From: Flaviflexus ciconiae
GTDB taxonomy: Bacteria > Actinomycetota > Actinomycetes > Actinomycetales > Actinomycetaceae
Length of the DNA: 64,000 nt
Direction of reading: 5' to 3'
Assembly: GCF_003971195.1 (NCBI RefSeq)
Contig: NZ_CP034593.1
Location: 2,108,001-2,172,000, forward strand
Part shown: positions 1 to 64,000 of the stretch, piece after piece
Layout: each line of letters starts with the position of its first letter
How positions within the stretch are numbered: position 1 is the stretch's first letter
Notes under the pieces: generated by a model
Told to the model about the DNA's origin: nothing
The model's input: only the letters and a program-made list of their open reading frames with translations
The model's database searches: none
Made by a program: the position numbers and the translations under genes

Positions 1-128
1 AACTTTGACAGGATATTGGTCCCATAGAAAGTCGCGAAAAGATGCCAAGTTCCGCTCTTTCCAACCGTTTTTCCGGTTCGGGAAAGCGTTCCGATGATTT
101 TCATCTATCCAGGGGATAGTGTCGGAAT

Positions 129-737
129 ATGACTGAAAATCGTGGCGAAGAAGCACGTCCCGGCACGGGTACGCCGGTGCGGGCCCAGTCCTCGATGGTC
201 TCCGACAGGGCGCTGGTAGACGCCACGGGGCGCACCCGCGACGAGTGGTACGAGATGCTCGACGAGGCGGGCGCAAAGGAGTGGGACCACGCTAAGATCG
301 CGCGCTGGCTCGGCGGTAAGCATGAGGTCGATGGCTGGTGGGCTCAGGGAGTCACCGTCGGCTACGAGCAGTCCCGGGGCCTGCGGGAGCCGGGGCAGCG
401 CCCCGACGGATCATTTGATGCAAGTAGTTCCAAGACCCTGCCTGCCAACGTGGAAGACGTTTGGCCCTATCTTGTTGACGAGGACTCTCGGCGGGAGTGG
501 CTTGACCTTGAATTAAATCCGCGGAGCCAATCCGCTCAATCAATTCGATTCGACGGTGGGGAAGGTAGCCGCGTCTCCTTCTATCTCGACGCGGCACCAC
601 CGACAAAGGCGGGTCGGCCCCGATGCAAGATCTCCCTCCAGCACTCTCGGCTAAAGCGCGAGGAAGTGGTGGAAACAAAGGAGTTCTGGAAGGGCGCGCT
701 CGCTCGCCTCGCGGCAATCCTCAGCGACGGGGATTAA
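129..737 (+). CDS. DUF4287/SRPBCC-type hypothetical protein
   Basis: A 202-residue soluble protein. Residues about 33-90 hold a helical segment (TRDEWYEMLDEAG, then HAKIARWL and VDGWWAQGVTVGYE) typical of the DUF4287 domain. This domain often precedes an AHSA1/SRPBCC ligand-binding domain, and the C-terminal half (VEDVWPYLVDEDSRREWL onwards) fits that. No catalytic residues can be assigned and the ligand is unknown. It stands alone on the plus strand, with a minus-strand EEP gene downstream. The family match is by pattern recognition; the function is inferred only as ligand or lipid binding. Confidence 0.75.
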   Translation: MTENRGEEARPGTGTPVRAQSSMVSDRALVDATGRTRDEWYEMLDEAGAKEWDHAKIARWLGGKHEVDGWWAQGVTVGYEQSRGLREPGQRPDGSFDASSSKTLPANVEDVWPYLVDEDSRREWLDLELNPRSQSAQSIRFDGGEGSRVSFYLDAAPPTKAGRPRCKISLQHSRLKREEVVETKEFWKGALARLAAILSDGD

Positions 738-789
738 AGCCGTTCCCGGCACTCAACAACGTAGCGCCGAGCTTCTCGTACCTTCGATA

Positions 790-806
790 CCGGGGCGCAG
801 CCCCGG
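790..806. terminator. short GC hairpin between convergent genes
   Basis: CCGGGGC and GCCCCGG form a perfect 7-bp stem around a 3-base loop, between the convergent SRPBCC and EEP genes. No clear T tract follows on either strand, so termination is only a guess. Confidence 0.3.
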
Positions 807-894
807 CTACCCGGCAGGCCCACCCGGCAACCGAGTGGATGGACTCGATGACGAAGCCGGCAGTCCTAATTCTTTACCTGGCGGGCCCGGTTAC

Positions 895-1905
895 TTAGCG
901 GGCGAGCCTGACGAGGATGCCGCGATGGTCGGAGTCGCCCACGTCAACGATTGCGGTGGCCGTGGGGTCAAGATCCGTGAAGACGTTGTCGATCGGGGAT
1001 CCCAGGAGCCCCGTGAACGAGGTCGGCCAGGTGCCATATCCGCCGATAGTGCCGTCGAGAGCCGAGGTGCAGCTTGCTCCCGTGCCATGCATGTGGTCAA
1101 CGGTCGAGTTGAAATCCCCCGCCATGATCGCATCATCCATGGACGAACACATGCCGTAGACCTCGGTGATCTCCTCGCGCCACGCATCTTGAAGATCCTG
1201 CACTGGAGCAACCGGGTGTACGGCAATAATGTCGGGACCATCCCCGAGTGCTCTGAGGCTCACCGAACCCCACGTGAGGTCAAGGGAGGGACCCTGACGG
1301 TATTCGCCCAGCGAGGACGCGACAAGAACGGAGGTTGATTCAATCTCCGGGTTATAGGGATCAGCCCCCGACGAGTAGACGGCGAAGGACAGGCCGCGGC
1401 CGCTGAGGGACTCGGCAAGTTGCTGAGCGCTCTCTTCCGAGGTTTCTGAGAGAACAACAATATCAACGCCGTTGTCGACGACGAGTGGTTCGAGGTCCGA
1501 CATGCTCGTTTCGCTACCGAGCGTGTTGTAGGAGAGGACTGTGACATCCCCGTTGCCCTGGGAAACGTGGGTAACCCCGTAGTCGGGAGGAAGGGCCGAC
1601 GGGGTGTCCAGCCCCCGGTCGTTAAGGATGAGATAGTGCCCGCCAGCAACCGCAATGAGACCAACTCCGAGGATCGCAAGGAACAGGCCCCTGCGAAGCA
1701 TCACGAAGCGAATAACTGCGATGATGAGTATGACGATGGCGAGGACACCGAGAACCAGTGCCACCACCCCTCGCATGGCGATCATCTGACTAACCGGGTA
1801 GGTTAGCGCAAGGCTGTGATCGCCCGCCGAGATCAGGCTGGGACCAAGAGTAGCCACCGCTAATGCGAGGATGAGGACAACCAGTATTGAATATACGTAT
1901 TTCAT
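895..1905 (-). CDS. membrane-anchored endonuclease/exonuclease/phosphatase family protein
   Basis: 336 residues. The N-terminal ~110 residues contain three hydrophobic segments (residues about 4-25, 40-68 and 72-95), which should place the catalytic domain outside the cell. The rest is an EEP-fold domain: the VLSYNT strand, VVLSETSEE (metal-binding Glu), MAGDFNS (Asp264, Asn266), SPIDNVF and the terminal SDHRG (Asp326, His327). This family includes DNase I-like nucleases and sphingomyelinase-like phosphodiesterases; the substrate cannot be told. AAGGAG sits 6 bases before the ATG. It is divergent from hrpA, with 40 bp between the starts. Confidence 0.85.
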   Translation of the reverse strand: MKYVYSILVVLILALAVATLGPSLISAGDHSLALTYPVSQMIAMRGVVALVLGVLAIVILIIAVIRFVMLRRGLFLAILGVGLIAVAGGHYLILNDRGLDTPSALPPDYGVTHVSQGNGDVTVLSYNTLGSETSMSDLEPLVVDNGVDIVVLSETSEESAQQLAESLSGRGLSFAVYSSGADPYNPEIESTSVLVASSLGEYRQGPSLDLTWGSVSLRALGDGPDIIAVHPVAPVQDLQDAWREEITEVYGMCSSMDDAIMAGDFNSTVDHMHGTGASCTSALDGTIGGYGTWPTSFTGLLGSPIDNVFTDLDPTATAIVDVGDSDHRGILVRLAR

Positions 1906-1945
1906 CCATTCTCCTTCAGAGCCGATAATAGGTGACGATGCTGAT

Positions 1946-4900
1946 ATGAGTACCCCTGAATTACGGCGCGCCGCCGTTCCCCCGATTACGTATCCCGACC
2001 TGCCCGTCTCGGCCCGCCGGGACGAAATCGCGGAAGCAATAGCGAATCACCAGGTCGTGATCGTGGCGGGCGAGACCGGATCGGGAAAAACAACACAGTT
2101 ACCAAAAATCTGTCTCGAACTCGGTCGAGGGATCAACGGAATGATTGGGCACACCCAGCCCCGCCGGATCGCCGCCCGCTCCGTTGCCGAACGACTGTGC
2201 GTGGAAATGGGAGTGGAGCTCGGCCAACAGATCGGTTACCAGGTGCGGTTTACCGACCAGGTCTCCGACACGACTCTTGTGAAGCTCATGACCGACGGCA
2301 TCCTCCTTGCCGAAATTCAGGGCGATCCGCTTCTATCCCGGTACGACACGATCATCATTGACGAGGCGCACGAGCGTTCCCTCAATATCGACTTCCTCCT
2401 CGGATACCTCGCCCAGTTACTACCGCAGCGGCCCGACCTGAAGCTCATCATTACGTCCGCGACGATCGACTCGGAGCGGTTCGCCGAGCACTTCGGCCCC
2501 CTCCAGGCAACACCGGAAGAAGCCGCGCCGATCATCTCGGTCTCCGGCCGTACCTATCCCGTTGAGCTCCGCTACCGCGAACCGAAGGATGGTGACCAGG
2601 TCACCGGAATCGTCGACGGCGTGCAGGAACTCATGGCTGAAGGCCCGGGAGACATTCTCGTGTTCCTGTCCGGCGAGGGCGAGATCAGGGATGCTGACAA
2701 GGCCCTCCAGGACGCTCTAAGGAACTATGCGGCGCCCGGCGAGGGCAAGCCAGGTTCAGTTGAAGCACTTCCCCTCTATGCCCGGCTGAGTGCCGCCGAG
2801 CAGCACCGGATCTTCCAGGACCACGGGTGGACGAGGATCATCCTGTCCACCAACATTGCCGAGACCTCGCTGACGGTCCCCGGGATCCGCTACGTCATCG
2901 ACCCGGGGACGGCACGAATATCCCGCTATTCGAACAAGACGAAGGTACAGCGCCTGCCGATCGAGAAGGTCTCGCAGGCGAGCGCCAATCAGCGGTCTGG
3001 TCGATGTGGTCGCGTCGCCGACGGCATTGCGATCCGCCTCTACACCGAGGAGGACTACGAGCAACGGGACGAGTTCACCGAACCAGAGATCCAACGCACC
3101 TCGCTTGCCTCGGTTATTTTGCAGATGGCATCGCTGGGGCTTGGTGAGGTTGCCGAGTTTCCATTCGTTGACCCGCCGCAGATGACAGCGGTGCGGGCAG
3201 GGCTCCAACTGCTTGACGAGATCGGTGCCATCAGGGGCGGGAAACTCACCCGAATTGGGTCGAAGCTGGCCCAGCTCCCCATCGACCCGCGGCTGGGACG
3301 AATGCTGCTGGAAGCCCAGCGCAACGGCGTGATCTCCGAGGTTCTCGTCATCGTTGCGGCACTCTCCGTCCAGGATGTTCGCGAGCGCCCCTCGGAGAAG
3401 CGCACCGAGGCTGATGCCTACCACACCAGGTTTACCGACCCGCGCTCGGACTTTATCGCCTACCTCAACGTGTGGCGCTACCTGAATGTTCAGCAACGCG
3501 ACCTGTCCGGGTCGGCTTTCCGCCGGCTGTGCCGGGCCGAATACCTGAATTACCTGCGTTACCGGGAGTGGCGTGACGTCGTCACCCAGCTACGTCAGGT
3601 AGGTCGCTCCCTTGGGGCAAACCGCATTGGTATTCCGTCCCGGAAGCTCATTGGCGAAGCAGGCGACGTGGCAACGGCTGTCCGCGCCTTCGACAGGTCG
3701 AAGTCCGACGAGATCCACAAGTCCCTCCTTGTTGGCCTCCTGTCGTCGCTTGGTTCGTGGGATGAGAGGAAGCGGGACTACGAGGGCTCCCGTGGTTCAC
3801 GGTTTATTATTTGGCCGGGCTCCGGCCTCGCCAAGCGGCACCCGTCGTGGGTGATGGCGGCGGAGCTCGTGGAAACATCCCGGCTCTTCGCTCGAACGGT
3901 TGCCCAGATTGAACCGGAATGGGTGGAGCCGCTGGCCTCCCACGTCATGAACCGCGTTCATTCCGAACCGTTCTGGTCAACTAAGCTTGGTGCCGCCATG
4001 GTCCACGAGAAGGTCATGCTGTACGGCATGACGCTGTTTGCAGACCGGCAGGTTCTCCTGTCCAAGGTCGGGACAATGGAAGCGCACGAGCTGGCTCGCG
4101 ACATGTTTATCCGTCACGCTCTCGTGGAGAATCAGTGGCGCGACAATTGGCATCCATTCATCAAGAAAAATAAGGCCGCGATTGAGGAAGCTCGGGAGGT
4201 CGAGCGGCGCCGCCGCGTGCACGGTCTGGTGGCGGACGAACGGGAACTTGAACAGTTCTTTGACGAACGGGTCCCGAAAGACATCGTTTCCGCCGCTCAT
4301 TTCAATGCCTGGTACAAGAAGAACAAGAGCCGCGTCGATCTTGTCTATCCGCGTTCTCTTCTCCTCGGTGAGGAGGTGGCTTCCGAGAATGATTACCCGG
4401 ACACCTGGGTGCAGCGCGGCATTGAGCTTCCCATCGAGTACCGGTTCAACCCGGGTGGACGGTCGGACGGAATGACAATCACGGTTCCCGTGACGATCCT
4501 CCCTCAGCTCACCGACGACGGTTTCGACTGGCTCGTCCCCGGCATGCTGAAAGAGCTCACCGAGGCCACAATCAGGTCCCTGCCAAAACGGCTCCGCCGG
4601 GAGCTTGTTCCCGCCCCCGATGTTGCCAGGGCGGTCCTCGAGGTCCTCCCAGCGTGGGAAGACGTATCCGCAGGCCAGGCGGATGTACCCACCTACCGGG
4701 AAGCATTCGCTGCCGCTGTATTGCATTTGCGCGGCGTGGAGATCGACGAGTGGGGAGAGCTACCGGAACACCTCTCTGTCACTTTCAAGGTGGTGTCCGA
4801 CAAGAAGAAGGTTCTTGCCTCCGGCTCATCTATCACCCACCTGCAAAAGCAACTGAAGCCCGACACGAAGCAAGCCGTTTCCTCAGCCGTAAAGAAGGCT

Positions 4901-5737
4901 GTGGCCCAAGCAATCCAGCCCACGCTACCGAAGGACGGGTTCGGTAAGGACGGCCTCCCCGCCTCCGTCGAGGCGGGCGGAGCCAAGGGTTATCCCGCCC
5001 TCGTTGACCGTGGCGGGAACGTGCGCGTTGAAGTGCTCGATACTCCACGGGAGCAGGCCCGCGAGCATCGCCTGGGCGTGCTCGCCAAGCTCACGGAGAA
5101 GCTCTCCCTTCCCACTGCACGAATCACCTCCCGGTGGTCACCAACCCTGTCGCTGACGATGGCGGGGTCCCCCTATGCGACAACAGAATCGCTTGTCGCA
5201 GACCTCCAGTGGGCGGCGGTACGGAACCTTGCTGGGCCGGTCGTCAAGATCAGGAAACAGGAAGAGCTCGATGCTGTCGCGGAGAAGATTCGGAACCGAG
5301 TTGAGGACGAGGTGTATCGTCTCGCCGAGATTACGGGCCGCATTCTTGGCTCGTGGCGGGAACTGCTTGTCGCCATCGACCGCGCCCCCTCATCGATGCT
5401 TGGGGTGGCAGCCGAAGTGAAGGACCAGGCAGACGCACTCGTCTACGACGGTTTCCTGAAGAAGACGCCTTCGGAGTGGCTCGCCCACCTCCCCCGCTTC
5501 CTCAATGCTGCGGCGGTCCGGCTCGAATCAAGCCTCGACCAGGATGACGCGAAGGCAGAGCAGGTAGCGCAGGCCGAAGAGATGCTTGAGAAGTTCAAGC
5601 CGGATTCTCTTGAAGCCGAAGCCGCCGCGGAAAAGGCTCGCTGGCTTATCGAGGAACTCCGCGTCTCGCTCTGGGCCCAAAAGCTCGGCACCTCGGTCAA
5701 GGTCTCCCTGCAGAGAATCGCCAAGCTTCTGTCATAG
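1946..5737 (+). CDS. hrpA: ATP-dependent RNA helicase HrpA
   Basis: DEAH-box RNA helicase of 1263 residues, close to the ~1300 usual for HrpA. Walker A GETGSGKTT is at residues 42-50, DEAH at 139-142, SAT at 171-173, and motif VI appears as QRSGRCGR. The long C-terminal half matches the HrpA-specific DUF3418 region (for example EYRFNPG and SLPKRLRRELVP). An upstream in-frame ATG at 1871 would overlap the divergent EEP gene. The ATG at 1946 gives the normal N-terminus, so it is preferred. Known HrpA proteins act on RNA and rescue stalled or collided ribosomes in E. coli; the role here is inferred from the family. Confidence 0.95.
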   Translation: MSTPELRRAAVPPITYPDLPVSARRDEIAEAIANHQVVIVAGETGSGKTTQLPKICLELGRGINGMIGHTQPRRIAARSVAERLCVEMGVELGQQIGYQVRFTDQVSDTTLVKLMTDGILLAEIQGDPLLSRYDTIIIDEAHERSLNIDFLLGYLAQLLPQRPDLKLIITSATIDSERFAEHFGPLQATPEEAAPIISVSGRTYPVELRYREPKDGDQVTGIVDGVQELMAEGPGDILVFLSGEGEIRDADKALQDALRNYAAPGEGKPGSVEALPLYARLSAAEQHRIFQDHGWTRIILSTNIAETSLTVPGIRYVIDPGTARISRYSNKTKVQRLPIEKVSQASANQRSGRCGRVADGIAIRLYTEEDYEQRDEFTEPEIQRTSLASVILQMASLGLGEVAEFPFVDPPQMTAVRAGLQLLDEIGAIRGGKLTRIGSKLAQLPIDPRLGRMLLEAQRNGVISEVLVIVAALSVQDVRERPSEKRTEADAYHTRFTDPRSDFIAYLNVWRYLNVQQRDLSGSAFRRLCRAEYLNYLRYREWRDVVTQLRQVGRSLGANRIGIPSRKLIGEAGDVATAVRAFDRSKSDEIHKSLLVGLLSSLGSWDERKRDYEGSRGSRFIIWPGSGLAKRHPSWVMAAELVETSRLFARTVAQIEPEWVEPLASHVMNRVHSEPFWSTKLGAAMVHEKVMLYGMTLFADRQVLLSKVGTMEAHELARDMFIRHALVENQWRDNWHPFIKKNKAAIEEAREVERRRRVHGLVADERELEQFFDERVPKDIVSAAHFNAWYKKNKSRVDLVYPRSLLLGEEVASENDYPDTWVQRGIELPIEYRFNPGGRSDGMTITVPVTILPQLTDDGFDWLVPGMLKELTEATIRSLPKRLRRELVPAPDVARAVLEVLPAWEDVSAGQADVPTYREAFAAAVLHLRGVEIDEWGELPEHLSVTFKVVSDKKKVLASGSSITHLQKQLKPDTKQAVSSAVKKAVAQAIQPTLPKDGFGKDGLPASVEAGGAKGYPALVDRGGNVRVEVLDTPREQAREHRLGVLAKLTEKLSLPTARITSRWSPTLSLTMAGSPYATTESLVADLQWAAVRNLAGPVVKIRKQEELDAVAEKIRNRVEDEVYRLAEITGRILGSWRELLVAIDRAPSSMLGVAAEVKDQADALVYDGFLKKTPSEWLAHLPRFLNAAAVRLESSLDQDDAKAEQVAQAEEMLEKFKPDSLEAEAAAEKARWLIEELRVSLWAQKLGTSVKVSLQRIAKLLS

Positions 5738-5914
5738 CCAGTTCAACAGTTCTCCGGTTGCCTGGTAACACCAAGAAACTGCCAGATCCCCGAGAGTTCA
5801 GCACTTTCCAGTTTCTCTCGCGATGCTCAGGGTGGCGGGGAACCGCCGAGGAGCGTGCGGACTTGTTCAATCGGCTGGGGAATTGGCCGACTCTGGTTTC
5901 AGCCCGGTCAGGTC

Positions 5915-6208
5915 TTAAAGGAAGAGGATGAGGAAGATAGCAAGGAGGGCAAAAGCCAGCGTCCACACCGCCCATCCCCACATGATGAGCGGGAACTTTT
6001 GGACGTGGACCTCATCGACGGGTTCCGCTTCTATGACGGGCTTACGGTCTCCGTACAGGTCCTCTAGGTAGCGGTCCATGGGCCGCTCGGGGTGGCTAAC
6101 CTGTTCTTCACGGATCGGGCCAAGTTCGACCGGGGCTACCGACCGGGGCCGGAAGTTTTCCGGCGGTGTCGTGGGCTCTTCGTACTGCGGGATATCTGGA
6201 AGCTTCAC
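5915..6208 (-). CDS. small single-pass membrane protein, unknown function
   Basis: 97 residues. The first ~70 are polar and proline-rich (YEEPTTPPENFRPR), and a C-terminal hydrophobic segment (about residues 73-97, MWGWAVWTLAFALLAIFLIL) ends the protein, so it is probably tail-anchored. Its start overlaps the stop of the upstream 415-residue gene by 4 bp (ATGA), which implies translational coupling. I do not recognise a family. Confidence 0.6.
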   Translation of the reverse strand: MKLPDIPQYEEPTTPPENFRPRSVAPVELGPIREEQVSHPERPMDRYLEDLYGDRKPVIEAEPVDEVHVQKFPLIMWGWAVWTLAFALLAIFLILFL

Positions 6209-7452
6209 TGCATCTCCATGAGGGTATCGTTCTCGCCGGAATACAGCAGGTTGACCCGGAGGTAACCCCCTTCGGGGATTTCCGCGGGAACCTCAAAGTA
6301 CACCCACCCATCAAATTCGGTCGCAGACGTCGAGGCACTTTCCAAGCATCCCCATCCGCAGTAGTGCTCGGTGTATTCCTGCCCTGCCGGGGTGATGTAG
6401 TAGAACAGGAAAGCCTCTTCAACGGGGGTGGAATTCAAGTAGTTCGTGCCAGCATCAATCCTGACACCGACGTATCGCATCCCGTTAGCCGGGGAGGACA
6501 TACTCGTCTCGGACGCGACCTGCTCGGTCGCGTGCCAATTGACTTCAGCGATCGAGACATCCCACGGCACATCATCAACCGTTTCTGAGAATTCGGCGCC
6601 CGGGCCAAGAACTGCCATGCCCTCATACTTGTCGTGAAACGCCGGGTCGAATCCCTGGGAGCTGGTCGGATCAAGGCTCGAGGGGCTCGCGGCGATAAAT
6701 ACGAGCGCACCGCAGGCGATAACCGTGGCACCGATCGCGGACCATGCCCACCAGGGCAAGATGCCGCAGTCCCGATAGTGCCCGTAAGTGTTCTCCTCCC
6801 CTGTCTGTGCGCCCGACTGCGGCTGGCGACCGGCAGGACGTTGCGCCTGGTTGCTGCCGGGCATCTGCGACTCGTTAACGGCCGGCCTCTGAGCCCGTTG
6901 CGGGGCCGCGTTACCTGACTGTGCTACTCCCTGTTGCGAATATCCGGGCATACGCCCGCCACCAGCAGCCTGGTCTAGGGGCCGGTTCCCTCCGGCTCCT
7001 AGTCGGGTCCCCTGCCGGGGTCCAGGCTGTTGGTGACCAGGCTGCTGGGAACGGCCGGGAGAATCGTTATTGGCGGAGCCGGGCGGACCTTGCCAGCCGG
7101 GACCGGCCACAAACCCGCGGACGGAATCCCCCACCGTTCCCGAGCCAGGCGTCCCGGAAGCCGGGGCCAGCGGCCATTGCTGGGGCCGGTCTTGGCTGTG
7201 GGCCGGGCTCCGCTTCTGCTGTTGATTCGTGCCCCGCTGCTGGTCCGGTGTCTGCTGTTCGTGAGGATTTTGCTGGTTGTGGTTCCGGTTTTCTTCCTGC
7301 GGACTATCGGTGAGGAACGAGAATGAGTCTTCGGGGTTCTGCTGGGGTGTGGCGGGCTGCTGGTCTGCGGCAGGTTCGCGTGAATCCCCCTGGTCACTTC
7401 CTGGGGAGCCGTGGATCTCTGGATCCCACGTATCTTCATCGCCTAGTACCAC
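6205..7452 (-). CDS. Gln/Pro-rich membrane-anchored protein, DUF4352-like exterior
   Basis: 415 residues in three parts. Residues 1 to about 225 are low-complexity and very rich in Gln, Pro, Gly and Asn. A single transmembrane helix follows (WWAWSAIGATVIACGALVF). The outer domain of about 160 residues has a beta-sandwich look (PANGMRYVGVRIDAG, then WVYFEVPAEIPEGGYLRVNL), resembling DUF4352-type immunoglobulin-like domains. A Cys pair (YCGWGC) lies in the outer domain. It heads a two-gene unit with the 97-residue protein. Function is unknown; a cell-envelope role is inferred from topology. Confidence 0.7.
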   Translation of the reverse strand: MVLGDEDTWDPEIHGSPGSDQGDSREPAADQQPATPQQNPEDSFSFLTDSPQEENRNHNQQNPHEQQTPDQQRGTNQQQKRSPAHSQDRPQQWPLAPASGTPGSGTVGDSVRGFVAGPGWQGPPGSANNDSPGRSQQPGHQQPGPRQGTRLGAGGNRPLDQAAGGGRMPGYSQQGVAQSGNAAPQRAQRPAVNESQMPGSNQAQRPAGRQPQSGAQTGEENTYGHYRDCGILPWWAWSAIGATVIACGALVFIAASPSSLDPTSSQGFDPAFHDKYEGMAVLGPGAEFSETVDDVPWDVSIAEVNWHATEQVASETSMSSPANGMRYVGVRIDAGTNYLNSTPVEEAFLFYYITPAGQEYTEHYCGWGCLESASTSATEFDGWVYFEVPAEIPEGGYLRVNLLYSGENDTLMEMQ

Positions 7453-7583
7453 GCAGACCTGCCTTTCTTCATCTCAGAGTAAGCCGGAGCGGCGACAGTT
7501 GCATCAATGTCGATGGGGAGAGGTTCACGGAACCTCCCCCTGTTTCCTTCACAAAATGGTGTCGAAGAGCGTAAATCCGCGAA

Positions 7584-8258
7584 TCAGACAAGTTGGACGA
7601 GGCTGAAAAGCAGGGCCGCGCCAATGCCAATCGAAGCGTAGAACTCGATGGCCGCACTGGCCGGCTTGCGTTCGAGCGGGCCACGCCTGGTGGGCAGTGC
7701 CGGTGCTCGGTTGGAGACAAGCTTCGGGTTTCTCGCCCAACGTTCCATGAGGGCACGTTGCTCATCATTGGCCGGGGCGGAGATCAGATCTCCGAGCCCG
7801 GGCTCGACTTGACGAAGAGCCATGATCGTTCCGGGCGCAATGTCTTTCGGGGGTTCCTTCGTTTCCGAAGTGGACAGGACGACGGAACGGAAGTCCTCGC
7901 CTTCGAGGGGGCGCACCACGACGGGGCAGAGAATGCCGCCGGTACGGACGCTTCTCTCGGCTACCGACTCAGCGGTTCCCAGGACCTTCGCGACAACGGG
8001 CACGGATTCATCAACATCCTTACCTTTAGCCAACTTCCACAGCACAAATCCGATGATTGCGATGACAAATGCACCGATGAAAGGTACGGCGTAGCCGAGC
8101 AACGTCATATTTTCATCAAAGAACAGGATCGCGATCATCGATCCTATGAAGGAACCGAAAAACAGTCCGGAGAAGATCCTCTGCACGTGGTCCCGCGTGC
8201 GGTTAGCGGGGACGAGACCAACAGAGGTAATGCTTTTGACAACGTCAGTAGAGGCCAT
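7584..8258 (-). CDS. membrane protein, unknown function
   Basis: 224 residues. There are two hydrophobic helices near the N-terminus (about residues 30-48 and 53-74, IGFVLWKLAKG), a soluble middle region of about 110 residues, and a third hydrophobic segment at the extreme C-terminus (YASIGIGAALLFSLVQLV). No motif is recognised. It lies 7 bp downstream of the FMO-like gene on the same strand, so the two are probably co-transcribed. Being open and compositionally like its neighbours supports a real gene. Confidence 0.6.
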   Translation of the reverse strand: MASTDVVKSITSVGLVPANRTRDHVQRIFSGLFFGSFIGSMIAILFFDENMTLLGYAVPFIGAFVIAIIGFVLWKLAKGKDVDESVPVVAKVLGTAESVAERSVRTGGILCPVVVRPLEGEDFRSVVLSTSETKEPPKDIAPGTIMALRQVEPGLGDLISAPANDEQRALMERWARNPKLVSNRAPALPTRRGPLERKPASAAIEFYASIGIGAALLFSLVQLV

Positions 8259-8265
8259 AATGGCC

Positions 8266-9477
8266 CTAGCTTATCTTGAGGATGCTCTTCAGTTCCCGCA
8301 CGGCCTTCCGAGCGCCCCAGCGGGCCCCAATTGTTGAGGCCGTTGGCCCATATCCGATCAGCTGAATCGTGGGTTCACCGGCCACCGCTGTGCCCTTCAT
8401 CATGATTCCACCATCTGACGTACGGAGCTTCAGGGGTGCAAAGTGGCGGAGCTCCGATCGGAAGCCCGTGGCCCACAGGATGATGTCGGCTTTCCACAGT
8501 TTCCCGTTGGCTTGCCGAACACCGTCCGGCTCGACCGCTTTGAACATGGGTTTCCGGTTAAAGACCCCGGCCTCCCGAGCTGCTCGCACCGAGTCGGTCA
8601 CGAGAAGGCCGGTCGCGGCAACAACGGACAGGGGACGCAGGCCAGCCTCAACGCGGGCCCTCACCGCTTCCTCCACCTGCATACCGGTCTTCAGTTTCCC
8701 GCCACTATCAATCCAGTTGGGTTCACGCCTCGTGTACCAGGCAGTGGATTTAGCGACCGGGGCAAGTTCGGCAAGATGTTGGGTGGCGGAGATACCGCCG
8801 CCGACCACGGCAACACGGCGCCTCGTGAACTGATTTGGGCCACGGTAATCCTGCGTGTGGAGCTGGATACCGCGGAAAGACTGCTGCCCCGGATAGTAGG
8901 GAACGAAGGGGCGGGTCCACGTTCCCGTGCAATTAATGATTGCTCGGGCCAGCCAGGTGCCACCGGAGGTTTTCACGAGGTACTGGCCCTCGTGCCGCTC
9001 AACCGAGTAGACGAAGACGGGCCGCATGATGGGGAAGTCAAAGTGTTCTTCGTACCTTGTGAAGTATTCGGGGACGACATGGGAAGCCAGATCGGTCGGA
9101 TTGTGTTCCCCAACTTTCAGTCCGGGCAGGTCCGCAATGTCATTAACCGTTTCCATGGTGAGCGTCGGCCAACGGTGTTGCCAGGCGCCTCCCGGGCGCA
9201 CTTCAGCATCAATCACGAGATACGTGCCGGTGATATCGACGCCGTCGGCAAAGCCTCGCATTCCTGCGCGGTGAAGCTCGTGGGCGGCAGCGAGGCCGGC
9301 CTGTCCCGCACCGATAACAAGGACATCGACCCGATGCTGGATTGTGGAATCTTTCGGGCCGGTGCTGGTGGAAAGCCAGGCGGGTTGCGTGCCCCAGCCC
9401 GGCCCGGATGGACTCCAGGCACCCGGAACTAACGCGTTCATCCCTGAATCATTCGAGGTCCGCGCGATCTCACCCAT
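8266..9477 (-). CDS. flavin-containing monooxygenase-like NAD(P)-binding oxidoreductase
   Basis: About 403 residues. The FAD-binding dinucleotide motif is VLVIGAGQAGLAA near residue 52. The FMO-type signature FRGIQLHTQDY (FxGxxxHxxxY) lies in the middle, followed by the second NADPH Rossmann motif VAVVGGGISA. The LWATGF motif is near the C-terminus. Together these indicate a class B-type flavoprotein monooxygenase acting on an S, N or carbonyl substrate that cannot be named. A GTG lies 9 bases upstream, but the ATG at 9477 has AAAGG at a proper distance and is preferred. It is divergent from the SprT-like gene. Confidence 0.85.
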   Translation of the reverse strand: MGEIARTSNDSGMNALVPGAWSPSGPGWGTQPAWLSTSTGPKDSTIQHRVDVLVIGAGQAGLAAAHELHRAGMRGFADGVDITGTYLVIDAEVRPGGAWQHRWPTLTMETVNDIADLPGLKVGEHNPTDLASHVVPEYFTRYEEHFDFPIMRPVFVYSVERHEGQYLVKTSGGTWLARAIINCTGTWTRPFVPYYPGQQSFRGIQLHTQDYRGPNQFTRRRVAVVGGGISATQHLAELAPVAKSTAWYTRREPNWIDSGGKLKTGMQVEEAVRARVEAGLRPLSVVAATGLLVTDSVRAAREAGVFNRKPMFKAVEPDGVRQANGKLWKADIILWATGFRSELRHFAPLKLRTSDGGIMMKGTAVAGEPTIQLIGYGPTASTIGARWGARKAVRELKSILKIS

Positions 9478-9550
9478 CCATGTCACCCTTTAAAGGTAGT
9501 GCATATCCCAGCCTCGGACGATCATGCTCAGAACGTGGTGAAATATTGGT

Positions 9551-10057
9551 ATGGAACTTGTGCCTGCACGCCAACTCGCCCTGAACCTCATGGCTGAGCA
9601 CGGCCTGTCGTGGAACTTTAGATGGGATAGAGCAAAGAAGCGTGCCGGTCAGACTAACTTCACAACCCGCACCATCACCCTGTCCAAGCACCTCACACAG
9701 CTGTGCACGGAGGAACAGGTGAGGCACACAATCCTCCACGAGATCGCACACGCCCTCGTCGGCCATGGCCACGGGCACGGCCCCGTGTGGCAGGCAAAAG
9801 CAAAAGAACTTGGCACAAGCCCGAGAAGATGTACCGGACCCGACTTCCCGGTGGCTGACGCCCCCTGGCAGGGCACCTGCTCCGCCGGTCACGTGCACGC
9901 CAGATATCGCAGGCCAAAGCGGCCTCTGAGCTGCGGTCGTTGCTCCCGAACCTTCTCCGAAAAACACCTCCTCACCTGGAATTATGTTCCCTCGACGAAG
10001 CAGACCAAGAAGCAGGCTGCGGAAGAAACCGAGGTCCCACAAGACACGCTCTTCTAA
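9551..10057 (+). CDS. SprT-like zinc metalloprotein
   Basis: 168 residues. The metallopeptidase motif HEIAHALVGHGHGHG contains HExxH with a third downstream His. It is followed by a C-terminal zinc-ribbon-like region with spaced cysteines (CSAGHVHARY and LSCGRCSRTF). This arrangement fits the SprT/Spartan-like family; eukaryotic Spartan cleaves DNA-protein crosslinks, but bacterial members are mostly uncharacterised. It stands alone, divergent from the FMO-like gene. Confidence 0.85.
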   Translation: MELVPARQLALNLMAEHGLSWNFRWDRAKKRAGQTNFTTRTITLSKHLTQLCTEEQVRHTILHEIAHALVGHGHGHGPVWQAKAKELGTSPRRCTGPDFPVADAPWQGTCSAGHVHARYRRPKRPLSCGRCSRTFSEKHLLTWNYVPSTKQTKKQAAEETEVPQDTLF

Positions 10058-10207
10058 CGTTTTCCGAGCCGTCACAGCACCGAGAACTTTTCTTTTTCCG
10101 TTGAGCTCTCAATGAAATAGTGCATTCAACAAGGTTTCGGCTATCCGACATACGATATTCTTGTGTCAGAGCGGACCGGCTGTCTGCTCACTCGAAGAGG
10201 AGGGCCG

Positions 10208-11518
10208 ATGACGCGGAAATTCTTGGCGGCATTCACGGCCGTTGCCCTACTCATGGGTGCCTGCTCCTCAGCGCCAAACGGTGACGAAACAACCGACGCC
10301 ACAACCGCACCGGACCCCGTTGAGCTGACGTTCCGGATCTGGGACATCGGGGCGGAGGACGCATACGAAGAGTCTTTCGATGCTTTCACAGCCGAAAACC
10401 CGCACATCTCCGTCACCATCGAAACGGTGGATGAAAACCAGTACTGGGACCGGGCCGAATCCGACACTGCGGATGGCACGATGCCGGACGCATACTGGAT
10501 TGATCCTTCCAACGTGGCCGCTCTTGCCGAAGACGGCACGATTGTTGAGATCACCGCAGACCGCGGCGGATGGGCGCAGTCCCTGGTTCAGCTCTTCACT
10601 CTTGAAGACCAGCTTTGGGGAGTGCCCCAAATGTGGCGCTCCGTTGCCCTCTACTACAACCGCGACCTGTACGCCGACATTGAAACAAACGTCGAGAATC
10701 TGACATGGTCACCCGACGAAGAAGAGGACACTCTTCTCGAGGTCGCCCGGACCCTCACCGTTGACGAGGACGGCAACAGCGCGGGCACCGAAGACTTCGA
10801 CCCGAACTCGATCGCGAGATATGGGTACGCTGTTCAGCCCGACCTGACCCGCACCTTCGTTCCTTTCCTTGTTCAGGCAGGCGGGCAGTTCCAGGACGAC
10901 GACGGCCATTTTGTTTTTGCGAGCGATGAAGGTGAGCAATCCACTCAGTACCTCACCGACCTCATCAACGAACACGACGTCTCCCCACCGCTGGAAGCAA
11001 CCACGTCCCACGAGCATGGCGCAGCTGACCTGTTTATTGATGAGGACATCGCCCTCTATCAGGGCGACTCGGACGCCCTCCGACTGATCGCCGAAGGCGC
11101 GGACTTCACCTGGGGCGTTGCCCCGATCGTGGGTGGGCCCAACGGCAAGATCTCGGTCGTTGACGGCATAGCCGTTGCTGGCAATGCCGAGTCGGAACAC
11201 CCAGAGGAAACCGCACTGCTCCTCGTCTGGCTCGGTTCAGACCAGGGCCAGGATCCGCTCGCGAGCCACGGACTGGCCTTCCCCGCCTCCATCACCGGTC
11301 AAGACACGTACGTGAACTACTGGGCGAAAGAAGGCGTGGACGTCTCAGTGTTTATTGAGAGCTCAACGGATGCCACAACGATCTCGTCCCATTCACTCGA
11401 TATTCATCCCGCCCTCGAAGAGATCCAGCCAATTATTTGGGACATCATCAACGGGGAGCTTCCCGTCGACCAGGGCCTGCAGGAAGCCGAAGACACGGGC
11501 AACGCGGCGCTGAACTAA
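10208..11518 (+). CDS. ABC transporter substrate-binding lipoprotein
   Basis: 436 residues. It has a lipoprotein signal peptide (TRKFLAAFTAVALLMGACSS), with the lipobox Cys about 19 residues from the start. The mature protein matches the family 1 extracellular solute-binding (sugar-type) fold: VELTFRIWDIG, FDAFTAENPHISV, MPDAYWID and the later VDGIAVAGNAESE region. GAGGAGGG precedes the ATG at 10208; the longer reading from 10163 would spoil the signal peptide. No permease or ATPase gene is adjacent, so its transporter partner lies elsewhere or is shared. The ligand is unknown, probably an oligosaccharide. Confidence 0.88.
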   Translation: MTRKFLAAFTAVALLMGACSSAPNGDETTDATTAPDPVELTFRIWDIGAEDAYEESFDAFTAENPHISVTIETVDENQYWDRAESDTADGTMPDAYWIDPSNVAALAEDGTIVEITADRGGWAQSLVQLFTLEDQLWGVPQMWRSVALYYNRDLYADIETNVENLTWSPDEEEDTLLEVARTLTVDEDGNSAGTEDFDPNSIARYGYAVQPDLTRTFVPFLVQAGGQFQDDDGHFVFASDEGEQSTQYLTDLINEHDVSPPLEATTSHEHGAADLFIDEDIALYQGDSDALRLIAEGADFTWGVAPIVGGPNGKISVVDGIAVAGNAESEHPEETALLLVWLGSDQGQDPLASHGLAFPASITGQDTYVNYWAKEGVDVSVFIESSTDATTISSHSLDIHPALEEIQPIIWDIINGELPVDQGLQEAEDTGNAALN

Positions 11519-11524
11519 ACCCGC

Positions 11525-12081
11525 TCAGTCGAGAGTCGCGACAATCCCGTCGGCACCGCTCTCGACAACAGCAAGGGTGTCGTAGAAGCCTTCTTGTCCG
11601 CCGTACCACGGATCTGGAACGTCCCATTCGCCATCGGACATGTACAGGTTTGAGTGGCCTCGATCCTCAGACTTTTTGGTAGCAAGGTATCCGCCTTCCC
11701 CAAACACTCCCCGGGCGCCACGCCGAGGCTCGAGGACGAATCGTATTCACGCCACAGGTGAATCTTGTCGGTCGAGATTCCGTGACGTTCCGCGAGCGCA
11801 CCGAGCTCTTTGGCGTGCCCAACTGTCATGGCCAGCACCAGGTCGGAATCCTCGAGGTCCTGCGAGGTAACCTTACGCGCGCTCCTTCTCGGCACGTCGT
11901 ATCCGGCTTCACGGAGGACTCGTGCGGCTCGAGTGTCAACGCCCCGTCCATGCTCTTCGGACGATACGCCGACCGAATCGACCTCCGCGGAGATCCCGGC
12001 CTGAGCCAGCTTCTCTCGCAGAACAATCTCTCCCATGGGAGACCGGCAGATATTACCCGTGCAGACGATAAGGATGCGCAT
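11525..12081 (-). pseudogene. low-molecular-weight protein-tyrosine phosphatase, frameshifted
   Basis: The first ~123 codons encode a clear LMW-PTP. The P-loop CTGNICRS sits at Cys7-Ser14, followed by VDSVGVSSEEHG and DSDLVLAMTVGH. After APG at about 11713 the frame runs on into unrelated sequence (to 11515). The missing C-terminus, with the general-acid motif VPDPWYGG and GFYDTLAVVE, continues in the -1 frame and ends at 11525. One extra base in the CCC or adjoining GGGG run near 11709-11715 would restore a single protein of about 185 residues. Either the gene is inactivated, since the catalytic Asp is lost, or the assembly lacks one base. Confidence 0.85.
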
Positions 12082-12341
12082 GACACGATCCTATCCGACC
12101 GCGTTCCGGACGGCTTGTACCCGCCGGTTCCAGGCCATAACCAGGTGAGCTAACCAGGCGGCCGGAGCCTCTCAGCACAGTGGGGACACGTTCCAACAAT
12201 CCCATCACTCGGCTACTAGCTCCGCTTCGATGATTGGGCTCACAGGTTTCCTTGGAGGTTGGTGGGAGTATTCGCGCTCGGAGCGTGATTCACATCCATG
12301 TGCACACCTCACGGCCCTGGACCTGCCGTAGTCTTGGCACC

Positions 12342-13091
12342 ATGTCCCGCCTTACGTCAGTATCTGCCACGGCCATCGCCGCCCTTATTGTTCTCAGCGC
12401 CTGCGGCGATGAGGAAGCTCCGGTTGAAACGGCCTCAACGAACGCATCCACCGATACGGCGGAGCCGACTCAGGATTCCGAGTCGATTGCTCCCGCCAGT
12501 TACGAGTGCACCGATCCGTTGGCCGGCAATCCCACAGAGGTATTAACCTACGACCTCCTGGTGTGCACGACGCTGACGCTGGCCGATTCGGAAGGGTATG
12601 CAACAACCTCGACCGTGTCCGGCAGCGGAACGAGCACCCTTAGGGTCAACACGGATCCGTTCACCGTGGAGGTCACGTATCCGGATGGTGTCACGATCAT
12701 CGCGACCGAAACGAACGCTTGGGTGAACGAGGGAGACGGCGTCTGGCAGGAGGGTGATGCCACCTCCGACAACTACCTGGTCGCTCAAGCAACGCAGGTT
12801 CTGCCGACCTACCGGAATGCTCACAACCCCGCGATTACAACGGCCCAGATTCCCGAGGGCACGACCTACACGGTTGAAGGAACCGAGGTTATCGATGGCG
12901 TTGAGTACACGATCCTCAAGGGCGTGTTTGAGGATTCGGGCTATACCTCCGAGGTAACGATGTGGGTGGGGTCGGACTATCACCAGTTGAAGTCAACAAC
13001 GACATCCAGCTCCGATGGTGCTGACCCGCTAACCGTGGAGACCGCGTACACCGAATGGGATGTTGCCCAGGACATCGAGATTCCCGAGTAG
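12342..13091 (+). CDS. putative lipoprotein, LppX/LolA-like
   Basis: 249 residues. A signal peptide ends in the lipobox VLSACGD (Cys about residue 22), then comes an acidic linker rich in Thr, Ser and Glu. The mature domain is made of alternating beta strands (TSTLRVNTDPFTVEVTYPDG, IDGVEYTILKG). It resembles mycobacterial LppX/LprG-type or LolA-like half-barrels that carry lipids, but this is a topology-level impression only. The ATG at 12342 is chosen because it begins the signal peptide; the longer reading from 12234 does not look like protein. Confidence 0.7.
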   Translation: MSRLTSVSATAIAALIVLSACGDEEAPVETASTNASTDTAEPTQDSESIAPASYECTDPLAGNPTEVLTYDLLVCTTLTLADSEGYATTSTVSGSGTSTLRVNTDPFTVEVTYPDGVTIIATETNAWVNEGDGVWQEGDATSDNYLVAQATQVLPTYRNAHNPAITTAQIPEGTTYTVEGTEVIDGVEYTILKGVFEDSGYTSEVTMWVGSDYHQLKSTTTSSSDGADPLTVETAYTEWDVAQDIEIPE

Positions 13092-13212
13092 GAAACACAG
13101 CCGGGTCTCTTAGCCGGGACCCCGGCGGTCCATTTGGCGAGGACTCCCCGGCGAATTCCTCCGGGTTGGCTGTTTCGTCATGCCATAGTGGGGATAAATC
13201 CAAGGAGCAGTC

Positions 13213-13932
13213 ATGGCCCCCACCAGCACCGAACGTACGCCAGCTATCTCGAGAAGATTCGTCGCGATAAGCATCTGCGCCGTGATCCTTGTCGTGGCGC
13301 TTATTGCGGCCTTCTCACTTATACCCAGTTACCTGGATGATCGGGACGAAAAGGCATATCAGCAGGGCAGGTACGACATTGCTTACGACATGTTGGAGAT
13401 CGATCTGCGCAGTGCCGAGTCCGAGCTCTTCGAAGCAACGCTCCTTGCCTCCACATGCCGTACGTTTTCCCAGGAAGTCTGGTGCGACATGCTGAACCTA
13501 TACCGGGAGTCTCTACAGGAGCACTCACTTCCCAATTACCTGACCGACGCATCGACCGAGGAGTATCGGGCAGCGGCCACCGTGCAAAGCTCAACGCTTC
13601 GTCAACTCCACGCCGACCAAGAACGCACCAACCGCATGATCTTCCGGGTTAAGGAATGGACCGAGAACGACGATGTCCTCAAACTCATTGACGAAACGGT
13701 CGCGATTACGCGGGATATTCGTCAAACGCTTCAGACCGCCGAGAGAGCACTCGACAATGGCGCAACCGTTCTCGAGAAGCCCTACAACGCCCTGCGCGAA
13801 GAGTACGACCGATATCTCGGCCCCTCTTACCCGACGTACACAACTGTCGAAGACCTAACCGCAGCCCGGGATCGGCTCGACGAAGCACACCGCGATCTCG
13901 AGGAATCAATTGCCGAGAACACCGTGCAGTAG
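13213..13932 (+). CDS. membrane-anchored coiled-coil protein, unknown function
   Basis: 239 residues. One hydrophobic helix near the N-terminus (about residues 17-37, FVAISICAVILVVALIAAF) is followed by a charged helical exterior domain. That domain has long Glu/Arg/Leu-rich stretches suggesting coiled coils (VKEWTENDDVLKLIDETV, RDRLDEAHRDLEESI). Two cysteines (TCRTFSQEVWC) could form a disulfide outside the cell. It follows the lipoprotein gene on the same strand after 121 bp. No family is recognised. Confidence 0.65.
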   Translation: MAPTSTERTPAISRRFVAISICAVILVVALIAAFSLIPSYLDDRDEKAYQQGRYDIAYDMLEIDLRSAESELFEATLLASTCRTFSQEVWCDMLNLYRESLQEHSLPNYLTDASTEEYRAAATVQSSTLRQLHADQERTNRMIFRVKEWTENDDVLKLIDETVAITRDIRQTLQTAERALDNGATVLEKPYNALREEYDRYLGPSYPTYTTVEDLTAARDRLDEAHRDLEESIAENTVQ

Positions 13933-14004
13933 CGCCAAGACCCGGCCCGAGCGACGCCCGGTCGATGATCCCACGACGTTACAGCCCCGGTTGGGCAACG
14001 AACC

Positions 14005-15003
14005 CTAGGAGCCTCCCGACAGGGGCGGTTTGCGAAGCGCCTTCTGTACTCGCTTGTCGAGAGCGGTAGTGGGCTCGGCAAAGTAGGTGGTCTGAAGCCC
14101 GGTTTTCTGCCAGGTTCCGATAACTCGGCCCGCCGACATGATGGTCGGCTTAAACACTCCGTTGCCTCCCGGACAGATCGCCACAGCATGTTCGTCGGCA
14201 ACGCTTGCCGACCGATCCGAGTAACCGAGAATCATCTCATCAAAACCGGGAAGCACCTGAATGCTTCGACTACTGGCCAGGCTCTCGTCCGGCTTACGCC
14301 AGTACCCATCTTTCAAGACAAACCGGCTTCCCTCGAGGGCACGGTCAACGGCGGTCACCGGGATGTTCGCCCACCAGGCAGCATCCTTGCGCGTTGTTGG
14401 GGCATGGGAAGTGACATAGCGGGTCACGATCTCGGCAATGATGTCCTCGTATGGTCTCTCGGCGCTCGGTGCAACCCACCGATCAAGGAGAACAAGGAGC
14501 TGCTCTTTCCCTCTCATCGGCCCCCAGACGAGAAGCCCCTCAATGCTCAGATGGAAAATGAGGTGATAGACCTGTCCCGGCTGGTTAACCAGGCCCGCGC
14601 TCTCCCACGCCGCGGCAAGCTCCTTTCGCGTGATCCCATCACCTACAACATCGCGCGCAATAGTCCGAGCCTGTTCGAGAACCTGTTCATCGATACCGAG
14701 GGCCTCGCGGCGCTTCACTGTCCCAGGGAATGTGCGTTTCCGGGCAACCGCAAGAACATCCCGCACACGGTCACTGCCGACAACATGGAGGGTTCCCCTC
14801 TGCGGCCAGGTTCTTACCAGAGCACCCGAGTTGAAAGCATCGATGACATCTTGGCGTGAACGACGTTGAGTCCGAAGGGCGATCGACGTAATTACCCCGG
14901 GGAAGTCCTGCCCCTGCATAGCGCCAAAATGGGAGACAACCTCAACCGGAGAACGGCCTTCGACAAGCAACTGCGACGACATGCGAGCAAGCGCAACGGA
15001 CAT
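14005..15003 (-). CDS. winged-helix DNA-binding domain protein (HTH_42 family)
   Basis: 332 residues from the ATG at 15003, which has GGGAG 8 bases upstream. A longer in-frame reading begins at 15114 but its extra 37 residues look non-coding. Motifs of the HTH_42 (DUF1006) family are visible: GAMQGQDFPGV, ALVRTWPQRGTLHVV, GPMRGKEQLLVLLD, and a C-terminal ILPGFDEMILGY followed by GGNGVFKPTIM. E. coli YcaQ and Streptomyces AlkX/AlkZ in this family are DNA glycosylases that act on interstrand crosslinks and alkylated bases. The same activity here is inference. It is convergent with the coiled-coil gene. Confidence 0.8.
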   Translation of the reverse strand: MSVALARMSSQLLVEGRSPVEVVSHFGAMQGQDFPGVITSIALRTQRRSRQDVIDAFNSGALVRTWPQRGTLHVVGSDRVRDVLAVARKRTFPGTVKRREALGIDEQVLEQARTIARDVVGDGITRKELAAAWESAGLVNQPGQVYHLIFHLSIEGLLVWGPMRGKEQLLVLLDRWVAPSAERPYEDIIAEIVTRYVTSHAPTTRKDAAWWANIPVTAVDRALEGSRFVLKDGYWRKPDESLASSRSIQVLPGFDEMILGYSDRSASVADEHAVAICPGGNGVFKPTIMSAGRVIGTWQKTGLQTTYFAEPTTALDKRVQKALRKPPLSGGS

Positions 15004-15604
15004 CTTCAGACTCCCATGCTGATCCGATGGTTCATGATAGTCACAGCTGTCAACAACTGGTTCAGGGAGAGGGAGCACCCTGGAGCTATCTAAAGCATCC
15101 TTCTGTTCCCGCACCGTCTACCGATCCGTGCCGCAAGAATCCCCTGACCGCACCCAAGCACCCTACGGTCCCCCTGCCAACCGTCAATTTTGTGAGCCGA
15201 GAACGGTTCTGTGGAGGTCACGCACAATTCGGGCACCTCCAGCAAAGCATGCGGGCGCAGATCTCTCTCGATGCTGCTTACGTCGCTGGCCCTCCCACCT
15301 GCGTTGCGCAAATACCGGTGAACCCGACGATCAAGCCCAATCAGCCACTGCGCCATACCGCTACGAAGAAACCAACGAAGCCTGGTGGGCATGATGCTCT
15401 GGCAGGGTAGCCTCACACCGCCGATTTGAGGCTCATGAGACTCCTCGAACCACAGGCGGATCGTTTCACCAGCATCCGGGCCCCGACTGAGCCCTAAACC
15501 TGAAGCCGATCATTGCTCAACCGGAGGCACAAGAAGGCCCCGGACCAGCGATAGCTCGCAGATCCGGGGCGCTACTTAATCTTTACGTGACCGGGGATGA
15601 ACTT
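15004..15604. other. 600-bp gap without a convincing gene
   Basis: Between the winged-helix gene and nrdF. The minus strand has an open frame from 15416 to 15090 (108 codons, GTG start, with an internal ATG at 15392). Its middle looks mildly protein-like (LIGLDRRVHRYLRNAGG, then SIERDLRPHALLEVPEL), but I recognise no family. Overlapping plus-strand frames of similar length look random. The nrdF terminator hairpin lies at the right end. It could be a degraded or very small gene. Confidence 0.35.
15537..15570 (-). terminator. hairpin terminator downstream of nrdF
   Basis: Arms GCCCCGGA (15537-15544) and TCCGGGGC (15563-15570) pair perfectly. The 18-base loop has further pairing potential (GCGA with TCGC). 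It begins 35 bases past the nrdF stop. The following minus-strand bases (CTTCTTG) are only weakly T-rich. Confidence 0.65.
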
Positions 15605-16909
<1,305 letters not shown>

Positions 16910-17371
16910 ATGGCACATGACGAGAAGCAGATTACAGTTACTCGAACAATCGACCACTCGGCAAAGGACATTTTCGACACCCTGTCGCTACCGGCACGGC
17001 ACCCAAACTTTGACGGCTCCGGCATGGTGCGGTCATCGGACAACACCGAACGTATTAGCGCCGTCGGGGACACGTTCCTCATGAACATGGTGGGACGTAC
17101 CGGCAATGAGTACCAGACAAACAATCACGTCACGGCATTCGATGACGGCAAGATGATCGGCTGGAAGCCCGCTCTTGCCCAGGAGGCCGACAGCCCGGGC
17201 GGATGGGAATGGCTCTACACCCTCAAGCCTATTGATGCGGAAACGACCGAGGTCACGCTGACCTACAACTGGTCCGCCGTCGACAACGCAGAAATCCTTG
17301 CGCACCTTCCGGCGGTTTCCGCCGAGGAACTTGAGCAGTCCCTCAACGATCTCGCTTCAGCAATCAACTGA
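16910..17371 (+). CDS. SRPBCC family protein
   Basis: 153 residues with the Bet v1/SRPBCC pattern: an N-terminal strand (ITVTRTIDHSAKDIFDTL), a middle TGNEYQTNNHVTAFDDGK, WLYTLKPIDAETTEVTLTYNW, and a long C-terminal helix (AEELEQSLNDLASAI). This is the polyketide-cyclase/dehydrase-like branch of ligand-binding proteins; the ligand is unknown. It is transcribed alone, divergent from nrdF, and followed by a strong hairpin. Confidence 0.8.
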   Translation: MAHDEKQITVTRTIDHSAKDIFDTLSLPARHPNFDGSGMVRSSDNTERISAVGDTFLMNMVGRTGNEYQTNNHVTAFDDGKMIGWKPALAQEADSPGGWEWLYTLKPIDAETTEVTLTYNWSAVDNAEILAHLPAVSAEELEQSLNDLASAIN

Positions 17372-17480
17372 CGACCCTCCACATACCGCCACTGTCCGGG
17401 TAACTAATCCTGTGCAACTTGGCGGCATTCACGGCGAAGTCGATAGTCGGCAAAGCGATGCTCGAAATCGTCAAGGAAAC

Positions 17481-17520
17481 GAGAGGCCCTCCGCGCAGAT
17501 AAGCGTGCGGAGGGCCTCTC
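17481..17520. terminator. strong bidirectional hairpin terminator
   Basis: A 14-bp perfect stem (17481-17494 with 17507-17520; arm GAGAGGCCCTCCGC) around a 12-base loop. It lies between the convergent SRPBCC and ABC permease genes and could serve both. Confidence 0.85.
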
Positions 17521-17582
17521 TCTAGCTACAGATCCAGTGTTCGTTGCCCCAGACATGTCGTCTCACGTGGGCTACTGACTAG

Positions 17583-18413
17583 CTATGCATCTCTCTTCTT
17601 GAGGGATAGAGCACCGGCGGCAATGAAGAGCGCCGTGTAGATCGCGAGAACCAGTAGCGCAACATTCGCGTCGAGAGAGTTCTCTGAAACAACGAAGGTT
17701 GACAGGATGCCTTCTTCCCTCGGTACCACCGCTGCCGTCATGACGTTGATCGGGAAGTACGGACGAAGGTCATCAATGAAGTCGAGCGGAATGATCTCAA
17801 GGACAGGCAGGATCAGCACGAGACCGAACATCAAGGTAATCGTTCCGACCGTCGACCGGAGCAGGGCACCGACTCCTGCGGACATGAGCGCTCCCATGAT
17901 GAGCACCAGGACGCAGCAGAAGATTGACAGCCAGAAGGCGAGATCACCCATTGGCAATGACACGCCCATACTGCCAATCGTCGCCTGAATGAGAAGGGTG
18001 GAGAGCACCATGGTCACGATGACAACCGCACCCCAGAAGAGCGCAAGAACCACGAGCTTTGAGGCGTAGAACGCCATCCGCGAGCGCGATGCTAGGAGGG
18101 ACGTTTGGATCGTGTTGTGGGAGTACTCATTGGTCATGACGATCGTGCCAAACGAGATTCCGAACAGCAGCATGAACTGGAAAACGCCAGTCACCATGTA
18201 GGAGCTGCCGAGCAGTTCGGCTTCTTCGAAGCTCATGTATTCGCTGTACGACTTCATGGACTGGGCAACCATGAATGCGATCAGGAGGTACAAGACCGCC
18301 GCCACGATGGTGATGATCCACGTAGACCGCAGGCTCGTGAACTTGCGGAACTCGGACTTGAGAAGCCTGCCAAAGGTGGGACGGTAGGTCTGGGGATCCA
18401 TGATGACGCTCAT
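17583..18413 (-). CDS. ABC-2 type transporter permease
   Basis: 276 residues with six hydrophobic segments in the ABC-2 arrangement. The first follows a cytoplasmic N-terminus (RLLKSEFRKFTSLRSTW), a typical start for this family. Later helices include IVMTNEYSHNTIQTSL, whose downstream segment is a common ABC-2 signature. Its start overlaps the upstream ATPase stop by 4 bp, so the pair forms one exporter. The substrate is unknown. Confidence 0.88.
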   Translation of the reverse strand: MSVIMDPQTYRPTFGRLLKSEFRKFTSLRSTWIITIVAAVLYLLIAFMVAQSMKSYSEYMSFEEAELLGSSYMVTGVFQFMLLFGISFGTIVMTNEYSHNTIQTSLLASRSRMAFYASKLVVLALFWGAVVIVTMVLSTLLIQATIGSMGVSLPMGDLAFWLSIFCCVLVLIMGALMSAGVGALLRSTVGTITLMFGLVLILPVLEIIPLDFIDDLRPYFPINVMTAAVVPREEGILSTFVVSENSLDANVALLVLAIYTALFIAAGALSLKKRDA

Positions 18414-19324
18414 CGGTTTCCTCCTGCCCGGAACTCGACCGATTCACCGGTAAGTTCCATAAACACGTCCTCAAGAGAGGAGTGGATTGTGGTGAGTTCG
18501 TGGATTTCGAGCCCCGCCTGGTGCAGGGCGTGGCCCACCTGGGAGGCGGGAACACCGGAGACGAGGAGAACGTCGCGATCGTCAATGCGGTCGTGACGCG
18601 GCTGCATTTGTGCCAGGGACTCACCGATAGCTGCAAGATCGGGCCCCGCGACGCGAACGGTGGAATGACCGGCGGATTCCGTGAACTGCTTGATCGGACC
18701 GGATGCGATGAGGCGGCCGTTGCCGATAACAACAAGGTTCGTTGCCGTCATCGCCATCTCCGACATGAGGTGAGAGGAGATGAGAACCGTGCCACCGATC
18801 TGGGCATGGTTCTTCACGAGATCACGGACCCAGCGCACACCGTCCGGGTCAAGCCCGTTAACCGGTTCATCAAGGAGCAGGTATTCGGGGCTGCCAAGCA
18901 GTGCGGTGGCAATGCCGAGGCGCTGGCCCATACCGAGGGAAAAGCCCTTAACCTTCTTGTTTGCGACCTCAGCGATTCCTGTCATCTCAAGAAGCTCGTC
19001 AACTCGCTTCTTACCGAATCCGTGGGTGGCTGCCACGACGTTGAGGTGCTGGCGCGCTGTACGGGCGGGGTGGAACGCTTTCGCATCAAGCAATGCACCC
19101 ACCGCCGTCATGGGACTGCGTAGCTGAGAGTACGGAACACCCTTGATAAGCGCGTGTCCTTCGGTTGGGTTGTCGAGTCCAACAATGCATCGCATAGTTG
19201 TGGACTTTCCGGAACCGTTGGGCCCGAGGAATCCGGTGACTTGGCCGGAAGGGACCGTGAACGACAGGTGGTCTGTCGCCGTTTTCTTCCCGTACCTCTT
19301 CGTGAGGTTTTCTATCGTAATCAT
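18410..19324 (-). CDS. ABC transporter ATP-binding protein
   Basis: 304 residues from the ATG at 19324 (MITIENLTKRYG), the normal family start; the frame is open to 19501 but the extension is not protein-like. Walker A is GPNGSGKST, the signature region is FSLGMGQRLG, Walker B is YLLLDEPVNGLDPDG, and the H-loop is SSHLMSEM. The extended C-terminal ~90 residues are typical of ATPases paired with ABC-2 permeases in drug or bacteriocin export. It is translationally coupled to the permease. Confidence 0.92.
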   Translation of the reverse strand: MITIENLTKRYGKKTATDHLSFTVPSGQVTGFLGPNGSGKSTTMRCIVGLDNPTEGHALIKGVPYSQLRSPMTAVGALLDAKAFHPARTARQHLNVVAATHGFGKKRVDELLEMTGIAEVANKKVKGFSLGMGQRLGIATALLGSPEYLLLDEPVNGLDPDGVRWVRDLVKNHAQIGGTVLISSHLMSEMAMTATNLVVIGNGRLIASGPIKQFTESAGHSTVRVAGPDLAAIGESLAQMQPRHDRIDDRDVLLVSGVPASQVGHALHQAGLEIHELTTIHSSLEDVFMELTGESVEFRAGGNR

Positions 19325-19514
19325 TCTTGGCCTTTCGCCGATACGCCAATACTGTAGGCGCCACTGACGGCACAGCAATACTGTACGGGCAGGGCTTGGG
19401 GGAAAGATCGGGGAAACCCCTGAGGTGGCCGCTCGGGGAGCAGTCCCCGCTACTCTTCGTCCACCGCTTAACTTCCAAACATCATTGGGAGCCTTCCCCA
19501 CCTAAGGTTGATGC

Positions 19515-20702
19515 GTGACCCAACATCCCTCACTTCGGTACTCTGGCCGCATCGCCGCTTTCGACATTGCTCGGGGCCTCGCTGTCCTCGGCATGATCGC
19601 CGCCCACATCGGCCCCGAACGCGAGGGCATCATGGGCTGGCTCATGGCGGTACCGGATGGTCGGTCATCCATTCTCTTTGCCATGCTTGCTGGGGTCTCA
19701 CTCGCCATCATCACGGGCAGGAACGTCCCGTACACGGGCGTGGAGTTCCTCCAGGCAAAGATCCGGATCTTCACAAGGGCCGCACTCCTTCTCGTCATCT
19801 CGGGCGTCCTCGCCCTCATGAACGACATCGTGGCCCTGATCCTCGCCTACTATGCGGTGTGGTTTATTCTCGCGATCCCATTCCTGCGGTGGCGGCCGAG
19901 CCGACTCTTTATCGCCGCGGGACTCAGTTGGGTGATCGGCCCGCTTATCGCCATCTACCTACCGGTCTTCTTCCAAAAGGCCGGTATGGACACCATGGGC
20001 GATGCGTCGGATTTCATTCTCGACACGATGCTGACCGGAACATATGTCGGTGTTATCTATATGGGTTTTGTCCTTGCCGGGCTTGGGATCGGGCGTCTCG
20101 ACATCACGCGACGTTCTGTACCGATGACGCTCACTCCGATCGGGCTGTCGCTTGCGATCGTCGGATATGGCACGGCCTTCCTGCTGTCCGACAGCACGGA
20201 AGAGTCTTGGAAGTACATTGACGACGGCGGCTATACGGGGGCCTGGACCGATGGCTGGCAAACAGATGGCATGGGGCCCGACTGGTATCCCGACGTCACG
20301 TTCCCGCCAGTCACCGACTACCTCCATGCCGAACCTCATTCGGGAACGATCCTCGAGGCCATTGGTTCGGGAGGGACCGCCATCGCCATCATCGGAATCC
20401 TTCTACTCGGCGGCCCGTTCCTCGGGACGCTGCTCTACCCAATTGGCGCGGTTGGTGCCATGTCGCTGACCGCCTACTCCACCCACATCGTTGCCGTCTG
20501 GGCCATCCCGGCTCTCGTGTTCCCAGAGTCAATGGCGCCGCTACTCTGGCACCTGCTGACAACAATGATCGTATGCAGTCTGTGGAAGTTCTTCATCGGC
20601 AGGGGCCCGCTCGAATGGCTTCTATACCGCGTCTCACAGAAGGCCGCTCGGATCATCCCCGAGCCTTCCGGTAATCCTCAACTTTCTCCTCCCAGGCTTT
20701 GA
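19515..20702 (+). CDS. heparan-alpha-glucosaminide acetyltransferase-like / DUF418 membrane protein
   Basis: 395 residues with about ten transmembrane helices. The N-terminal RIAAFDIARGLAVLGMIAAHIG is the hallmark start of the YeiB/HGSNAT-like (DUF1624/DUF418) acyltransferase superfamily. A C-terminal helix pair with GAVGAMSLTAYSTHIVAVW matches the DUF418 end. An extra-membrane loop of about 45 residues (SWKYIDDGGYTGAWTDGW) lies between. It probably transfers an acyl group across the membrane; the acceptor is unknown. The start is GTG at 19515. Its 3' end overlaps the convergent acetyltransferase gene by 50 bp. Confidence 0.82.
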   Translation: MTQHPSLRYSGRIAAFDIARGLAVLGMIAAHIGPEREGIMGWLMAVPDGRSSILFAMLAGVSLAIITGRNVPYTGVEFLQAKIRIFTRAALLLVISGVLALMNDIVALILAYYAVWFILAIPFLRWRPSRLFIAAGLSWVIGPLIAIYLPVFFQKAGMDTMGDASDFILDTMLTGTYVGVIYMGFVLAGLGIGRLDITRRSVPMTLTPIGLSLAIVGYGTAFLLSDSTEESWKYIDDGGYTGAWTDGWQTDGMGPDWYPDVTFPPVTDYLHAEPHSGTILEAIGSGGTAIAIIGILLLGGPFLGTLLYPIGAVGAMSLTAYSTHIVAVWAIPALVFPESMAPLLWHLLTTMIVCSLWKFFIGRGPLEWLLYRVSQKAARIIPEPSGNPQLSPPRL

Positions 20703-21294
20703 CCTCAGCGGGCTCAATCCTCCGAATAACCCGGCAGGGGTTACCGGCCGCAACCACGCCCGCGGGAATGTCCTTCGTGACCACGGAGGAGGAGCCGATG
20801 ACCGCGTTGTCGCCGATCGTGACACCCGGGTTGACGACAACGTGGGCGCCAAGCCAAACGTTGTTGCCGATCGTTATCGACTTCCCGAATTCCAAACCTT
20901 CGGCACGCGGGCCGGGGGCAATGGGGTGACTGGCGGTCGCCAGCGTGACTCGCGGTCCGAAGAAGCAGTTGTCCCCAATGGTCACAGGGACAACGTCAAG
21001 AACGATGAGCCCCATGTTGGCATAGAAGTTCTCACCCGCAAACGTGTTCCAGCCGTAATCGAAGCCAATTGTCGGCATCATCGTGCACGACTCTCCACGG
21101 CTCCCAAGGAGCTCTGTGAGGATCTCGTCGCTCCGCCCCGGGTCTGCACAGGCATTGAATTCCCGGACCAGATCCTGGGCTTTTCGCTGGAGCGCTTCAT
21201 TGTGTTCATCGAAGATATAGAGCTCTCCGTCCAGCATTCTGCGGACATTGAACGATTCCCTGTGCGATTCCATTTCCGCCTTTGCGCTCGACAT
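20653..21294 (-). CDS. maltose O-acetyltransferase-like hexapeptide transferase
   Basis: 213 residues from the ATG at 21294. The N-terminal helical mac domain (RRMLDGELYIFDEHNEALQRK, split in two here by length) is characteristic of Maa/LacA/NodL sugar O-acetyltransferases. It is followed by left-handed beta-helix repeats (TIGDNCFFGPRVTL, ITIGNNVWLGAHVVV, VTIGDNAVIGSSSVV). The active-site His is in ATASHPIAPG. A longer frame from 21426 would run into the divergent ybaK gene, so the shorter start is preferred. Confidence 0.9.
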   Translation of the reverse strand: MSSAKAEMESHRESFNVRRMLDGELYIFDEHNEALQRKAQDLVREFNACADPGRSDEILTELLGSRGESCTMMPTIGFDYGWNTFAGENFYANMGLIVLDVVPVTIGDNCFFGPRVTLATASHPIAPGPRAEGLEFGKSITIGNNVWLGAHVVVNPGVTIGDNAVIGSSSVVTKDIPAGVVAAGNPCRVIRRIEPAEVKAWEEKVEDYRKARG

Positions 21295-21322
21295 TGCATC
21301 TGGTTGCGTGGACCATTGTTGC

Positions 21323-21802
21323 ATGACCACATCAGCGATCTCGTTCCTGCAAGCATCCGGAAAGCCGTTCCGCCAGTACGAAACTGAGGTCGACGGGGTC
21401 GACTTCTCCTCCATTGATATCGGCACCTACTTCGCCGAACAAATGGGAATGCCGGGGGAACGCGTCTACAAGTCCCTCATGGCTTCTGCCCAGGGAACCC
21501 TGGTCATGGGACTGATCCCGGTCACGAGGAAGATCTCTCTCAAGAACCTTGCGAATGCCATCGATAAGAAGAAAGCAACAATGGTTCCCCCTGACCAGGC
21601 CGAAGAGTTCTCGGGTTCCGTGATTGGCGGCATTTCCCCGTTTGGCCTCAAGACTCCCATGCCGATTGTGATCGACAAGGGCGCTTTCGCTCATGCCACC
21701 ATTGCCATCTCGGGCGGTAGTCGCGAGCTCAAGGTTGAGGTGACGCCAACGGATGCCGTTGAGCTTCTTGGTGCCATCGTTGCCGACATCGCAACTGACT
21801 AG
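21323..21802 (+). CDS. ybaK: YbaK/EbsC-type Cys-tRNA(Pro) deacylase
   Basis: 159 residues, the family's usual size. YbaK proteins hydrolyse Cys-tRNA(Pro) mischarged by prolyl-tRNA synthetase. Visible motifs are YKSLMASAQGTLVMGLIPV, DKKKATMVPPDQAEEFSG and GGISPFGLKTPMPIVID. The start at 21323 leaves only 28 bp to the divergent acetyltransferase start; the longer frame from 21248 would overlap that gene. It is followed by a strong terminator. Confidence 0.9.
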   Translation: MTTSAISFLQASGKPFRQYETEVDGVDFSSIDIGTYFAEQMGMPGERVYKSLMASAQGTLVMGLIPVTRKISLKNLANAIDKKKATMVPPDQAEEFSGSVIGGISPFGLKTPMPIVIDKGAFAHATIAISGGSRELKVEVTPTDAVELLGAIVADIATD

Positions 21803-21824
21803 CAGTCCAAGTATTTCTCGTAGA

Positions 21825-21870
21825 GCAAGGCTCGGGGCCCAATCCGTTACGGACGGGCCCCGAGCCTTGC
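21825..21870. terminator. bidirectional terminator between ybaK and nrdE
   Basis: A 16-bp perfect inverted repeat (21825-21840 with 21855-21870; arm GCAAGGCTCGGGGCCC) around a 14-base loop. TTTGG follows on the plus strand. It lies between two convergent genes and probably serves both. Confidence 0.88.
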
Positions 21871-21895
21871 TTTGGCTATCTATCCGATTACCGGT

Positions 21896-24043
21896 CTAGA
21901 GCATGCAGGAGACGCAGCCCTCAACCTCGGTGCCCTCGAGGGCAGCCTGGCGGATTCGCATGTAGTAGAGGGTCTTGATGCCCTTCCTCCATGCGTAGAT
22001 GTAGTTCTTGTTAACGTCACGGGTGGTTACGGTGTCCGGGTAGAACAGGGTCAGCGACAGGCCCTGGTCGACGTGTTGCGTGGCGACCGCGTAGGTGTCG
22101 ATGATCTTCTCGGGTCCGATCTCGTACGCGTCCTTGTAGTACTCAAGGTTGTCGTTCGTCATGTACGGAGCCGGGTAGTAGACGCGGCCGATCTTCCCTT
22201 CCTTGCGGATCTCGATCTTGGAGACGATCGGGTGGATCGACGAGGTCGAGTGGTTGATGTAGGAGATCGAACCGGTCGGGGGAACCGCCTGGAGGTTCTG
22301 GTTGTAGATACCGTGCTCCATGACGGAGGCCTTCAGAGCCTTCCAATCCTCCTGCGTGGGGATGTGGATATTACTGAAAAGCTCCTTGACCCGGTCGGTT
22401 TCCGGCACCCATTCCTTTTCGATGTACTTGTCGAAGAACTTGCCCGAAGCGTAGTCCGACTTCTCGAAGTTGTAGAACGCTTCACCGTTCTCGATTGCGA
22501 GCTTGTTCGACTCCGTGAGCGCGTGGAACAGCACCGTGTAGAAGTACATGTTCGTGAAGTCGAGGGCTTCTTCCGAACCGTAGTGGATCCGCTCACGGCC
22601 CAGGTAGCCGTGGAGGTTCATCTGGCCGAGGCCGATCGCGCGGGACAGGCGGTTACCCTTCTCGATCGACGGAACCGAGCGAATATCCGACGTCTCGGAA
22701 ACCGCGGTCAGTGCACGGATCGCAGTGCCGATGGTCTTGCCAAAGTCCGGGGAGTCCATGGTCTTCGCGATGTTGAGCGAGCCGAGGTTGCAGGAAATAT
22801 CCTTGCCGATCTCGTCGTAGGAGAGATCAGCGTTGTAGGTTGAGGGCTCGGAAACCTGGAGAATCTCCGAGCAGAGGTTCGACATGGAGATGCGTCCGTC
22901 AATCGGGTTCGCCTTGTTCACCGTGTCTTCGAAGACAATGTAGGGGTAGCCAGACTCGAACTGAATCTCGGCGATCGTCTGGAAGAACTGGCGGGCGTTG
23001 ATCTTCGTCTTGCGGATGCGTCCGTCGTTAACCATTTCCTCGTACTTCTCCGTGACGGAGATGTCGGAGAACGGCTTGCCGTAAATGCGCTCCACGTCGT
23101 ACGGGGAGAACAGGTACATCGACTCGTTTCGCTTGGCGAGCTCAAAGGTGATGTCGGGAATGACAACGCCGAGCGACAGGGTCTTGATCCTGATCTTCTC
23201 ATCGGCGTTCTCGCGCTTCGTGTCGAGGAAACGCATGATGTCGGGATGGTGGGCGTTGAGGTAGACAGCGCCTGCACCCTGGCGCGCACCGAGCTGGTTC
23301 GCGTAGGAGAAGGAGTCTTCCAGCAGCTTCATAACCGGGATAACGCCCGAGGACTGGTTCTGGATCTTCTTGATCGGGGCGCCCTGCTCACGGAGGTTCG
23401 TGAGATTGAGTGCCACGCCGCCGCCACGCTTGGACAGCTGAAGCGAGGAGTTGATCGCGCGGGAGATCGACTCCATGTTGTCCTCGATGCGCAGGAGGAA
23501 GCAGGAGACCAGCTCGCCGCGCTGCGCCTTACCGGCATTGAGGAAGGTCGGGGTGGCCGGCTGGAAGCGGCCCGAGACGATCTCGTCGATGATCGAGTAG
23601 ACGGCCCCTTCCTTGCCACGCGCGAGGAGAAGCGCAACCATGACGACGCGGTCCTCGAAGCGCTCGAGGTAACGCTTACCGTCGAAGGTCTTCAGGGTGT
23701 ACGAGGTGTAGTACTTGTATGCGCCGAGGAAGGTTGAGAAGCGGAACTTCGCCGCGTAGGCGCGCTTGAAAGCGGACTTAACGAACTCGAAGTTGTACTG
23801 ATCAAGCACATCCTTCTCGTAGTAACCCTCTTCGACGAGATAGTCGAGCTTTTCCTTCAGCGAATGGAAGAACACCGTGTTCTGGTTGACGTGCTGGAGG
23901 AAATACTGTCGCGCTGCCTGACGGTCAGCATCAAACTGAATGTTGCCGTCAGCGTCGTAAAGGTTGAGCTGCGCGTTGAGCGAATGGTAATCGACCTTCG
24001 GCGAGAGCGTCTCTAGGCCCGTATCTGTGAGAGTTGTTCCCAA
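21896..24043 (-). CDS. nrdE: class Ib ribonucleoside-diphosphate reductase alpha subunit
   Basis: 715 residues, normal for NrdE. It is the catalytic subunit reducing ribonucleoside diphosphates with electrons from NrdH and the radical from NrdF. Family motifs include [14 protein letters not shown] at the N-terminus, [21 protein letters not shown], and the C-terminal redox pair in GCVSCML. The class Ib N-terminus lacks an ATP cone. The start appears to be TTG at 24043, inside the last 31 bases of nrdI, with GGAAGAG upstream. The overlap suggests translational coupling in the nrdHIE operon. Confidence 0.96.
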
Positions 24044-24429
24044 AACTCTTCCAATCCTTGCTTCACCTTGGCAACGTCATCAGTCGTGCCGAGGAGTTCG
24101 AACTTGTACATGTGGGGGACCTTGCACTTAGCCGAGATGATTTCCCCGGCTAGGCAGTATGCCTTCCCGAAGTTGGTGTTCCCCGCGGACACCACTCCTC
24201 TGATAAGGCTTCGGTTGTGCTCGTTGTTAAGAAACTTGATGACCTGCTTGGGGACGGCGCCGCGGTTATTACCGCCACCGTACGTCGGCACAATCAGGAC
24301 GTACTCGTCATCGACGATGAGGTCCGGATCTGTCCGACGAAGCGGGATCCGCTCCGCCTCCATCCCCAACTTCTTGACGAAGCGGGCGGTGTTGTTGGTG
24401 ACCGATGAGAAATAGACGATCTTTGCCAC
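24013..24429 (-). CDS. nrdI: NrdI flavodoxin-like ribonucleotide reductase assembly protein
   Basis: 138 residues. NrdI is an FMN protein that supplies oxidant to assemble the NrdF dimanganese-tyrosyl radical cofactor. The N-terminal [19 protein letters not shown] is the phosphate-binding loop of NrdI, followed by [18 protein letters not shown] and [13 protein letters not shown]. It is the middle gene of nrdHIE and overlaps nrdE by 31 bp. A small hairpin lies in the 63-bp gap to nrdH. Confidence 0.95.
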
Positions 24430-24456
24430 TGCTTCCTCCCCTCGATACCGCGGAGA

Positions 24457-24477
24457 GCGGACGGCAAAGCCGCCCGC
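24457..24477 (-). other. hairpin in the nrdH-nrdI spacer
   Basis: GCGG-A-CGGC pairs with GCCG-C-CCGC around an AAA loop, with one mismatch. It has no T tract, so partial termination or mRNA processing that sets the nrdH to nrdIE ratio is possible but unproven. Confidence 0.35.
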
Positions 24478-24492
24478 TGCGTCCTGGTTTGG

Positions 24493-24744
24493 TTAGGCCG
24501 TTACCGCTGCGTCAACATTGGCAGCTACGAGCGCCTTGATCTTGTCGGGACGGAAGCCTGCCCAATGGTCGCCTCCTGCCATCACCACGGGGGCCTGCTG
24601 GTAACCCAGGGCCTTGACCGCCTCGAGCGCCTCCGCGTCCTCCGTAAGGTCAACGGTGTCGTAGGCCAGACCAGCCTTATTCAGAGCTCGCGTGGTCGCA
24701 TTGCACTGCACGCAGGCTGGCTTCGTGTAGACGGTGATGGTCAT
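24493..24744 (-). CDS. nrdH: NrdH glutaredoxin-like electron donor
   Basis: 83 residues, close to the usual 75-80. NrdH is reduced by thioredoxin reductase and reduces NrdE. The redox motif is CVQC at Cys11-Cys14 after TVYTKPA. APVVMAGGDHWAGFRPDKI matches the family's cis-Pro and WSGF(R)PD-like region. It heads the nrdHIE operon, with GGGGAG before the ATG. The trxB gene at 59351 is a plausible reductant. Confidence 0.95.
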   Translation of the reverse strand: MTITVYTKPACVQCNATTRALNKAGLAYDTVDLTEDAEALEAVKALGYQQAPVVMAGGDHWAGFRPDKIKALVAANVDAAVTA

Positions 24745-24842
24745 GGTGCTCTCCCCTTTTCCCGGTAATTCGTTGTTTCAGAGCGTCCCGGCATCGACCC
24801 GGTCAAAGATCGATTCGGCGCCGTAACGCGCTTCGAACTTCG

Positions 24843-24889
24843 ACACTACACCTTGTGCCGATTCTTTCCAGCACCACTAGATGGTGTGT
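24843..24889 (-). promoter_or_regulatory. tandem NrdR-like boxes upstream of nrdH
   Basis: Box 1 is ACACTACACCTTGTGC (24843-24858) and box 2 is CCACTAGATGGTGTGT (24874-24889), plus-strand reading. Each matches the NrdR consensus acaCwAtATaTwGtgt at about 12 of 16 positions. The gap is 15 bp, so the start-to-start distance is 31 bp, three helical turns, the classic spacing of paired NrdR boxes. They lie 98-145 bp upstream of the nrdH start. NrdR would repress the operon when dATP is abundant; the gene for NrdR is not in the window. Confidence 0.65.
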
Positions 24890-24958
24890 TTTGTGGGAAA
24901 CTTCCGGACGATTTTGTGGACGCATCGGTGGAAACCCTGTGGATCCCTGGGAACGGGC

Positions 24959-25146
24959 GGTGGATAACTCCACCGCGACCATTCCGGAACTGTTCATTAT
25001 TTCCACTGAGAGCAAAGCCTCCGTCAGTTCGCTCCCTTGAATTCTCGCGCTCAGCCCGGACAGAAATTGATCCATTCTTCATCCACAGCCCTTATCCACA
25101 GGCGTGTGGACAAGTTTCCCCAGCCTTTATCCACAGCTGTGGATAA
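24959..25146. promoter_or_regulatory. cluster of DnaA boxes upstream of nrdHIE
   Basis: Four exact DnaA 9-mers occur within 55 bp: TTATCCACA at 25092-25100 and 25127-25135, TGTGGACAA at 25105-25113, and TGTGGATAA at 25138-25146. They form two inverted pairs with 4-bp and 2-bp spacers. One-mismatch copies lie at 25079-25087 (TCATCCACA) and 24959-24967 (GGTGGATAA). Weaker copies, each with two mismatches, lie at 24938-24946 and 24915-24923. No dnaA or dnaN is nearby, so this is more likely a DnaA regulatory or titration site than oriC itself. Confidence 0.8.
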
Positions 25147-25188
25147 GTTGGCAACCCTGCCAGGATTTACGTTGTTTACATCACATTC

Positions 25189-25554
25189 TTACGGCGTGTT
25201 TTTGCCGTCGGCGTGTTCTGCTGCGGAGGTGGCACGGGCCACCTGAAAGCCGGCAATAACGAGAATGAGTATGACGACTGCGCCGATGGTAAACATGGCA
25301 AATGGAGAGTCCGGCGAGTAAAGAACAAATCCGATGAGCCCGCCGACAATGCAGAGGGTTCCTTGCATGTAGGAGTAGGGAGAGGCCGCAAGATTACCGG
25401 CAATCCAGGCGCGGTGGGATGCTGTTGTTGCCCTAGTCTTCGTCCCGAAGATCGAGTTTCTCGGGACCTTTCCGTTACGCTGAAAATATCCGATAGCAAA
25501 CAGGCCGAAACCGGTCGGCACGAGAAGGATGCATAGGATCTCGGTCCAGGTCAT
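25189..25554 (-). CDS. SdpI/YhfL-family membrane protein
   Basis: 121 residues with three hydrophobic segments (about residues 5-24, 62-83 and 86-105). Between the first two is the SdpI-type signature FGTKTRATTASHRAWIAGN. SdpI in Bacillus gives immunity to the SDP toxin, but most actinobacterial relatives are uncharacterised small membrane proteins. It lies upstream of the nrd regulatory region on the same strand and is divergent from citrate synthase. Confidence 0.8.
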   Translation of the reverse strand: MTWTEILCILLVPTGFGLFAIGYFQRNGKVPRNSIFGTKTRATTASHRAWIAGNLAASPYSYMQGTLCIVGGLIGFVLYSPDSPFAMFTIGAVVILILVIAGFQVARATSAAEHADGKNTP

Positions 25555-25713
25555 TTTTCCTCCGTGGTTGGTACCGTAAGTGAAACGTTACCTCAGGGAT
25601 GTGGGTGAGCCGAGGCACACTTGCTATTCTGATCGTGGAGATTCCACAACTACGATCATCCGCGCCTGCGTAACCACTGGCGGTACAGCAGGAACAATTT
25701 ATAAGGAGAGTTC

Positions 25714-27003
25714 ATGAGCGAGACTGCAAAGCTCATTCTCGACGGCAAGGAATACGACCTTCCAGTCATTACCGGATCGATGGGCGAAAAGGGCATTGAC
25801 ATCAGCTCCCTGCGATCCACCACCGGGCACATCACCCTCGACGACGGCTACGGAAACACCGGTTCCTGCCAGTCGGACGTTACCTTTATCGATGGCGAGC
25901 AGGGCATCCTCCGCTATCGCGGATACCCGATCGAGCAGATCGCCGAGAATTCCAGCTTCATCGAAGCCGCCTATCTCGTGATCTTCGGCAAGTTGCCCAA
26001 GCAGGACGAGCGTGACAACTTCGCCCAAGCACTCGCCGACAATGCTCCCTTGCACCAGTCGATGATGAAGCACTTCGACGGCTACGGCTCCAACGGCCAG
26101 CCGATGGCGGTGCTCTCCGCCATGGTGAACTCGCTGACCGCATACGACCCGCACGTCATGCACCCGGCCGATGAGAGCGACGTCTTTAACGCTGCCGCCA
26201 CTCTCATGTCGAAGGTCCGCACGATTGCCGCCGCGTCGCACAAGACAACCATTGGCGAACCGATCGTTTACCCGCGCCCCGACCTCAAGTACGTCGAGAA
26301 CTTCCTCCACATGATGTTCTCCACTCCCTACCACGACTACGAGCCCACCCCCGAGGTGGTTCGTGCGCTCAACATGTTCCTGGTGCTCCACGCAGACCAC
26401 GAGCAGAACTGCTCAACCTCCACGGTCCGCATGGTTGCGTCCTCGAAGGCAAACATGTTCGCTTCTGCTTCCGCCGGCATCTCCGCCCTCTGGGGCCCGC
26501 TACACGGCGGCGCAAACGTTGCCGTGATCGAGATGCTCCAGAAAATCTACGACGAGGGTCTCGACCCGGCTGTCTTCATGGACGAGGTCAAGGACAAGGA
26601 GACCGGCCGTAAGCTCATGGGCTTCGGTCACCGCGTCTACAAGAACTTCGACCCCCGAGCCACGATCCTCAAGGGTGCCGCCTTCGACATGCTCGAGAAA
26701 ATGAACATCGACGACCCGCTTCTCGATGTTGCTCTCAAGCTCGAAGAGGTTGCTCTCAAGGACGACTACTTCGTGGAGCGCAAGCTCTACCCGAACGTCG
26801 ACTTCTACTCCGGCATCATCCTGCGCGCCATCGGCATCCCGCTGGACATGTTTACCGTTATGTTTGCCATCGGCCGCATGCCCGGCTGGATTGCGAACTG
26901 GAAGGAAGTCCACGAGGATCCCAAGTCCCGTATCTACCGTCCCCGCCAGATCTACACGGGCGACGTCGAGAACACCTGGATCCCGCGCAACGAGCGTTCC
27001 TAA
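25714..27003 (+). CDS. gltA: citrate synthase
   Basis: 429 residues, the type I (hexameric) citrate synthase length. It condenses acetyl-CoA and oxaloacetate at the entry to the TCA cycle. Active-site regions are visible: the N-terminal YRGYPIEQIAENSSF, LHADHEQNCSTSTVR, GPLHGGAN with a catalytic His, and MGFGHRVYKNFDPRA with a second catalytic His and Asp. The C-terminus ends RPRQIYTG. AAGGAGAG precedes the ATG. It is a single-gene unit with its own terminator. Confidence 0.97.
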   Translation: MSETAKLILDGKEYDLPVITGSMGEKGIDISSLRSTTGHITLDDGYGNTGSCQSDVTFIDGEQGILRYRGYPIEQIAENSSFIEAAYLVIFGKLPKQDERDNFAQALADNAPLHQSMMKHFDGYGSNGQPMAVLSAMVNSLTAYDPHVMHPADESDVFNAAATLMSKVRTIAAASHKTTIGEPIVYPRPDLKYVENFLHMMFSTPYHDYEPTPEVVRALNMFLVLHADHEQNCSTSTVRMVASSKANMFASASAGISALWGPLHGGANVAVIEMLQKIYDEGLDPAVFMDEVKDKETGRKLMGFGHRVYKNFDPRATILKGAAFDMLEKMNIDDPLLDVALKLEEVALKDDYFVERKLYPNVDFYSGIILRAIGIPLDMFTVMFAIGRMPGWIANWKEVHEDPKSRIYRPRQIYTGDVENTWIPRNERS

Positions 27004-27388
27004 TTCATACAACCATCCGGAGGCCTCTTCTTGCGAAGGGGCCTCCACTCATTTCCACGACAACTCCCGGGGCCTGCAGAAATGCGACAATCGGTGACCA
27101 GCAATCTCATGGCGCGCTTATTCATGCCAAAAGGCCCTCATTATTGCAGTGGGTCAAGAGAACGTTCCGGTCAAGCAAGATGAGCCTGTTGGTGGAAGCA
27201 GGAGAGCAGATTACTCCTCATCTTTCCCGCTGTCAGAAGTTTTTACAATTAGTTGCATGTGGTAAAAATAACCCTCTTCTTCTGGCGTTTACTGTGTTAT
27301 CTTATCGTTGGCTTCCCTGCGGTTTTCTTGGTCACCGCTGGTGAACGGACCCTCTTCTTTCGTGCAGGGCACTTAGTCAGGTGGAGTT
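27004..27388. other. 385-bp leader region upstream of the GT2 synthase
   Basis: It holds the gltA terminator, then an AT-richer stretch (about 27240-27320). There TTTACA (27242) followed by TAAAAA about 15 bases later is a possible but poorly supported promoter. AGGTGGAG precedes the GT2 ATG. No riboswitch fold (including the c-di-GMP classes) and no credible small gene could be recognised. Confidence 0.35.
27019..27046 (+). terminator. terminator of gltA
   Basis: GGAGGCCTCTT pairs with AAGGGGCCTCC (27036-27046) around a 6-base loop, with one G-T wobble. It starts 15 bases after the gltA stop and is followed by a moderately T/C-rich tail. Confidence 0.8.
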
Positions 27389-29704
27389 ATGGCCGACAAG
27401 ACAGCAAAAAATCCGAAACGGCAATGGGGCGCCGAACGTGCGACGGCGCCCATGTCGATCAAGCATCCGGTCCCATCCCTGCGGAAGATTGTTGTCGGGC
27501 GAATCGCCATTATCGTCACCATTTTTGCCTGGTTCATGTACGTCATCACGACGATTATGAGGGAGTTTATCGAGGGCGATCCCGGGTCGCTCCGTTACGT
27601 TCTCGAAGCGGTCTCCTACGTTGCTGTTGTCACCGCACTGACCTTCTCGGCGCTGATGTATCTCCTCGCACGGCAGGGCGCCCTCTATCGCTTTCGGGAC
27701 CACATCCGGACACCACGCGGCCCCCTGGACCAACATTACGACGGGGCCGACGGCCACGACATCACGGTCCTCATTCCTTCCTACAAGGAGGAACTAGACG
27801 TTATTGCCAAGACTGTATGGTCGGCTGCGCTCCAGGAGTTCCCAAGCAAGCGGATTGTTTTACTCATTGACGACCCACCGAATCCCACAAACCCTGACGA
27901 TATTGCCCAGCTCAACGCGGCCAGGGACCTGCCGGCACGGATCGCAGCCGCACTGGACGAGCCCCGGAGCCGGCTCGAACACACTTCCGCCGTCGTTCAC
28001 GACGAACTCGAGGGTGCCGAGACCGCACCTCGCGACATTCTGTCCCTGGTTGCCGCGGACTACGGCTACGCCTCCGAATGGCTGGAAACCATGGCGTGTG
28101 AGCATCCGCTTGTTGACCACACCGATGCGTTCTTTGTTGAGCGGGTCCTACGCGGGCTCGCTGGCGACCTGAAGCTCACGAAAATCGCGCTGGATGGTGC
28201 GCTGGATCAACAGCAGTCTCCCACTCCGACCAGGCTCCTTCAGTTGCACAACCGCCTGGTGCGGATCTTCTCGGCCGAAATCATGGTATTCGAACGGAAG
28301 GCCTACGATTCCCTCTCGCACGAGGCGAACAAGGCAATGAACCTCAACTCCTATATCGGGATCATGGGAAAACGGTGGCGGATTGAGAAAACACCTAGCG
28401 GTCAGGTCCTTACCGAGGTCGGTGCCCACTCAGAATGCGATCTTGATATTCCGTGGACCAAGTACCTGCTGACGCTCGACGCCGACTCCATGCTGCTCCG
28501 GGACTACTGCGTGCGTCTCGTTCACGTCCTGGAGGAGCCCGGCAACGAACGCATTGCCGTTATCCAAACCCCGTACTCTTCGTACCGTGGCGCGCCGTCC
28601 CGCATTGAGCGCATGGCGGGGGCGACAACAGATTTGCAACACAACCTTCACCAGGGCATGAGCTACTACAACGCCACGTTCTGGGTGGGTGCGAATGCGG
28701 TGATCCGACGGGATGCTCTCGAGGACATTGTCGAGAAGCAGACCGTGGGTGGCTTCGAGATCCGCACCTATGTTCAGGACCGCACGGTTATTGAGGACAC
28801 CGAGTCAAGTATTGACCTCGGCACTCACGGGTGGACTCTGTTGAACTATCCGGAGCGGCTCAGCTACTCGGCGACGCCACCCGATTTCGGTTCCCTTATC
28901 GTTCAGCGCAGGCGCTGGGCCAACGGCGGCCTTCTCATCCTCCCCAAGTTTGCACGGCAGTTGCGCGAACGCCGATACCGGCGCGACCGGGTCCTGCACC
29001 GAGAGATCTGGCTCCGCATCAACTACATGGCATCGATCGCGTGGGCCAGCGCCGGTCTCGTGTTCCTCCTGGGCTACCCGTACGACAGCAGGTTGCTCAG
29101 CCCCTGGGTGATCCTTGCCGCCGCACCCTACTTCCTGTGCATGGCGTCCGACCTGAAGTATTCCGGGCACCGACGTACCGACATTTTCCGGATCTACGGC
29201 TTCAACCTGGTGCTTCTCGCGGTCAACATCGCCGGTGTCGTGAAATCAATCCAGCAGGCACTGACAAACACGAAGATCCCGTTCGCGCGTACTCCGAAGG
29301 TGCAGGACCGCACTGCCGCCCCTGGAATCTATGTTTTCATTCCCTACGTCATCGTCGGCTTCTCCGTCCTCACCCTTATTCGCGACTATCAGGCCGAGAA
29401 CTGGGGAAACGCAATCTTTGCCGCAACGAACGCGATCCTATGTACGTACGCGATCATCGCCTACATTGGCATCCGCGCTTCCCTTGTCGACATGGTTCTC
29501 GGTGTCGTGAACTGGCTCTACGTCCCGGACGTTCCCTCCCGCCGGCAGCTGAAGAAGAAGGAAGAAGAGGAGCGGGCGGCCCGCCGCGCCAAAGGCGCTT
29601 CAGAGCCCGTCGAGTGGGAACGGATTCTTTACGACGGTGACCGCAGGTTGGGCCCAGACGTGAAGCGTAAGAACGACCTGCGCCGCAGGATCACCCCGAG
29701 GTAG
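27389..29704 (+). CDS. processive family 2 glycosyltransferase (cellulose/hyaluronan synthase-like)
   Basis: 771 residues. Two N-terminal transmembrane helices (about residues 37-57 and 72-90) precede a cytoplasmic GT-A domain with all processive GT2 signatures: DD at about 160 (LLIDDPP), DxD at about 363 (LDADS), ED at about 468 (VIEDTES) and QRRRW at about 506. Five further helices follow, then a basic tail rich in Lys, Arg and Glu. No PilZ domain is seen. It probably polymerises and exports a beta-linked polysaccharide; the sugar is unknown. The GH18/CBM gene starts 4 bp after its stop. Confidence 0.9.
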   Translation: MADKTAKNPKRQWGAERATAPMSIKHPVPSLRKIVVGRIAIIVTIFAWFMYVITTIMREFIEGDPGSLRYVLEAVSYVAVVTALTFSALMYLLARQGALYRFRDHIRTPRGPLDQHYDGADGHDITVLIPSYKEELDVIAKTVWSAALQEFPSKRIVLLIDDPPNPTNPDDIAQLNAARDLPARIAAALDEPRSRLEHTSAVVHDELEGAETAPRDILSLVAADYGYASEWLETMACEHPLVDHTDAFFVERVLRGLAGDLKLTKIALDGALDQQQSPTPTRLLQLHNRLVRIFSAEIMVFERKAYDSLSHEANKAMNLNSYIGIMGKRWRIEKTPSGQVLTEVGAHSECDLDIPWTKYLLTLDADSMLLRDYCVRLVHVLEEPGNERIAVIQTPYSSYRGAPSRIERMAGATTDLQHNLHQGMSYYNATFWVGANAVIRRDALEDIVEKQTVGGFEIRTYVQDRTVIEDTESSIDLGTHGWTLLNYPERLSYSATPPDFGSLIVQRRRWANGGLLILPKFARQLRERRYRRDRVLHREIWLRINYMASIAWASAGLVFLLGYPYDSRLLSPWVILAAAPYFLCMASDLKYSGHRRTDIFRIYGFNLVLLAVNIAGVVKSIQQALTNTKIPFARTPKVQDRTAAPGIYVFIPYVIVGFSVLTLIRDYQAENWGNAIFAATNAILCTYAIIAYIGIRASLVDMVLGVVNWLYVPDVPSRRQLKKKEEEERAARRAKGASEPVEWERILYDGDRRLGPDVKRKNDLRRRITPR

Positions 29705-29708
29705 GACC

Positions 29709-31259
29709 ATGTCGAAGCGTTTTCCCGGGCGCAAGCTCTCCCTCGCTCGTCTCGCCTTTCTGATTGTCGTCCTCGTTGCCGTCGGGGTTGGCGGCATCAC
29801 GGGCTTCAACTCCTGGCAGGATTCCCGTACCGCAAGCGATAGCGAACCGTGGTTCGCTACCTACGTTGACGTCACAGCATCGCCGTCCTACGCGTTTGAG
29901 CAACCTGTCTCCGAACATGAACAGGATGTCATTCTCAGCTTTATCGTGGCGGCGGATGAGGCGACGTGCGAGGCAAGCTGGGGTGGCTACTACTCGCTCG
30001 AAGAAGCCCACCGGTCCCTCGATCTTGATCGCCGCATTGCCCGCCTCCAGCAGGGCGGCGGCTCCATCGTCATCTCACTGGGCGGGGAAGCCAACTCGGA
30101 ACTTGCCCTTGCCTGCGAGAACACCGACGATCTCGTCGACCAGTACCGGGCCATTATCGACCGTTACGAACCGGCCGCTCTCGATCTGGATATCGAAGGT
30201 CCGGCCCTCACCGATACTGCCTCCCGCGAGCGCCGTGCGGAAGCTATCGCCACCCTTCAAGAGGAGTACGGGGAGGAGTGGACGCCGGTATGGCTCACCC
30301 TGCCGGTAGGCCCGGAGGGTCTGACCGCCGACGGCGTCGACGTTGTGAAGGAGTTCCTCCACGCAGGGGTGGATATCGCGGGCGTCAACGCCATGACGAT
30401 GAACTACTCTTCGGAGCTGTCCGCCCAGGACATGGGCCAGCAGGTCATCGATTCCTTGGAAGCCACCCACCGACAGGTCATGGCAATCTACGCCGACGAT
30501 GGGCAACCCCTCGGCACTCACACAGCATGGCGGAAGATTGGGGCAACCCCAATGATCGGACAAAACAATGTTGCCTCCGACATTTTCACGCTCGATGATG
30601 CTCGCGTGCTTCGCAATTTTGCTAGCGATGTGGGGCTGGGCCGGATGTCGCTGTGGTCAGCGAACCGGGACCGTACGTGCGCCGATGCCTACGCCGATGG
30701 TCACATCATGTCCGACTCCTGCAGCGGCATCGACCAGGGCGCCAAGACCTTCGCAGGGATTCTCGGGAATGGCTTCACGGGTTCACCGGCAAGCACAGTT
30801 GCGGAGGATACGGATAGCCTGCGTCCCGAAGATATCGTTGACGATCCGGAGACCAGTCCGTACCCGATATGGAGTGCCACGTCCTCCTACCCGGCTGAGT
30901 CACGGGTGGTATGGCGGCAGAACGTTTACGTGTCGCAGTGGTGGAACTCGGCGATCCAACCCGACGATCCGGCTCTCAGTGCCGCCGATAATCCATGGCA
31001 GCTCATTGGCCCCGTTCTCCCTGGCGAGTCGCCCCTTCCGTTGCTTGAGCTTCCCGAGGGTCATTACGCGACATGGGATCCAGACGTGGAGTACCGCCGG
31101 GGTGACCGCGTCATCTTCGATACTGTCGCCTACGAGGCACAGTGGTGGACTGTCGGGGAGAACCCGGCTTCCGGCCAGGCAGATCCCGGATCCTCACCGT
31201 GGCGGGCACTTAGCCAGGACGAAATTGAACAGATCCTCGAGGAAGAATACGAGGAGTAG
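29709..31259 (+). CDS. membrane-anchored GH18-like hydrolase with two CBM5/12-type modules
   Basis: 516 residues. An N-terminal signal anchor (about residues 12-33) is followed by a GH18-like barrel with SxGG (VISLGGEAN) and the catalytic motif DLDIEG near residue 159. The first Asp of the usual DGxDxDxE is replaced, but the catalytic Glu is kept. Two Trp-rich chitin-binding-like modules follow at about residues 384-430 (IWSATSSYPAESRVVW) and 452-500 (TWDPDVEYRRGDRVIF). Such modules bind chitin or related glycans. It is tightly linked to the GT2 gene, suggesting it trims or releases the polymer. The substrate is inferred. Confidence 0.82.
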   Translation: MSKRFPGRKLSLARLAFLIVVLVAVGVGGITGFNSWQDSRTASDSEPWFATYVDVTASPSYAFEQPVSEHEQDVILSFIVAADEATCEASWGGYYSLEEAHRSLDLDRRIARLQQGGGSIVISLGGEANSELALACENTDDLVDQYRAIIDRYEPAALDLDIEGPALTDTASRERRAEAIATLQEEYGEEWTPVWLTLPVGPEGLTADGVDVVKEFLHAGVDIAGVNAMTMNYSSELSAQDMGQQVIDSLEATHRQVMAIYADDGQPLGTHTAWRKIGATPMIGQNNVASDIFTLDDARVLRNFASDVGLGRMSLWSANRDRTCADAYADGHIMSDSCSGIDQGAKTFAGILGNGFTGSPASTVAEDTDSLRPEDIVDDPETSPYPIWSATSSYPAESRVVWRQNVYVSQWWNSAIQPDDPALSAADNPWQLIGPVLPGESPLPLLELPEGHYATWDPDVEYRRGDRVIFDTVAYEAQWWTVGENPASGQADPGSSPWRALSQDEIEQILEEEYEE

Positions 31260-31309
31260 CAATCAGGCGCCGGCCGGATAGGGCTTTGGGGAGCCGCGGT
31301 TGGCCGCAG

Positions 31310-33652
31310 TCACTTACTGGCTTCACTGACGGGTTCGTCAACCACGGCATCCAGCCCGTGCTTCACGAACCTGTCAACAAGTTCATCAGCCAACAGTGGC
31401 TTGGCGAACCTGTACCCCTGCATGAACCGCACCCCGCTACCCCGCAAATACTTGTAGACATCATCGTTCTCCACGCCTTCAAAGATCACCGCGGCACCGG
31501 TTGCTTGGCCGAGCTCAACAATCATGTCGATGACGGTGTCGCTCTTGTTCGTGCCCAGGTCGGCGGATATTGAGCGATCAATTTTCAGGGTATCGAAGGG
31601 GAAGTGAATAACGGATTCGAGGGTGCACCCGGACGTTCCAAAGTTGTCTAGTGCGACGTGGAGGAAGGGCGTTTCAATCATGCGTTGCAGCCGGGTTGTC
31701 ACCCGGTCGTAACGTTTGCCAAGCGAGTTCTCAACGAGTTCCAGCGTGAGTTCAATACCGGCGCCTTCCCATTCGCTCTGGAGTGCCCCAATGAACTCGT
31801 CATCGGCAATCTGCTCCACATCGATGTTGATGTGAAGACTATTGAGTTCGGGAACGACCTGCTGGAACCGCCTCATATCGGCCAGGGATGTTCTCAGGAG
31901 GTAGATACTGAGTTCGGTTAGCTGCCCTTCGAACCGTGCACGTTCGGCAATCTGTTCGGCTGTGCTCCCTGCCAGCTCGGAGACACCCGGGCGAATCAGG
32001 GCCTCAAGGCTGACAATCTTTCCCGTTTCAGCATCGATGATCGGCTGGTACGCAAATGGCAGGCTCGCCTGCTTAATCACTTGCCTAATCGCGCCTATTT
32101 CCATCAGTTCCGAACGATCATTCCCGTTTCTACGGCCCTTCCTTCCCTCGTACATTCGGTAGTCTGCTTCTTCAATAAGGTGACGGGCTTCCGTGGTTCC
32201 TGGAAGGGAGAAAGACAGGCCGTAAGAGAGCTTCACCGGGATCCACAGAGATCCAACCTTGACGTGATCTGCGACCGCGGGGAGGATTACTTTCATTCGT
32301 TCGTGGCCCGCCTGCTTATCCTTAAGCCGCAGGAGGATGAGGCCGAACTCATCGCCACCGAGCCGCGCAACAAACTCATCTGCTTCTAACTGGTTGCGGA
32401 GCCTCTCACCGACCGTCTTGAGGAAGATATTGCCGGCCTCGTGCCCATACCGGTCATTCACTTTCTTGAAGCCATCAAGGTCGATATAGACAACCGCAAA
32501 ACCCCGTGTTGCTTCCTGCGCGGTTACTTCCAGGCCGTTCATGAATGCTCGATAGTTTGGAAGTTTCGTAATCGGGTCGGTGCGTGCCTGCCGGTACAAC
32601 TTTTCGTGATCGCTCCGCACGGTCACCATCGTGTCGCCAATATGGGCGATCGAGTCGAGAACCAGCTGATCCGCTTCCAGCAACGGTGCCTGGTTATTGC
32701 CGCGGCGGGCAATGAGGTGACCGTTGGCCATGGGAGATGAAATCTCGTTAATGTTCCTGCCAGCTTCGTCACGGAACTCAATCGCGTAGTTGGGCAGTGC
32801 CCTTTTCACGTACTGGAGCGCCGAATCCGAAATCGGCCTATCTTCGGACCAGGGCAGGCTGATCGCGGCATCGTGAACACCCGTGAGTTGGTTATTGATA
32901 ACCCTAATTGTCCACATCGTGGCGAGAACGAAGGCGATAAGGCCCGTGGCGAGCGTGACGTATGTTCCCGCCCAGTAGGGACCGAAGGCATTGCTTCGCT
33001 CCGCAATATAAACCTGGAGATAGCGACTGACCACGGCAAGGAGCGGAATACCAAAAATGGTCAGGGCCAGACGAATCGGTATGAGTGCTGCCAGTCCCTG
33101 CCGCACGGTAATCGGGGTGACCACGCTCAACCGAACCGTCGAGATTATTAATCGGGTGACAAGGTAGATGACGAGCGCTACCGCCGTGTAGTACTCGCGC
33201 CACCCGTACTCACCAGCAAGCCATTCCACGGCCGAAAGAGCGACAATGGCACTGCCAAGCTGGTAGCACAGATACTCCATCACGTCCCAGATGAGGCGGA
33301 CCCGCACAAAGAGGGCGGCAACGTTGGCAATTCCCCACAGCGCTATTGCCGTTCCCAGGTCCGTTCCCATGTAGAGCACGATGAGACTGGCAGGAGAGAT
33401 GTTGAAGATCAGCGTCGCATCGAGCCTAGAAACCGCCCCACCCAGGGTGGCGGACAGGGCTATGCCGGTGACGGTGACAACAATCCACAGCGGGTCCCAC
33501 CTCATGTCACCGAGACTCCAGGCGACACCAATCGTCGCGACGGCGACAACGGTCCAAATGATTCCCCAGGTGAGGGTTGCGCGATCGCTTAGCTTCCGCG
33601 GAACCGGCGCATGATGCACGTGATTGCCGTGGAAAAAAGACGCAGAAGTCAT
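31310..33652 (-). CDS. membrane GGDEF-EAL c-di-GMP enzyme
   Basis: 780 residues. About eight N-terminal transmembrane helices (residues about 25-275) form a MASE-like sensor, followed by a linker, a GGDEF domain with intact GGDEF near residue 432, and an EAL domain. In the EAL domain the EALIRP motif (about 548), HINID, LELVEN, LKIDRS, FEGVEN and MQGYRF are kept. The usual DDFGTGYSSL loop reads DNFGTSGCTL, so one metal-binding Asp is Asn. The cyclase is predicted active; phosphodiesterase activity is doubtful. It is convergent with the polysaccharide genes. Confidence 0.92.
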   Translation of the reverse strand: MTSASFFHGNHVHHAPVPRKLSDRATLTWGIIWTVVAVATIGVAWSLGDMRWDPLWIVVTVTGIALSATLGGAVSRLDATLIFNISPASLIVLYMGTDLGTAIALWGIANVAALFVRVRLIWDVMEYLCYQLGSAIVALSAVEWLAGEYGWREYYTAVALVIYLVTRLIISTVRLSVVTPITVRQGLAALIPIRLALTIFGIPLLAVVSRYLQVYIAERSNAFGPYWAGTYVTLATGLIAFVLATMWTIRVINNQLTGVHDAAISLPWSEDRPISDSALQYVKRALPNYAIEFRDEAGRNINEISSPMANGHLIARRGNNQAPLLEADQLVLDSIAHIGDTMVTVRSDHEKLYRQARTDPITKLPNYRAFMNGLEVTAQEATRGFAVVYIDLDGFKKVNDRYGHEAGNIFLKTVGERLRNQLEADEFVARLGGDEFGLILLRLKDKQAGHERMKVILPAVADHVKVGSLWIPVKLSYGLSFSLPGTTEARHLIEEADYRMYEGRKGRRNGNDRSELMEIGAIRQVIKQASLPFAYQPIIDAETGKIVSLEALIRPGVSELAGSTAEQIAERARFEGQLTELSIYLLRTSLADMRRFQQVVPELNSLHINIDVEQIADDEFIGALQSEWEGAGIELTLELVENSLGKRYDRVTTRLQRMIETPFLHVALDNFGTSGCTLESVIHFPFDTLKIDRSISADLGTNKSDTVIDMIVELGQATGAAVIFEGVENDDVYKYLRGSGVRFMQGYRFAKPLLADELVDRFVKHGLDAVVDEPVSEASK

Positions 33653-33714
33653 GGTATTAACGTATCGACAACCCGTCTCAAATCACACGATTTGGGACAC
33701 AATTACGTCACAAA

Positions 33715-35172
33715 TCAGCACTCGACGACGTTGACCGCGAGACCACCCTCAGATGTTTCCTTATACTTCGAATGCATGTCAGCGCCCGTTTGCCTCATCG
33801 TTTCTATAACGGTGTCAAACGAAACGGTGTGCTGACCATCGCCCCACAGGGCAAGCCGCGCGGCATTAATTGCTTTCACGGCACCAATGGCGTTGCGTTC
33901 AATGCAGGGGATCTGGACAAGCCCTCCCACCGGATCGCACGTGAGCCCCAGGTTGTGCTCCATGGCGATCTCAGCGGCATTCTCCACCTGCTCGGGTGTG
34001 CCACCCAGGGCTTCCGCCAGTCCGGCGGCCGCCATGGCGCTCGCCGACCCAACTTCGCCCTGGCAGCCAACCTCGGCACCGGCAATCGACGCATTGGTTT
34101 TGATCAGGGCCCCGATAGCGGTGGCGGCAAGAAAGTAGCGGCGCTGCCCCTCCTCACTCGCATCTTCCACCTCCTGGCAGTAGTACGTGAAAACCGCAGG
34201 TACGATCCCTGCCGCACCGTTTGTGGGAGCCGTGACAACCCGATGGCCGGAGGCGTTCTCTTCATTAACCGCGAGCGCCCACAGGTTCACCCAGTCAATT
34301 CCCGACATGGAGTCCGCCTTGGTCGTTTCGGACAGCTCCCGATAAAGGCTGGGCGCTCTCCTGCGCACACCGAGCCCGCCAGGTAGCGTGCCTTCGGTGG
34401 AGACACCTGCCTTGATGCAGTCCGCCATGGCGGCAGCAATGTCGGAGATGTACTGAAGAACATCGCCCTCCGATCGGGCAGCGATCTCGTTTTCCCAGAC
34501 AATGTCAGAGATTCTCTTCCCGTTTTCCCTGCATAGGACGAGCAGCTCGTCGGCTGTGGAAAACGTGTATGGGGCAGGCCGGGAGTGGGCTGCCTGGGAT
34601 TCACTGGATGCCATGGCCCGAACATCGGGAGAATTCGCGGGATCGTCGGACAGGTCCTCCATGATGAACCCGCCACCGATCGAATAGTACGTGCGCGAGT
34701 AGCTGTCGCTACCGGCGTGCACGGTAATTTCCAGGGCGTTCACGTGGTAGGGCCGTCGGATCCGCGGGGAGTAGATCATGTCGGCCTCAAGATCGTAGGG
34801 AACACTTCCTACTTCCCCGAGCTGAATCCGTCCCGTTTCTGCCACGGTATCCATGATTCCGTCGACCACTTCAATCCCTACGGCATCCGGTCGATATCCG
34901 GCAAGGCCCAGGAGGACCGCCCGATCCGTCCAGTGGCCGCGACCGGTAGCGCCAAGCGAACCGAACAGTTCAACGGTTACGCGCTCAGCAGGCTTGTCTC
35001 CCAACCAGTCGCGCGCGACTGTCGCGAAGGCGTGCCCCGCCTTCATGGGTCCCACCGTGTGCGAGGAGGAGGGCCCAATTCCGATCCGGAACATGTCGAA
35101 GACCGATAGCGGTCTCGTGGCCTGTTCAGCTTTGATCTGGCCGGCAACGATGGCGGCTGGGGACGAACGCAT
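33715..35172 (-). CDS. sdaA: L-serine ammonia-lyase (iron-sulfur type, single chain)
   Basis: 485 residues, the single-chain form with beta and alpha domains fused. It deaminates L-serine to pyruvate using a [4Fe-4S] cluster. The N-terminal [21 protein letters not shown] and the alpha-domain [37 protein letters not shown] are diagnostic, and cluster cysteines are visible. GAAGGG precedes the ATG. It lies 5 bp downstream of the Nudix gene and is the last gene of a three-gene unit. Confidence 0.95.
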
Positions 35173-35177
35173 GATTT

Positions 35178-35603
35178 CTACCCTTCGATATCGATGGTCA
35201 ATCGTTTTCGTAGTGCGGGAACGACATGCTTGGCGAGGAGTGGTGCCAGGCTTGCCGGGATATTATCCGAGAGGTCCAGCCACTTGAGTTCAGCTATCTC
35301 TGCTCGGGCAGTGAGGCCTGCGGCTTCGCGCTCGGTGAGAGGCTCGGCCAAGAATACGGTCGACGATACCCTCCATCCGGGTTCGTTCGCCGCATCTTCG
35401 TCGAACTCGCCAAGGAGTTCCAGCTGGTCTTCAGTTCTCATGAGATCAACTTCTTCGAGAATCTCTCGGGAGGCGGCCTGGACCGGGGTTTCTCCCGGCT
35501 CCAGCTTTCCGCCAACCAGCATGTACTTACTCGTGTTTTTCTTTCGGACGGTCAGGAGTTTCCCGTCGGACACGAAGCAGACACCGGTGATTGTGAGAAT
35601 CAT
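35178..35603 (-). CDS. Nudix hydrolase
   Basis: 141 residues. The Nudix box reads GKLEPGETPVQAASREILEE followed by VDL; the REx2EE core is kept and the usual Gly after EE is Asp. Substrate is a nucleoside diphosphate derivative that cannot be specified. Its start overlaps the stop of the thiamine-binding-like gene by 4 bp, and it lies 5 bp upstream of sdaA, so the three are co-transcribed. Confidence 0.9.
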   Translation of the reverse strand: MILTITGVCFVSDGKLLTVRKKNTSKYMLVGGKLEPGETPVQAASREILEEVDLMRTEDQLELLGEFDEDAANEPGWRVSSTVFLAEPLTEREAAGLTARAEIAELKWLDLSDNIPASLAPLLAKHVVPALRKRLTIDIEG

Positions 35604-35899
35604 GAAAGGAGCTCGTTGACGCGGTCCACCTTGGCGGTGAGCTGGCCCGTGAAACCGGGACGAATATCGGCTTTCATGACGAGCGAAACTCGCGGCGACA
35701 CTGCTGCCACCGCCTCGGTAGCTCGCTTCACGACTTCCATGACCTCATCCCAGGCGCCCTCAATCGTCGTAAACATCGAGGTAGTTTCGTGTGGCAGGCC
35801 GGATTCTCGGACTATGCGGATCGCGGAGGCGACAGCCTCGGAGACCGATCCGTCTTCGGTTTGAGCGGTTGTGGGGGCAACAGAGAAGGCAAGTAACAT
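35600..35899 (-). CDS. MTH1187/YkoF-like thiamine-binding family protein
   Basis: 99 residues from the ATG at 35899; a GTG six codons upstream (35917) is an alternative. LLAFSVAPT, IVRESGLPHETTSMFTTIEG and VMKADIRPG are typical of this small ferredoxin-fold family, which includes thiamine/HMP-binding YkoF-like proteins. A binding role is inferred. It heads the Nudix-sdaA unit. Confidence 0.8.
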   Translation of the reverse strand: MLLAFSVAPTTAQTEDGSVSEAVASAIRIVRESGLPHETTSMFTTIEGAWDEVMEVVKRATEAVAAVSPRVSLVMKADIRPGFTGQLTAKVDRVNELLS

Positions 35900-36017
35900 G
35901 TTCTCACGGTAGTTCACTAACCTGGGCGAAATCTATGAAGGAAAGAGCCCTTAACCCCCTCAAAGCAGATCGTTTCCCGCTACAGTGGAATGAAGCCACC
36001 AGACGGAGGAAGTACTT

Positions 36018-36482
36018 ATGCCAACTATGAACGTCGAGTCATTTAACCTGGATCACCGCAGGGTTGATGCCCCGTACATTCGCGTTGCCGATGTGAAGCA
36101 CCTCCCTCACGGGGATGTGCTGACGAAATACGATGTGCGGTTCTGCCAGCCGAACGTTGATCACTTGGAAATGGACACCATTCATTCTATTGAGCACACG
36201 TTTGCTGAGCTCTCGCGTAACCATTCGGACCACGTCATCGACTTTTCCCCTATGGGGTGCCAGACCGGCTTCTACCTGCTCATGTCGGGTGAGCCCGCCG
36301 AAGAGGAGATCCGGAACCTTGTCGCCCGTACCCTCACCGACCTCATTGATGCCGACGAAGTTCCCGCAGCCAACGAAGTTCAGTGCGGATGGGGGGCCAA
36401 CCACAGCCTCACGGGCGCAAAGCAGGCCGCTAAGGCCATGCTCGATAAGCGCGATTCGTGGGCAAACGTGATGAAAGACTGA
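36018..36482 (+). CDS. luxS: S-ribosylhomocysteine lyase (LuxS)
   Basis: 154 residues. LuxS splits S-ribosylhomocysteine into homocysteine and DPD, the AI-2 precursor. The metal site is HSIEH (His56, His60) with Cys123 in VQCGWG; Glu59 and Cys81 (MGCQTGF) are the catalytic pair. GGAGG lies 8 bases before the ATG. It is immediately followed by the MTA/SAH nucleosidase that makes its substrate, 2 bp apart. Confidence 0.97.
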
Positions 36483-36484
36483 TC

Positions 36485-37804
36485 ATGCGCACTGCTGCAG
36501 CCATTATCCTGACCGCTATGCCCGAAGAGGCAGCCCCCTTCCTTGAGAAGGCAGGCGAGAACCAGCGGGTTGGGGAACTCAATACACCCTCAACTTTCAA
36601 GGCCTGGTTCCTTGATCTCGCATCCCCCCGTGTCCTCCTCGTCCAGACCGGAATCGGTCAGACCGCTGCCGCCAGTGCCCTCACATGGGCCCTCGGTCAA
36701 GTCTCCACCCAGGATGTTTTCATCTCCGGAACCGCCGGCGGCCTCCACACCACCATTAATGTCGGCGATATCGTCATCGGCTCCGAATATCGGTACGGCA
36801 TGGCCGATGCAACCGCATTCGGATACGAGTTCGGCCAGGTCCCAGGCCAGCCACCAGCCTTTGAAGGCTCCTCCCGGGTTGCCGAAGTTCTTGAGATCCT
36901 CGAGGTCAACAAGGACCGTATTCGGCAGGGCCTCATGCTGTCCTCCGATAGCTTTGTCACCGCGAAGAACGTCGACGCAGTCCGCGAAGCCTTCCCCGAA
37001 GCTCTGTCGACCGACATGGAATCCACGCCCCTCGCGCAGATCTGCCAGGCCTACGGAACCAGCTTCACCGCCGTTCGGGCCATTTCTGACCTGTGCGGCC
37101 CGGCTGCCGACCAGGATTTCCACATGGAAGTCGATAAGGCCGCGGCCCTCGCCGCCGAAACAACAACCGCCATCATTTCCCTCCTCCGCGGGGGCAGCAA
37201 GCCGGATCGTCGCCGCCGACAGTTCGGTCTCGATGCTCTCTACGCGGCTCTGTACACGATGATTGCCGTCAACAAGGAGCTTGAACCGGCTGATGCCACC
37301 GGGCTCGACCTTGACCTGTCCGACCTGTCCCGGGATTTGTACGAGGAGCAGGTGACAGGCTTTGCCGGTCTTGTTGCCGCAGGCAAAGAATATGTTGCCG
37401 CACACCCGGACAGCCGGATCACATCCCAGCGTTACGACGCCCTGAGAGCCGAAATACTGAAGGACCTTAACCTCACGGGTGGCCGGGGCAGGCAGACATG
37501 GCCACCGACCTCGCAGACCATCATGAAACGCTTCGACGGCTACTGGAATAACGCAATGACGGCGATTGGGCTGAAGGGTGCCAGCGGCCGCCGCCGCGGC
37601 GGCCTGCGTTACTCGGATGAGGACTACCGCGAAGCAATCCGGCTCTACCACCAGGCCGTTAGCGAGCAGCGGAAGCACCCCTCCTACTCCGGATATCAGA
37701 CGTGGCTCTCAACGCAGGACAAGACATACCCCTCCGGTGCGTCTATCCGACAGCATTTCGGTACCTGGGCCGATGCGATCCTCAGCCTGTACGAGGAAAA
37801 CTAA
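36485..37804 (+). CDS. mtnN: MTA/SAH nucleosidase with C-terminal homing-endonuclease-associated-type repeats
   Basis: 439 residues, against about 230-235 for ordinary MtnN. Residues 1-235 hold all nucleosidase motifs: AMPEEAAPF (Glu14/15), GIGQTAAASA, SGTAGGL, SSDSFV, DMESTPLAQIC (Glu179) and RAISDLCGP (Asp202). Residues about 290-363 and 376-435 look like two tandem helical repeats, each ending in a P-S/T-x-x-I-x-x-F-x-W-x-x-A pattern (PPTSQTIMKRFDGYWNNAM; SGASIRQHFGTWADAI). These resemble the homing endonuclease-associated repeat (HNH_repeat family). The extension is in frame, open and codon-balanced, so the fusion looks genuine. It supplies S-ribosylhomocysteine to LuxS. Confidence 0.85.
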   Translation: MRTAAAIILTAMPEEAAPFLEKAGENQRVGELNTPSTFKAWFLDLASPRVLLVQTGIGQTAAASALTWALGQVSTQDVFISGTAGGLHTTINVGDIVIGSEYRYGMADATAFGYEFGQVPGQPPAFEGSSRVAEVLEILEVNKDRIRQGLMLSSDSFVTAKNVDAVREAFPEALSTDMESTPLAQICQAYGTSFTAVRAISDLCGPAADQDFHMEVDKAAALAAETTTAIISLLRGGSKPDRRRRQFGLDALYAALYTMIAVNKELEPADATGLDLDLSDLSRDLYEEQVTGFAGLVAAGKEYVAAHPDSRITSQRYDALRAEILKDLNLTGGRGRQTWPPTSQTIMKRFDGYWNNAMTAIGLKGASGRRRGGLRYSDEDYREAIRLYHQAVSEQRKHPSYSGYQTWLSTQDKTYPSGASIRQHFGTWADAILSLYEEN

Positions 37805-37881
37805 CCCAGTATCCCAAGCGTCTACGAAAGAATTTGCCAGGCACTGCAAACCATCATTGGGGAGTGCCGGGCAGATCTTTG

Positions 37882-37904
37882 CCAGTAACTCTCCGCGTTA
37901 CTGG
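37882..37904 (+). terminator. terminator downstream of luxS-mtnN
   Basis: CCAGTAAC pairs with GTTACTGG across a 7-base loop and is followed by GAATCTTTGTAAATC. A second possible hairpin (GGCACT with AGTGCC) lies about 40 bases upstream. Confidence 0.65.
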
Positions 37905-37943
37905 GAATCTTTGTAAATCTAGATTCTCAATAATTCTCGATTC

Positions 37944-39167
37944 TCAGCGCTGGTGGGGCGCGTTAGCCCTGAAGAGGGCCGACACCTCGTCCGCCAGCGG
38001 GAATGTTCCCGGCTCGTACACGCACAGTGGCTCTTCGGCATAAATGTTGCCGGTCGAATTGTAGGCCCGGGAACGCGAACCGCCGCAAACTGTGTTGTAT
38101 TCGCAGCGGCCACACTTACCTTCAAGGAAGTCGGGGCGGCGGATCCCGGTGAACAACTCCGAGTTCCGGTAGATATCAACGATCGAGGAGTCGCGAACGT
38201 TTCCTGCCGGGACCTCGAGGAACCCGGACGGAGTTACCTGACCGACATGGTTAATGAAAACGAAGCCGTTACCAGAGGATACGTTGATCGGGGGCCTGCG
38301 GCGCCTGCCACCATCAAGCAGGCCAAGGGACTCACTCTTCTCGCGCAATGCCTGGTAGAGCGGACCGAGTTTCATTGCTTCGACAGGGTCGATCCCTGCC
38401 TCTGCAAGAACGTGACGCTGGATTGACACCCGACGGAAGTGGTGGCCCTCGGTTGTTTTGACCGGAATCGTTTCTCCCATGTCGTAGAAGACGTTCAGAA
38501 CATCCTCGCATTCCTGGGCATTGAGAGCACCCAGGTCCACGCCGCGGCCGGTGGGCACCAGGAGGAAACCGGACCAGGTCATGACCCCAAGATCCTTGAC
38601 CAGTTTCGCAATGTCAGGAAGCTCCATGACGTTATGGCGGGCAACAACCGAGTTCAGCTGCACCTTCATGCCGAGCTCCCGGGCCGCCTCCCATCCACCA
38701 ATCGTGTTCTCGTACGTTCCGGGGATCTGACGGAAGCCGTCATGGCTCTCAATCGTTGCACCATCCAGCGATAGCGAAATGACGTTAACACCCGCGTCCT
38801 GAAGGCGCTTCAGCGACTCCCTGTTGAGTTTCTTTGTGCCCGACGGGGACACGGCAACGTGGAGTCCCATATCGACTCCGCGCTTCGCGATCTCGAACAG
38901 GTCGTCCCGCTCAAAGCAGTCGCCACCGGAAATGATGAAAATCGGGGCGGGCTTACCGAAGGAGAGGACCTCCTTCATGAGGTTCGTTGCCTCATCCGTT
39001 GTCAGCTCGAAAGGATTACGCCCCGGGGCCGCCTCGGCCCGGCAGTGCCGACAGGCTAGCTGGCATGCCCGTGTTGCCTCCCAGATGACAATCATGGGTT
39101 GCAACGCGGGATCGTGTCGGCGGACGCGGACGGGACGCTGGGTTCGCGAAGAGGGTGCAAGGGTCAT
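37944..39167 (-). CDS. radical SAM/SPASM domain protein (TIGR04053-like)
   Basis: 407 residues. The radical SAM cluster motif is CQLACRHC (CxxxCxxC). The SPASM-like C-terminus has CGRCEYNTVCGG plus a further Cys (LCVYEPG), binding auxiliary Fe-S clusters. IISGGDCFERDD is the expected GG(D/E) strand. The overall architecture matches the TIGR04053 family, whose substrate is not established. No peptide precursor ORF is recognisable nearby. It lies 47 bp downstream of the LLM oxidoreductase on the same strand. Confidence 0.9.
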   Translation of the reverse strand: MTLAPSSRTQRPVRVRRHDPALQPMIVIWEATRACQLACRHCRAEAAPGRNPFELTTDEATNLMKEVLSFGKPAPIFIISGGDCFERDDLFEIAKRGVDMGLHVAVSPSGTKKLNRESLKRLQDAGVNVISLSLDGATIESHDGFRQIPGTYENTIGGWEAARELGMKVQLNSVVARHNVMELPDIAKLVKDLGVMTWSGFLLVPTGRGVDLGALNAQECEDVLNVFYDMGETIPVKTTEGHHFRRVSIQRHVLAEAGIDPVEAMKLGPLYQALREKSESLGLLDGGRRRRPPINVSSGNGFVFINHVGQVTPSGFLEVPAGNVRDSSIVDIYRNSELFTGIRRPDFLEGKCGRCEYNTVCGGSRSRAYNSTGNIYAEEPLCVYEPGTFPLADEVSALFRANAPHQR

Positions 39168-39214
39168 AAAACCATAATGACCGGAAGAAATCGGAGTAGG
39201 AGGGCCGAACGTCC

Positions 39215-40264
39215 CTAGTTATTCCATTCCTTGGCAAGATCGGTGAGAGCCTTCTCGCGAACTGCGGGGTCAAAGGCGTAGCAGCTCACGATGACCTCAT
39301 CGAGGGAGAAAGCCTCAACAAACTCATTGATCTTCTGGGCAACCGTGTCGGGAGTGCCAATGATATGGGTGGGGTCAATGCCTGGATTGCTCCAGGTTTC
39401 CACCATGTCCCAGGTTGGCTCCTGGAGTGGGCCCGTGGCACCGAAACGGAGTTGTCCCTGCATCTTCTTATGCGTCGTTGCCTGATACTGGGCTTCCCGC
39501 TCAGTTTCGGCAACCATGATGTTCACTCCCGCCATGACGGTCGGCTTCTCCACCTGGGCGGTGTCTGCATCGGCCTTGAACCGGCTGCGGTAGGTCTGGA
39601 GGGCTGCCGACATCTGCTGCGGCGCAAAGTGGGAGGCAAAGGAGAAAGGAAGCCCGAGCTCTGCCGCGACGTGAGCGCCTCCCGTAGACGATCCCAGCAT
39701 CCACAGCGGCACGTTTGTGCCCTCGCCGGGAATGGCACGAACGGTGCGGTGGAAGCGGGAGGGGCTCACGGATAGGCCAAGAACGGATGCCTGTGCACCG
39801 GACACTCCTTCATCAACTCCAACGGAGTCGGAACCGGAGAAGAAGTTCGTAAGTTTAAGGACATCAGCCGCGAAATCGTTGAGATCGGAGCCGCCCCTGC
39901 GCAGTTCAGCTGCCGTCACCGGGTCCGTTCCCGGGGCTCTGCCCAGGCCAAGGTCGACCCGGTCGCCGTAGATCGTTGCGAGAGTGCCGTAATACTCGGC
40001 CACCATAAGCGGAGCATGGTTAGGGAGCATGACTCCACCGGACCCCACCCTGATTGTCGAGGTATGCTCTGCGGCCCTGCCGAGGAGCAGCGCCGTTGCG
40101 GAGGACATGAACGTCGCTGAGCCGTGGTGCTCCGCCATCCAATATCTGTTGTATCCGGACTGCTCCACAGTCTGCGCAAGCCTCAGGGAATCATCGAGAG
40201 CCTGCTTCCTTGTACGGCCAGTCGACGTAGGAGCGAGGTCAAGGACACTTAAGGGAACAGTCAT
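39215..40264 (-). CDS. LLM-class flavin-dependent oxidoreductase
   Basis: 349 residues from the ATG at 40264 (TVPLSVLDLAPTSTGRT), the standard start of this luciferase-like family 1 group. The frame is open further to 40492 but the extension lacks protein character. GYNRYWMAEHHG, LGLGRAPGTDPVTAAELR and LWMLGSSTGGAHVAAELG are family motifs. It uses FMNH2 or F420; the substrate is unknown. It lies between ptrB and the radical SAM gene. Confidence 0.92.
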   Translation of the reverse strand: MTVPLSVLDLAPTSTGRTRKQALDDSLRLAQTVEQSGYNRYWMAEHHGSATFMSSATALLLGRAAEHTSTIRVGSGGVMLPNHAPLMVAEYYGTLATIYGDRVDLGLGRAPGTDPVTAAELRRGGSDLNDFAADVLKLTNFFSGSDSVGVDEGVSGAQASVLGLSVSPSRFHRTVRAIPGEGTNVPLWMLGSSTGGAHVAAELGLPFSFASHFAPQQMSAALQTYRSRFKADADTAQVEKPTVMAGVNIMVAETEREAQYQATTHKKMQGQLRFGATGPLQEPTWDMVETWSNPGIDPTHIIGTPDTVAQKINEFVEAFSLDEVIVSCYAFDPAVREKALTDLAKEWNN

Positions 40265-40313
40265 AACCCTTACTCTCCTCGGCCCCGCCCCTGACGGCAA
40301 GTTCCTGATGCTA

Positions 40314-42398
40314 CTAGCGAACCCCGAGCTGGTCGAGCACGAAGGCTCTGCGCAGGGCCTGGTCCTCCCAAAGGTTGTAGCGCCCCGAACGTCCTCCGTG
40401 GCCCGCCACCATCTCAGTTTTGAGGAGGATCGGCCGCTCCTCACCGTTCGTAGCCGTTTCCTGAAGCTTTGCAATCCACTTCGCGGGCTCAACGTAGAAG
40501 ACCCGGGTGTCGTTCAGCGACGTGGTCGCAAGGATAGCCGGGTACTCCTTCTCCTCGACGTTCTCATATGGGGAATAGCCTTTCATGTACTCGTATACCT
40601 GCGCATCGTGGTACGGGTCGCCCCACTCTTCCCATTCGCCCACCGTTAGCGGCAGCGAGGGATCAAGGATTGTTGTCAGCGCATCAACGAATGGGACAAC
40701 GGCAAGGATGGCACGGAAACGGTCCCCTCCCATGTTCGCCACGGCACCGACGAGGAGGCCACCAGCGCTCCCGCCCTCACCGGCAAGCCGGTCCTTATCG
40801 ACCCATCCGGAGTCGCGCAGAAAGTCAGCGCAGGCAATGAAGTCCGTGAACGTGTTCTTCTTGTTCAGCATCTTGCCTTCGTCGTACCAGGCCCGCCCCA
40901 TATCGCCGCCGCCACGAATGTGGGCAATGGCGTAGACAACGCCGCGATCAAGGAGGGAAATAATCGACGGCCCAAACCCGGGGTCGCTCGAGATCTCGTA
41001 CGATCCGTACCCGTACAGCAGGCCGGGGTTCGTACCATCCGGCTCGACACCCTTCCGGTAGGCAAGGGTCAGGGGAATCCGTGTTCCGTCCTCTGCCCGC
41101 GCCCATTCCCTTCTTGTCTCGTACCGGGACCGATCATAGTTCGGAACTTCCTTCTCCTTGAGCAGCGTGGTCGTTCCATCCACCACAGAGTAGGAGTAAA
41201 CGGAGGGTGGCTGAATGAGAGAGGTCAGGCTGTAGTCGAAGGAATCGGCCTCATACTCGGCGTTATTCGCCAGTTCGATCGTCGACAGCTCAGCACCCGG
41301 GAGCACATATGCCCCACTCCATGCGCCGTCGTTGCGGGGAATGATCCGCAACTGGGTTTGCCCACCGGAACGCATCGATACCACCGCATAAGATGCGAAG
41401 GCGGAGACGCCTTCGACTCGTTCACCGGGTTCGGCCACAAGGAGCGGCTGCCAGCTTTCGGGCTCGGAAGTCCCGATCGGTGCTGTGGCAACCTCGAAAT
41501 CTTGACGGTGCAGGTTGTGGACGATCAGGAGCTCGTCACCAGCAGGTTCAACCGAGTAGTCCAGGCCCTCGCGCCTAGTTGAGACAAGAATCTGTTCGGC
41601 ACCAGCCTCGGCTTTCATGATCCGCACCTCGGAAGTGAGGCGCGACTGCGAATGGAGGATCAGCCATTCGCCATCCCGCGAAATTTCGGGGTAGACCGTG
41701 TACTTCTCATCCTCTTCCTCAAAAACGAGGACATCGGTGGCCGGGTCCGCCCCGAGCTCATGGGACCACACCTGGTAGGCACGCCAGGCTTCGTCCACTC
41801 GGCCGTAGAACAGGTGGGTCGAGTCCTTCGACCACTCCATGCCGTACCCGGCGCCAACAACGCTCTCATCGACAACTTCACCGGTCGCAATATTGGAAAT
41901 ACGGAGGGTGAACCGTTCGTCACCGGAGACATCGATACCAAGGGCAACGTACTGACCATCGGGTGACACCGCATAGCCGGCCGCGGAGAAGAATTCCTTC
42001 CCTTCGGCAAGCTCGTTCTGATCAAAGAGGAGCTGTTCGCCCTCGGTTACGTGATCCGGGTTGGGGCGGGTTTCGCTCGCCACGCGGTGATAGGAACTGT
42101 AGGCCTTGCCTTCGTAGGTGCGAGCAAAGTACCACCAGCCATCCTTCGCATAGGGAACCGAGGTATCGGTTTCCTTCGTGCGGGACTTGATCTCCGAAAC
42201 AATGTCTTTCTGGAGTTGCTCGGTGGGTCGGAGGATCGCCTCCGTGTAGGCGTTCTGCGCGTGGAGGTAGTCGAGAACCTCCTGGTCTTCCTTGTCCCTC
42301 ATCCACTCGTAGGGATCCGTGAAAGTATCCCCGTGAAATGTGCGATGTACAGGCACCTTCTTGGGTGCGGGTGGCTGGGCTGCTGGTGGCGTAGTCAT
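40314..42398 (-). CDS. ptrB: oligopeptidase B (S9 prolyl oligopeptidase family)
   Basis: 694 residues from the ATG at 42398. The N-terminal beta-propeller begins with DPYEWMRDKEDQEVLDYL, and the alpha/beta-hydrolase domain carries the triad: Ser in GEGGSAGGLL, Asp in SLNDTRV and His in AGHGGRSG. It cleaves short peptides after basic residues. Spacing of 49 bp to the LLM gene and 32 bp from the DUF3152 gene suggests one transcript of four genes. Confidence 0.94.
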   Translation of the reverse strand: MTTPPAAQPPAPKKVPVHRTFHGDTFTDPYEWMRDKEDQEVLDYLHAQNAYTEAILRPTEQLQKDIVSEIKSRTKETDTSVPYAKDGWWYFARTYEGKAYSSYHRVASETRPNPDHVTEGEQLLFDQNELAEGKEFFSAAGYAVSPDGQYVALGIDVSGDERFTLRISNIATGEVVDESVVGAGYGMEWSKDSTHLFYGRVDEAWRAYQVWSHELGADPATDVLVFEEEDEKYTVYPEISRDGEWLILHSQSRLTSEVRIMKAEAGAEQILVSTRREGLDYSVEPAGDELLIVHNLHRQDFEVATAPIGTSEPESWQPLLVAEPGERVEGVSAFASYAVVSMRSGGQTQLRIIPRNDGAWSGAYVLPGAELSTIELANNAEYEADSFDYSLTSLIQPPSVYSYSVVDGTTTLLKEKEVPNYDRSRYETRREWARAEDGTRIPLTLAYRKGVEPDGTNPGLLYGYGSYEISSDPGFGPSIISLLDRGVVYAIAHIRGGGDMGRAWYDEGKMLNKKNTFTDFIACADFLRDSGWVDKDRLAGEGGSAGGLLVGAVANMGGDRFRAILAVVPFVDALTTILDPSLPLTVGEWEEWGDPYHDAQVYEYMKGYSPYENVEEKEYPAILATTSLNDTRVFYVEPAKWIAKLQETATNGEERPILLKTEMVAGHGGRSGRYNLWEDQALRRAFVLDQLGVR

Positions 42399-42430
42399 AC
42401 CCCCTAGGTTAAGCGATCGGGGCCCCTTAC

Positions 42431-43126
42431 TTACGCACCAGCGGGCCATCCATTCGGCTCGCACTGACGCAAATCAAGGGTCTGTTGCATCATGACCGGA
42501 GCAGTGCCATCAGGGTTACATTCTTCGACGTGCCCGTGGCCAAGAAAATGGCCCACTTCATGGTTAACGAGGTAGGTGCGGTATTCCTCGAGACTACCGC
42601 CAGCCTCGAGGAAATCCTCCGTCGCCTCGGCCCAGCGGTCAACGTTCAAAACAACATCGGAGCCGGTGCGGCACGAGGTGTACCCCATCGTGTTCAGCGG
42701 GGCGCACAGCTCATCGACAGTATCCGGTGTCGCCAAGCGAATGGCGACCTCCGCATCATCCGGTTCAACTAGCTCAAAGGCAACAGAACCGTCCGCTCCC
42801 CACCCGCGATCGTCGTTGAGGGTGTTGACGACGATTCCGGCAAACAGCTCCGTATCAACGGAAATATCGGACTCGGTAACAACGGCAACGCTCACGGTAC
42901 GATCCGCCTCGGGGATCTCGTCATCGACTCGATCTCCACTCGCAACCGTGAACTCACCGGAGCCGCTGTCCGGCTGGTCAACCGAGTCCAGCCCGCCGAG
43001 GCTCTCGCCGACTTTGGAGGCAGCACCGATCTCGGACTCGGCGCCGAGAGCAACTCCGGGCGCGAGAATGATCCCGGCGGCGAGAACACCCGCCCCGAGT
43101 TTTATTACAGTTTGGTAACGATGCAC
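42431..43126 (-). CDS. secreted DUF3152 metalloprotease-like protein
   Basis: 231 residues with an N-terminal signal sequence (about residues 8-29, ending GVALGAES). The C-terminal half has HEVGHFLGHGH, a zincin motif HExxHxxGHxH, then VMMQQT, CEPNGWP, matching DUF3152. NTMGYTSCRTG and DVVLNVDRW are typical preceding elements. The zinc site suggests a protease, but no substrate is known. It heads the ptrB unit and is divergent from the DsbA-like gene. Confidence 0.88.
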   Translation of the reverse strand: MHRYQTVIKLGAGVLAAGIILAPGVALGAESEIGAASKVGESLGGLDSVDQPDSGSGEFTVASGDRVDDEIPEADRTVSVAVVTESDISVDTELFAGIVVNTLNDDRGWGADGSVAFELVEPDDAEVAIRLATPDTVDELCAPLNTMGYTSCRTGSDVVLNVDRWAEATEDFLEAGGSLEEYRTYLVNHEVGHFLGHGHVEECNPDGTAPVMMQQTLDLRQCEPNGWPAGA

Positions 43127-43310
43127 GGTTCGATACTACCTAGTTGCCATCCCCCTCGGTCAAGGGCTGCGTTCACAAAACCCAGTGTTTACCCAGGGCT
43201 GGCGTGAGCCAGCAGTCAAACACATGCCGTATAGTCGCTGCCCCGTCAGCTCCAGAGTGCAACGAAACCCGGACACCGGGGGTCCAAGCCTCGGGTGATA
43301 TAAGAGCTGT

Positions 43311-43949
43311 ATGAGTTCACGCGTCGTCGTCCACGTCTGGACAACCCTGTCATCGCCCCAGTCACTCCTTGGGCTCCTCAATTTGCGTGAGGCAGCAGCC
43401 GGGAAGAATGTGGCCATTGAACATCACGCTTTTATCCCAAAAACACCTGACGAAACCGATCCGGAAGCCATTAAAGCCTTGGAGGACCACGGTGTGACAG
43501 TCAGCGGAGCGCCAGTGGACGATACTGGCCACGCCCAAGAAATGGTTTATGCGGCAAAGGAACAGGGCTCCACGCCCGAGGAGGCCGCTGAGCTTGGGTT
43601 AGCTATGGCAGAGAGGTTGCACCGGGCCGCCCTTGAGGACGGGAAGGACATTTCCGCCACCGATGTTCTCATCACAATTGCCCAGGAAGCTGGGCTTGAT
43701 CTCGAGAATGTTCGTGCGGGCTTAGATGAGGGTCGCTGGACCAAGCTGGTTGAGAATGACTGCAAGGATGGGGAGCGCATAAGGATGGAGAAAGCTCCGT
43801 TCCTCATTGCCGCCGGTATGTTCCTTCTCGAAGGACCCCAGGATGCTCAGGCGATGTCGTCCGTCCTGAAACGAGCAGGTGCTGAACTGACCGACCGGGT
43901 GAAGGCAGCCGCGGAAGAGGCGCAAGAGCTCTTCGGATATCAGGGCTAA
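43311..43949 (+). CDS. DsbA-family (FrnE-like) thioredoxin-fold protein lacking CxxC
   Basis: 212 residues. The fold resembles the DsbA/2-hydroxychromene isomerase group: an N-terminal strand VVVHVWTTLSSPQSLLGL, an inserted helical domain (GLAMAERLHRAALEDGKDI, LITIAQEAGLDLENV) and a C-terminal APFLIAAGMFLLEGPQDAQ strand-helix end. The usual WCPWC redox site is replaced by TTLSSPQS, so it cannot act as a dithiol oxidoreductase. The start is ATG at 43311. Confidence 0.78.
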   Translation: MSSRVVVHVWTTLSSPQSLLGLLNLREAAAGKNVAIEHHAFIPKTPDETDPEAIKALEDHGVTVSGAPVDDTGHAQEMVYAAKEQGSTPEEAAELGLAMAERLHRAALEDGKDISATDVLITIAQEAGLDLENVRAGLDEGRWTKLVENDCKDGERIRMEKAPFLIAAGMFLLEGPQDAQAMSSVLKRAGAELTDRVKAAAEEAQELFGYQG

Positions 43950-43962
43950 GCCCCGGGCCTAC

Positions 43963-44865
43963 CTACTGGCGGTCACGTTCCTTAACAGCGAGGCGGTCCG
44001 CTTCTTCATTGCCAGCATCCCCGTCGTGCCCGCGCACCCAGTCGATCCGGGTCTTGGCCTCGCGGGCTTCATAGGCTTCGAGGAGCTTCGCAACAAGTTC
44101 CTGGTTGGCGACGGGCTTACCATCGGCCTTCTTCCAGCCCTTCCTCCGCCATCCCGGCGCCCACTTCGTCACGACATTGATGACGTACTGGGAGTCGGCG
44201 CGGAGCAGGAGTGTCCTCTTCGGGTCCGCGTGGCGGAGGGCTTCGAGCATAGCGGTGAGCTCCATAATGTTGTTCGTTGTGCGCTTCGCACCACCGGAGC
44301 CACTTTCTCCCATGATCTCGTCAACCCACGCCCATCCGCCCGGCCCCGGATTCCCGGAACACGCACCGTCCGTTGCGATAACCTGGTCGAAGCCGTACTT
44401 GTCGGCTCCCGGCACGTAGGGTGTTGACGCATGATCCCGGTCTGCACCATTCCCGTGCTTGCCTGCGTCGGGAGTCTGCCCCGGGGCAGGCTCTGCCGGT
44501 GCAGAGCCTTCGGCTATTCCTCGGACCTGTGCGCGGGCGCGTGCCCGGTCGATAGCGGATACGGGTTCTGCCGCAGAATCGGCCTCGTCTTCGCCGAAGA
44601 GCATCTCGGATGGAATCCGAGGTTCGGCCGGAGCTTTTTCCAGGCCGGTTGCAGCTAGCAAGGTGATGACGTCCGGATGCCAGAGGATGCCGCTCGTCGA
44701 GTAGTCGTTCGACTCGATAGCGAGGTCGTGCCGCAGTGCCATTTCGGAAGCTTCTGCGCCAACCCCGATAAGGCCCAGCTGGTCAAGGTGTCGGACCACG
44801 GTCTGCGGGTCCGTTCCGCACATCATTGCGATATCTGAGGCAGCGAGCCATTCCATCCGTGTCAT
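43963..44865 (-). CDS. rnhA: ribonuclease HI with N-terminal extension
   Basis: 300 residues. The C-terminal ~140 residues are RNase HI: TDGACSGNPGPGGWAW (Asp), NIMELTAMLEAL (Glu), LLRADSQYVINVV (Asp) and GNEEADRLAVKE (Asp), with DWVRGHDGD. The N-terminal ~155 residues begin with a helical winged-helix-like piece (ASDIAMMCGTDPQTVVRHLDQLG), then a Pro/Glu/Ala-rich linker. The ATG at 44865 is chosen because a longer GTG start at 44904 would lie in the rplI terminator stem. Confidence 0.9.
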   Translation of the reverse strand: MTRMEWLAASDIAMMCGTDPQTVVRHLDQLGLIGVGAEASEMALRHDLAIESNDYSTSGILWHPDVITLLAATGLEKAPAEPRIPSEMLFGEDEADSAAEPVSAIDRARARAQVRGIAEGSAPAEPAPGQTPDAGKHGNGADRDHASTPYVPGADKYGFDQVIATDGACSGNPGPGGWAWVDEIMGESGSGGAKRTTNNIMELTAMLEALRHADPKRTLLLRADSQYVINVVTKWAPGWRRKGWKKADGKPVANQELVAKLLEAYEAREAKTRIDWVRGHDGDAGNEEADRLAVKERDRQ

Positions 44866-44904
44866 GTCTTCAAGGCTACCGGGAAAGTCTGCCGCAAAAC
44901 GCAC

Positions 44905-44929
44905 AGCACCCGCCGGTTGGGCGGGTGCT
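44905..44929 (-). terminator. terminator of the rpsF-ssb-rpsR-rplI operon
   Basis: A 10-bp perfect stem (AGCACCCGCC with GGCGGGTGCT) around a 5-base loop lies 17 bp after the rplI stop on the minus strand. A TTTT run follows shortly after. Confidence 0.88.
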
Positions 44930-44946
44930 GATGCGTGATGTTTCGC

Positions 44947-45396
44947 TTATTCAGAGACGACCGAAACGGGGACGGTGACGGTAACGTCCGAGTGTAGACG
45001 GATGTCCACGCGGTAGTCGCCGACCGACTTGATCGGGTTCTGAACGAGGACCTTGCGGCGGTCAATGTTCTCGCCGGTTGCCTCCTGGGCAGCCTGTGCA
45101 ATGTCTGCAGCGGTGACGGCACCAAAGAGACGGCCGGACTTGCCGGTGCGGACCGTGAGGGTCAGCGAGGTCTCTTCCAGCTTGTCGCGCAGGGTCTGGG
45201 CCTCTTCGACGGTAGCGATGTCGCGCTTGCGGCGAGCCTGCTCCATCTGGTCGATCTGCTTCTGAGCGCCCTTGGTCCAACGGGTTGCGTAGCCGCGGGG
45301 CAGAAGGTAGTTGCGGGCGTACCCGTCCTTCACCTCGACGACATCGCCCGGAACGCCGAGGCGGTCGACCTCATGGGTCAGAATGAGCTTAGCCAT
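44947..45396 (-). CDS. rplI: 50S ribosomal protein L9
   Basis: 149 residues, normal size. The N-terminal KLILTHEVDRLGVPGDVVEVKDGYARNYL is the L9 signature (shown in part), and the C-terminal domain follows after the long helix (AQTLRDKLEETSLTL). It is the last gene of the conserved rpsF-ssb-rpsR-rplI operon. Confidence 0.98.
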   Translation of the reverse strand: MAKLILTHEVDRLGVPGDVVEVKDGYARNYLLPRGYATRWTKGAQKQIDQMEQARRKRDIATVEEAQTLRDKLEETSLTLTVRTGKSGRLFGAVTAADIAQAAQEATGENIDRRKVLVQNPIKSVGDYRVDIRLHSDVTVTVPVSVVSE

Positions 45397-45408
45397 GATG
45401 GTGCCTCC

Positions 45409-45645
45409 TTAGCGGCCGGAGCCGGTGTACGGGAGCAGAGCCATCTCGCGGGCGTTCTTGATGGCCCGAGCGATCTGACGCTGCTGCTGGACGGAAACGC
45501 CGGTTACACGACGGGCGCGGATCTTGCCGCGGTCCGAAATGAACTTGCGCAGGGTTGCGGTGTCCTTGTAGTCGATGTTGTCGACCTTCGTCACCTTAAC
45601 TGGGCCGATCTTCTTTTTCGGCTTGCGAAGGTTTGGCTTCGCCAT
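45409..45645 (-). CDS. rpsR: 30S ribosomal protein S18
   Basis: 78 residues. Basic N-terminus ([11 protein letters not shown]), then [21 protein letters not shown] and [20 protein letters not shown], which define S18. It lies 12 bp before rplI and 40 bp after ssb. Confidence 0.98.
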
Positions 45646-45685
45646 GATTGATCTCCTCGATTATGCGCTGACGCGCGGAAAGTTG

Positions 45686-46207
45686 TTAGAACGGAGGGGC
45701 GTCGTCGAAGGACGATCCCGACGGGCCGCTTGCCCAGGGGTCGTTCTGCGATCCGCCCGACGGGCCGTCGTACGCGACATTGCCGCCACGGGAGTTGCCT
45801 CCACCGTAGCCGCCACCACCGAAGTTACCGCCGCCACCGCCGGAACGCTGGGTCTTCTGGACCTGCGCCGTTGCGTAACGGAGGGACGGGCCGATCTCGT
45901 CGACCTGCATCTCGATGGAGGTGCGCCTCTGGCCCTCGTGTTCGTAAGAGCGGACCTGCAGTCGCCCCGTGACGACCACGCGGGTGCCCTTCGTAAGCGA
46001 GTTGGCGACGTTTTCGCCGTGCTCACGCCACACCGAGCAGCGTACGAACATGGCTTCGCCATCTTCCCACTGCTGGGTCTGCTTGTTGAGGGTACGCGGG
46101 GTTGAAGCCACCGTGAAGCTCGCTACCGGGATACCCGAGCTGACGTATCGCAGCTCCGGATCGGCGGTGAGGTTGCCAACGATGGTGATTATCGGTTCGC
46201 CTGCCAT
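45686..46207 (-). CDS. ssb: single-stranded DNA-binding protein
   Basis: 173 residues. The OB fold begins [18 protein letters not shown], with [20 protein letters not shown] typical of SSB. A Gly-rich linker (residues about 120-155) precedes the acidic C-terminal tip SFDDAPPF, which recruits repair and replication proteins. It is embedded in the ribosomal operon as usual. Confidence 0.98.
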
Positions 46208-46230
46208 GATTTCGCTCCCTTGAAGCTAGC

Positions 46231-46527
46231 TCAGTGCTCGCCCTTGCGCAGCAGCTTGGTGCGCATAATGGACTCGTTCAGACCCAGCTGACGATCGAGC
46301 TCCTGTGCGGTTGCACTGGTTGCGGTCATGTCGATAACGACGTAGACGCCCTCGGTCTTCTTCTGGATCTCGTAGGCAAGACGACGCTTGCCCCAGATAT
46401 CCACGTTCTCGATTGAGCCGCCGTCGTCAATGACGACCTTGAGCAGCTTTTCCAGTGCGGGCGCAAGGTTGCGCTCGTCAACTTCCGGATCGAGGATGAT
46501 CATCAGTTCATACTGACGCTTATCCAT
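46231..46527 (-). CDS. rpsF: 30S ribosomal protein S6
   Basis: 98 residues from the ATG at 46527, preceded by AGAGGAGGTG; a longer frame to 46596 has no such signal. [19 protein letters not shown] and [21 protein letters not shown] are diagnostic. First gene of the rpsF-ssb-rpsR-rplI operon. Confidence 0.98.
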
Positions 46528-46550
46528 ACCCACCTCCTCTGGTCTCAACG

Positions 46551-46596
46551 GCCACGGTCTCTCCGTGGCAGGAGGGTATATGTGCCTAGAAGGCAC
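46551..46596 (-). promoter_or_regulatory. two hairpins in the rpsF leader
   Basis: GCCACGG with CCGTGGC (46551-46569) and GTGCC with GGCAC (46582-46596) form two compact hairpins just upstream of the rpsF Shine-Dalgarno. In other bacteria an S6:S18 complex binds a structured rpsF leader. The CCG next to the proximal stem fits this idea, but I cannot confirm the motif. Confidence 0.35.
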
Positions 46597-46628
46597 CCAA
46601 CTACTTTAGCGTCAATTGCTTAAAAGCG

Positions 46629-48947
46629 TTAGGCCTCGTCCGGAACGTACTGTGTGCAGTTCGGCACCTGGCCGGCTGGGGACAACGGCGGCCCCTTCGT
46701 TCTGGTCTTCCGGCGGCCCGGGGTTGGCCGGGGGCCCGGGTTGTCCGGAGGACCGGGCTCTGTTGGATCAACCGTCGGGTCCGGTGTCGGGTCAACGGTG
46801 GGTTCCACCGTCGGTATCGGATCCTCGGTGGTCGGTTCCTCGGTCGGTGTCGGATCCCCCGTGGTTGGCTCCTCCGTGGGCTCTTCCGTGGTGGGTTCTT
46901 CCGTCGTCGGTTCTTCCGTGGTGGGTTCTTCCGTCGTCGGTTCCTCGGTCGTGGGTTCCGGTTCGGGGACAAAGGTGGGGATCGGGGCCCGCGTGGTCGG
47001 TTCGCTGGCGGGTTCGGGGAAGTCTTCAACTTCCATGTCCCGCGTCGCTTCCATCATGAAATCAAGCCAGATCTGGGCCGGGAAGTTACCGCCCTGGATT
47101 GCCCACTGGCCACCGAATGGGGTCAGGGATTCCTCTTCGCCATTGGGTCCGATCTGGTACATGTCGACGACCGTGGCGAGCTGCGGAACATATCCTGCGA
47201 ACCATGCTGATACGAGGAAAGAGGATGTGCCCGTCTTGCCTGCAACGGGACGGCCGAGTGCGGAGATCTGGGAGGCGGTGCCCCCGGGGCTGACCACCGA
47301 TTCCAGCGCGTACGTCAGGTTCGCGATGTCATCGGCTTCGAAGACCCGCTCTCCGGATGTGTCACCCGTGTAGATGACGTCGCCATCGCGGTTGCGGATT
47401 TCCCGCACAATGTGCGGGTTCGTGCGAATACCCTGGGCGGCGAAGGTCGAGTAGGCGTTAGCCATTTCCTTAGCCGTGGGAGAAGCCGATCCGAGAACGT
47501 TCGAAAGTGTGTCATCAAGGCCGGGGGTGGATTCCGGCAGGCCCGCCCTGACGGCAACGTCCCGTGTCGCCTGGGGACCAACTTCTTCGTTCAGCCTGAT
47601 GTAGACCGTGTTGACGGAGTTGGCGGTGGCCTCGAGAAGTGTGATGTTTCCAAGTCCGCGGAGCTGGAAGTTCTCAAACTCTTGCCCACCCACTTCGTAC
47701 GGGGATGAGGAGTCGTAGCGGTCGGTGAGGCTCACGCCCGCTTCGATGCCTGCGAGCAGGCCGAACGGCTTGAAGGTGGAGCCTGCCTGGGCGCGGTCCT
47801 GGGTGGCCGTGTTTCGGGCCCTCGTCAGGTAGTCCTCGCCGCCGTACATTGCCATGATTTCGCCGTTCTCGGGATTCATGGAGATAAGACCAACATAGTT
47901 GTTATCGGGGCGGTCTTCCGGCAGGTTCTCAACGGCCTGGACCGCATAACCTTGCATGTCTTCATCGATTGTCGTGACGATGTCGAGGCCCATGGTGTCG
48001 AGCTCGTCCTCGGTGTAGGCACCGGAGTTCACGAGTTCCCTGCGTACCTCGGCAAGGATGTATCCATCGGTTCCGGAGTACTGGTTTTGTGCGGCCGGTT
48101 CGATGGTGTCGGGGAAGCGCGCCGCTTCGGCTTCTTCCACGGTAATCCACTCGTCCTCCGCCATGCGCCGAAGTACCCTCTCCCACCGGGCCATGGCCTG
48201 GTCGGGGTTAACGGCGGGATCCCAGTTCGACGGCGAGGGGATGATGGCAACGAGCAGAGCTGCCTGGTCGAGCGTCAGGTCGGCTGCATCGATACCGAAG
48301 TAGGACTCGGCGGCTTCTTGAATACCGTAAGAGCCGCGACCAAAGTAGATCGTGTTGAGGTAGTTCTCGAGGATCTCGTCTTTCGACTGCGACTGGTCAA
48401 TTTTGAGAGCAAGAATGGCTTCGCGGAGCTTGCCCGGGATGGACGTCGTTGTCCCCATGTAGTACCGCTCGACATACTGCTGGGTCAGGGTCGAGCCACC
48501 CTGGATGGGCTTGCCTTGAAGGTTATTGATCGCGGCTCGGATCGTTCCCCGAATGTCGATTCCCGCGTTTTCGTAGAACCGTTGATCCTCGGAGGCCACA
48601 ACCGCATGCGGCACGTAGTCGGGTAGTGAGTCGAGGGGGACGGAGGTGCGCCGAACGTTAGCGAATGTCCCGATCTTTGTCTCACCGTCGGCGTAGTACA
48701 CGTCGGTGGACTGGGCGAGCGCGAAGTCGTCAGGCTCGGGGACCTCGGTTGTCATGTAGAGATAGGCAAAAGCGCCGACACCGGTCGCGGCCACCAGCAG
48801 GAAGGATCCCACAATGAAGCGCCACGACGGGAGCCAGCGCCGGATACGACCCTTGCCCCGCCGGGGATAGTTCCACAGCGATTTCTTCTTGGTCGGCTTA
48901 GCGGACTTCTTGCCCCGCTTCGTCGAGCCTTGACGATTGCTTGCCAT
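46629..48947 (-). CDS. bifunctional penicillin-binding protein (class A PBP)
   Basis: 772 residues. It polymerises glycan strands and crosslinks peptides in peptidoglycan. A basic cytoplasmic tail and one membrane helix (about residues 43-65) lead into the GT51 domain (EDQRFYENAGID, GGSTLTQQYVE). The transpeptidase has STFKP, SVN and KTGTS. The tail is a Thr/Glu/Pro repeat (residues about 665-730), then a basic end. The gene lies 7 bp after the AI-2E permease and about 100 bp before rpsF, so the whole block may be read together. Confidence 0.95.
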   Translation of the reverse strand: MASNRQGSTKRGKKSAKPTKKKSLWNYPRRGKGRIRRWLPSWRFIVGSFLLVAATGVGAFAYLYMTTEVPEPDDFALAQSTDVYYADGETKIGTFANVRRTSVPLDSLPDYVPHAVVASEDQRFYENAGIDIRGTIRAAINNLQGKPIQGGSTLTQQYVERYYMGTTTSIPGKLREAILALKIDQSQSKDEILENYLNTIYFGRGSYGIQEAAESYFGIDAADLTLDQAALLVAIIPSPSNWDPAVNPDQAMARWERVLRRMAEDEWITVEEAEAARFPDTIEPAAQNQYSGTDGYILAEVRRELVNSGAYTEDELDTMGLDIVTTIDEDMQGYAVQAVENLPEDRPDNNYVGLISMNPENGEIMAMYGGEDYLTRARNTATQDRAQAGSTFKPFGLLAGIEAGVSLTDRYDSSSPYEVGGQEFENFQLRGLGNITLLEATANSVNTVYIRLNEEVGPQATRDVAVRAGLPESTPGLDDTLSNVLGSASPTAKEMANAYSTFAAQGIRTNPHIVREIRNRDGDVIYTGDTSGERVFEADDIANLTYALESVVSPGGTASQISALGRPVAGKTGTSSFLVSAWFAGYVPQLATVVDMYQIGPNGEEESLTPFGGQWAIQGGNFPAQIWLDFMMEATRDMEVEDFPEPASEPTTRAPIPTFVPEPEPTTEEPTTEEPTTEEPTTEEPTTEEPTEEPTTGDPTPTEEPTTEDPIPTVEPTVDPTPDPTVDPTEPGPPDNPGPRPTPGRRKTRTKGPPLSPAGQVPNCTQYVPDEA
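46758..46955. repeat. PTTEE-type tandem codon repeat in the PBP tail
   Basis: Five consecutive PTTEE units and degenerate PTEE, PTTGD, PTTED and PTVD units lie at the C-terminus of the PBP. The repeats are coding and prone to unit-number change between strains. They form a flexible extracellular tail. Confidence 0.85.
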
Positions 48948-48954
48948 GGCCCGA

Positions 48955-50304
48955 TTATTCCCTACGCTTGCGCCTCCTGCGCAACTTCTTGGCCTGTCTC
49001 ACGCCCTTCGGTCTCTCCGTGGCGGGCCTCCGAAGGCCCTTTGCGGCGCGTGTTGCCACGGTCTGGAAGCCTCCCCAAGCATCCGGTGGCTCGTACGTCA
49101 CGTCGTACTTACCGGCCCCCTGTTTTCGTTTCGCGTCATGCTCGGACGTCATAAACGCATCAAGCCATCGCGTGGACTTCGACGAGTCGATCAGAACCGC
49201 CTTGAAGAACAAGGTGAGGGGCACCGCAAGAAGAGCACCGAGGGGGCCAATAACGATGGCCCAAACCATGAGGGACAAGAACGTGACCGTTGCTGAGAGC
49301 CCAACGGCATCGGCCGTAAACTTGGGCTGGAGGAGCGACTGGATGATGAAGTTGATCAGCGAGTAGGCGACAATCACCCACACCATGAGCTGCCATCCGC
49401 CCTCGAGCAGACCGAAGAGCGCCGGTGGAACGAGGCCCAGGATAAAGCCGATGTTGGGAATATAGTTCGTAATGAACGAGACGAGCGCCCACGCGAGGGC
49501 AAGCGGTATTCCCATTGCCTGAAGAGCCACCCAGTCGAGGACTGCGACAATCGCACCGAAGATTGATGAGACGAGCCAGTACTGGCGGACCCTGCCTTCG
49601 AAGCCAGAGAGTGCTTCGTGGAGCTCCGGGTTGGCACGCTCAACGATTTCCGACCGAGTATCCAGCGACAGCGTGTCAATCACGATGAAGAAAATCGACA
49701 TGGCGATAACGGCCAAGAGTGCACCCATGGATGACACCTGGTCGATCAGGGCGCGGGCGGCCGTCATGATCGTGTTGAGATCCAGCTGGTTCAGCAGATT
49801 GTTGATGCTTGAGACGTCGTAGCCCTGCTCGACAAGGAACTCGCTGTCCTCAAAGGCGGTCGAGATATTGTTGACGATCTCCTGGAAGCTGTCCTGGTAG
49901 GACAGGATGACTTCCGGCAAGGGCAGGAAAGCCAGGACCGTCAGGCCAATGATGGAGGAGAGAACAATGACGAGAACCAGGATCGATGCGATGGCCGAAA
50001 TCCACTTCGGCACGCCCTTCCGAATCATCCATCGGTGAATGGGCCGGATCGTCAAAACAAGCGTGAGCCCGAGGAAGGCGGGGGCGAGGATCGACGCGAA
50101 GCGCGACAGTCCCCAGAGCGCTATCGAGACGAGTGCACCCGCGATAAGGATCCACATCCCCGTCGGGATTGTTTCACGGGGCCTGCTCTTCCTACCGACT
50201 ACAACAATGTCTCCAGAATCAACACTTTGATTGTCTGGATAGCTTTCCGGTGTCGAAGAGCTTTCCTCACTCACGGCACTCGGATTCGGTTCGTCTTGTT
50301 TCAC
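48955..50304 (-). CDS. AI-2E family transporter
   Basis: 449 residues. A charged N-terminus is followed by about eight transmembrane helices; the C-terminal tail is strongly basic. The motifs PNIGFILGLVPPALFGLLEGG and LVVWAIVIGPLGALLAVPLT-like helices are typical of the AI-2E (TqsA/YdiK-like) permease superfamily. TqsA exports AI-2 in E. coli, but most members have other or unknown substrates. The PBP gene starts 7 bp after its stop. Confidence 0.85.
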   Translation of the reverse strand: MKQDEPNPSAVSEESSSTPESYPDNQSVDSGDIVVVGRKSRPRETIPTGMWILIAGALVSIALWGLSRFASILAPAFLGLTLVLTIRPIHRWMIRKGVPKWISAIASILVLVIVLSSIIGLTVLAFLPLPEVILSYQDSFQEIVNNISTAFEDSEFLVEQGYDVSSINNLLNQLDLNTIMTAARALIDQVSSMGALLAVIAMSIFFIVIDTLSLDTRSEIVERANPELHEALSGFEGRVRQYWLVSSIFGAIVAVLDWVALQAMGIPLALAWALVSFITNYIPNIGFILGLVPPALFGLLEGGWQLMVWVIVAYSLINFIIQSLLQPKFTADAVGLSATVTFLSLMVWAIVIGPLGALLAVPLTLFFKAVLIDSSKSTRWLDAFMTSEHDAKRKQGAGKYDVTYEPPDAWGGFQTVATRAAKGLRRPATERPKGVRQAKKLRRRRKRRE

Positions 50305-50475
50305 GGCACCACCTTCCCATCAAAGAGCGTACCGCCCGCGGGCCGCGCCGTCCCTGCCAACAGGAAAAACATCTATCCTCAGTGGGTGAAACGGGGCACC
50401 CACCCGAATCGGGTTCTCAGATTGGGCACGGTGTCGGACCAACCCGGCAGTAGCCGGTCTAGCTCCCAGCTCCGG

Positions 50476-51785
50476 TTACGGCCTTGCCTGCTCGGGAACG
50501 GTACGGGGTTCCCCGCCCAGGCTCTTGTTCCGCAATCCGTACCAGGTGGCCAGAAGCAGGTAGAGAACAACGAGTCCGGTAAAGCCAGCTCTCGACCATC
50601 CCGTGTCGGGAAGGATTGTTGCCGCGAGCGCGGCAGCACCGACAAAAGCGGCGTTGTACATCATGTCGTAAAGCGCGAAGGCACGTCCGCGATAGGCGTC
50701 GATGACGTCGCGTTGCACGATCGTGTCGACAGCAATCTTCGCGCCCTGGACGCCGAGGCCCATGAGGACGGCGGCGATCCCGATCCAGGGAAGGGATGGG
50801 GTGGCGATAAGGATGAGCTGGGACAGTGTGGAGATTCCCAGGCAGGCAACGATCCACTGCCACGGGCTGAGCTTCTCGTGCGCAATCGGGGTCAGGACAA
50901 TCGCGGAACCGTTGCCCGCAAGCGAGATCCCGGATAGGAGCGCAAACATGGCAAGCCCAGCATCGGCGTCCGCGGGGTCCGTGAGGAGGTTGCGGGAGAT
51001 AAGGAGTAGCGCAATGAAGTTCACGCCGTAGAGGAACCGGTGCACCGCCATAACAATCAGGGCGTGTCCGGGGGTTCCGCGCTTCGCGAGGTAGCTGGCG
51101 CCAAGCCAGAGATCGTGGAAGACCTCCGCGATCTGTGACGACAGCGGCACCTTCATCTGGTTATCCGGACCGAGTTCTCGCTTGCCGATGGTGGAGGCGG
51201 CCCACACGGCGCCAACGAGGAGAAGGGCCGCGATCGCGAGGCAGGAGGCATCTCGGATCGGGCCCTCGGGGTCAGCCGGTTGACGACGAGTCCGATGACG
51301 GCACCGACGACGGTGGCGACGGCACCCAGGGTGGGAACGAGGGAGTTCGCCATGATGAGCTGCCTGCGGGGCACGACGTGCGGTAGTCCAGCGGAGAGCG
51401 CCGATAGAAGGAATCTATTAATGCCGAGGGTGATAAGAGCAAGAACGGAGATGATGCCGAGGCCGGCACCCAGGTACATGAGCACTGCCAACAGCAGACA
51501 CAGGATCGCACGGACAGTGTTGCCCCAAAAGAGCACACCCTGCCTGCTCCATCTGTCGAGGAGCGGGCCCACGAATGGACCGATGATCGTGAAGGGCAGG
51601 AGGAGCACGGTGAATGCTGCGGCCACGCCCGCCGCGGTCGTCATGTTTGTTGGGTTAAAGAAGTAGAGGGTAGCGAGGCCGACCTGGAACATTCCGTCTC
51701 CGCATTGGGAGATAAGGCGTACGCGGAAGAGTCGTTTGAAACCGTCGTGAACGAGGAGGGTCTTGAGGTCGGCGAGAACTGCCAC
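50476..51785 (-). pseudogene. MFS transporter, split by a frameshift
   Basis: The reading frame from 51785 (GTG) encodes the first six transmembrane helices (LFRVRLISQCGDGMFQVGLA, FTIIGPFVGPLLDRWSRQGVL). It turns to nonsense after VVNRLTP. The rest of the MFS protein continues in the -1 frame (EGPIRDASCLAIAALLLVG, then ASTIGKRELGPDN) to 50476. One extra C in the CCCC run (plus-strand GGGG 51268-51271) would restore about 436 residues (NRLTPEGPIRDAS). The start overlaps the CCA gene stop by one base. Either a broken gene or a missing base. Confidence 0.88.
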
Positions 51786-53233
51786 TAGAGATTCTCCTTA
51801 GCCCAGGCTCTGAGCTTTTCGACAGCCGTCTCCTGATCGAGCGGTCCGTGTTCCATTCGTAGGTCAAGAAGATACTTGCGTGCCCTACCAACCGTGGGGC
51901 CGGGTTCGATTCCGAGGATCTCCATAATTTGGCTTCCGTCGAGGTCGGGGCGGACCGCGGCGAGCTCTTCTTGTTCGGCGAGCTCGTCGATCCGCTTCTC
52001 CAGATCATCGTACGCAGCCTGGAGTCTCATGGCCTTCTTCCGGTTCCTCGTCGTGCAGTCCGCGCGAGTCAGACGGTGGAGCCGCTCCAGGAGCGGCCCA
52101 GCATCCGTGACATAGCGGCGGACGGCCGAATCGGACCAGACGGCTTCGCCGTATCCGTGGAACCGCTGGTGCAGCTCGACAAGGCGGGACACATCCTTCG
52201 TGGTCTGCTTGTCGAACCGTAGCTCCCTCATGCGCTTGCGCGTCATTTTTGCGCCCACGATGTCGTGCTGGTGGAACGTGACCTTCCCGCCTGGCCCAAA
52301 CTGGCGGGTCGCCGGTTTACCGACGTCGTGCATGAGAGCAGCAAACCGGAGGACAAAGTCCGGGGCGGGCACCGGGCCCTCCTCATCAGTTTCCAGTTCG
52401 ATTGCCTGGTCAACGACGGTGAGCGTGTGCTCGTAGACATCCTTGTGCCGGCCGTGCTCATCAACCGTCGACTTGAGCGCGGCAACCTCGGGAAGAACCC
52501 GTTCGGCCACCCCGGTGTATTCCATAATCTCGATACCGCGGCGCGGATATGGGGAGATCATGAGCCGTTCCAGTTCGGCACGGATCCTTTCGGCAGAAAC
52601 AATATCGAGGCGCTCGGCAAGTTCGGACATGGCGGACATGGTTCCAAGGTCCACGTCGAAGCCGAGCTGCGCCGTAAAACGCGCTGCACGCATGATCCGT
52701 AGCGGGTCGTCGGAGAACGAGATGATTGGGTCGATCGGGGTCCGCAGGATCGCATCGACAATGTCGGAGAGCCCGCCGCACGGGTCCACTAGTTCCATGG
52801 TGGGTAGTCGCACTGCCATGGCGTTCACCGTGAAGTCACGCCGCGTCAGGTCGCCTTCGAGGGTATCGCCGAACGCCACCTGTGGTTTGCGGGAGGACGG
52901 ATCGTATTCATCGGACCGGTAGGTCGTCACCTCAACGGTGAGCCCGTGCAGAGAGGCACCGATCGTGCCAAACTCTTTTCCGATGTCCCACGTGGTCTCA
53001 CCCCAGCGATCTAGGATTTTCTGCGTTTCGTCGGGGCGTGCCGACGTGGTGAAATCCATGTCGTGGGCGGGAATGCCGAGGCAGGCATCGCGCACCGGGC
53101 CGCCTACGAGAGCGAACTCGTGCCCGGCCTCGTCGAACAAGGTGGCGAGCTTCATAACCGCTGCCGGGAGCTGCTGGAGCGCAGCCTGCGCAGCGGCGAG
53201 ATAGCGTGCCTTTACCTGGGAGTCGGGAGCCAA
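51785..53233 (-). CDS. cca: CCA tRNA nucleotidyltransferase / poly(A) polymerase family
   Basis: 482 residues. ALVGGPVRDACLGIPAHDMDF contains the nucleotidyltransferase metal-binding DxD; RRDFTVNAMAV and DPLRIMRAARFTAQLGF follow. A C-terminal HD domain has LMHDVGKPATRQ. It completes or repairs the tRNA CCA end. The position beside the nudix-DUF6049-murJ block matches mycobacterial pcnA. The start is probably TTG at 53233, with AAGGAC upstream; an internal ATG at codon 27 is an alternative. Confidence 0.93.
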   Translation of the reverse strand: MAPDSQVKARYLAAAQAALQQLPAAVMKLATLFDEAGHEFALVGGPVRDACLGIPAHDMDFTTSARPDETQKILDRWGETTWDIGKEFGTIGASLHGLTVEVTTYRSDEYDPSSRKPQVAFGDTLEGDLTRRDFTVNAMAVRLPTMELVDPCGGLSDIVDAILRTPIDPIISFSDDPLRIMRAARFTAQLGFDVDLGTMSAMSELAERLDIVSAERIRAELERLMISPYPRRGIEIMEYTGVAERVLPEVAALKSTVDEHGRHKDVYEHTLTVVDQAIELETDEEGPVPAPDFVLRFAALMHDVGKPATRQFGPGGKVTFHQHDIVGAKMTRKRMRELRFDKQTTKDVSRLVELHQRFHGYGEAVWSDSAVRRYVTDAGPLLERLHRLTRADCTTRNRKKAMRLQAAYDDLEKRIDELAEQEELAAVRPDLDGSQIMEILGIEPGPTVGRARKYLLDLRMEHGPLDQETAVEKLRAWAKENL

Positions 53234-53256
53234 CTGTCACGTCCTTCGATGGGGGT

Positions 53257-53314
53257 GGGCCACGCCGAGATGACCCTGCTTTAATAGAGCGGGCCACGCC
53301 GAAGCGAGCCTGCT
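53257..53314. repeat. imperfect 24-bp direct repeat upstream of the Nudix gene
   Basis: GGGCCACGCCGA at 53257 and 53291 begins two 24-base copies, offset by 34 bp and both ending in CCTGCT. They lie in the divergent promoter region of cca and the Nudix gene and could be a regulator site or a chance duplication. Confidence 0.4.
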
Positions 53315-53351
53315 GGGATAGACTTGCGCGAACATTATTACAGTTAAGAGT

Positions 53352-53888
53352 ATGCCGATGCCGGGACCGAAACCTCGACCCCGCGGCCCACAGTCGTGGC
53401 GCCGTGGCGTTTCAGCGACCCGAATTGGCTCCCGACGCTCCTACCTTCCCGTTGTAAACGAGACCTCCGCCGGCGGCATTATCGTGAAACCGGTCGACGG
53501 AATCGCCTGGGTTGCAGTGATTGCGCGCCGTAACCGCGGTGGCCGTCTCGAATGGTGCCTGCCCAAGGGCCACTTGGAAGGGGAAGAGACTGCCGAGGAG
53601 GCGGCAATCCGGGAAGTCTCGGAAGAGACCGGGATCTATGGCCAAATCCTCACTCACCTGGCAACGATCGACTACTGGTTTTCTGGCACGGACCGGCGTG
53701 TCCACAAGGTTGTTCACCATTTTCTTCTCGAAGCTCTCTCCGGGGAGCTCACCACCGAAAATGACCCCGATCAGGAGGCCGAGGACGTGGCCTGGATCCG
53801 GCTTGATGACGTCCCGGGCCGGCTCGCCTATCCGAACGAGCGGCGGATCGCAACGCTGGCCCGGGACGTGCTGACAGGTAACCGGTGA
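53352..53888 (+). CDS. Nudix hydrolase (MutT4-like)
   Basis: 178 residues. A basic N-terminus is followed by SAGGIIVKPVDGIAWVAVI and the Nudix box GHLEGEETAEEAAIREVSEETGI (GX5EX7REUXEEXGU intact), preceded by LEWCLPKG. In mycobacteria the equivalent gene (mutT4) sits beside pcnA and before Rv3909-mviN, as here. It could sanitise nucleotides or act on dinucleoside polyphosphates. It overlaps the next gene by 4 bp. Confidence 0.93.
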   Translation: MPMPGPKPRPRGPQSWRRGVSATRIGSRRSYLPVVNETSAGGIIVKPVDGIAWVAVIARRNRGGRLEWCLPKGHLEGEETAEEAAIREVSEETGIYGQILTHLATIDYWFSGTDRRVHKVVHHFLLEALSGELTTENDPDQEAEDVAWIRLDDVPGRLAYPNERRIATLARDVLTGNR

Positions 53889-55936
53889 AGCGGATCTTCG
53901 CGGCAGCCACGGCCACTGCCCTGCTCTTTGTCGCCCCGCTCCCGGCCTCTTCCAAGCCGGCGAGCGAGGAAACCGGAATAGAGATCGAGATCACGGAACT
54001 CACGCCCGTCCACAGCCCCGGCGAGGCACTGCCCCTCACAATCGAAGTGACGAACCCGGGCCCAGCGATAGCGGAGGCCTCTCTGCACATCACTGCGCAG
54101 GCCTCGGTCCCGTCCTTTCGAAACACGATGACGTCGTGGCTTGCCGATACAAATGTCGAAACAACCATGATGACTCTCGAGGCGCAGACCATCGAGGTTC
54201 CCTCCGGAACAACGGAGATCGAGTTTGAGATCCCGGCAGAAATCTTCACGTGGGGCAATACGCTGGCAACGTGGGGGCCGCGCGGTATTGAAGCCTCCCT
54301 TGAGTTTGAAGGCGCGCGCACAGTTGACCGCAGCATTCTTGTCACCGAGCCCTCTTACGAGCAGGAGGCCATGCCCTTCACCGCGCTCGTTCCCATCACC
54401 GTCGGTGGCGACGACCTCGCCGCAGTTCCCACGACCGCAGAGCGTTACGAAGATTCACTCCTCGCCCTGGAATCGGGCGAACTGGGCGACAACGAGGAAC
54501 TTCCCGATCCCGTCATCGAAGCGGTGCAGGGCTCAACCGACCGGGTAATCGGCGATATTGAGGCCCTGACCAGCCCCGGCATTACCCTCGCCCTCGACTC
54601 GTCCCTTGCCGCCCTCGAGTACGGCACACTCGACCTCACAGAGGAAGCGCTCACCGACTTCGCTGACGCCGACCACCACGAACTCGTCCTGCTTCCTGCC
54701 CTCGACACGGATGTGGCCGCGTGGGCGCAAACCGGCTACGACCAATATTTCGCCACCCATGCTGACCAAATGCAGAGGTCCACCGAGGCACTCAATCAAC
54801 GTGCTATTGCGGCCCGTACCGACCTGCTGTTCACGCCAGTATCACCCTCGCTGGCGACAGCCGCTCTTGGCCTCGAAAACGGCGCGAACACGGTCGTTAT
54901 CGACAGTTCCGCAATCCCGTCGAGCGAGGAGCTGTACTGGACCCCGTCCGCCCACACTCGTCTTGAACTCGGCCAAGAATCTGACGTTCTTCTCGTTGAC
55001 AACGAACTATCGGCACTGTTGCTCAATGATGAAATGTCGGATGTCGATAAACGGCAGGCGCTACTTGCCCTCACCGCCATTCACTATCGCGAGCGCCCCA
55101 ACGACTCCCGTCCTCTCGTTCTTGCCCTTCCTCGGGCCGACCGGCGGGATGTTGACCTTGCGGACATCAACGAGCTCATTGGCCTGCTCGATGAGACGGC
55201 GTGGCTTGACGGGGCCACCGCATCGGATATCGAGGAAACCCCCATTGTTCACGTGGCTCGCGGCGAGCTGACCGCACCCGAAGAAGGCGAAAACTCCGTC
55301 ACCGCCCGGCACCTTGAGGAACTCACCGAAGCCAGCGAAGCAATCTTCTCCATCGGGGACCTAACAACGAGCCCCTACATTTTCCGGGACGCCGTCGAAG
55401 CAACGTATTCGGTCATTGGATCCTGGTCGCTGTCCACCGTGCCCGGTGAGATCGACAGCCGCGTGGAGTCTGTCGAGGACATGCGGGAGGAGCTGGCCGG
55501 CTCCGTGAGCGTCCAGGAGTCGTCAACGATTAACCTGATTTCCCAGGCCTCTGAACTGCCCGTGCACGTCACCTCAACCCTGCCATTCCCGATTACCGTC
55601 GACATTGACGTGCAGAGCGAGGACCGCAGGCTCCGGTTCACGGAACGAACCGCCCGCCTACAACCCGACACGACAACGACGGTGGGTGTGCCAGTACGCG
55701 CCATTGGTTCCGGCGACGTGACCATCACCGTTGAGGTGCAGAGCTCCGAGGGCCACACCATCGGGGCCGGAACAGATATCAAGATCCGCGTGAGGGCCGA
55801 CTGGGAGAATCTCGGTACGGCCATCATCGCCGGTATCTTTCTCATCATCCTCATCATCGGCATCGTCCGGTCCGCACGTCGCGGCAAACGATCTGCGCCG
55901 GTGTCCGAGGCTGACACGATTGATCTGGAGGAATAG
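53885..55936 (+). CDS. DUF6049 family membrane-anchored exterior protein
   Basis: 683 residues. Signal peptide at the N-terminus (RIFAAATATALLFVAPLPASS), a large exterior region, and one C-terminal helix (about residues 640-662, TAIIAGIFLIILIIGIV) with a short basic and acidic tail. The first part looks like a beta domain (PLTIEVTNPGPAIAEASL), and a second beta domain precedes the anchor. It matches Rv3909 in position and layout. It probably helps the MurJ complex in the cell wall, but no activity is known. The start is GTG, coupled to the Nudix gene. Confidence 0.85.
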   Translation: MKRIFAAATATALLFVAPLPASSKPASEETGIEIEITELTPVHSPGEALPLTIEVTNPGPAIAEASLHITAQASVPSFRNTMTSWLADTNVETTMMTLEAQTIEVPSGTTEIEFEIPAEIFTWGNTLATWGPRGIEASLEFEGARTVDRSILVTEPSYEQEAMPFTALVPITVGGDDLAAVPTTAERYEDSLLALESGELGDNEELPDPVIEAVQGSTDRVIGDIEALTSPGITLALDSSLAALEYGTLDLTEEALTDFADADHHELVLLPALDTDVAAWAQTGYDQYFATHADQMQRSTEALNQRAIAARTDLLFTPVSPSLATAALGLENGANTVVIDSSAIPSSEELYWTPSAHTRLELGQESDVLLVDNELSALLLNDEMSDVDKRQALLALTAIHYRERPNDSRPLVLALPRADRRDVDLADINELIGLLDETAWLDGATASDIEETPIVHVARGELTAPEEGENSVTARHLEELTEASEAIFSIGDLTTSPYIFRDAVEATYSVIGSWSLSTVPGEIDSRVESVEDMREELAGSVSVQESSTINLISQASELPVHVTSTLPFPITVDIDVQSEDRRLRFTERTARLQPDTTTTVGVPVRAIGSGDVTITVEVQSSEGHTIGAGTDIKIRVRADWENLGTAIIAGIFLIILIIGIVRSARRGKRSAPVSEADTIDLEE

Positions 55937-55939
55937 GCC

Positions 55940-57997
55940 GTGGCTGGCGGTATTGCACGCAACTCTGCAGTGATGTTCGCGGGGACCCTAACATCCCGGG
56001 TTCTCGGCCTCGTCCGCTCCCCGCTCCTCTTCGGCATTGCCGTCGGACTTAACTATCCGGCAGGCAATGCCTTCGACGTTGCCAACAAGCTTCCCACCCT
56101 CATCTACATGCTGGTGGCCGGAGGCGTCGTCAACGCCGTCCTCGTGCCCGCAATCGTCCGTGCCTCCAAGCAACACGATGATGGTGGCACCGCTTACATC
56201 AACAAAATGGTGACCCTCGGCGCCCTCGTGCTCGGGGTCATCACTACCATCCTCACCCTGGCCTCCCCACTGCTTGTCTCTCTTTTCGCGTCGGGGTTGG
56301 AAGGTCCCTGGTACAACCTGGCCGTAGCGTTCGCCTTCTGGTGCGTTCCCCAGATGTTCTTCTACGGCATGTACACGCTACTGGGGCAGATTCTTAACGC
56401 CCGAGAGAACTTCGGGCCGTTCATGTGGGCACCGGTTCTCAACAACATTGTCGCCATTGCCGGTCTTCTTCTCATGATGGGAATCTACGGGAGCGCCACC
56501 CCGGAGAATGCCCTCGACGCATCCCTGTGGGACGGTCAGCGCATTGCGATCCTCGGCGGTAGCGCCACTCTCGGAATCGTCGCCCAGGCCGCGATCCTCC
56601 TCATCCCGCTGTACCGCATGGGAATCAAGCTACGCCCCGACTTCCAGTTCCGGGGTGCGGGGCTCAGCTCCGTAGCCAAGTCGGGCGGCTGGGTTTTGGC
56701 CTCCATGGGTGCCGGAATGATCCCTACCCTCCTCATCTCCAACGTCGCCTCCGTGGCCTCCCAGCGGGCCGTGGGCATGTCGCCAGCCGACGCCCTAGGC
56801 GTACCCGGCAACGCCGCCTACACGACCGCGTACAGCCTCTATTCGCTTCCCACGTCCCTCGTTGTCGTCTCCATCGTCACCGCGATCTTCACTCGCATGT
56901 CAGCCAAGGCCGCGACAAATGACATGGAAGGGGTCAAGCTTGACACGTCCCGGGCGCTGCGAATTGTTGCCGTCTTCACCTTTATCGCCACGGCGCTCAT
57001 CGTTGTCCTGGCGGTGCCCGCCGTGCGCATCATCAGCCCCGGCTCTTCCTGGGCAGAGGTCTCGTCAATTGGCACCGTTCTGCTCACCATGTCCCTCGGG
57101 CTTGTCGGGGTTGGCTCCTTCACCGTCCTGCAACGCGTCTACTACGCCCTCGAAGACGCACGAGGTCTCTTCTTCGTGCAGGTCCCCTTCTTCGTCCTCC
57201 ACGCGGTACTGATCCTTTCGACCGTGGTCCTGCCCGCACGATTCATCGTCGCTGGCGTCGGCGTGTCCATGGCGATCACCAACAGCGTCACCTGCATAGC
57301 AGCCCTCATCCAGCTCCGCCGCAGGATCGGCGGAATTGACGGAGCCACGCTCCTGCGCTGTTTCACCCAGCTTGCGGTTGCCGCAGCGGTCTCCACAGGC
57401 GTCGGATTCGCGGTTCTTCGCCTGTTTGGACCATTCAGCGAAGAGTTCACGTTCTTCTCCGCCATTATTCGGATCATCATCGTCGCCATCCCCATGGTGA
57501 TCGTCTACCTGGCAATCATGCGCCTGTGGCGTATGCCGGAGCTCAACGCCCTCATACGCCCACTGAATGGCCTGCTAGCACGGCTACGTAAGCGGGGCAC
57601 ACCGCGAGCTACTACACTGAACACAACTGAAACATCTCAACCCAACGGAGTCATCGTGTCCTTGAACCTGGAAGCCGGACGCCGGTTGCGCGACCGCTAC
57701 GAACTCGTGGAGCCACTCGTCCAATCCGACGAAAAGTTCGAGTGGCGTGGCACTGACACCGTCCTCGGAGCCGATGTTCGCCTCATCATCATCCCCACCG
57801 AGAACCCGGCACGCGAAGCGACGGTCGATGCTGCCAGGCGCGGCGTCCTCGTTGACGACGTCAGGCTCATCAAACTCCTGTCGATCTTCGACATGTCCGG
57901 GGGATCGGTCATTGTGACCGAGATGCCGCGCGGAGTGACTCTCGCCGAGATCATCGAAGGCGGCTCCGTCCCGAAGACCAGGTCCGCACAATCGTAG
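55940..57997 (+). CDS. murJ: MurJ lipid II flippase with pseudokinase N-part (frameshifted)
   Basis: The first ~540 residues are MurJ/MviN with about 14 helices (SAVMFAGTLTSRVLGLVR start, NLYPAGNAFDVANKLP-like loop), which flips lipid II. The frame continues into the kinase-like domain (RLRDRYELVEPLVQSDEKFEW, VIVTEMPRGVTLAEIIEGG) and ends early at 57997. The continuation lies in the -1 frame: from the CCC run at 57970-57972 one extra C gives VPEDQVRTIVGETAG, joining it to the ORF at 58075. The start is GTG at 55940. The mycobacterial homologue (Rv3910) has the same MurJ-pseudokinase-exterior layout. Confidence 0.92.
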   Translation: MAGGIARNSAVMFAGTLTSRVLGLVRSPLLFGIAVGLNYPAGNAFDVANKLPTLIYMLVAGGVVNAVLVPAIVRASKQHDDGGTAYINKMVTLGALVLGVITTILTLASPLLVSLFASGLEGPWYNLAVAFAFWCVPQMFFYGMYTLLGQILNARENFGPFMWAPVLNNIVAIAGLLLMMGIYGSATPENALDASLWDGQRIAILGGSATLGIVAQAAILLIPLYRMGIKLRPDFQFRGAGLSSVAKSGGWVLASMGAGMIPTLLISNVASVASQRAVGMSPADALGVPGNAAYTTAYSLYSLPTSLVVVSIVTAIFTRMSAKAATNDMEGVKLDTSRALRIVAVFTFIATALIVVLAVPAVRIISPGSSWAEVSSIGTVLLTMSLGLVGVGSFTVLQRVYYALEDARGLFFVQVPFFVLHAVLILSTVVLPARFIVAGVGVSMAITNSVTCIAALIQLRRRIGGIDGATLLRCFTQLAVAAAVSTGVGFAVLRLFGPFSEEFTFFSAIIRIIIVAIPMVIVYLAIMRLWRMPELNALIRPLNGLLARLRKRGTPRATTLNTTETSQPNGVIVSLNLEAGRRLRDRYELVEPLVQSDEKFEWRGTDTVLGADVRLIIIPTENPAREATVDAARRGVLVDDVRLIKLLSIFDMSGGSVIVTEMPRGVTLAEIIEGGSVPKTRSAQS

Positions 57998-58074
57998 GCG
58001 AAACCGCCGGAGCCATTGATGCTGGTGCCCGCCGCGGTGTCCGCCACCTGAACCTCCGTCCCGAACTTGTCCGA

Positions 58075-59340
58075 GTGGACTCTGAAGGCTCGGTCCTCGT
58101 CGACGGACTCGGCATTGACGCCGCGTTCTCAGGTGACCATTCAGCCGATCTCTCCAGCCCGGTTCTGGACCGCCGGGATGCTCGGAACCTTGCCCTGCTC
58201 GCCGCGGGCCTCGTCCTCGGTGAGGAAGCACCCGCCGAGGACGACCAGCAGGACTTCCTGCGCCGGGCCGCTGACAAGGTTGGCGAAACGGAGCTCCGCC
58301 CCGTCTTCACGGAGATCGCCGACGGTCAGGGACCGCAGTCAACAAGCGAATTCATTCGCGCAGTCGCGCCCTGGGGTGCCATCCACGTCAACCGCCTACC
58401 CCGGCCCATCAAGGACCCGGAAAAGACGCAGGCCATGCCTGCAATCCCGGATCCGTTCGAGGATCCCCAGCCGACGAAGAAGGAATCCATTGCTCCTCTC
58501 GCGGCCGGTGGGGCTGCCACAACCCCGGTCGTAGCGGCAAACTGGCCGAAGAGAAGCCCCGAGGAAACGTTCACGGCAACCTCCGCAACGACAGCCTCAG
58601 CCGGCCCGGAACCGGAGCCGTGGGAGGGCCTGTCGGGAGACGATGACGAGGACCGTCCCGCACGTTCCGTCAACACGTCCGCAATCGTCCTGGTCATCAT
58701 CGCAATCCTCGTGATCATCGCCGGCTACTTCGCCGTGAACCACCTGCTGAGTGACACGAACCCCGTGACGATCGACCCGACCGACGATGCGGCAACCGAA
58801 GAAGTTGTCGAGCCAACTGAGGACGACACCGCGGATCCCACGGAGGAGCCGACCGAGGAAGAGGAAACGGAAGAACCGGTCGAATATCCGGAACCGGTCA
58901 TTGAGGACGTAGCCCTTCTCAACCCCCAGGCCGCAGACCTCGATCCTTCGACAGTTGCGACCCAGGACAACCCCGGCTCCACCCCGAACATTATCGACGG
59001 CAACCCCGCAACTTCCTGGTCTTCCTGGTGGTACTCCGATCAGGGCTTCTGGATGAAGGAAGGTATCGGACTGGAGATTACGCTCGCTGAGGAAACAGAA
59101 ATATCTGAGGTGACTCTCACCGTTGACGGTAATGGTGGCTTGGTCCAGTGGCGGGATACTGTTAACGCGGCACCCAACTCCGGCCAGGTCATCGCGGAAG
59201 GGCCCATGTCGTCCAGCACCGTCCTGACATCCGAGGAGCCCGTCGTCACCCAGACGATTATCCTCTGGTTCGAGGACCTGCCGGTTGCGAACTCCGACGG
59301 CCAGTTCCGCATCGACCTTTCCGAAATCACCGTTCAATAG
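58075..59340 (+). CDS. C-terminal part of MurJ: pseudokinase remainder, membrane helix, exterior domain
   Basis: 421 codons from the annotated GTG, though the frame is open upstream to about 57970 and is the missing part of murJ. It starts inside the kinase-like domain (HLNLRPELVRVDSEGSVL upstream; the HRD-equivalent is HLN). A membrane helix follows (about residues 203-225, SAIVLVIIAILVIIAGYF). Then an acidic linker (TEEPTEEEETEEPVE) and a discoidin-like beta domain ends the protein (NIIDGNPATSWSSWWY). In mycobacteria this pseudokinase, phosphorylated by PknB, recruits FhaA to control MurJ. The full protein would be about 1130 residues. Confidence 0.85.
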   Translation: MDSEGSVLVDGLGIDAAFSGDHSADLSSPVLDRRDARNLALLAAGLVLGEEAPAEDDQQDFLRRAADKVGETELRPVFTEIADGQGPQSTSEFIRAVAPWGAIHVNRLPRPIKDPEKTQAMPAIPDPFEDPQPTKKESIAPLAAGGAATTPVVAANWPKRSPEETFTATSATTASAGPEPEPWEGLSGDDDEDRPARSVNTSAIVLVIIAILVIIAGYFAVNHLLSDTNPVTIDPTDDAATEEVVEPTEDDTADPTEEPTEEEETEEPVEYPEPVIEDVALLNPQAADLDPSTVATQDNPGSTPNIIDGNPATSWSSWWYSDQGFWMKEGIGLEITLAEETEISEVTLTVDGNGGLVQWRDTVNAAPNSGQVIAEGPMSSSTVLTSEEPVVTQTIILWFEDLPVANSDGQFRIDLSEITVQ

Positions 59341-59350
59341 AAAGCTTTCC

Positions 59351-60283
59351 ATGACTGACATTCGCGACGTTGTCATCGTCGGCTCCGGCCCCGCCGGTTA
59401 CACCGCTGCCATCTACACGGCCCGGGCAGGTCTCAAGCCCCTGATCCTCGCAGGCGTCCTCGACGCCGGTGGTGCGCTCATGACGACCACGGAGGTTGAA
59501 AACTTCCCCGGCTTCCCCGAGGGCATCCAGGGACCCGAGCTCATGGAGAACATGAGGGAGCAGGCCGAGAGGTTCGGTGCGCAGGTCGAATACGAGGACG
59601 CCGTCGAACTGAAGCTTGAAGGTGACATCAAGGAAATCAAGACGGACTCCGAAACGTACTACGCCAAGTCCGTCATCCTCGCCCTCGGCAGCGAGTACCG
59701 CAAACTCGGTCTCGAAGGCGAATCGGTTTACTCCGGCAAGGGTGTTTCCTGGTGTGCCACCTGCGACGGGTTCTTCTTCAAGGGCCAGGAAATCGCGGTT
59801 GTGGGCGGCGGCGACTCCGCCGTCACCGAAGCACTGTTCCTCACGAAGTTCGCTTCCAAGGTCACCGTCATTCACCGCCGCGACGAGCTCCGCGCCTCGA
59901 AGGTCATGGCCGATCGCCTGCTCGCCAACGAGAAGATCGAAATGGCATGGAACTCCGCCGTCACAAAGATCAACGGCTCCGCCGACGGTCGCCTCGAATC
60001 GATCACCGTGACGGACACAAACACCGGTGATCAGCGGGACATGCCGGTGGGTGGTCTCTTTATCGCGATCGGACACGACCCCCGCACCAGCATCGTGGAT
60101 GGCCAGGTGGACCTCGACGTCAACGGCTACATCACCGTCGACTCCCCAACGACCGCCACCTCGATCCCCGGCGTCTTCGCCTGCGGCGACGTTGTCGACC
60201 ACCGCTACCGTCAGGCCATCACCGCCGCAGGAACGGGCTGTGCAGCGGCGCTTGATGCCGAGCACTACCTCAATGACATGTGA
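59351..60283 (+). CDS. trxB: thioredoxin-disulfide reductase
   Basis: 310 residues from the ATG at 59351 (a longer frame from 59285 overlaps murJ). FAD motif GSGPAGYTAAIYTARAGL, active site SWCATCDG, NADPH motif VVGGGDSAVTEAL, and C-terminal GVFACGDVVD. It reduces thioredoxins with NADPH and may feed NrdH. It overlaps the thioredoxin-like gene by 11 bp. Confidence 0.97.
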   Translation: MTDIRDVVIVGSGPAGYTAAIYTARAGLKPLILAGVLDAGGALMTTTEVENFPGFPEGIQGPELMENMREQAERFGAQVEYEDAVELKLEGDIKEIKTDSETYYAKSVILALGSEYRKLGLEGESVYSGKGVSWCATCDGFFFKGQEIAVVGGGDSAVTEALFLTKFASKVTVIHRRDELRASKVMADRLLANEKIEMAWNSAVTKINGSADGRLESITVTDTNTGDQRDMPVGGLFIAIGHDPRTSIVDGQVDLDVNGYITVDSPTTATSIPGVFACGDVVDHRYRQAITAAGTGCAAALDAEHYLNDM

Positions 60284-60572
60284 GGTCCTGTTCTTCACCG
60301 CACCGTGGTGCGATCCGTGCCGGCAAGCAGCCCCGATCTTTTCTGAGGTCGTTGCCGAACTCGGTGTGACTGCCCGGTTCGTTGACGTTGATCTCGACCC
60401 CGACCTCGCCGATAGGGTCGGGGTCGACATGCTACCTACCGTGGCTATTCGCACAGACGGCACAGTCAGCGGTACTCTGACAGGGTCCAGGCCGAAGGCC
60501 GAGCTCCGCTCTTTCATCCAGGACTCCCTGCCAAAGGTCTCAATGACCGGCGGGAGTGACGTGGCAAAATAG
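60273..60572 (+). CDS. thioredoxin-family protein
   Basis: 99 residues from the ATG at 60273. The active site is WCDPC (Trp12-Cys16, one residue different from the classical WCGPC) after VLFFTAP. VDVDLDPDLADRVGVDMLPTVA contains the cis-Pro loop. In mycobacteria trxC follows trxB in this same place. Overlap with trxB implies translational coupling. The Asp in the CxxC and the short N-terminus suggest a divergent thioredoxin. Confidence 0.9.
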   Translation: MTCEVLFFTAPWCDPCRQAAPIFSEVVAELGVTARFVDVDLDPDLADRVGVDMLPTVAIRTDGTVSGTLTGSRPKAELRSFIQDSLPKVSMTGGSDVAK

Positions 60573-60597
60573 AGCGGGACACACGTAAGGAGTACAT

Positions 60598-61932
60598 ATG
60601 GCAGCACATTCCGACGACACTCGTTCGAATTCGGCACGTGCCTCCGCCGGCAACAGGCTCGATCCCTGGTATTCCTCCTACGCCGACCGGTCACTCGGCA
60701 TGAGAGCCTCCGAAGTCCGTTCTCTTTTCGCCGTCGCTAACCGCCCCGAAGTCGTCTCACTCGCCGGCGGCATGCCCAACATTGCGGGCCTGCCGCTCGA
60801 CTTTCTGGCAGAAATGTCGGCCAAGCTTATCCGCGATCGCGGAGCCAAGTTCCTCCAGTACGGCGGAGGCCAAGGCGAAGAAGAGATCCGCACCCAGATC
60901 GTCGAAGTCATGCGCTACGACGGCATCCATGCACACCCCGATGACGTGATCGTGACGACCGGGTCCCAGCAGGCCCTGGACCTCATGACCCAGATCTTCA
61001 TCAACCCGGGTGACGCCATCATCGCCGAAGCACCCTCCTACGTTGGTGCCCTCGGCGTTTTCCGGGCCTATCAGGCCGAAGTCATTCACTCCCCGATGGA
61101 TGACAAGGGGCTGATCCCCGAAGCCCTCGAAGAGACCCTGAAGCGCGCTGAAGCCCTCGGCAAGAACGTGAAGTTCCTGTACACCGTTCCGAACTTCCAC
61201 AACCCTGCCGGCGTCACCATGTCGCTCGAGCGCAGGCCCCAGATCGTCGAGATCTGCAAGCGCCACAACGTCATCATTCTCGAAGACAATCCGTACGGGC
61301 TCCTCGGCTTTGACTCCGAGCCGCTCCCTGCCCTCCAAAGCTTCGACCCCGATGCGGTTGTGTACCTTGGCTCATTTTCGAAGATCTTCGCACCTGGATA
61401 TCGGGTGGGATGGGCATTGGCGCCGCACGCGGTCACGCAGCGGCTCATCCTTGCCGCCGAATCCGCGATTCTCTCCCCAAACATGGTTGGGCAACTCTCC
61501 ATCGCCGAATACCTAAAGACCTACGACTGGTTCCAGCAGGTTAAGGAATACCGGGGCATGTACCGCGAACGTCGCGACGCCATGCTTGAATCGCTCACCG
61601 AATACCTACCGAGCTCCACCTGGACGGTGCCGGACGGTGGCTTCTACACGTGGGTGACCCTCCCGGAAGGCCTTGACGCACACGCGATGTTGCCCCGCGC
61701 CGTCACCCACCGCGTCGCCTACGTGTCGGGAACAGCCTTCTACGCCGATGGCCAGGGCCGTGACCACATGAGACTCTCCTTCTGCTATCCCACGCCGGAA
61801 AACATCCGCGAGGGTGTGCGACGCCTCGGAACCGTTATCGAGGCAGAGAAGGAACTTGTGACCATGTTCGGAGCACAGGAGCGTCACGAACACGGACCCG
61901 TTATCGAAAACCCATCCACAGAGACCCACTGA
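60598..61932 (+). CDS. PLP-dependent aminotransferase (2-aminoadipate/MocR-like fold)
   Basis: 444 residues. The catalytic Lys is in GSFSKIFAPGYRVGW, with VTTGSQQALDLM, YTVPNFHNPAGVTMS and EDNPYGLLGF. It resembles LysN-type aminotransferases and the aminotransferase half of MocR, but has no helix-turn-helix domain. The exact substrate (2-aminoadipate, aromatic or branched amino acids) cannot be decided. GTAAGGAG precedes the ATG. It lies between the thioredoxin and ddl genes on the same strand. Confidence 0.9.
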   Translation: MAAHSDDTRSNSARASAGNRLDPWYSSYADRSLGMRASEVRSLFAVANRPEVVSLAGGMPNIAGLPLDFLAEMSAKLIRDRGAKFLQYGGGQGEEEIRTQIVEVMRYDGIHAHPDDVIVTTGSQQALDLMTQIFINPGDAIIAEAPSYVGALGVFRAYQAEVIHSPMDDKGLIPEALEETLKRAEALGKNVKFLYTVPNFHNPAGVTMSLERRPQIVEICKRHNVIILEDNPYGLLGFDSEPLPALQSFDPDAVVYLGSFSKIFAPGYRVGWALAPHAVTQRLILAAESAILSPNMVGQLSIAEYLKTYDWFQQVKEYRGMYRERRDAMLESLTEYLPSSTWTVPDGGFYTWVTLPEGLDAHAMLPRAVTHRVAYVSGTAFYADGQGRDHMRLSFCYPTPENIREGVRRLGTVIEAEKELVTMFGAQERHEHGPVIENPSTETH

Positions 61933-61945
61933 AGGCGGAGAAGCC

Positions 61946-62905
61946 ATGACATCACCACAGACCGTTGCCATTCTCGCCGGGGGGCTTAACCACGAGCGGG
62001 ACGTATCGATCCACTCGGGCAGGCGAGTAGCTGGAGCGCTCCAGGAAGCCGGCTACCAGGTCAAGGTTCTCGATGTGGATTCGAACCTCCTTCAGAGACT
62101 CTCGGCAATCCAGCCGGATGTCGTATGGCCTCTTATTCACGGCTCCACGGGCGAGGACGGCTCCATTCAAGACCTTCTCGAGCTCATCGGATTACCCTAC
62201 GTTGGCAGTAAGGCACACGGGAGCCGACTAGCGTTTAACAAGCCCGTCGCAAACTCTATCCTCGCCAACGCTGGCATTGCGGTACCGGAATCCACCTCCC
62301 TTCCGCAGTCACTCTTCCGCGAGGTCGGAGCAACCGCGATCCTCGACCTCGTTGCCGCGAAGTACGGTTTCCCTGTCGTTATTAAGCCAGCTGCGGGCGG
62401 TAGTGCCCTGGGTGTCAGCATCGTGACCGAAGCCAAGGCCCTGCCGGGCGCCATGGTCGACAGCTTTGCCTACTCAGACCGTGTTCTTATCGAGAAGCAT
62501 GTCGAGGGCCACGAGGTGGCCGTCTCCGTTATTGAAACCGCGGAAGGCAAGCCGTTTGCCCTGCCCCCGGTAGAGATTGTCACAAACGGCCTCTACGACT
62601 ACGACGCTCGCTACAACGCCGGTCGCTCAGAGTATTTTGTTCCGGCACGCTTCGAAGATGATCTGCTCACGAAGTGCATGGACGTGGCGATCACCGCGCA
62701 CCAGCAACTCAACCTCAGACACATTTCGCGCTCGGATCTTGTCGTCGACAACAACGGCACGCCCTGGTTTATCGATGCGAACTCTGCACCGGGAATGACC
62801 CAAACATCACTGCTCCCGCAGGCAGCTGTCCGCTATGCAGAAGACAACGAAATGGCCCCCAGCGAACTGTATTCACAGATCGTGGAGGCCGCTCTCGTCT
62901 TTTAG
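61946..62905 (+). CDS. ddl: D-alanine--D-alanine ligase family protein
   Basis: 319 residues, the ATP-grasp size of Ddl. N-terminal AILAGGLNHERDVSIHSGR, then LIHGSTGEDGSIQDLLE, PVVIKPAAGGSALGVSIV (ATP loop), and C-terminal WFIDANSAPGMTQTSLLPQA. The usual EVNTxPG is DANSAPG here, which is seen in some actinobacterial paralogues, so the specificity may differ from the main Ddl. It is 13 bp after the aminotransferase; its stop overlaps the convergent parB stop by 4 bp. Confidence 0.85.
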   Translation: MTSPQTVAILAGGLNHERDVSIHSGRRVAGALQEAGYQVKVLDVDSNLLQRLSAIQPDVVWPLIHGSTGEDGSIQDLLELIGLPYVGSKAHGSRLAFNKPVANSILANAGIAVPESTSLPQSLFREVGATAILDLVAAKYGFPVVIKPAAGGSALGVSIVTEAKALPGAMVDSFAYSDRVLIEKHVEGHEVAVSVIETAEGKPFALPPVEIVTNGLYDYDARYNAGRSEYFVPARFEDDLLTKCMDVAITAHQQLNLRHISRSDLVVDNNGTPWFIDANSAPGMTQTSLLPQAAVRYAEDNEMAPSELYSQIVEAALVF

Positions 62906-63996
62906 CTATCCGGATTATTCTCGTCCGGGTTCGGCACTCGTTCCACTGGGATAGACAGGACGTCGAGTATTCGGTTCAGGTCATCGATCGAACCGAAATC
63001 CACCGTCATGGTGCCCTTTCGAGCACCAAGCTTTACCTTCACCCGGGTGTCCAACCGATCAGAAAGATCAACAGACAGACGCTGAAGTTCCGGCGATGCA
63101 GCAGCGGATGCTCCGCGCGACGTCGACCTGGCTCGAGGTTCGTCCCCAAGTGCCACAATCTCTTCAACCGCCCTAACCGAAAGACCTTCGGCAACGATCC
63201 GTTGCGCAAGCCTCTCCATCGCAGCCGGATCGGTCAGACCGAGTAATGCTCGCGCATGACCGGCAGAAAGCACACCGGCGGCGACCCTCCGCTGAACAAG
63301 CGGAGGTAGCTTAAGAAGCCTCAGCGTATTTGAGATCTGGGGACGGGAACGTGCAATCCTCCGAGACAGCTCTTCCTGCGTACAACCAAAGTCATCAAGA
63401 AGCTGCTGGTATGCCGATGCCTCTTCGAGCGGATTGAGCTCAATTCGATGGAGGTTCTCGAGGAGTGCGTCGCGCAGAAGATCGTCGTCCTCAGTGTCAC
63501 GAACGATCGCCGGGATTGTCGTTAATCCTGCCTGCGCAGACGCTCGCCAACGACGCTCGCCCATGATGAGTTCATATCCATCACCATCGGGTGAGTTGCG
63601 AACAACAATAGGCTGGAGGAGGCCAACCTCCTTAATGGAAGCGGAGAGCTCCGAAAGCTCGTCCTCATCAAAGATCGTTCGGGGCTGGCGTGTGTTCGCC
63701 ACAATCTCCCCAATGGGGATCTCAACAAAGGTAGCTCCGGGAACCGGCACGAGCTCAACTTCGCTCTCACGCCGTTCTGGCTTCTCCACTGAATCGGACG
63801 TAACCTGTTCGACTGCTTCAAGAGCGGTCGGTTCAGGGATCGGCTCCGAAGCCGCTTGGCCTGTGGTCTCAACTTCGTCGCTACCGAAGAAAACATCTAT
63901 GGCATGGCTCGACTTGGGCACCTCAATGCTCTCAGCGTCCTTGGTTGGAAACAACGCATCTAGGCCTCGGCCTAGGCTACGACGTCGCTGCGCCAT
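62902..63996 (-). CDS. parB: chromosome partitioning protein ParB
   Basis: 364 residues. The N-terminal RRRSLGRGLDALFP is the ParA-contacting peptide. The CTPase/ParB domain has EIPIGEIVANTRQPRTIF and GERRWRAS (residues 146-153). The helix-turn-helix that reads parS is near 206-228 (CTQEELSRRIARSRPQISN), and the dimer domain follows. ParB loads at parS near oriC, so the origin should lie close to the right edge. parA is expected just beyond the window, upstream on this strand. Confidence 0.97.
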   Translation of the reverse strand: MAQRRRSLGRGLDALFPTKDAESIEVPKSSHAIDVFFGSDEVETTGQAASEPIPEPTALEAVEQVTSDSVEKPERRESEVELVPVPGATFVEIPIGEIVANTRQPRTIFDEDELSELSASIKEVGLLQPIVVRNSPDGDGYELIMGERRWRASAQAGLTTIPAIVRDTEDDDLLRDALLENLHRIELNPLEEASAYQQLLDDFGCTQEELSRRIARSRPQISNTLRLLKLPPLVQRRVAAGVLSAGHARALLGLTDPAAMERLAQRIVAEGLSVRAVEEIVALGDEPRARSTSRGASAAASPELQRLSVDLSDRLDTRVKVKLGARKGTMTVDFGSIDDLNRILDVLSIPVERVPNPDENNPDS

Positions 63997-64000
63997 TAGT

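Follow-up and report, generated by a model that had tools for sequence, protein, structure and literature searches.

A conserved cluster of putative DnaA boxes upstream of the class Ib ribonucleotide reductase operon nrdHIE in Flaviflexus ciconiae and related actinobacteria

Introduction

A cluster of putative DnaA boxes in front of nrdHIE, a class Ib ribonucleotide reductase operon of Flaviflexus ciconiae, raises the question of whether the replication initiator takes part in controlling dNTP supply in this actinobacterium, or whether the boxes stand before nrdH for another reason. To our knowledge, few DnaA targets beyond dnaA are known in these organisms. In E. coli, DnaA acts at nrdAB, low DnaA-ATP or DnaA-ADP being activating and high DnaA-ATP repressing, and DnaA control of ribonucleotide reductase has been proposed in Caulobacter (PMC8203912). 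A sequence-only reading of the locus had favoured a link between DnaA and the class Ib operon, with a datA-like titration site or a replication origin as alternatives.

Here, we analyse the locus, its counterparts in related genomes and the distribution of the boxes over whole genomes. The window, that is, the whole stretch of DNA under analysis, comprises 64,000 nucleotides (positions 2108001-2172000 of the 2.83 Mb chromosome); coordinates refer to it unless given in chromosomal terms.

Results

The locus upstream of nrdH

The genes of the locus are as follows:

15605-16579: nrdF, separate from nrdHIE by about 5.3 kb
21896..24043, minus strand: nrdE, class Ib ribonucleotide reductase large subunit (Pfam PF02867, PF08343, PF00317)
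24013..24429, minus strand: nrdI (Pfam PF07972)
24493..24744, minus strand: nrdH, glutaredoxin-like, first gene of the operon (Pfam PF00462; position before nrdI-nrdE)
25189..25554, minus strand: sdpI-like gene, upstream of nrdH and on the same strand (Pfam PF13630)

The interval between nrdF and nrdHIE holds ABC-transporter-like ORFs (recognised by eye) together with hexapeptide transferase and tRNA-editing-domain genes (Pfam), and a citrate synthase gene (Pfam) lies beyond the sdpI-like gene. Among the best 80 of 583 matches, the closest named relative is Flaviflexus huanghaiensis, whose NrdE is 92% identical.

Scanning the window sequence places three exact copies of TTATCCACA and one TTGTCCACA, the usual DnaA box of high-GC actinobacteria, within 55 bp (25092-25146), where these four boxes form two inverted pairs with spacers of 4 bp and 2 bp. 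The rescan agrees with the pairs, spacers and span given by the sequence-only reading and locates the two one-mismatch and two weaker copies that it had mentioned. Its count of four exact 9-mers holds for three, TGTGGACAA (equal to TTGTCCACA) being one base off TTATCCACA. The boxes are:

25138..25146, minus strand: putative DnaA box TTATCCACA, exact match, outer arm of the inverted pair with the 2-bp spacer
25127..25135, plus strand: putative DnaA box TTATCCACA, exact match, inner arm of the inverted pair with the 2-bp spacer
25105..25113, minus strand: putative DnaA box TTGTCCACA, one mismatch to TTATCCACA; belongs to the inverted pair with the 4-bp spacer
25092..25100, plus strand: putative DnaA box TTATCCACA, exact match, belongs to the inverted pair with the 4-bp spacer
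25079..25087, plus strand: putative DnaA box TCATCCACA, one mismatch; 4 bp from the 25092 box, in direct orientation
24959..24967, minus strand: DnaA-like box TTATCCACC, one mismatch
24938..24946, minus strand: weak DnaA-like box GGATCCACA, core TCCACA
24915..24923, minus strand: weak DnaA-like box GCGTCCACA, core TCCACA

Altogether, the putative boxes spread over 232 bp and include a perfect 20-bp palindrome, TTATCCACAGCTGTGGATAA. The window holds four TTRTCCACA matches in 60 bp and seven TCCACA cores in 240 bp here, against maxima of one and four in 200 dinucleotide shuffles of its sequence. Elsewhere in the window there is no further exact TTATCCACA, as had been claimed for exact copies in general; a second TTGTCCACA does occur, at 32908. 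A promoter scan found no sigma-70-like promoter in the region.

Two further kinds of element flank the boxes. On the nrdH side lies a pair of NrdR boxes, 31 bp apart from start to start and scored against the NrdR consensus:

24874..24889, minus strand: NrdR box 1, ACACACCATCTAGTGG, 12/16 to the consensus
24843..24858, minus strand: NrdR box 2, GCACAAGGTGTAGTGT, 12/16 to the consensus

Directly upstream of the box cluster lies a second element, (C)GACACGCC:

25209..25217, minus strand: AACACGCCG, first copy (RACACGC; usual form CGACACGCC), inside the 3' end of the sdpI-like ORF
25192..25200, minus strand: AACACGCCG, second copy, 17 bp from the first

The strong boxes stand upstream of the operon at 335-402 bp from the nrdH ATG and 190-257 bp from NrdR box 1; for the proximal boxes (24915-24967), also upstream, these distances are 171-223 bp and 26-78 bp.

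Conservation of the boxes before nrdH

We compared the 600 bp upstream of nrdH in 79 loci. Besides the window, these are 78 of the 80 top-ranking loci among 583 matches; the upstream counts omit L051, in which no nrdH was found, and L057, whose upstream DNA measures 14 bp. Since the 79 loci include near-duplicates (several Arthrobacter, an Oerskovia pair), counts over them are not independent. The DnaA-box core TCCACA is the top hexamer before nrdH, with 247 copies in 73/79 loci against 27.3 expected. It ranks first of its 60 anagrams (the next, an overlapping word, has 105 copies; the median is 18), and its density is 5.15/kb before nrdH versus 0.36/kb elsewhere in the same 78 loci, in mostly coding DNA.

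At least two cores are present in 67 of the 72 loci outside Mycobacterium/Nocardia; the loci of these two genera are mostly without boxes, at least two cores being found in 1/7. An even draw across the class yielded 148 genomes, 15 of them with NrdI (the own genome included), in which at least two cores occur in all 5 of the other same-order genomes and in 2/9 in one other family. Inverted core pairs with 2-4 bp between the arms were found at 34/79 nrdH loci, for a shuffle expectation of 0.0. One record, L055, titled Chromohalobacter marismortui, carries an nrdE 78% identical to that of the window and no boxes; it may have acquired the gene by horizontal transfer, or the contig may be mislabelled or a contaminant.

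Within the genus, the inverted pair is kept in 6/6 genomes, the own one included, in a sample where the upstream DNA of G032 is identical to that of L002. All six show the same order, i.e. RACACGC, inverted pair, further cores, NrdR pair and nrdH, and in one of them (L120) a further core falls inside the NrdR block. In the other five genomes the arms of the pair are at least partly changed, for instance CTGTCCACA-gt-TGTGGACAG in L121, so that conservation concerns the paired arrangement and not the letters of each 9-mer; exact 9-mers are frequently lost between species. The expectation that close relatives would keep the paired inverted boxes is thereby borne out, with drift of the exact 9-mers. 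One genus genome also has a second nrdI locus (L123), in which no nrdH was detected.

The NrdR boxes are conserved as well. In a scan that allowed spacings of 30-33 bp, the best pair lies at 31 or 32 bp in 76/79 loci, and its score is at least 23 in 36/79 nrdH loci versus 0/79 shuffled ones. Genus scores are 23-25 in 6/6 genomes.

Distribution of the boxes over whole genomes

In the 2.83 Mb chromosome of F. ciconiae there are 31 exact copies of TTATCCACA, against 10 for the reversed-pattern control. At least three exact boxes within about 200 bp occur at three places, namely before nrdH, between dnaA and dnaN, and upstream of dnaB (identified by Pfam), the last with five exact boxes in 204 bp. 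The cluster ranking was made without the 411 one-mismatch boxes. The remark of the sequence-only reading that no dnaA lies nearby is accurate inside the window, but dnaA starts 6.7 kb beyond the window end, at 2178715, which is 45.6 kb from the box cluster.

We then considered the inverted-pair pattern TCCACA-N1-4-TGTGGA over whole genomes, 22 of 36 genomes being searched. In five Flaviflexus genomes (own, G031, G033, G034 and F. huanghaiensis G001) the pairs occupy 18 places: 7 before nrdH, 5 before dnaA, where the same pairs lie 0.1 kb upstream, and 5 before dnaB. The single remaining pair, at 671348 in the own genome, stands alone, with about 1.1 kb around it free of further cores. Beyond the genus, this search is less clean, with extra places in several genomes and none in 5/22. 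The enrichment before dnaB extends to other genomes: in 31 genomes, 30 with a dnaB locus, 146 cores were found in 18 kb of upstream DNA (8.11/kb versus 0.55/kb), with at least two in 27/30 loci.

The separate nrdF gene was rejected as a co-target. A search in 13 genomes, in which the G001 and G032 matches have identical figures, found one core in 8.4 kb upstream of nrdF over 14 loci and no clear NrdR pair, the best scores there being 14-18 versus a mean of 22.4 before nrdH; the nrdF of the window itself has no core.

Some clusters lie apart from these genes. At 2197.48-2197.63 kb (L083:3479-3630), about 18-19 kb from dnaA, a weaker cluster of two exact and three one-mismatch boxes sits between the ends of a rhomboid gene (Pfam) and a convergent MATE-like gene (by eye), where no promoter is expected; this is possibly a titration or datA-like site. 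In Arthrobacter NtRootA1, eleven TCCACA cores occur within 0.7 kb (L207:980-1652), 19.5 kb from dnaA and flanked by GyrI-like and Tag-like glycosylase genes (by eye), possibly an orphan cluster of the same kind. In L083:5336-6681, dnaB is split into ORFs of 290 and 148 aa, with the break close to a C run, and the MATE-like gene beside it is likewise in two ORFs; sequencing errors may account for both.

Comparison with boxes at dnaA loci

The cores before nrdH were compared with 325 cores from 31 dnaA loci, where the coding DNA of dnaA was counted too; the dnaA search covered 30 of the 80 loci. The pooled flanks of the two sets are alike: G at -6 (0.43 before nrdH, 0.38 at dnaA loci), T at -5 (0.52 and 0.51), T/C at -4 and A/G at -3 are preferred in both, and G follows the core at frequencies of 0.65 and 0.53. 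Within the own genome, exact boxes are common to nrdH and the dnaA region. On average, the boxes before nrdH are weaker than their counterparts at dnaA loci, with more C at the first two positions; in means over 26 genomes, C at position 1 reaches 0.43 before nrdH versus 0.21, and A at position 3 reaches 0.30 versus 0.45. Co-variation of the first three box bases between dnaA loci and nrdH gave p<0.05 in 1/12 correlations over 26 of the 31 compared genomes, the rest having too few boxes, and was excluded from the support.

The arrangement of neighbouring cores was compared too. Of 174 neighbour pairs before nrdH, 25 are inverted with 3 bp between them, which makes this the most frequent of the close arrangements, and 9 are inverted with 2 bp. 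At dnaA loci the most frequent arrangement is direct with 6 bp (17 pairs); inverted with 2 bp and direct with 3 bp come next, at 11 each.

A second conserved element upstream of the boxes

The usual form of the second element, CGACACGCC, has 72 copies before nrdH (63/78 loci) versus 7 elsewhere in the same loci, a 159-fold enrichment. For GACACGC the figures are 115 before nrdH and 112 elsewhere (15.9-fold by density, against 2.2-fold for a reversed control). It is found in 72/78 loci, the window and some genus relatives reading AACACGC, and RACACGC is present in 74/79 loci, including 6/7 Mycobacterium/Nocardia loci, most of them without DnaA boxes. GACACGC stands upstream of every core in 56 of the 65 loci having both, and also occurs in 12/30 dnaB upstream regions (15 copies).

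The tandem CGACACGC was discarded as a regulon finder, its matches being in 19/31 genomes and many of them away from nrdH. Two Sanguibacter genomes have 14 and 8 matches, and the tandems are therefore not restricted to nrdH; the own-genome match (L127) looked incidental, and one in Actinotalea (L152) lies before dnaB, together with boxes. GCGACACGCCG is found in 16/17 genomes and reaches at least three times its reversed control in 4/17 (G031, G003, G027, G029), being near, at or below the control in the others, so that its specificity for nrdH varies among genomes. G016 and G018 each carry a single copy away from nrdH, their nrdH copy differing by one letter, and among the 30 loci listed, 4 are at nrdH and one, by its coordinates, lies before dnaB of G024 (L260). 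The Rathayibacter genome (G027) has 85 copies of GCGACACGCCG versus 7 of the reversed control, which could reflect a repeat family, coding bias or a large regulon.

Discussion

The sites, their conservation and arrangement, the dnaA-like flanks and the gene specificity described above favour the reading that the nrdHIE promoter probably has, in this cluster, a regulatory region bound by DnaA, through which dNTP supply would follow initiation, as part of a regulon with dnaA and dnaB. The link between DnaA and a class Ib nrd operon that had been proposed gains support at the level of sequence (6/6 genus genomes, 67/72 loci); we infer from it both DnaA binding at the boxes and regulation by DnaA.

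According to this model, DnaA would bind the inverted box pairs, probably cooperatively, as well as the weaker boxes nearer nrdH, and transcription of the class Ib reductase would depend on how much free DnaA there is and on its nucleotide state, so that dNTP supply may follow replication initiation. Box clusters before dnaA, dnaB and nrdHIE would join the initiator, the replicative helicase and dNTP synthesis in one small DnaA regulon, and NrdR, at its two boxes near the presumed promoter, would add nucleotide feedback. The layout is what may be expected of an upstream activator with distant high-affinity loading sites, and repression is possible too; mainly activation at low or moderate DnaA seems to us only slightly likelier than repression. 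Several observations speak against the model: exact 9-mers are often lost, the nrdH boxes are comparatively weak and do not clearly co-vary with those at dnaA loci, Mycobacterium and Nocardia loci are mostly without boxes, direct neighbours lead at dnaA loci and are preferred in E. coli, the pair search is less clean beyond the genus, and the promoter scan found no sigma-70-like promoter.

Alternatively, several close boxes 46 kb from dnaA could form a datA-like site for DnaA titration or DnaA-ATP hydrolysis that stands before nrdH by happenstance. This notion would be in line with the high and conserved box density near the E. coli origin (PMC12371093), and the neighbouring cluster at 2197.5 kb, between convergent gene ends, resembles a promoter-free titration site. 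However, when the longest stop-free frames upstream of nrdH in 75 loci are clustered, 41 groups result (a rough figure, some of these frames probably not being genes), and the boxes therefore go with nrdH. The pair stays even in Arthrobacter NtRootA1, where nrdH (at 3,134,639 of a 5.28 Mb chromosome) lies 2.1 Mb from dnaA (at 394) and one inverted pair is nonetheless kept. In addition, conserved NrdR boxes adjoin the DnaA boxes, and the order of the two is fixed. A datA-like site would be defined by its position and have no tie to a promoter, which is not what we found for the nrdH cluster; we thus regard titration as unlikely.

The palindromic pairs could also be operators of another dimeric regulator whose half-site resembles a DnaA box. 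The perfect palindrome TTATCCACAGCTGTGGATAA and the prevalence of inverted neighbours with 2 or 3 bp (34/174 pairs before nrdH) would suit such a protein. Nevertheless, 173 of the 247 cores before nrdH lie outside inverted pairs with 2-4 bp, the pooled flanks resemble those at dnaA loci, and the genus carries the same pairs just before dnaA, all of which make this explanation quite improbable.

A main or second replication origin was rejected as very improbable. An exact DnaA-box cluster in an intergenic region would be suggestive of one, and the GC skew does change locally, from +0.031 to -0.072 in the 4-kb bins flanking 24 kb, but this change is not lasting (values range from -0.065 to +0.031 before it and from -0.105 to +0.059 after it), there is no dnaA/dnaN context at nrdH, and box clusters lie before dnaA and between dnaA and dnaN, 46 kb away. 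Chance clustering or functionless drift, which the differences in exact 9-mers between species might suggest, is negligible in view of 0/200 shuffles and the recurrence of at least two cores across the loci outside Mycobacterium/Nocardia.

Returning to DnaA control of nrdHIE, a broader proposal includes the second element. In this proposal, the nrdHIE promoter would receive three inputs, namely DnaA, NrdR and a third through CGACACGCC, possibly WhiA or WhiA-WhiB; dnaA and dnaB would share the DnaA input and some dnaB promoters the third. We put it forward tentatively, as rather less likely true than not. The group carrying such a promoter would be the Actinomycetales/Micrococcales. If the proposal is true, initiation, division and precursor level would be integrated at one reductase promoter.

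The relation to Streptomyces WhiA targets is a lead only. The Streptomyces WhiA motif is GACAC, with WhiA footprints before nrdR, and WhiA upstream of nrdR in S. venezuelae was proposed to adjust dNTP supply (PMC3781837). The G form of the second element contains GACAC; unlike the WhiA motif, however, the element is longer (CGACACGCC) and precedes the reductase operon itself, and the window copies read AACAC, with no exact GACAC.

DnaA control of a reductase is already known. Among the open PMC papers listed, we found no description, in the portions consulted, of DnaA boxes before nrdHIE or dnaB in actinobacteria. The findings suggest that distant lineages either evolved or retained a coupling of the initiator to dNTP synthesis and to the supply of helicase, and the proposed three-gene regulon (dnaA, dnaB, nrdHIE), with a strongly conserved element beside the boxes, offers a concrete test case.

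With respect to known systems, the cluster shares with datA-type titration sites the grouping of boxes outside oriC, but follows the upstream region of one gene instead of a chromosomal position. As in NrdR regulon promoters, two 16-bp boxes precede an nrd operon; here, in contrast, strong DnaA boxes form a separate block upstream of them. Another close parallel is E. coli nrdAB, which likewise has DnaA boxes and NrdR boxes upstream of a reductase operon, close box pairs and a small DnaA regulon including dnaA (PMC8203912, PMC12176259, PMC11317965); E. coli DnaA is described as preferring close box pairs with a spacing of 2-3 bp (PMC11317965). The locus of F. ciconiae differs in that the operon is class Ib nrdHIE and not class Ia nrdAB, and in that its pairs are inverted, whereas E. 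coli, which prefers direct pairs, has the direct pair gTTATCCACAaagTTATGCACTt. It also differs in having more boxes, spread over a longer region, dnaB as a candidate co-target and the extra CGACACGCC element, all in a different phylum.
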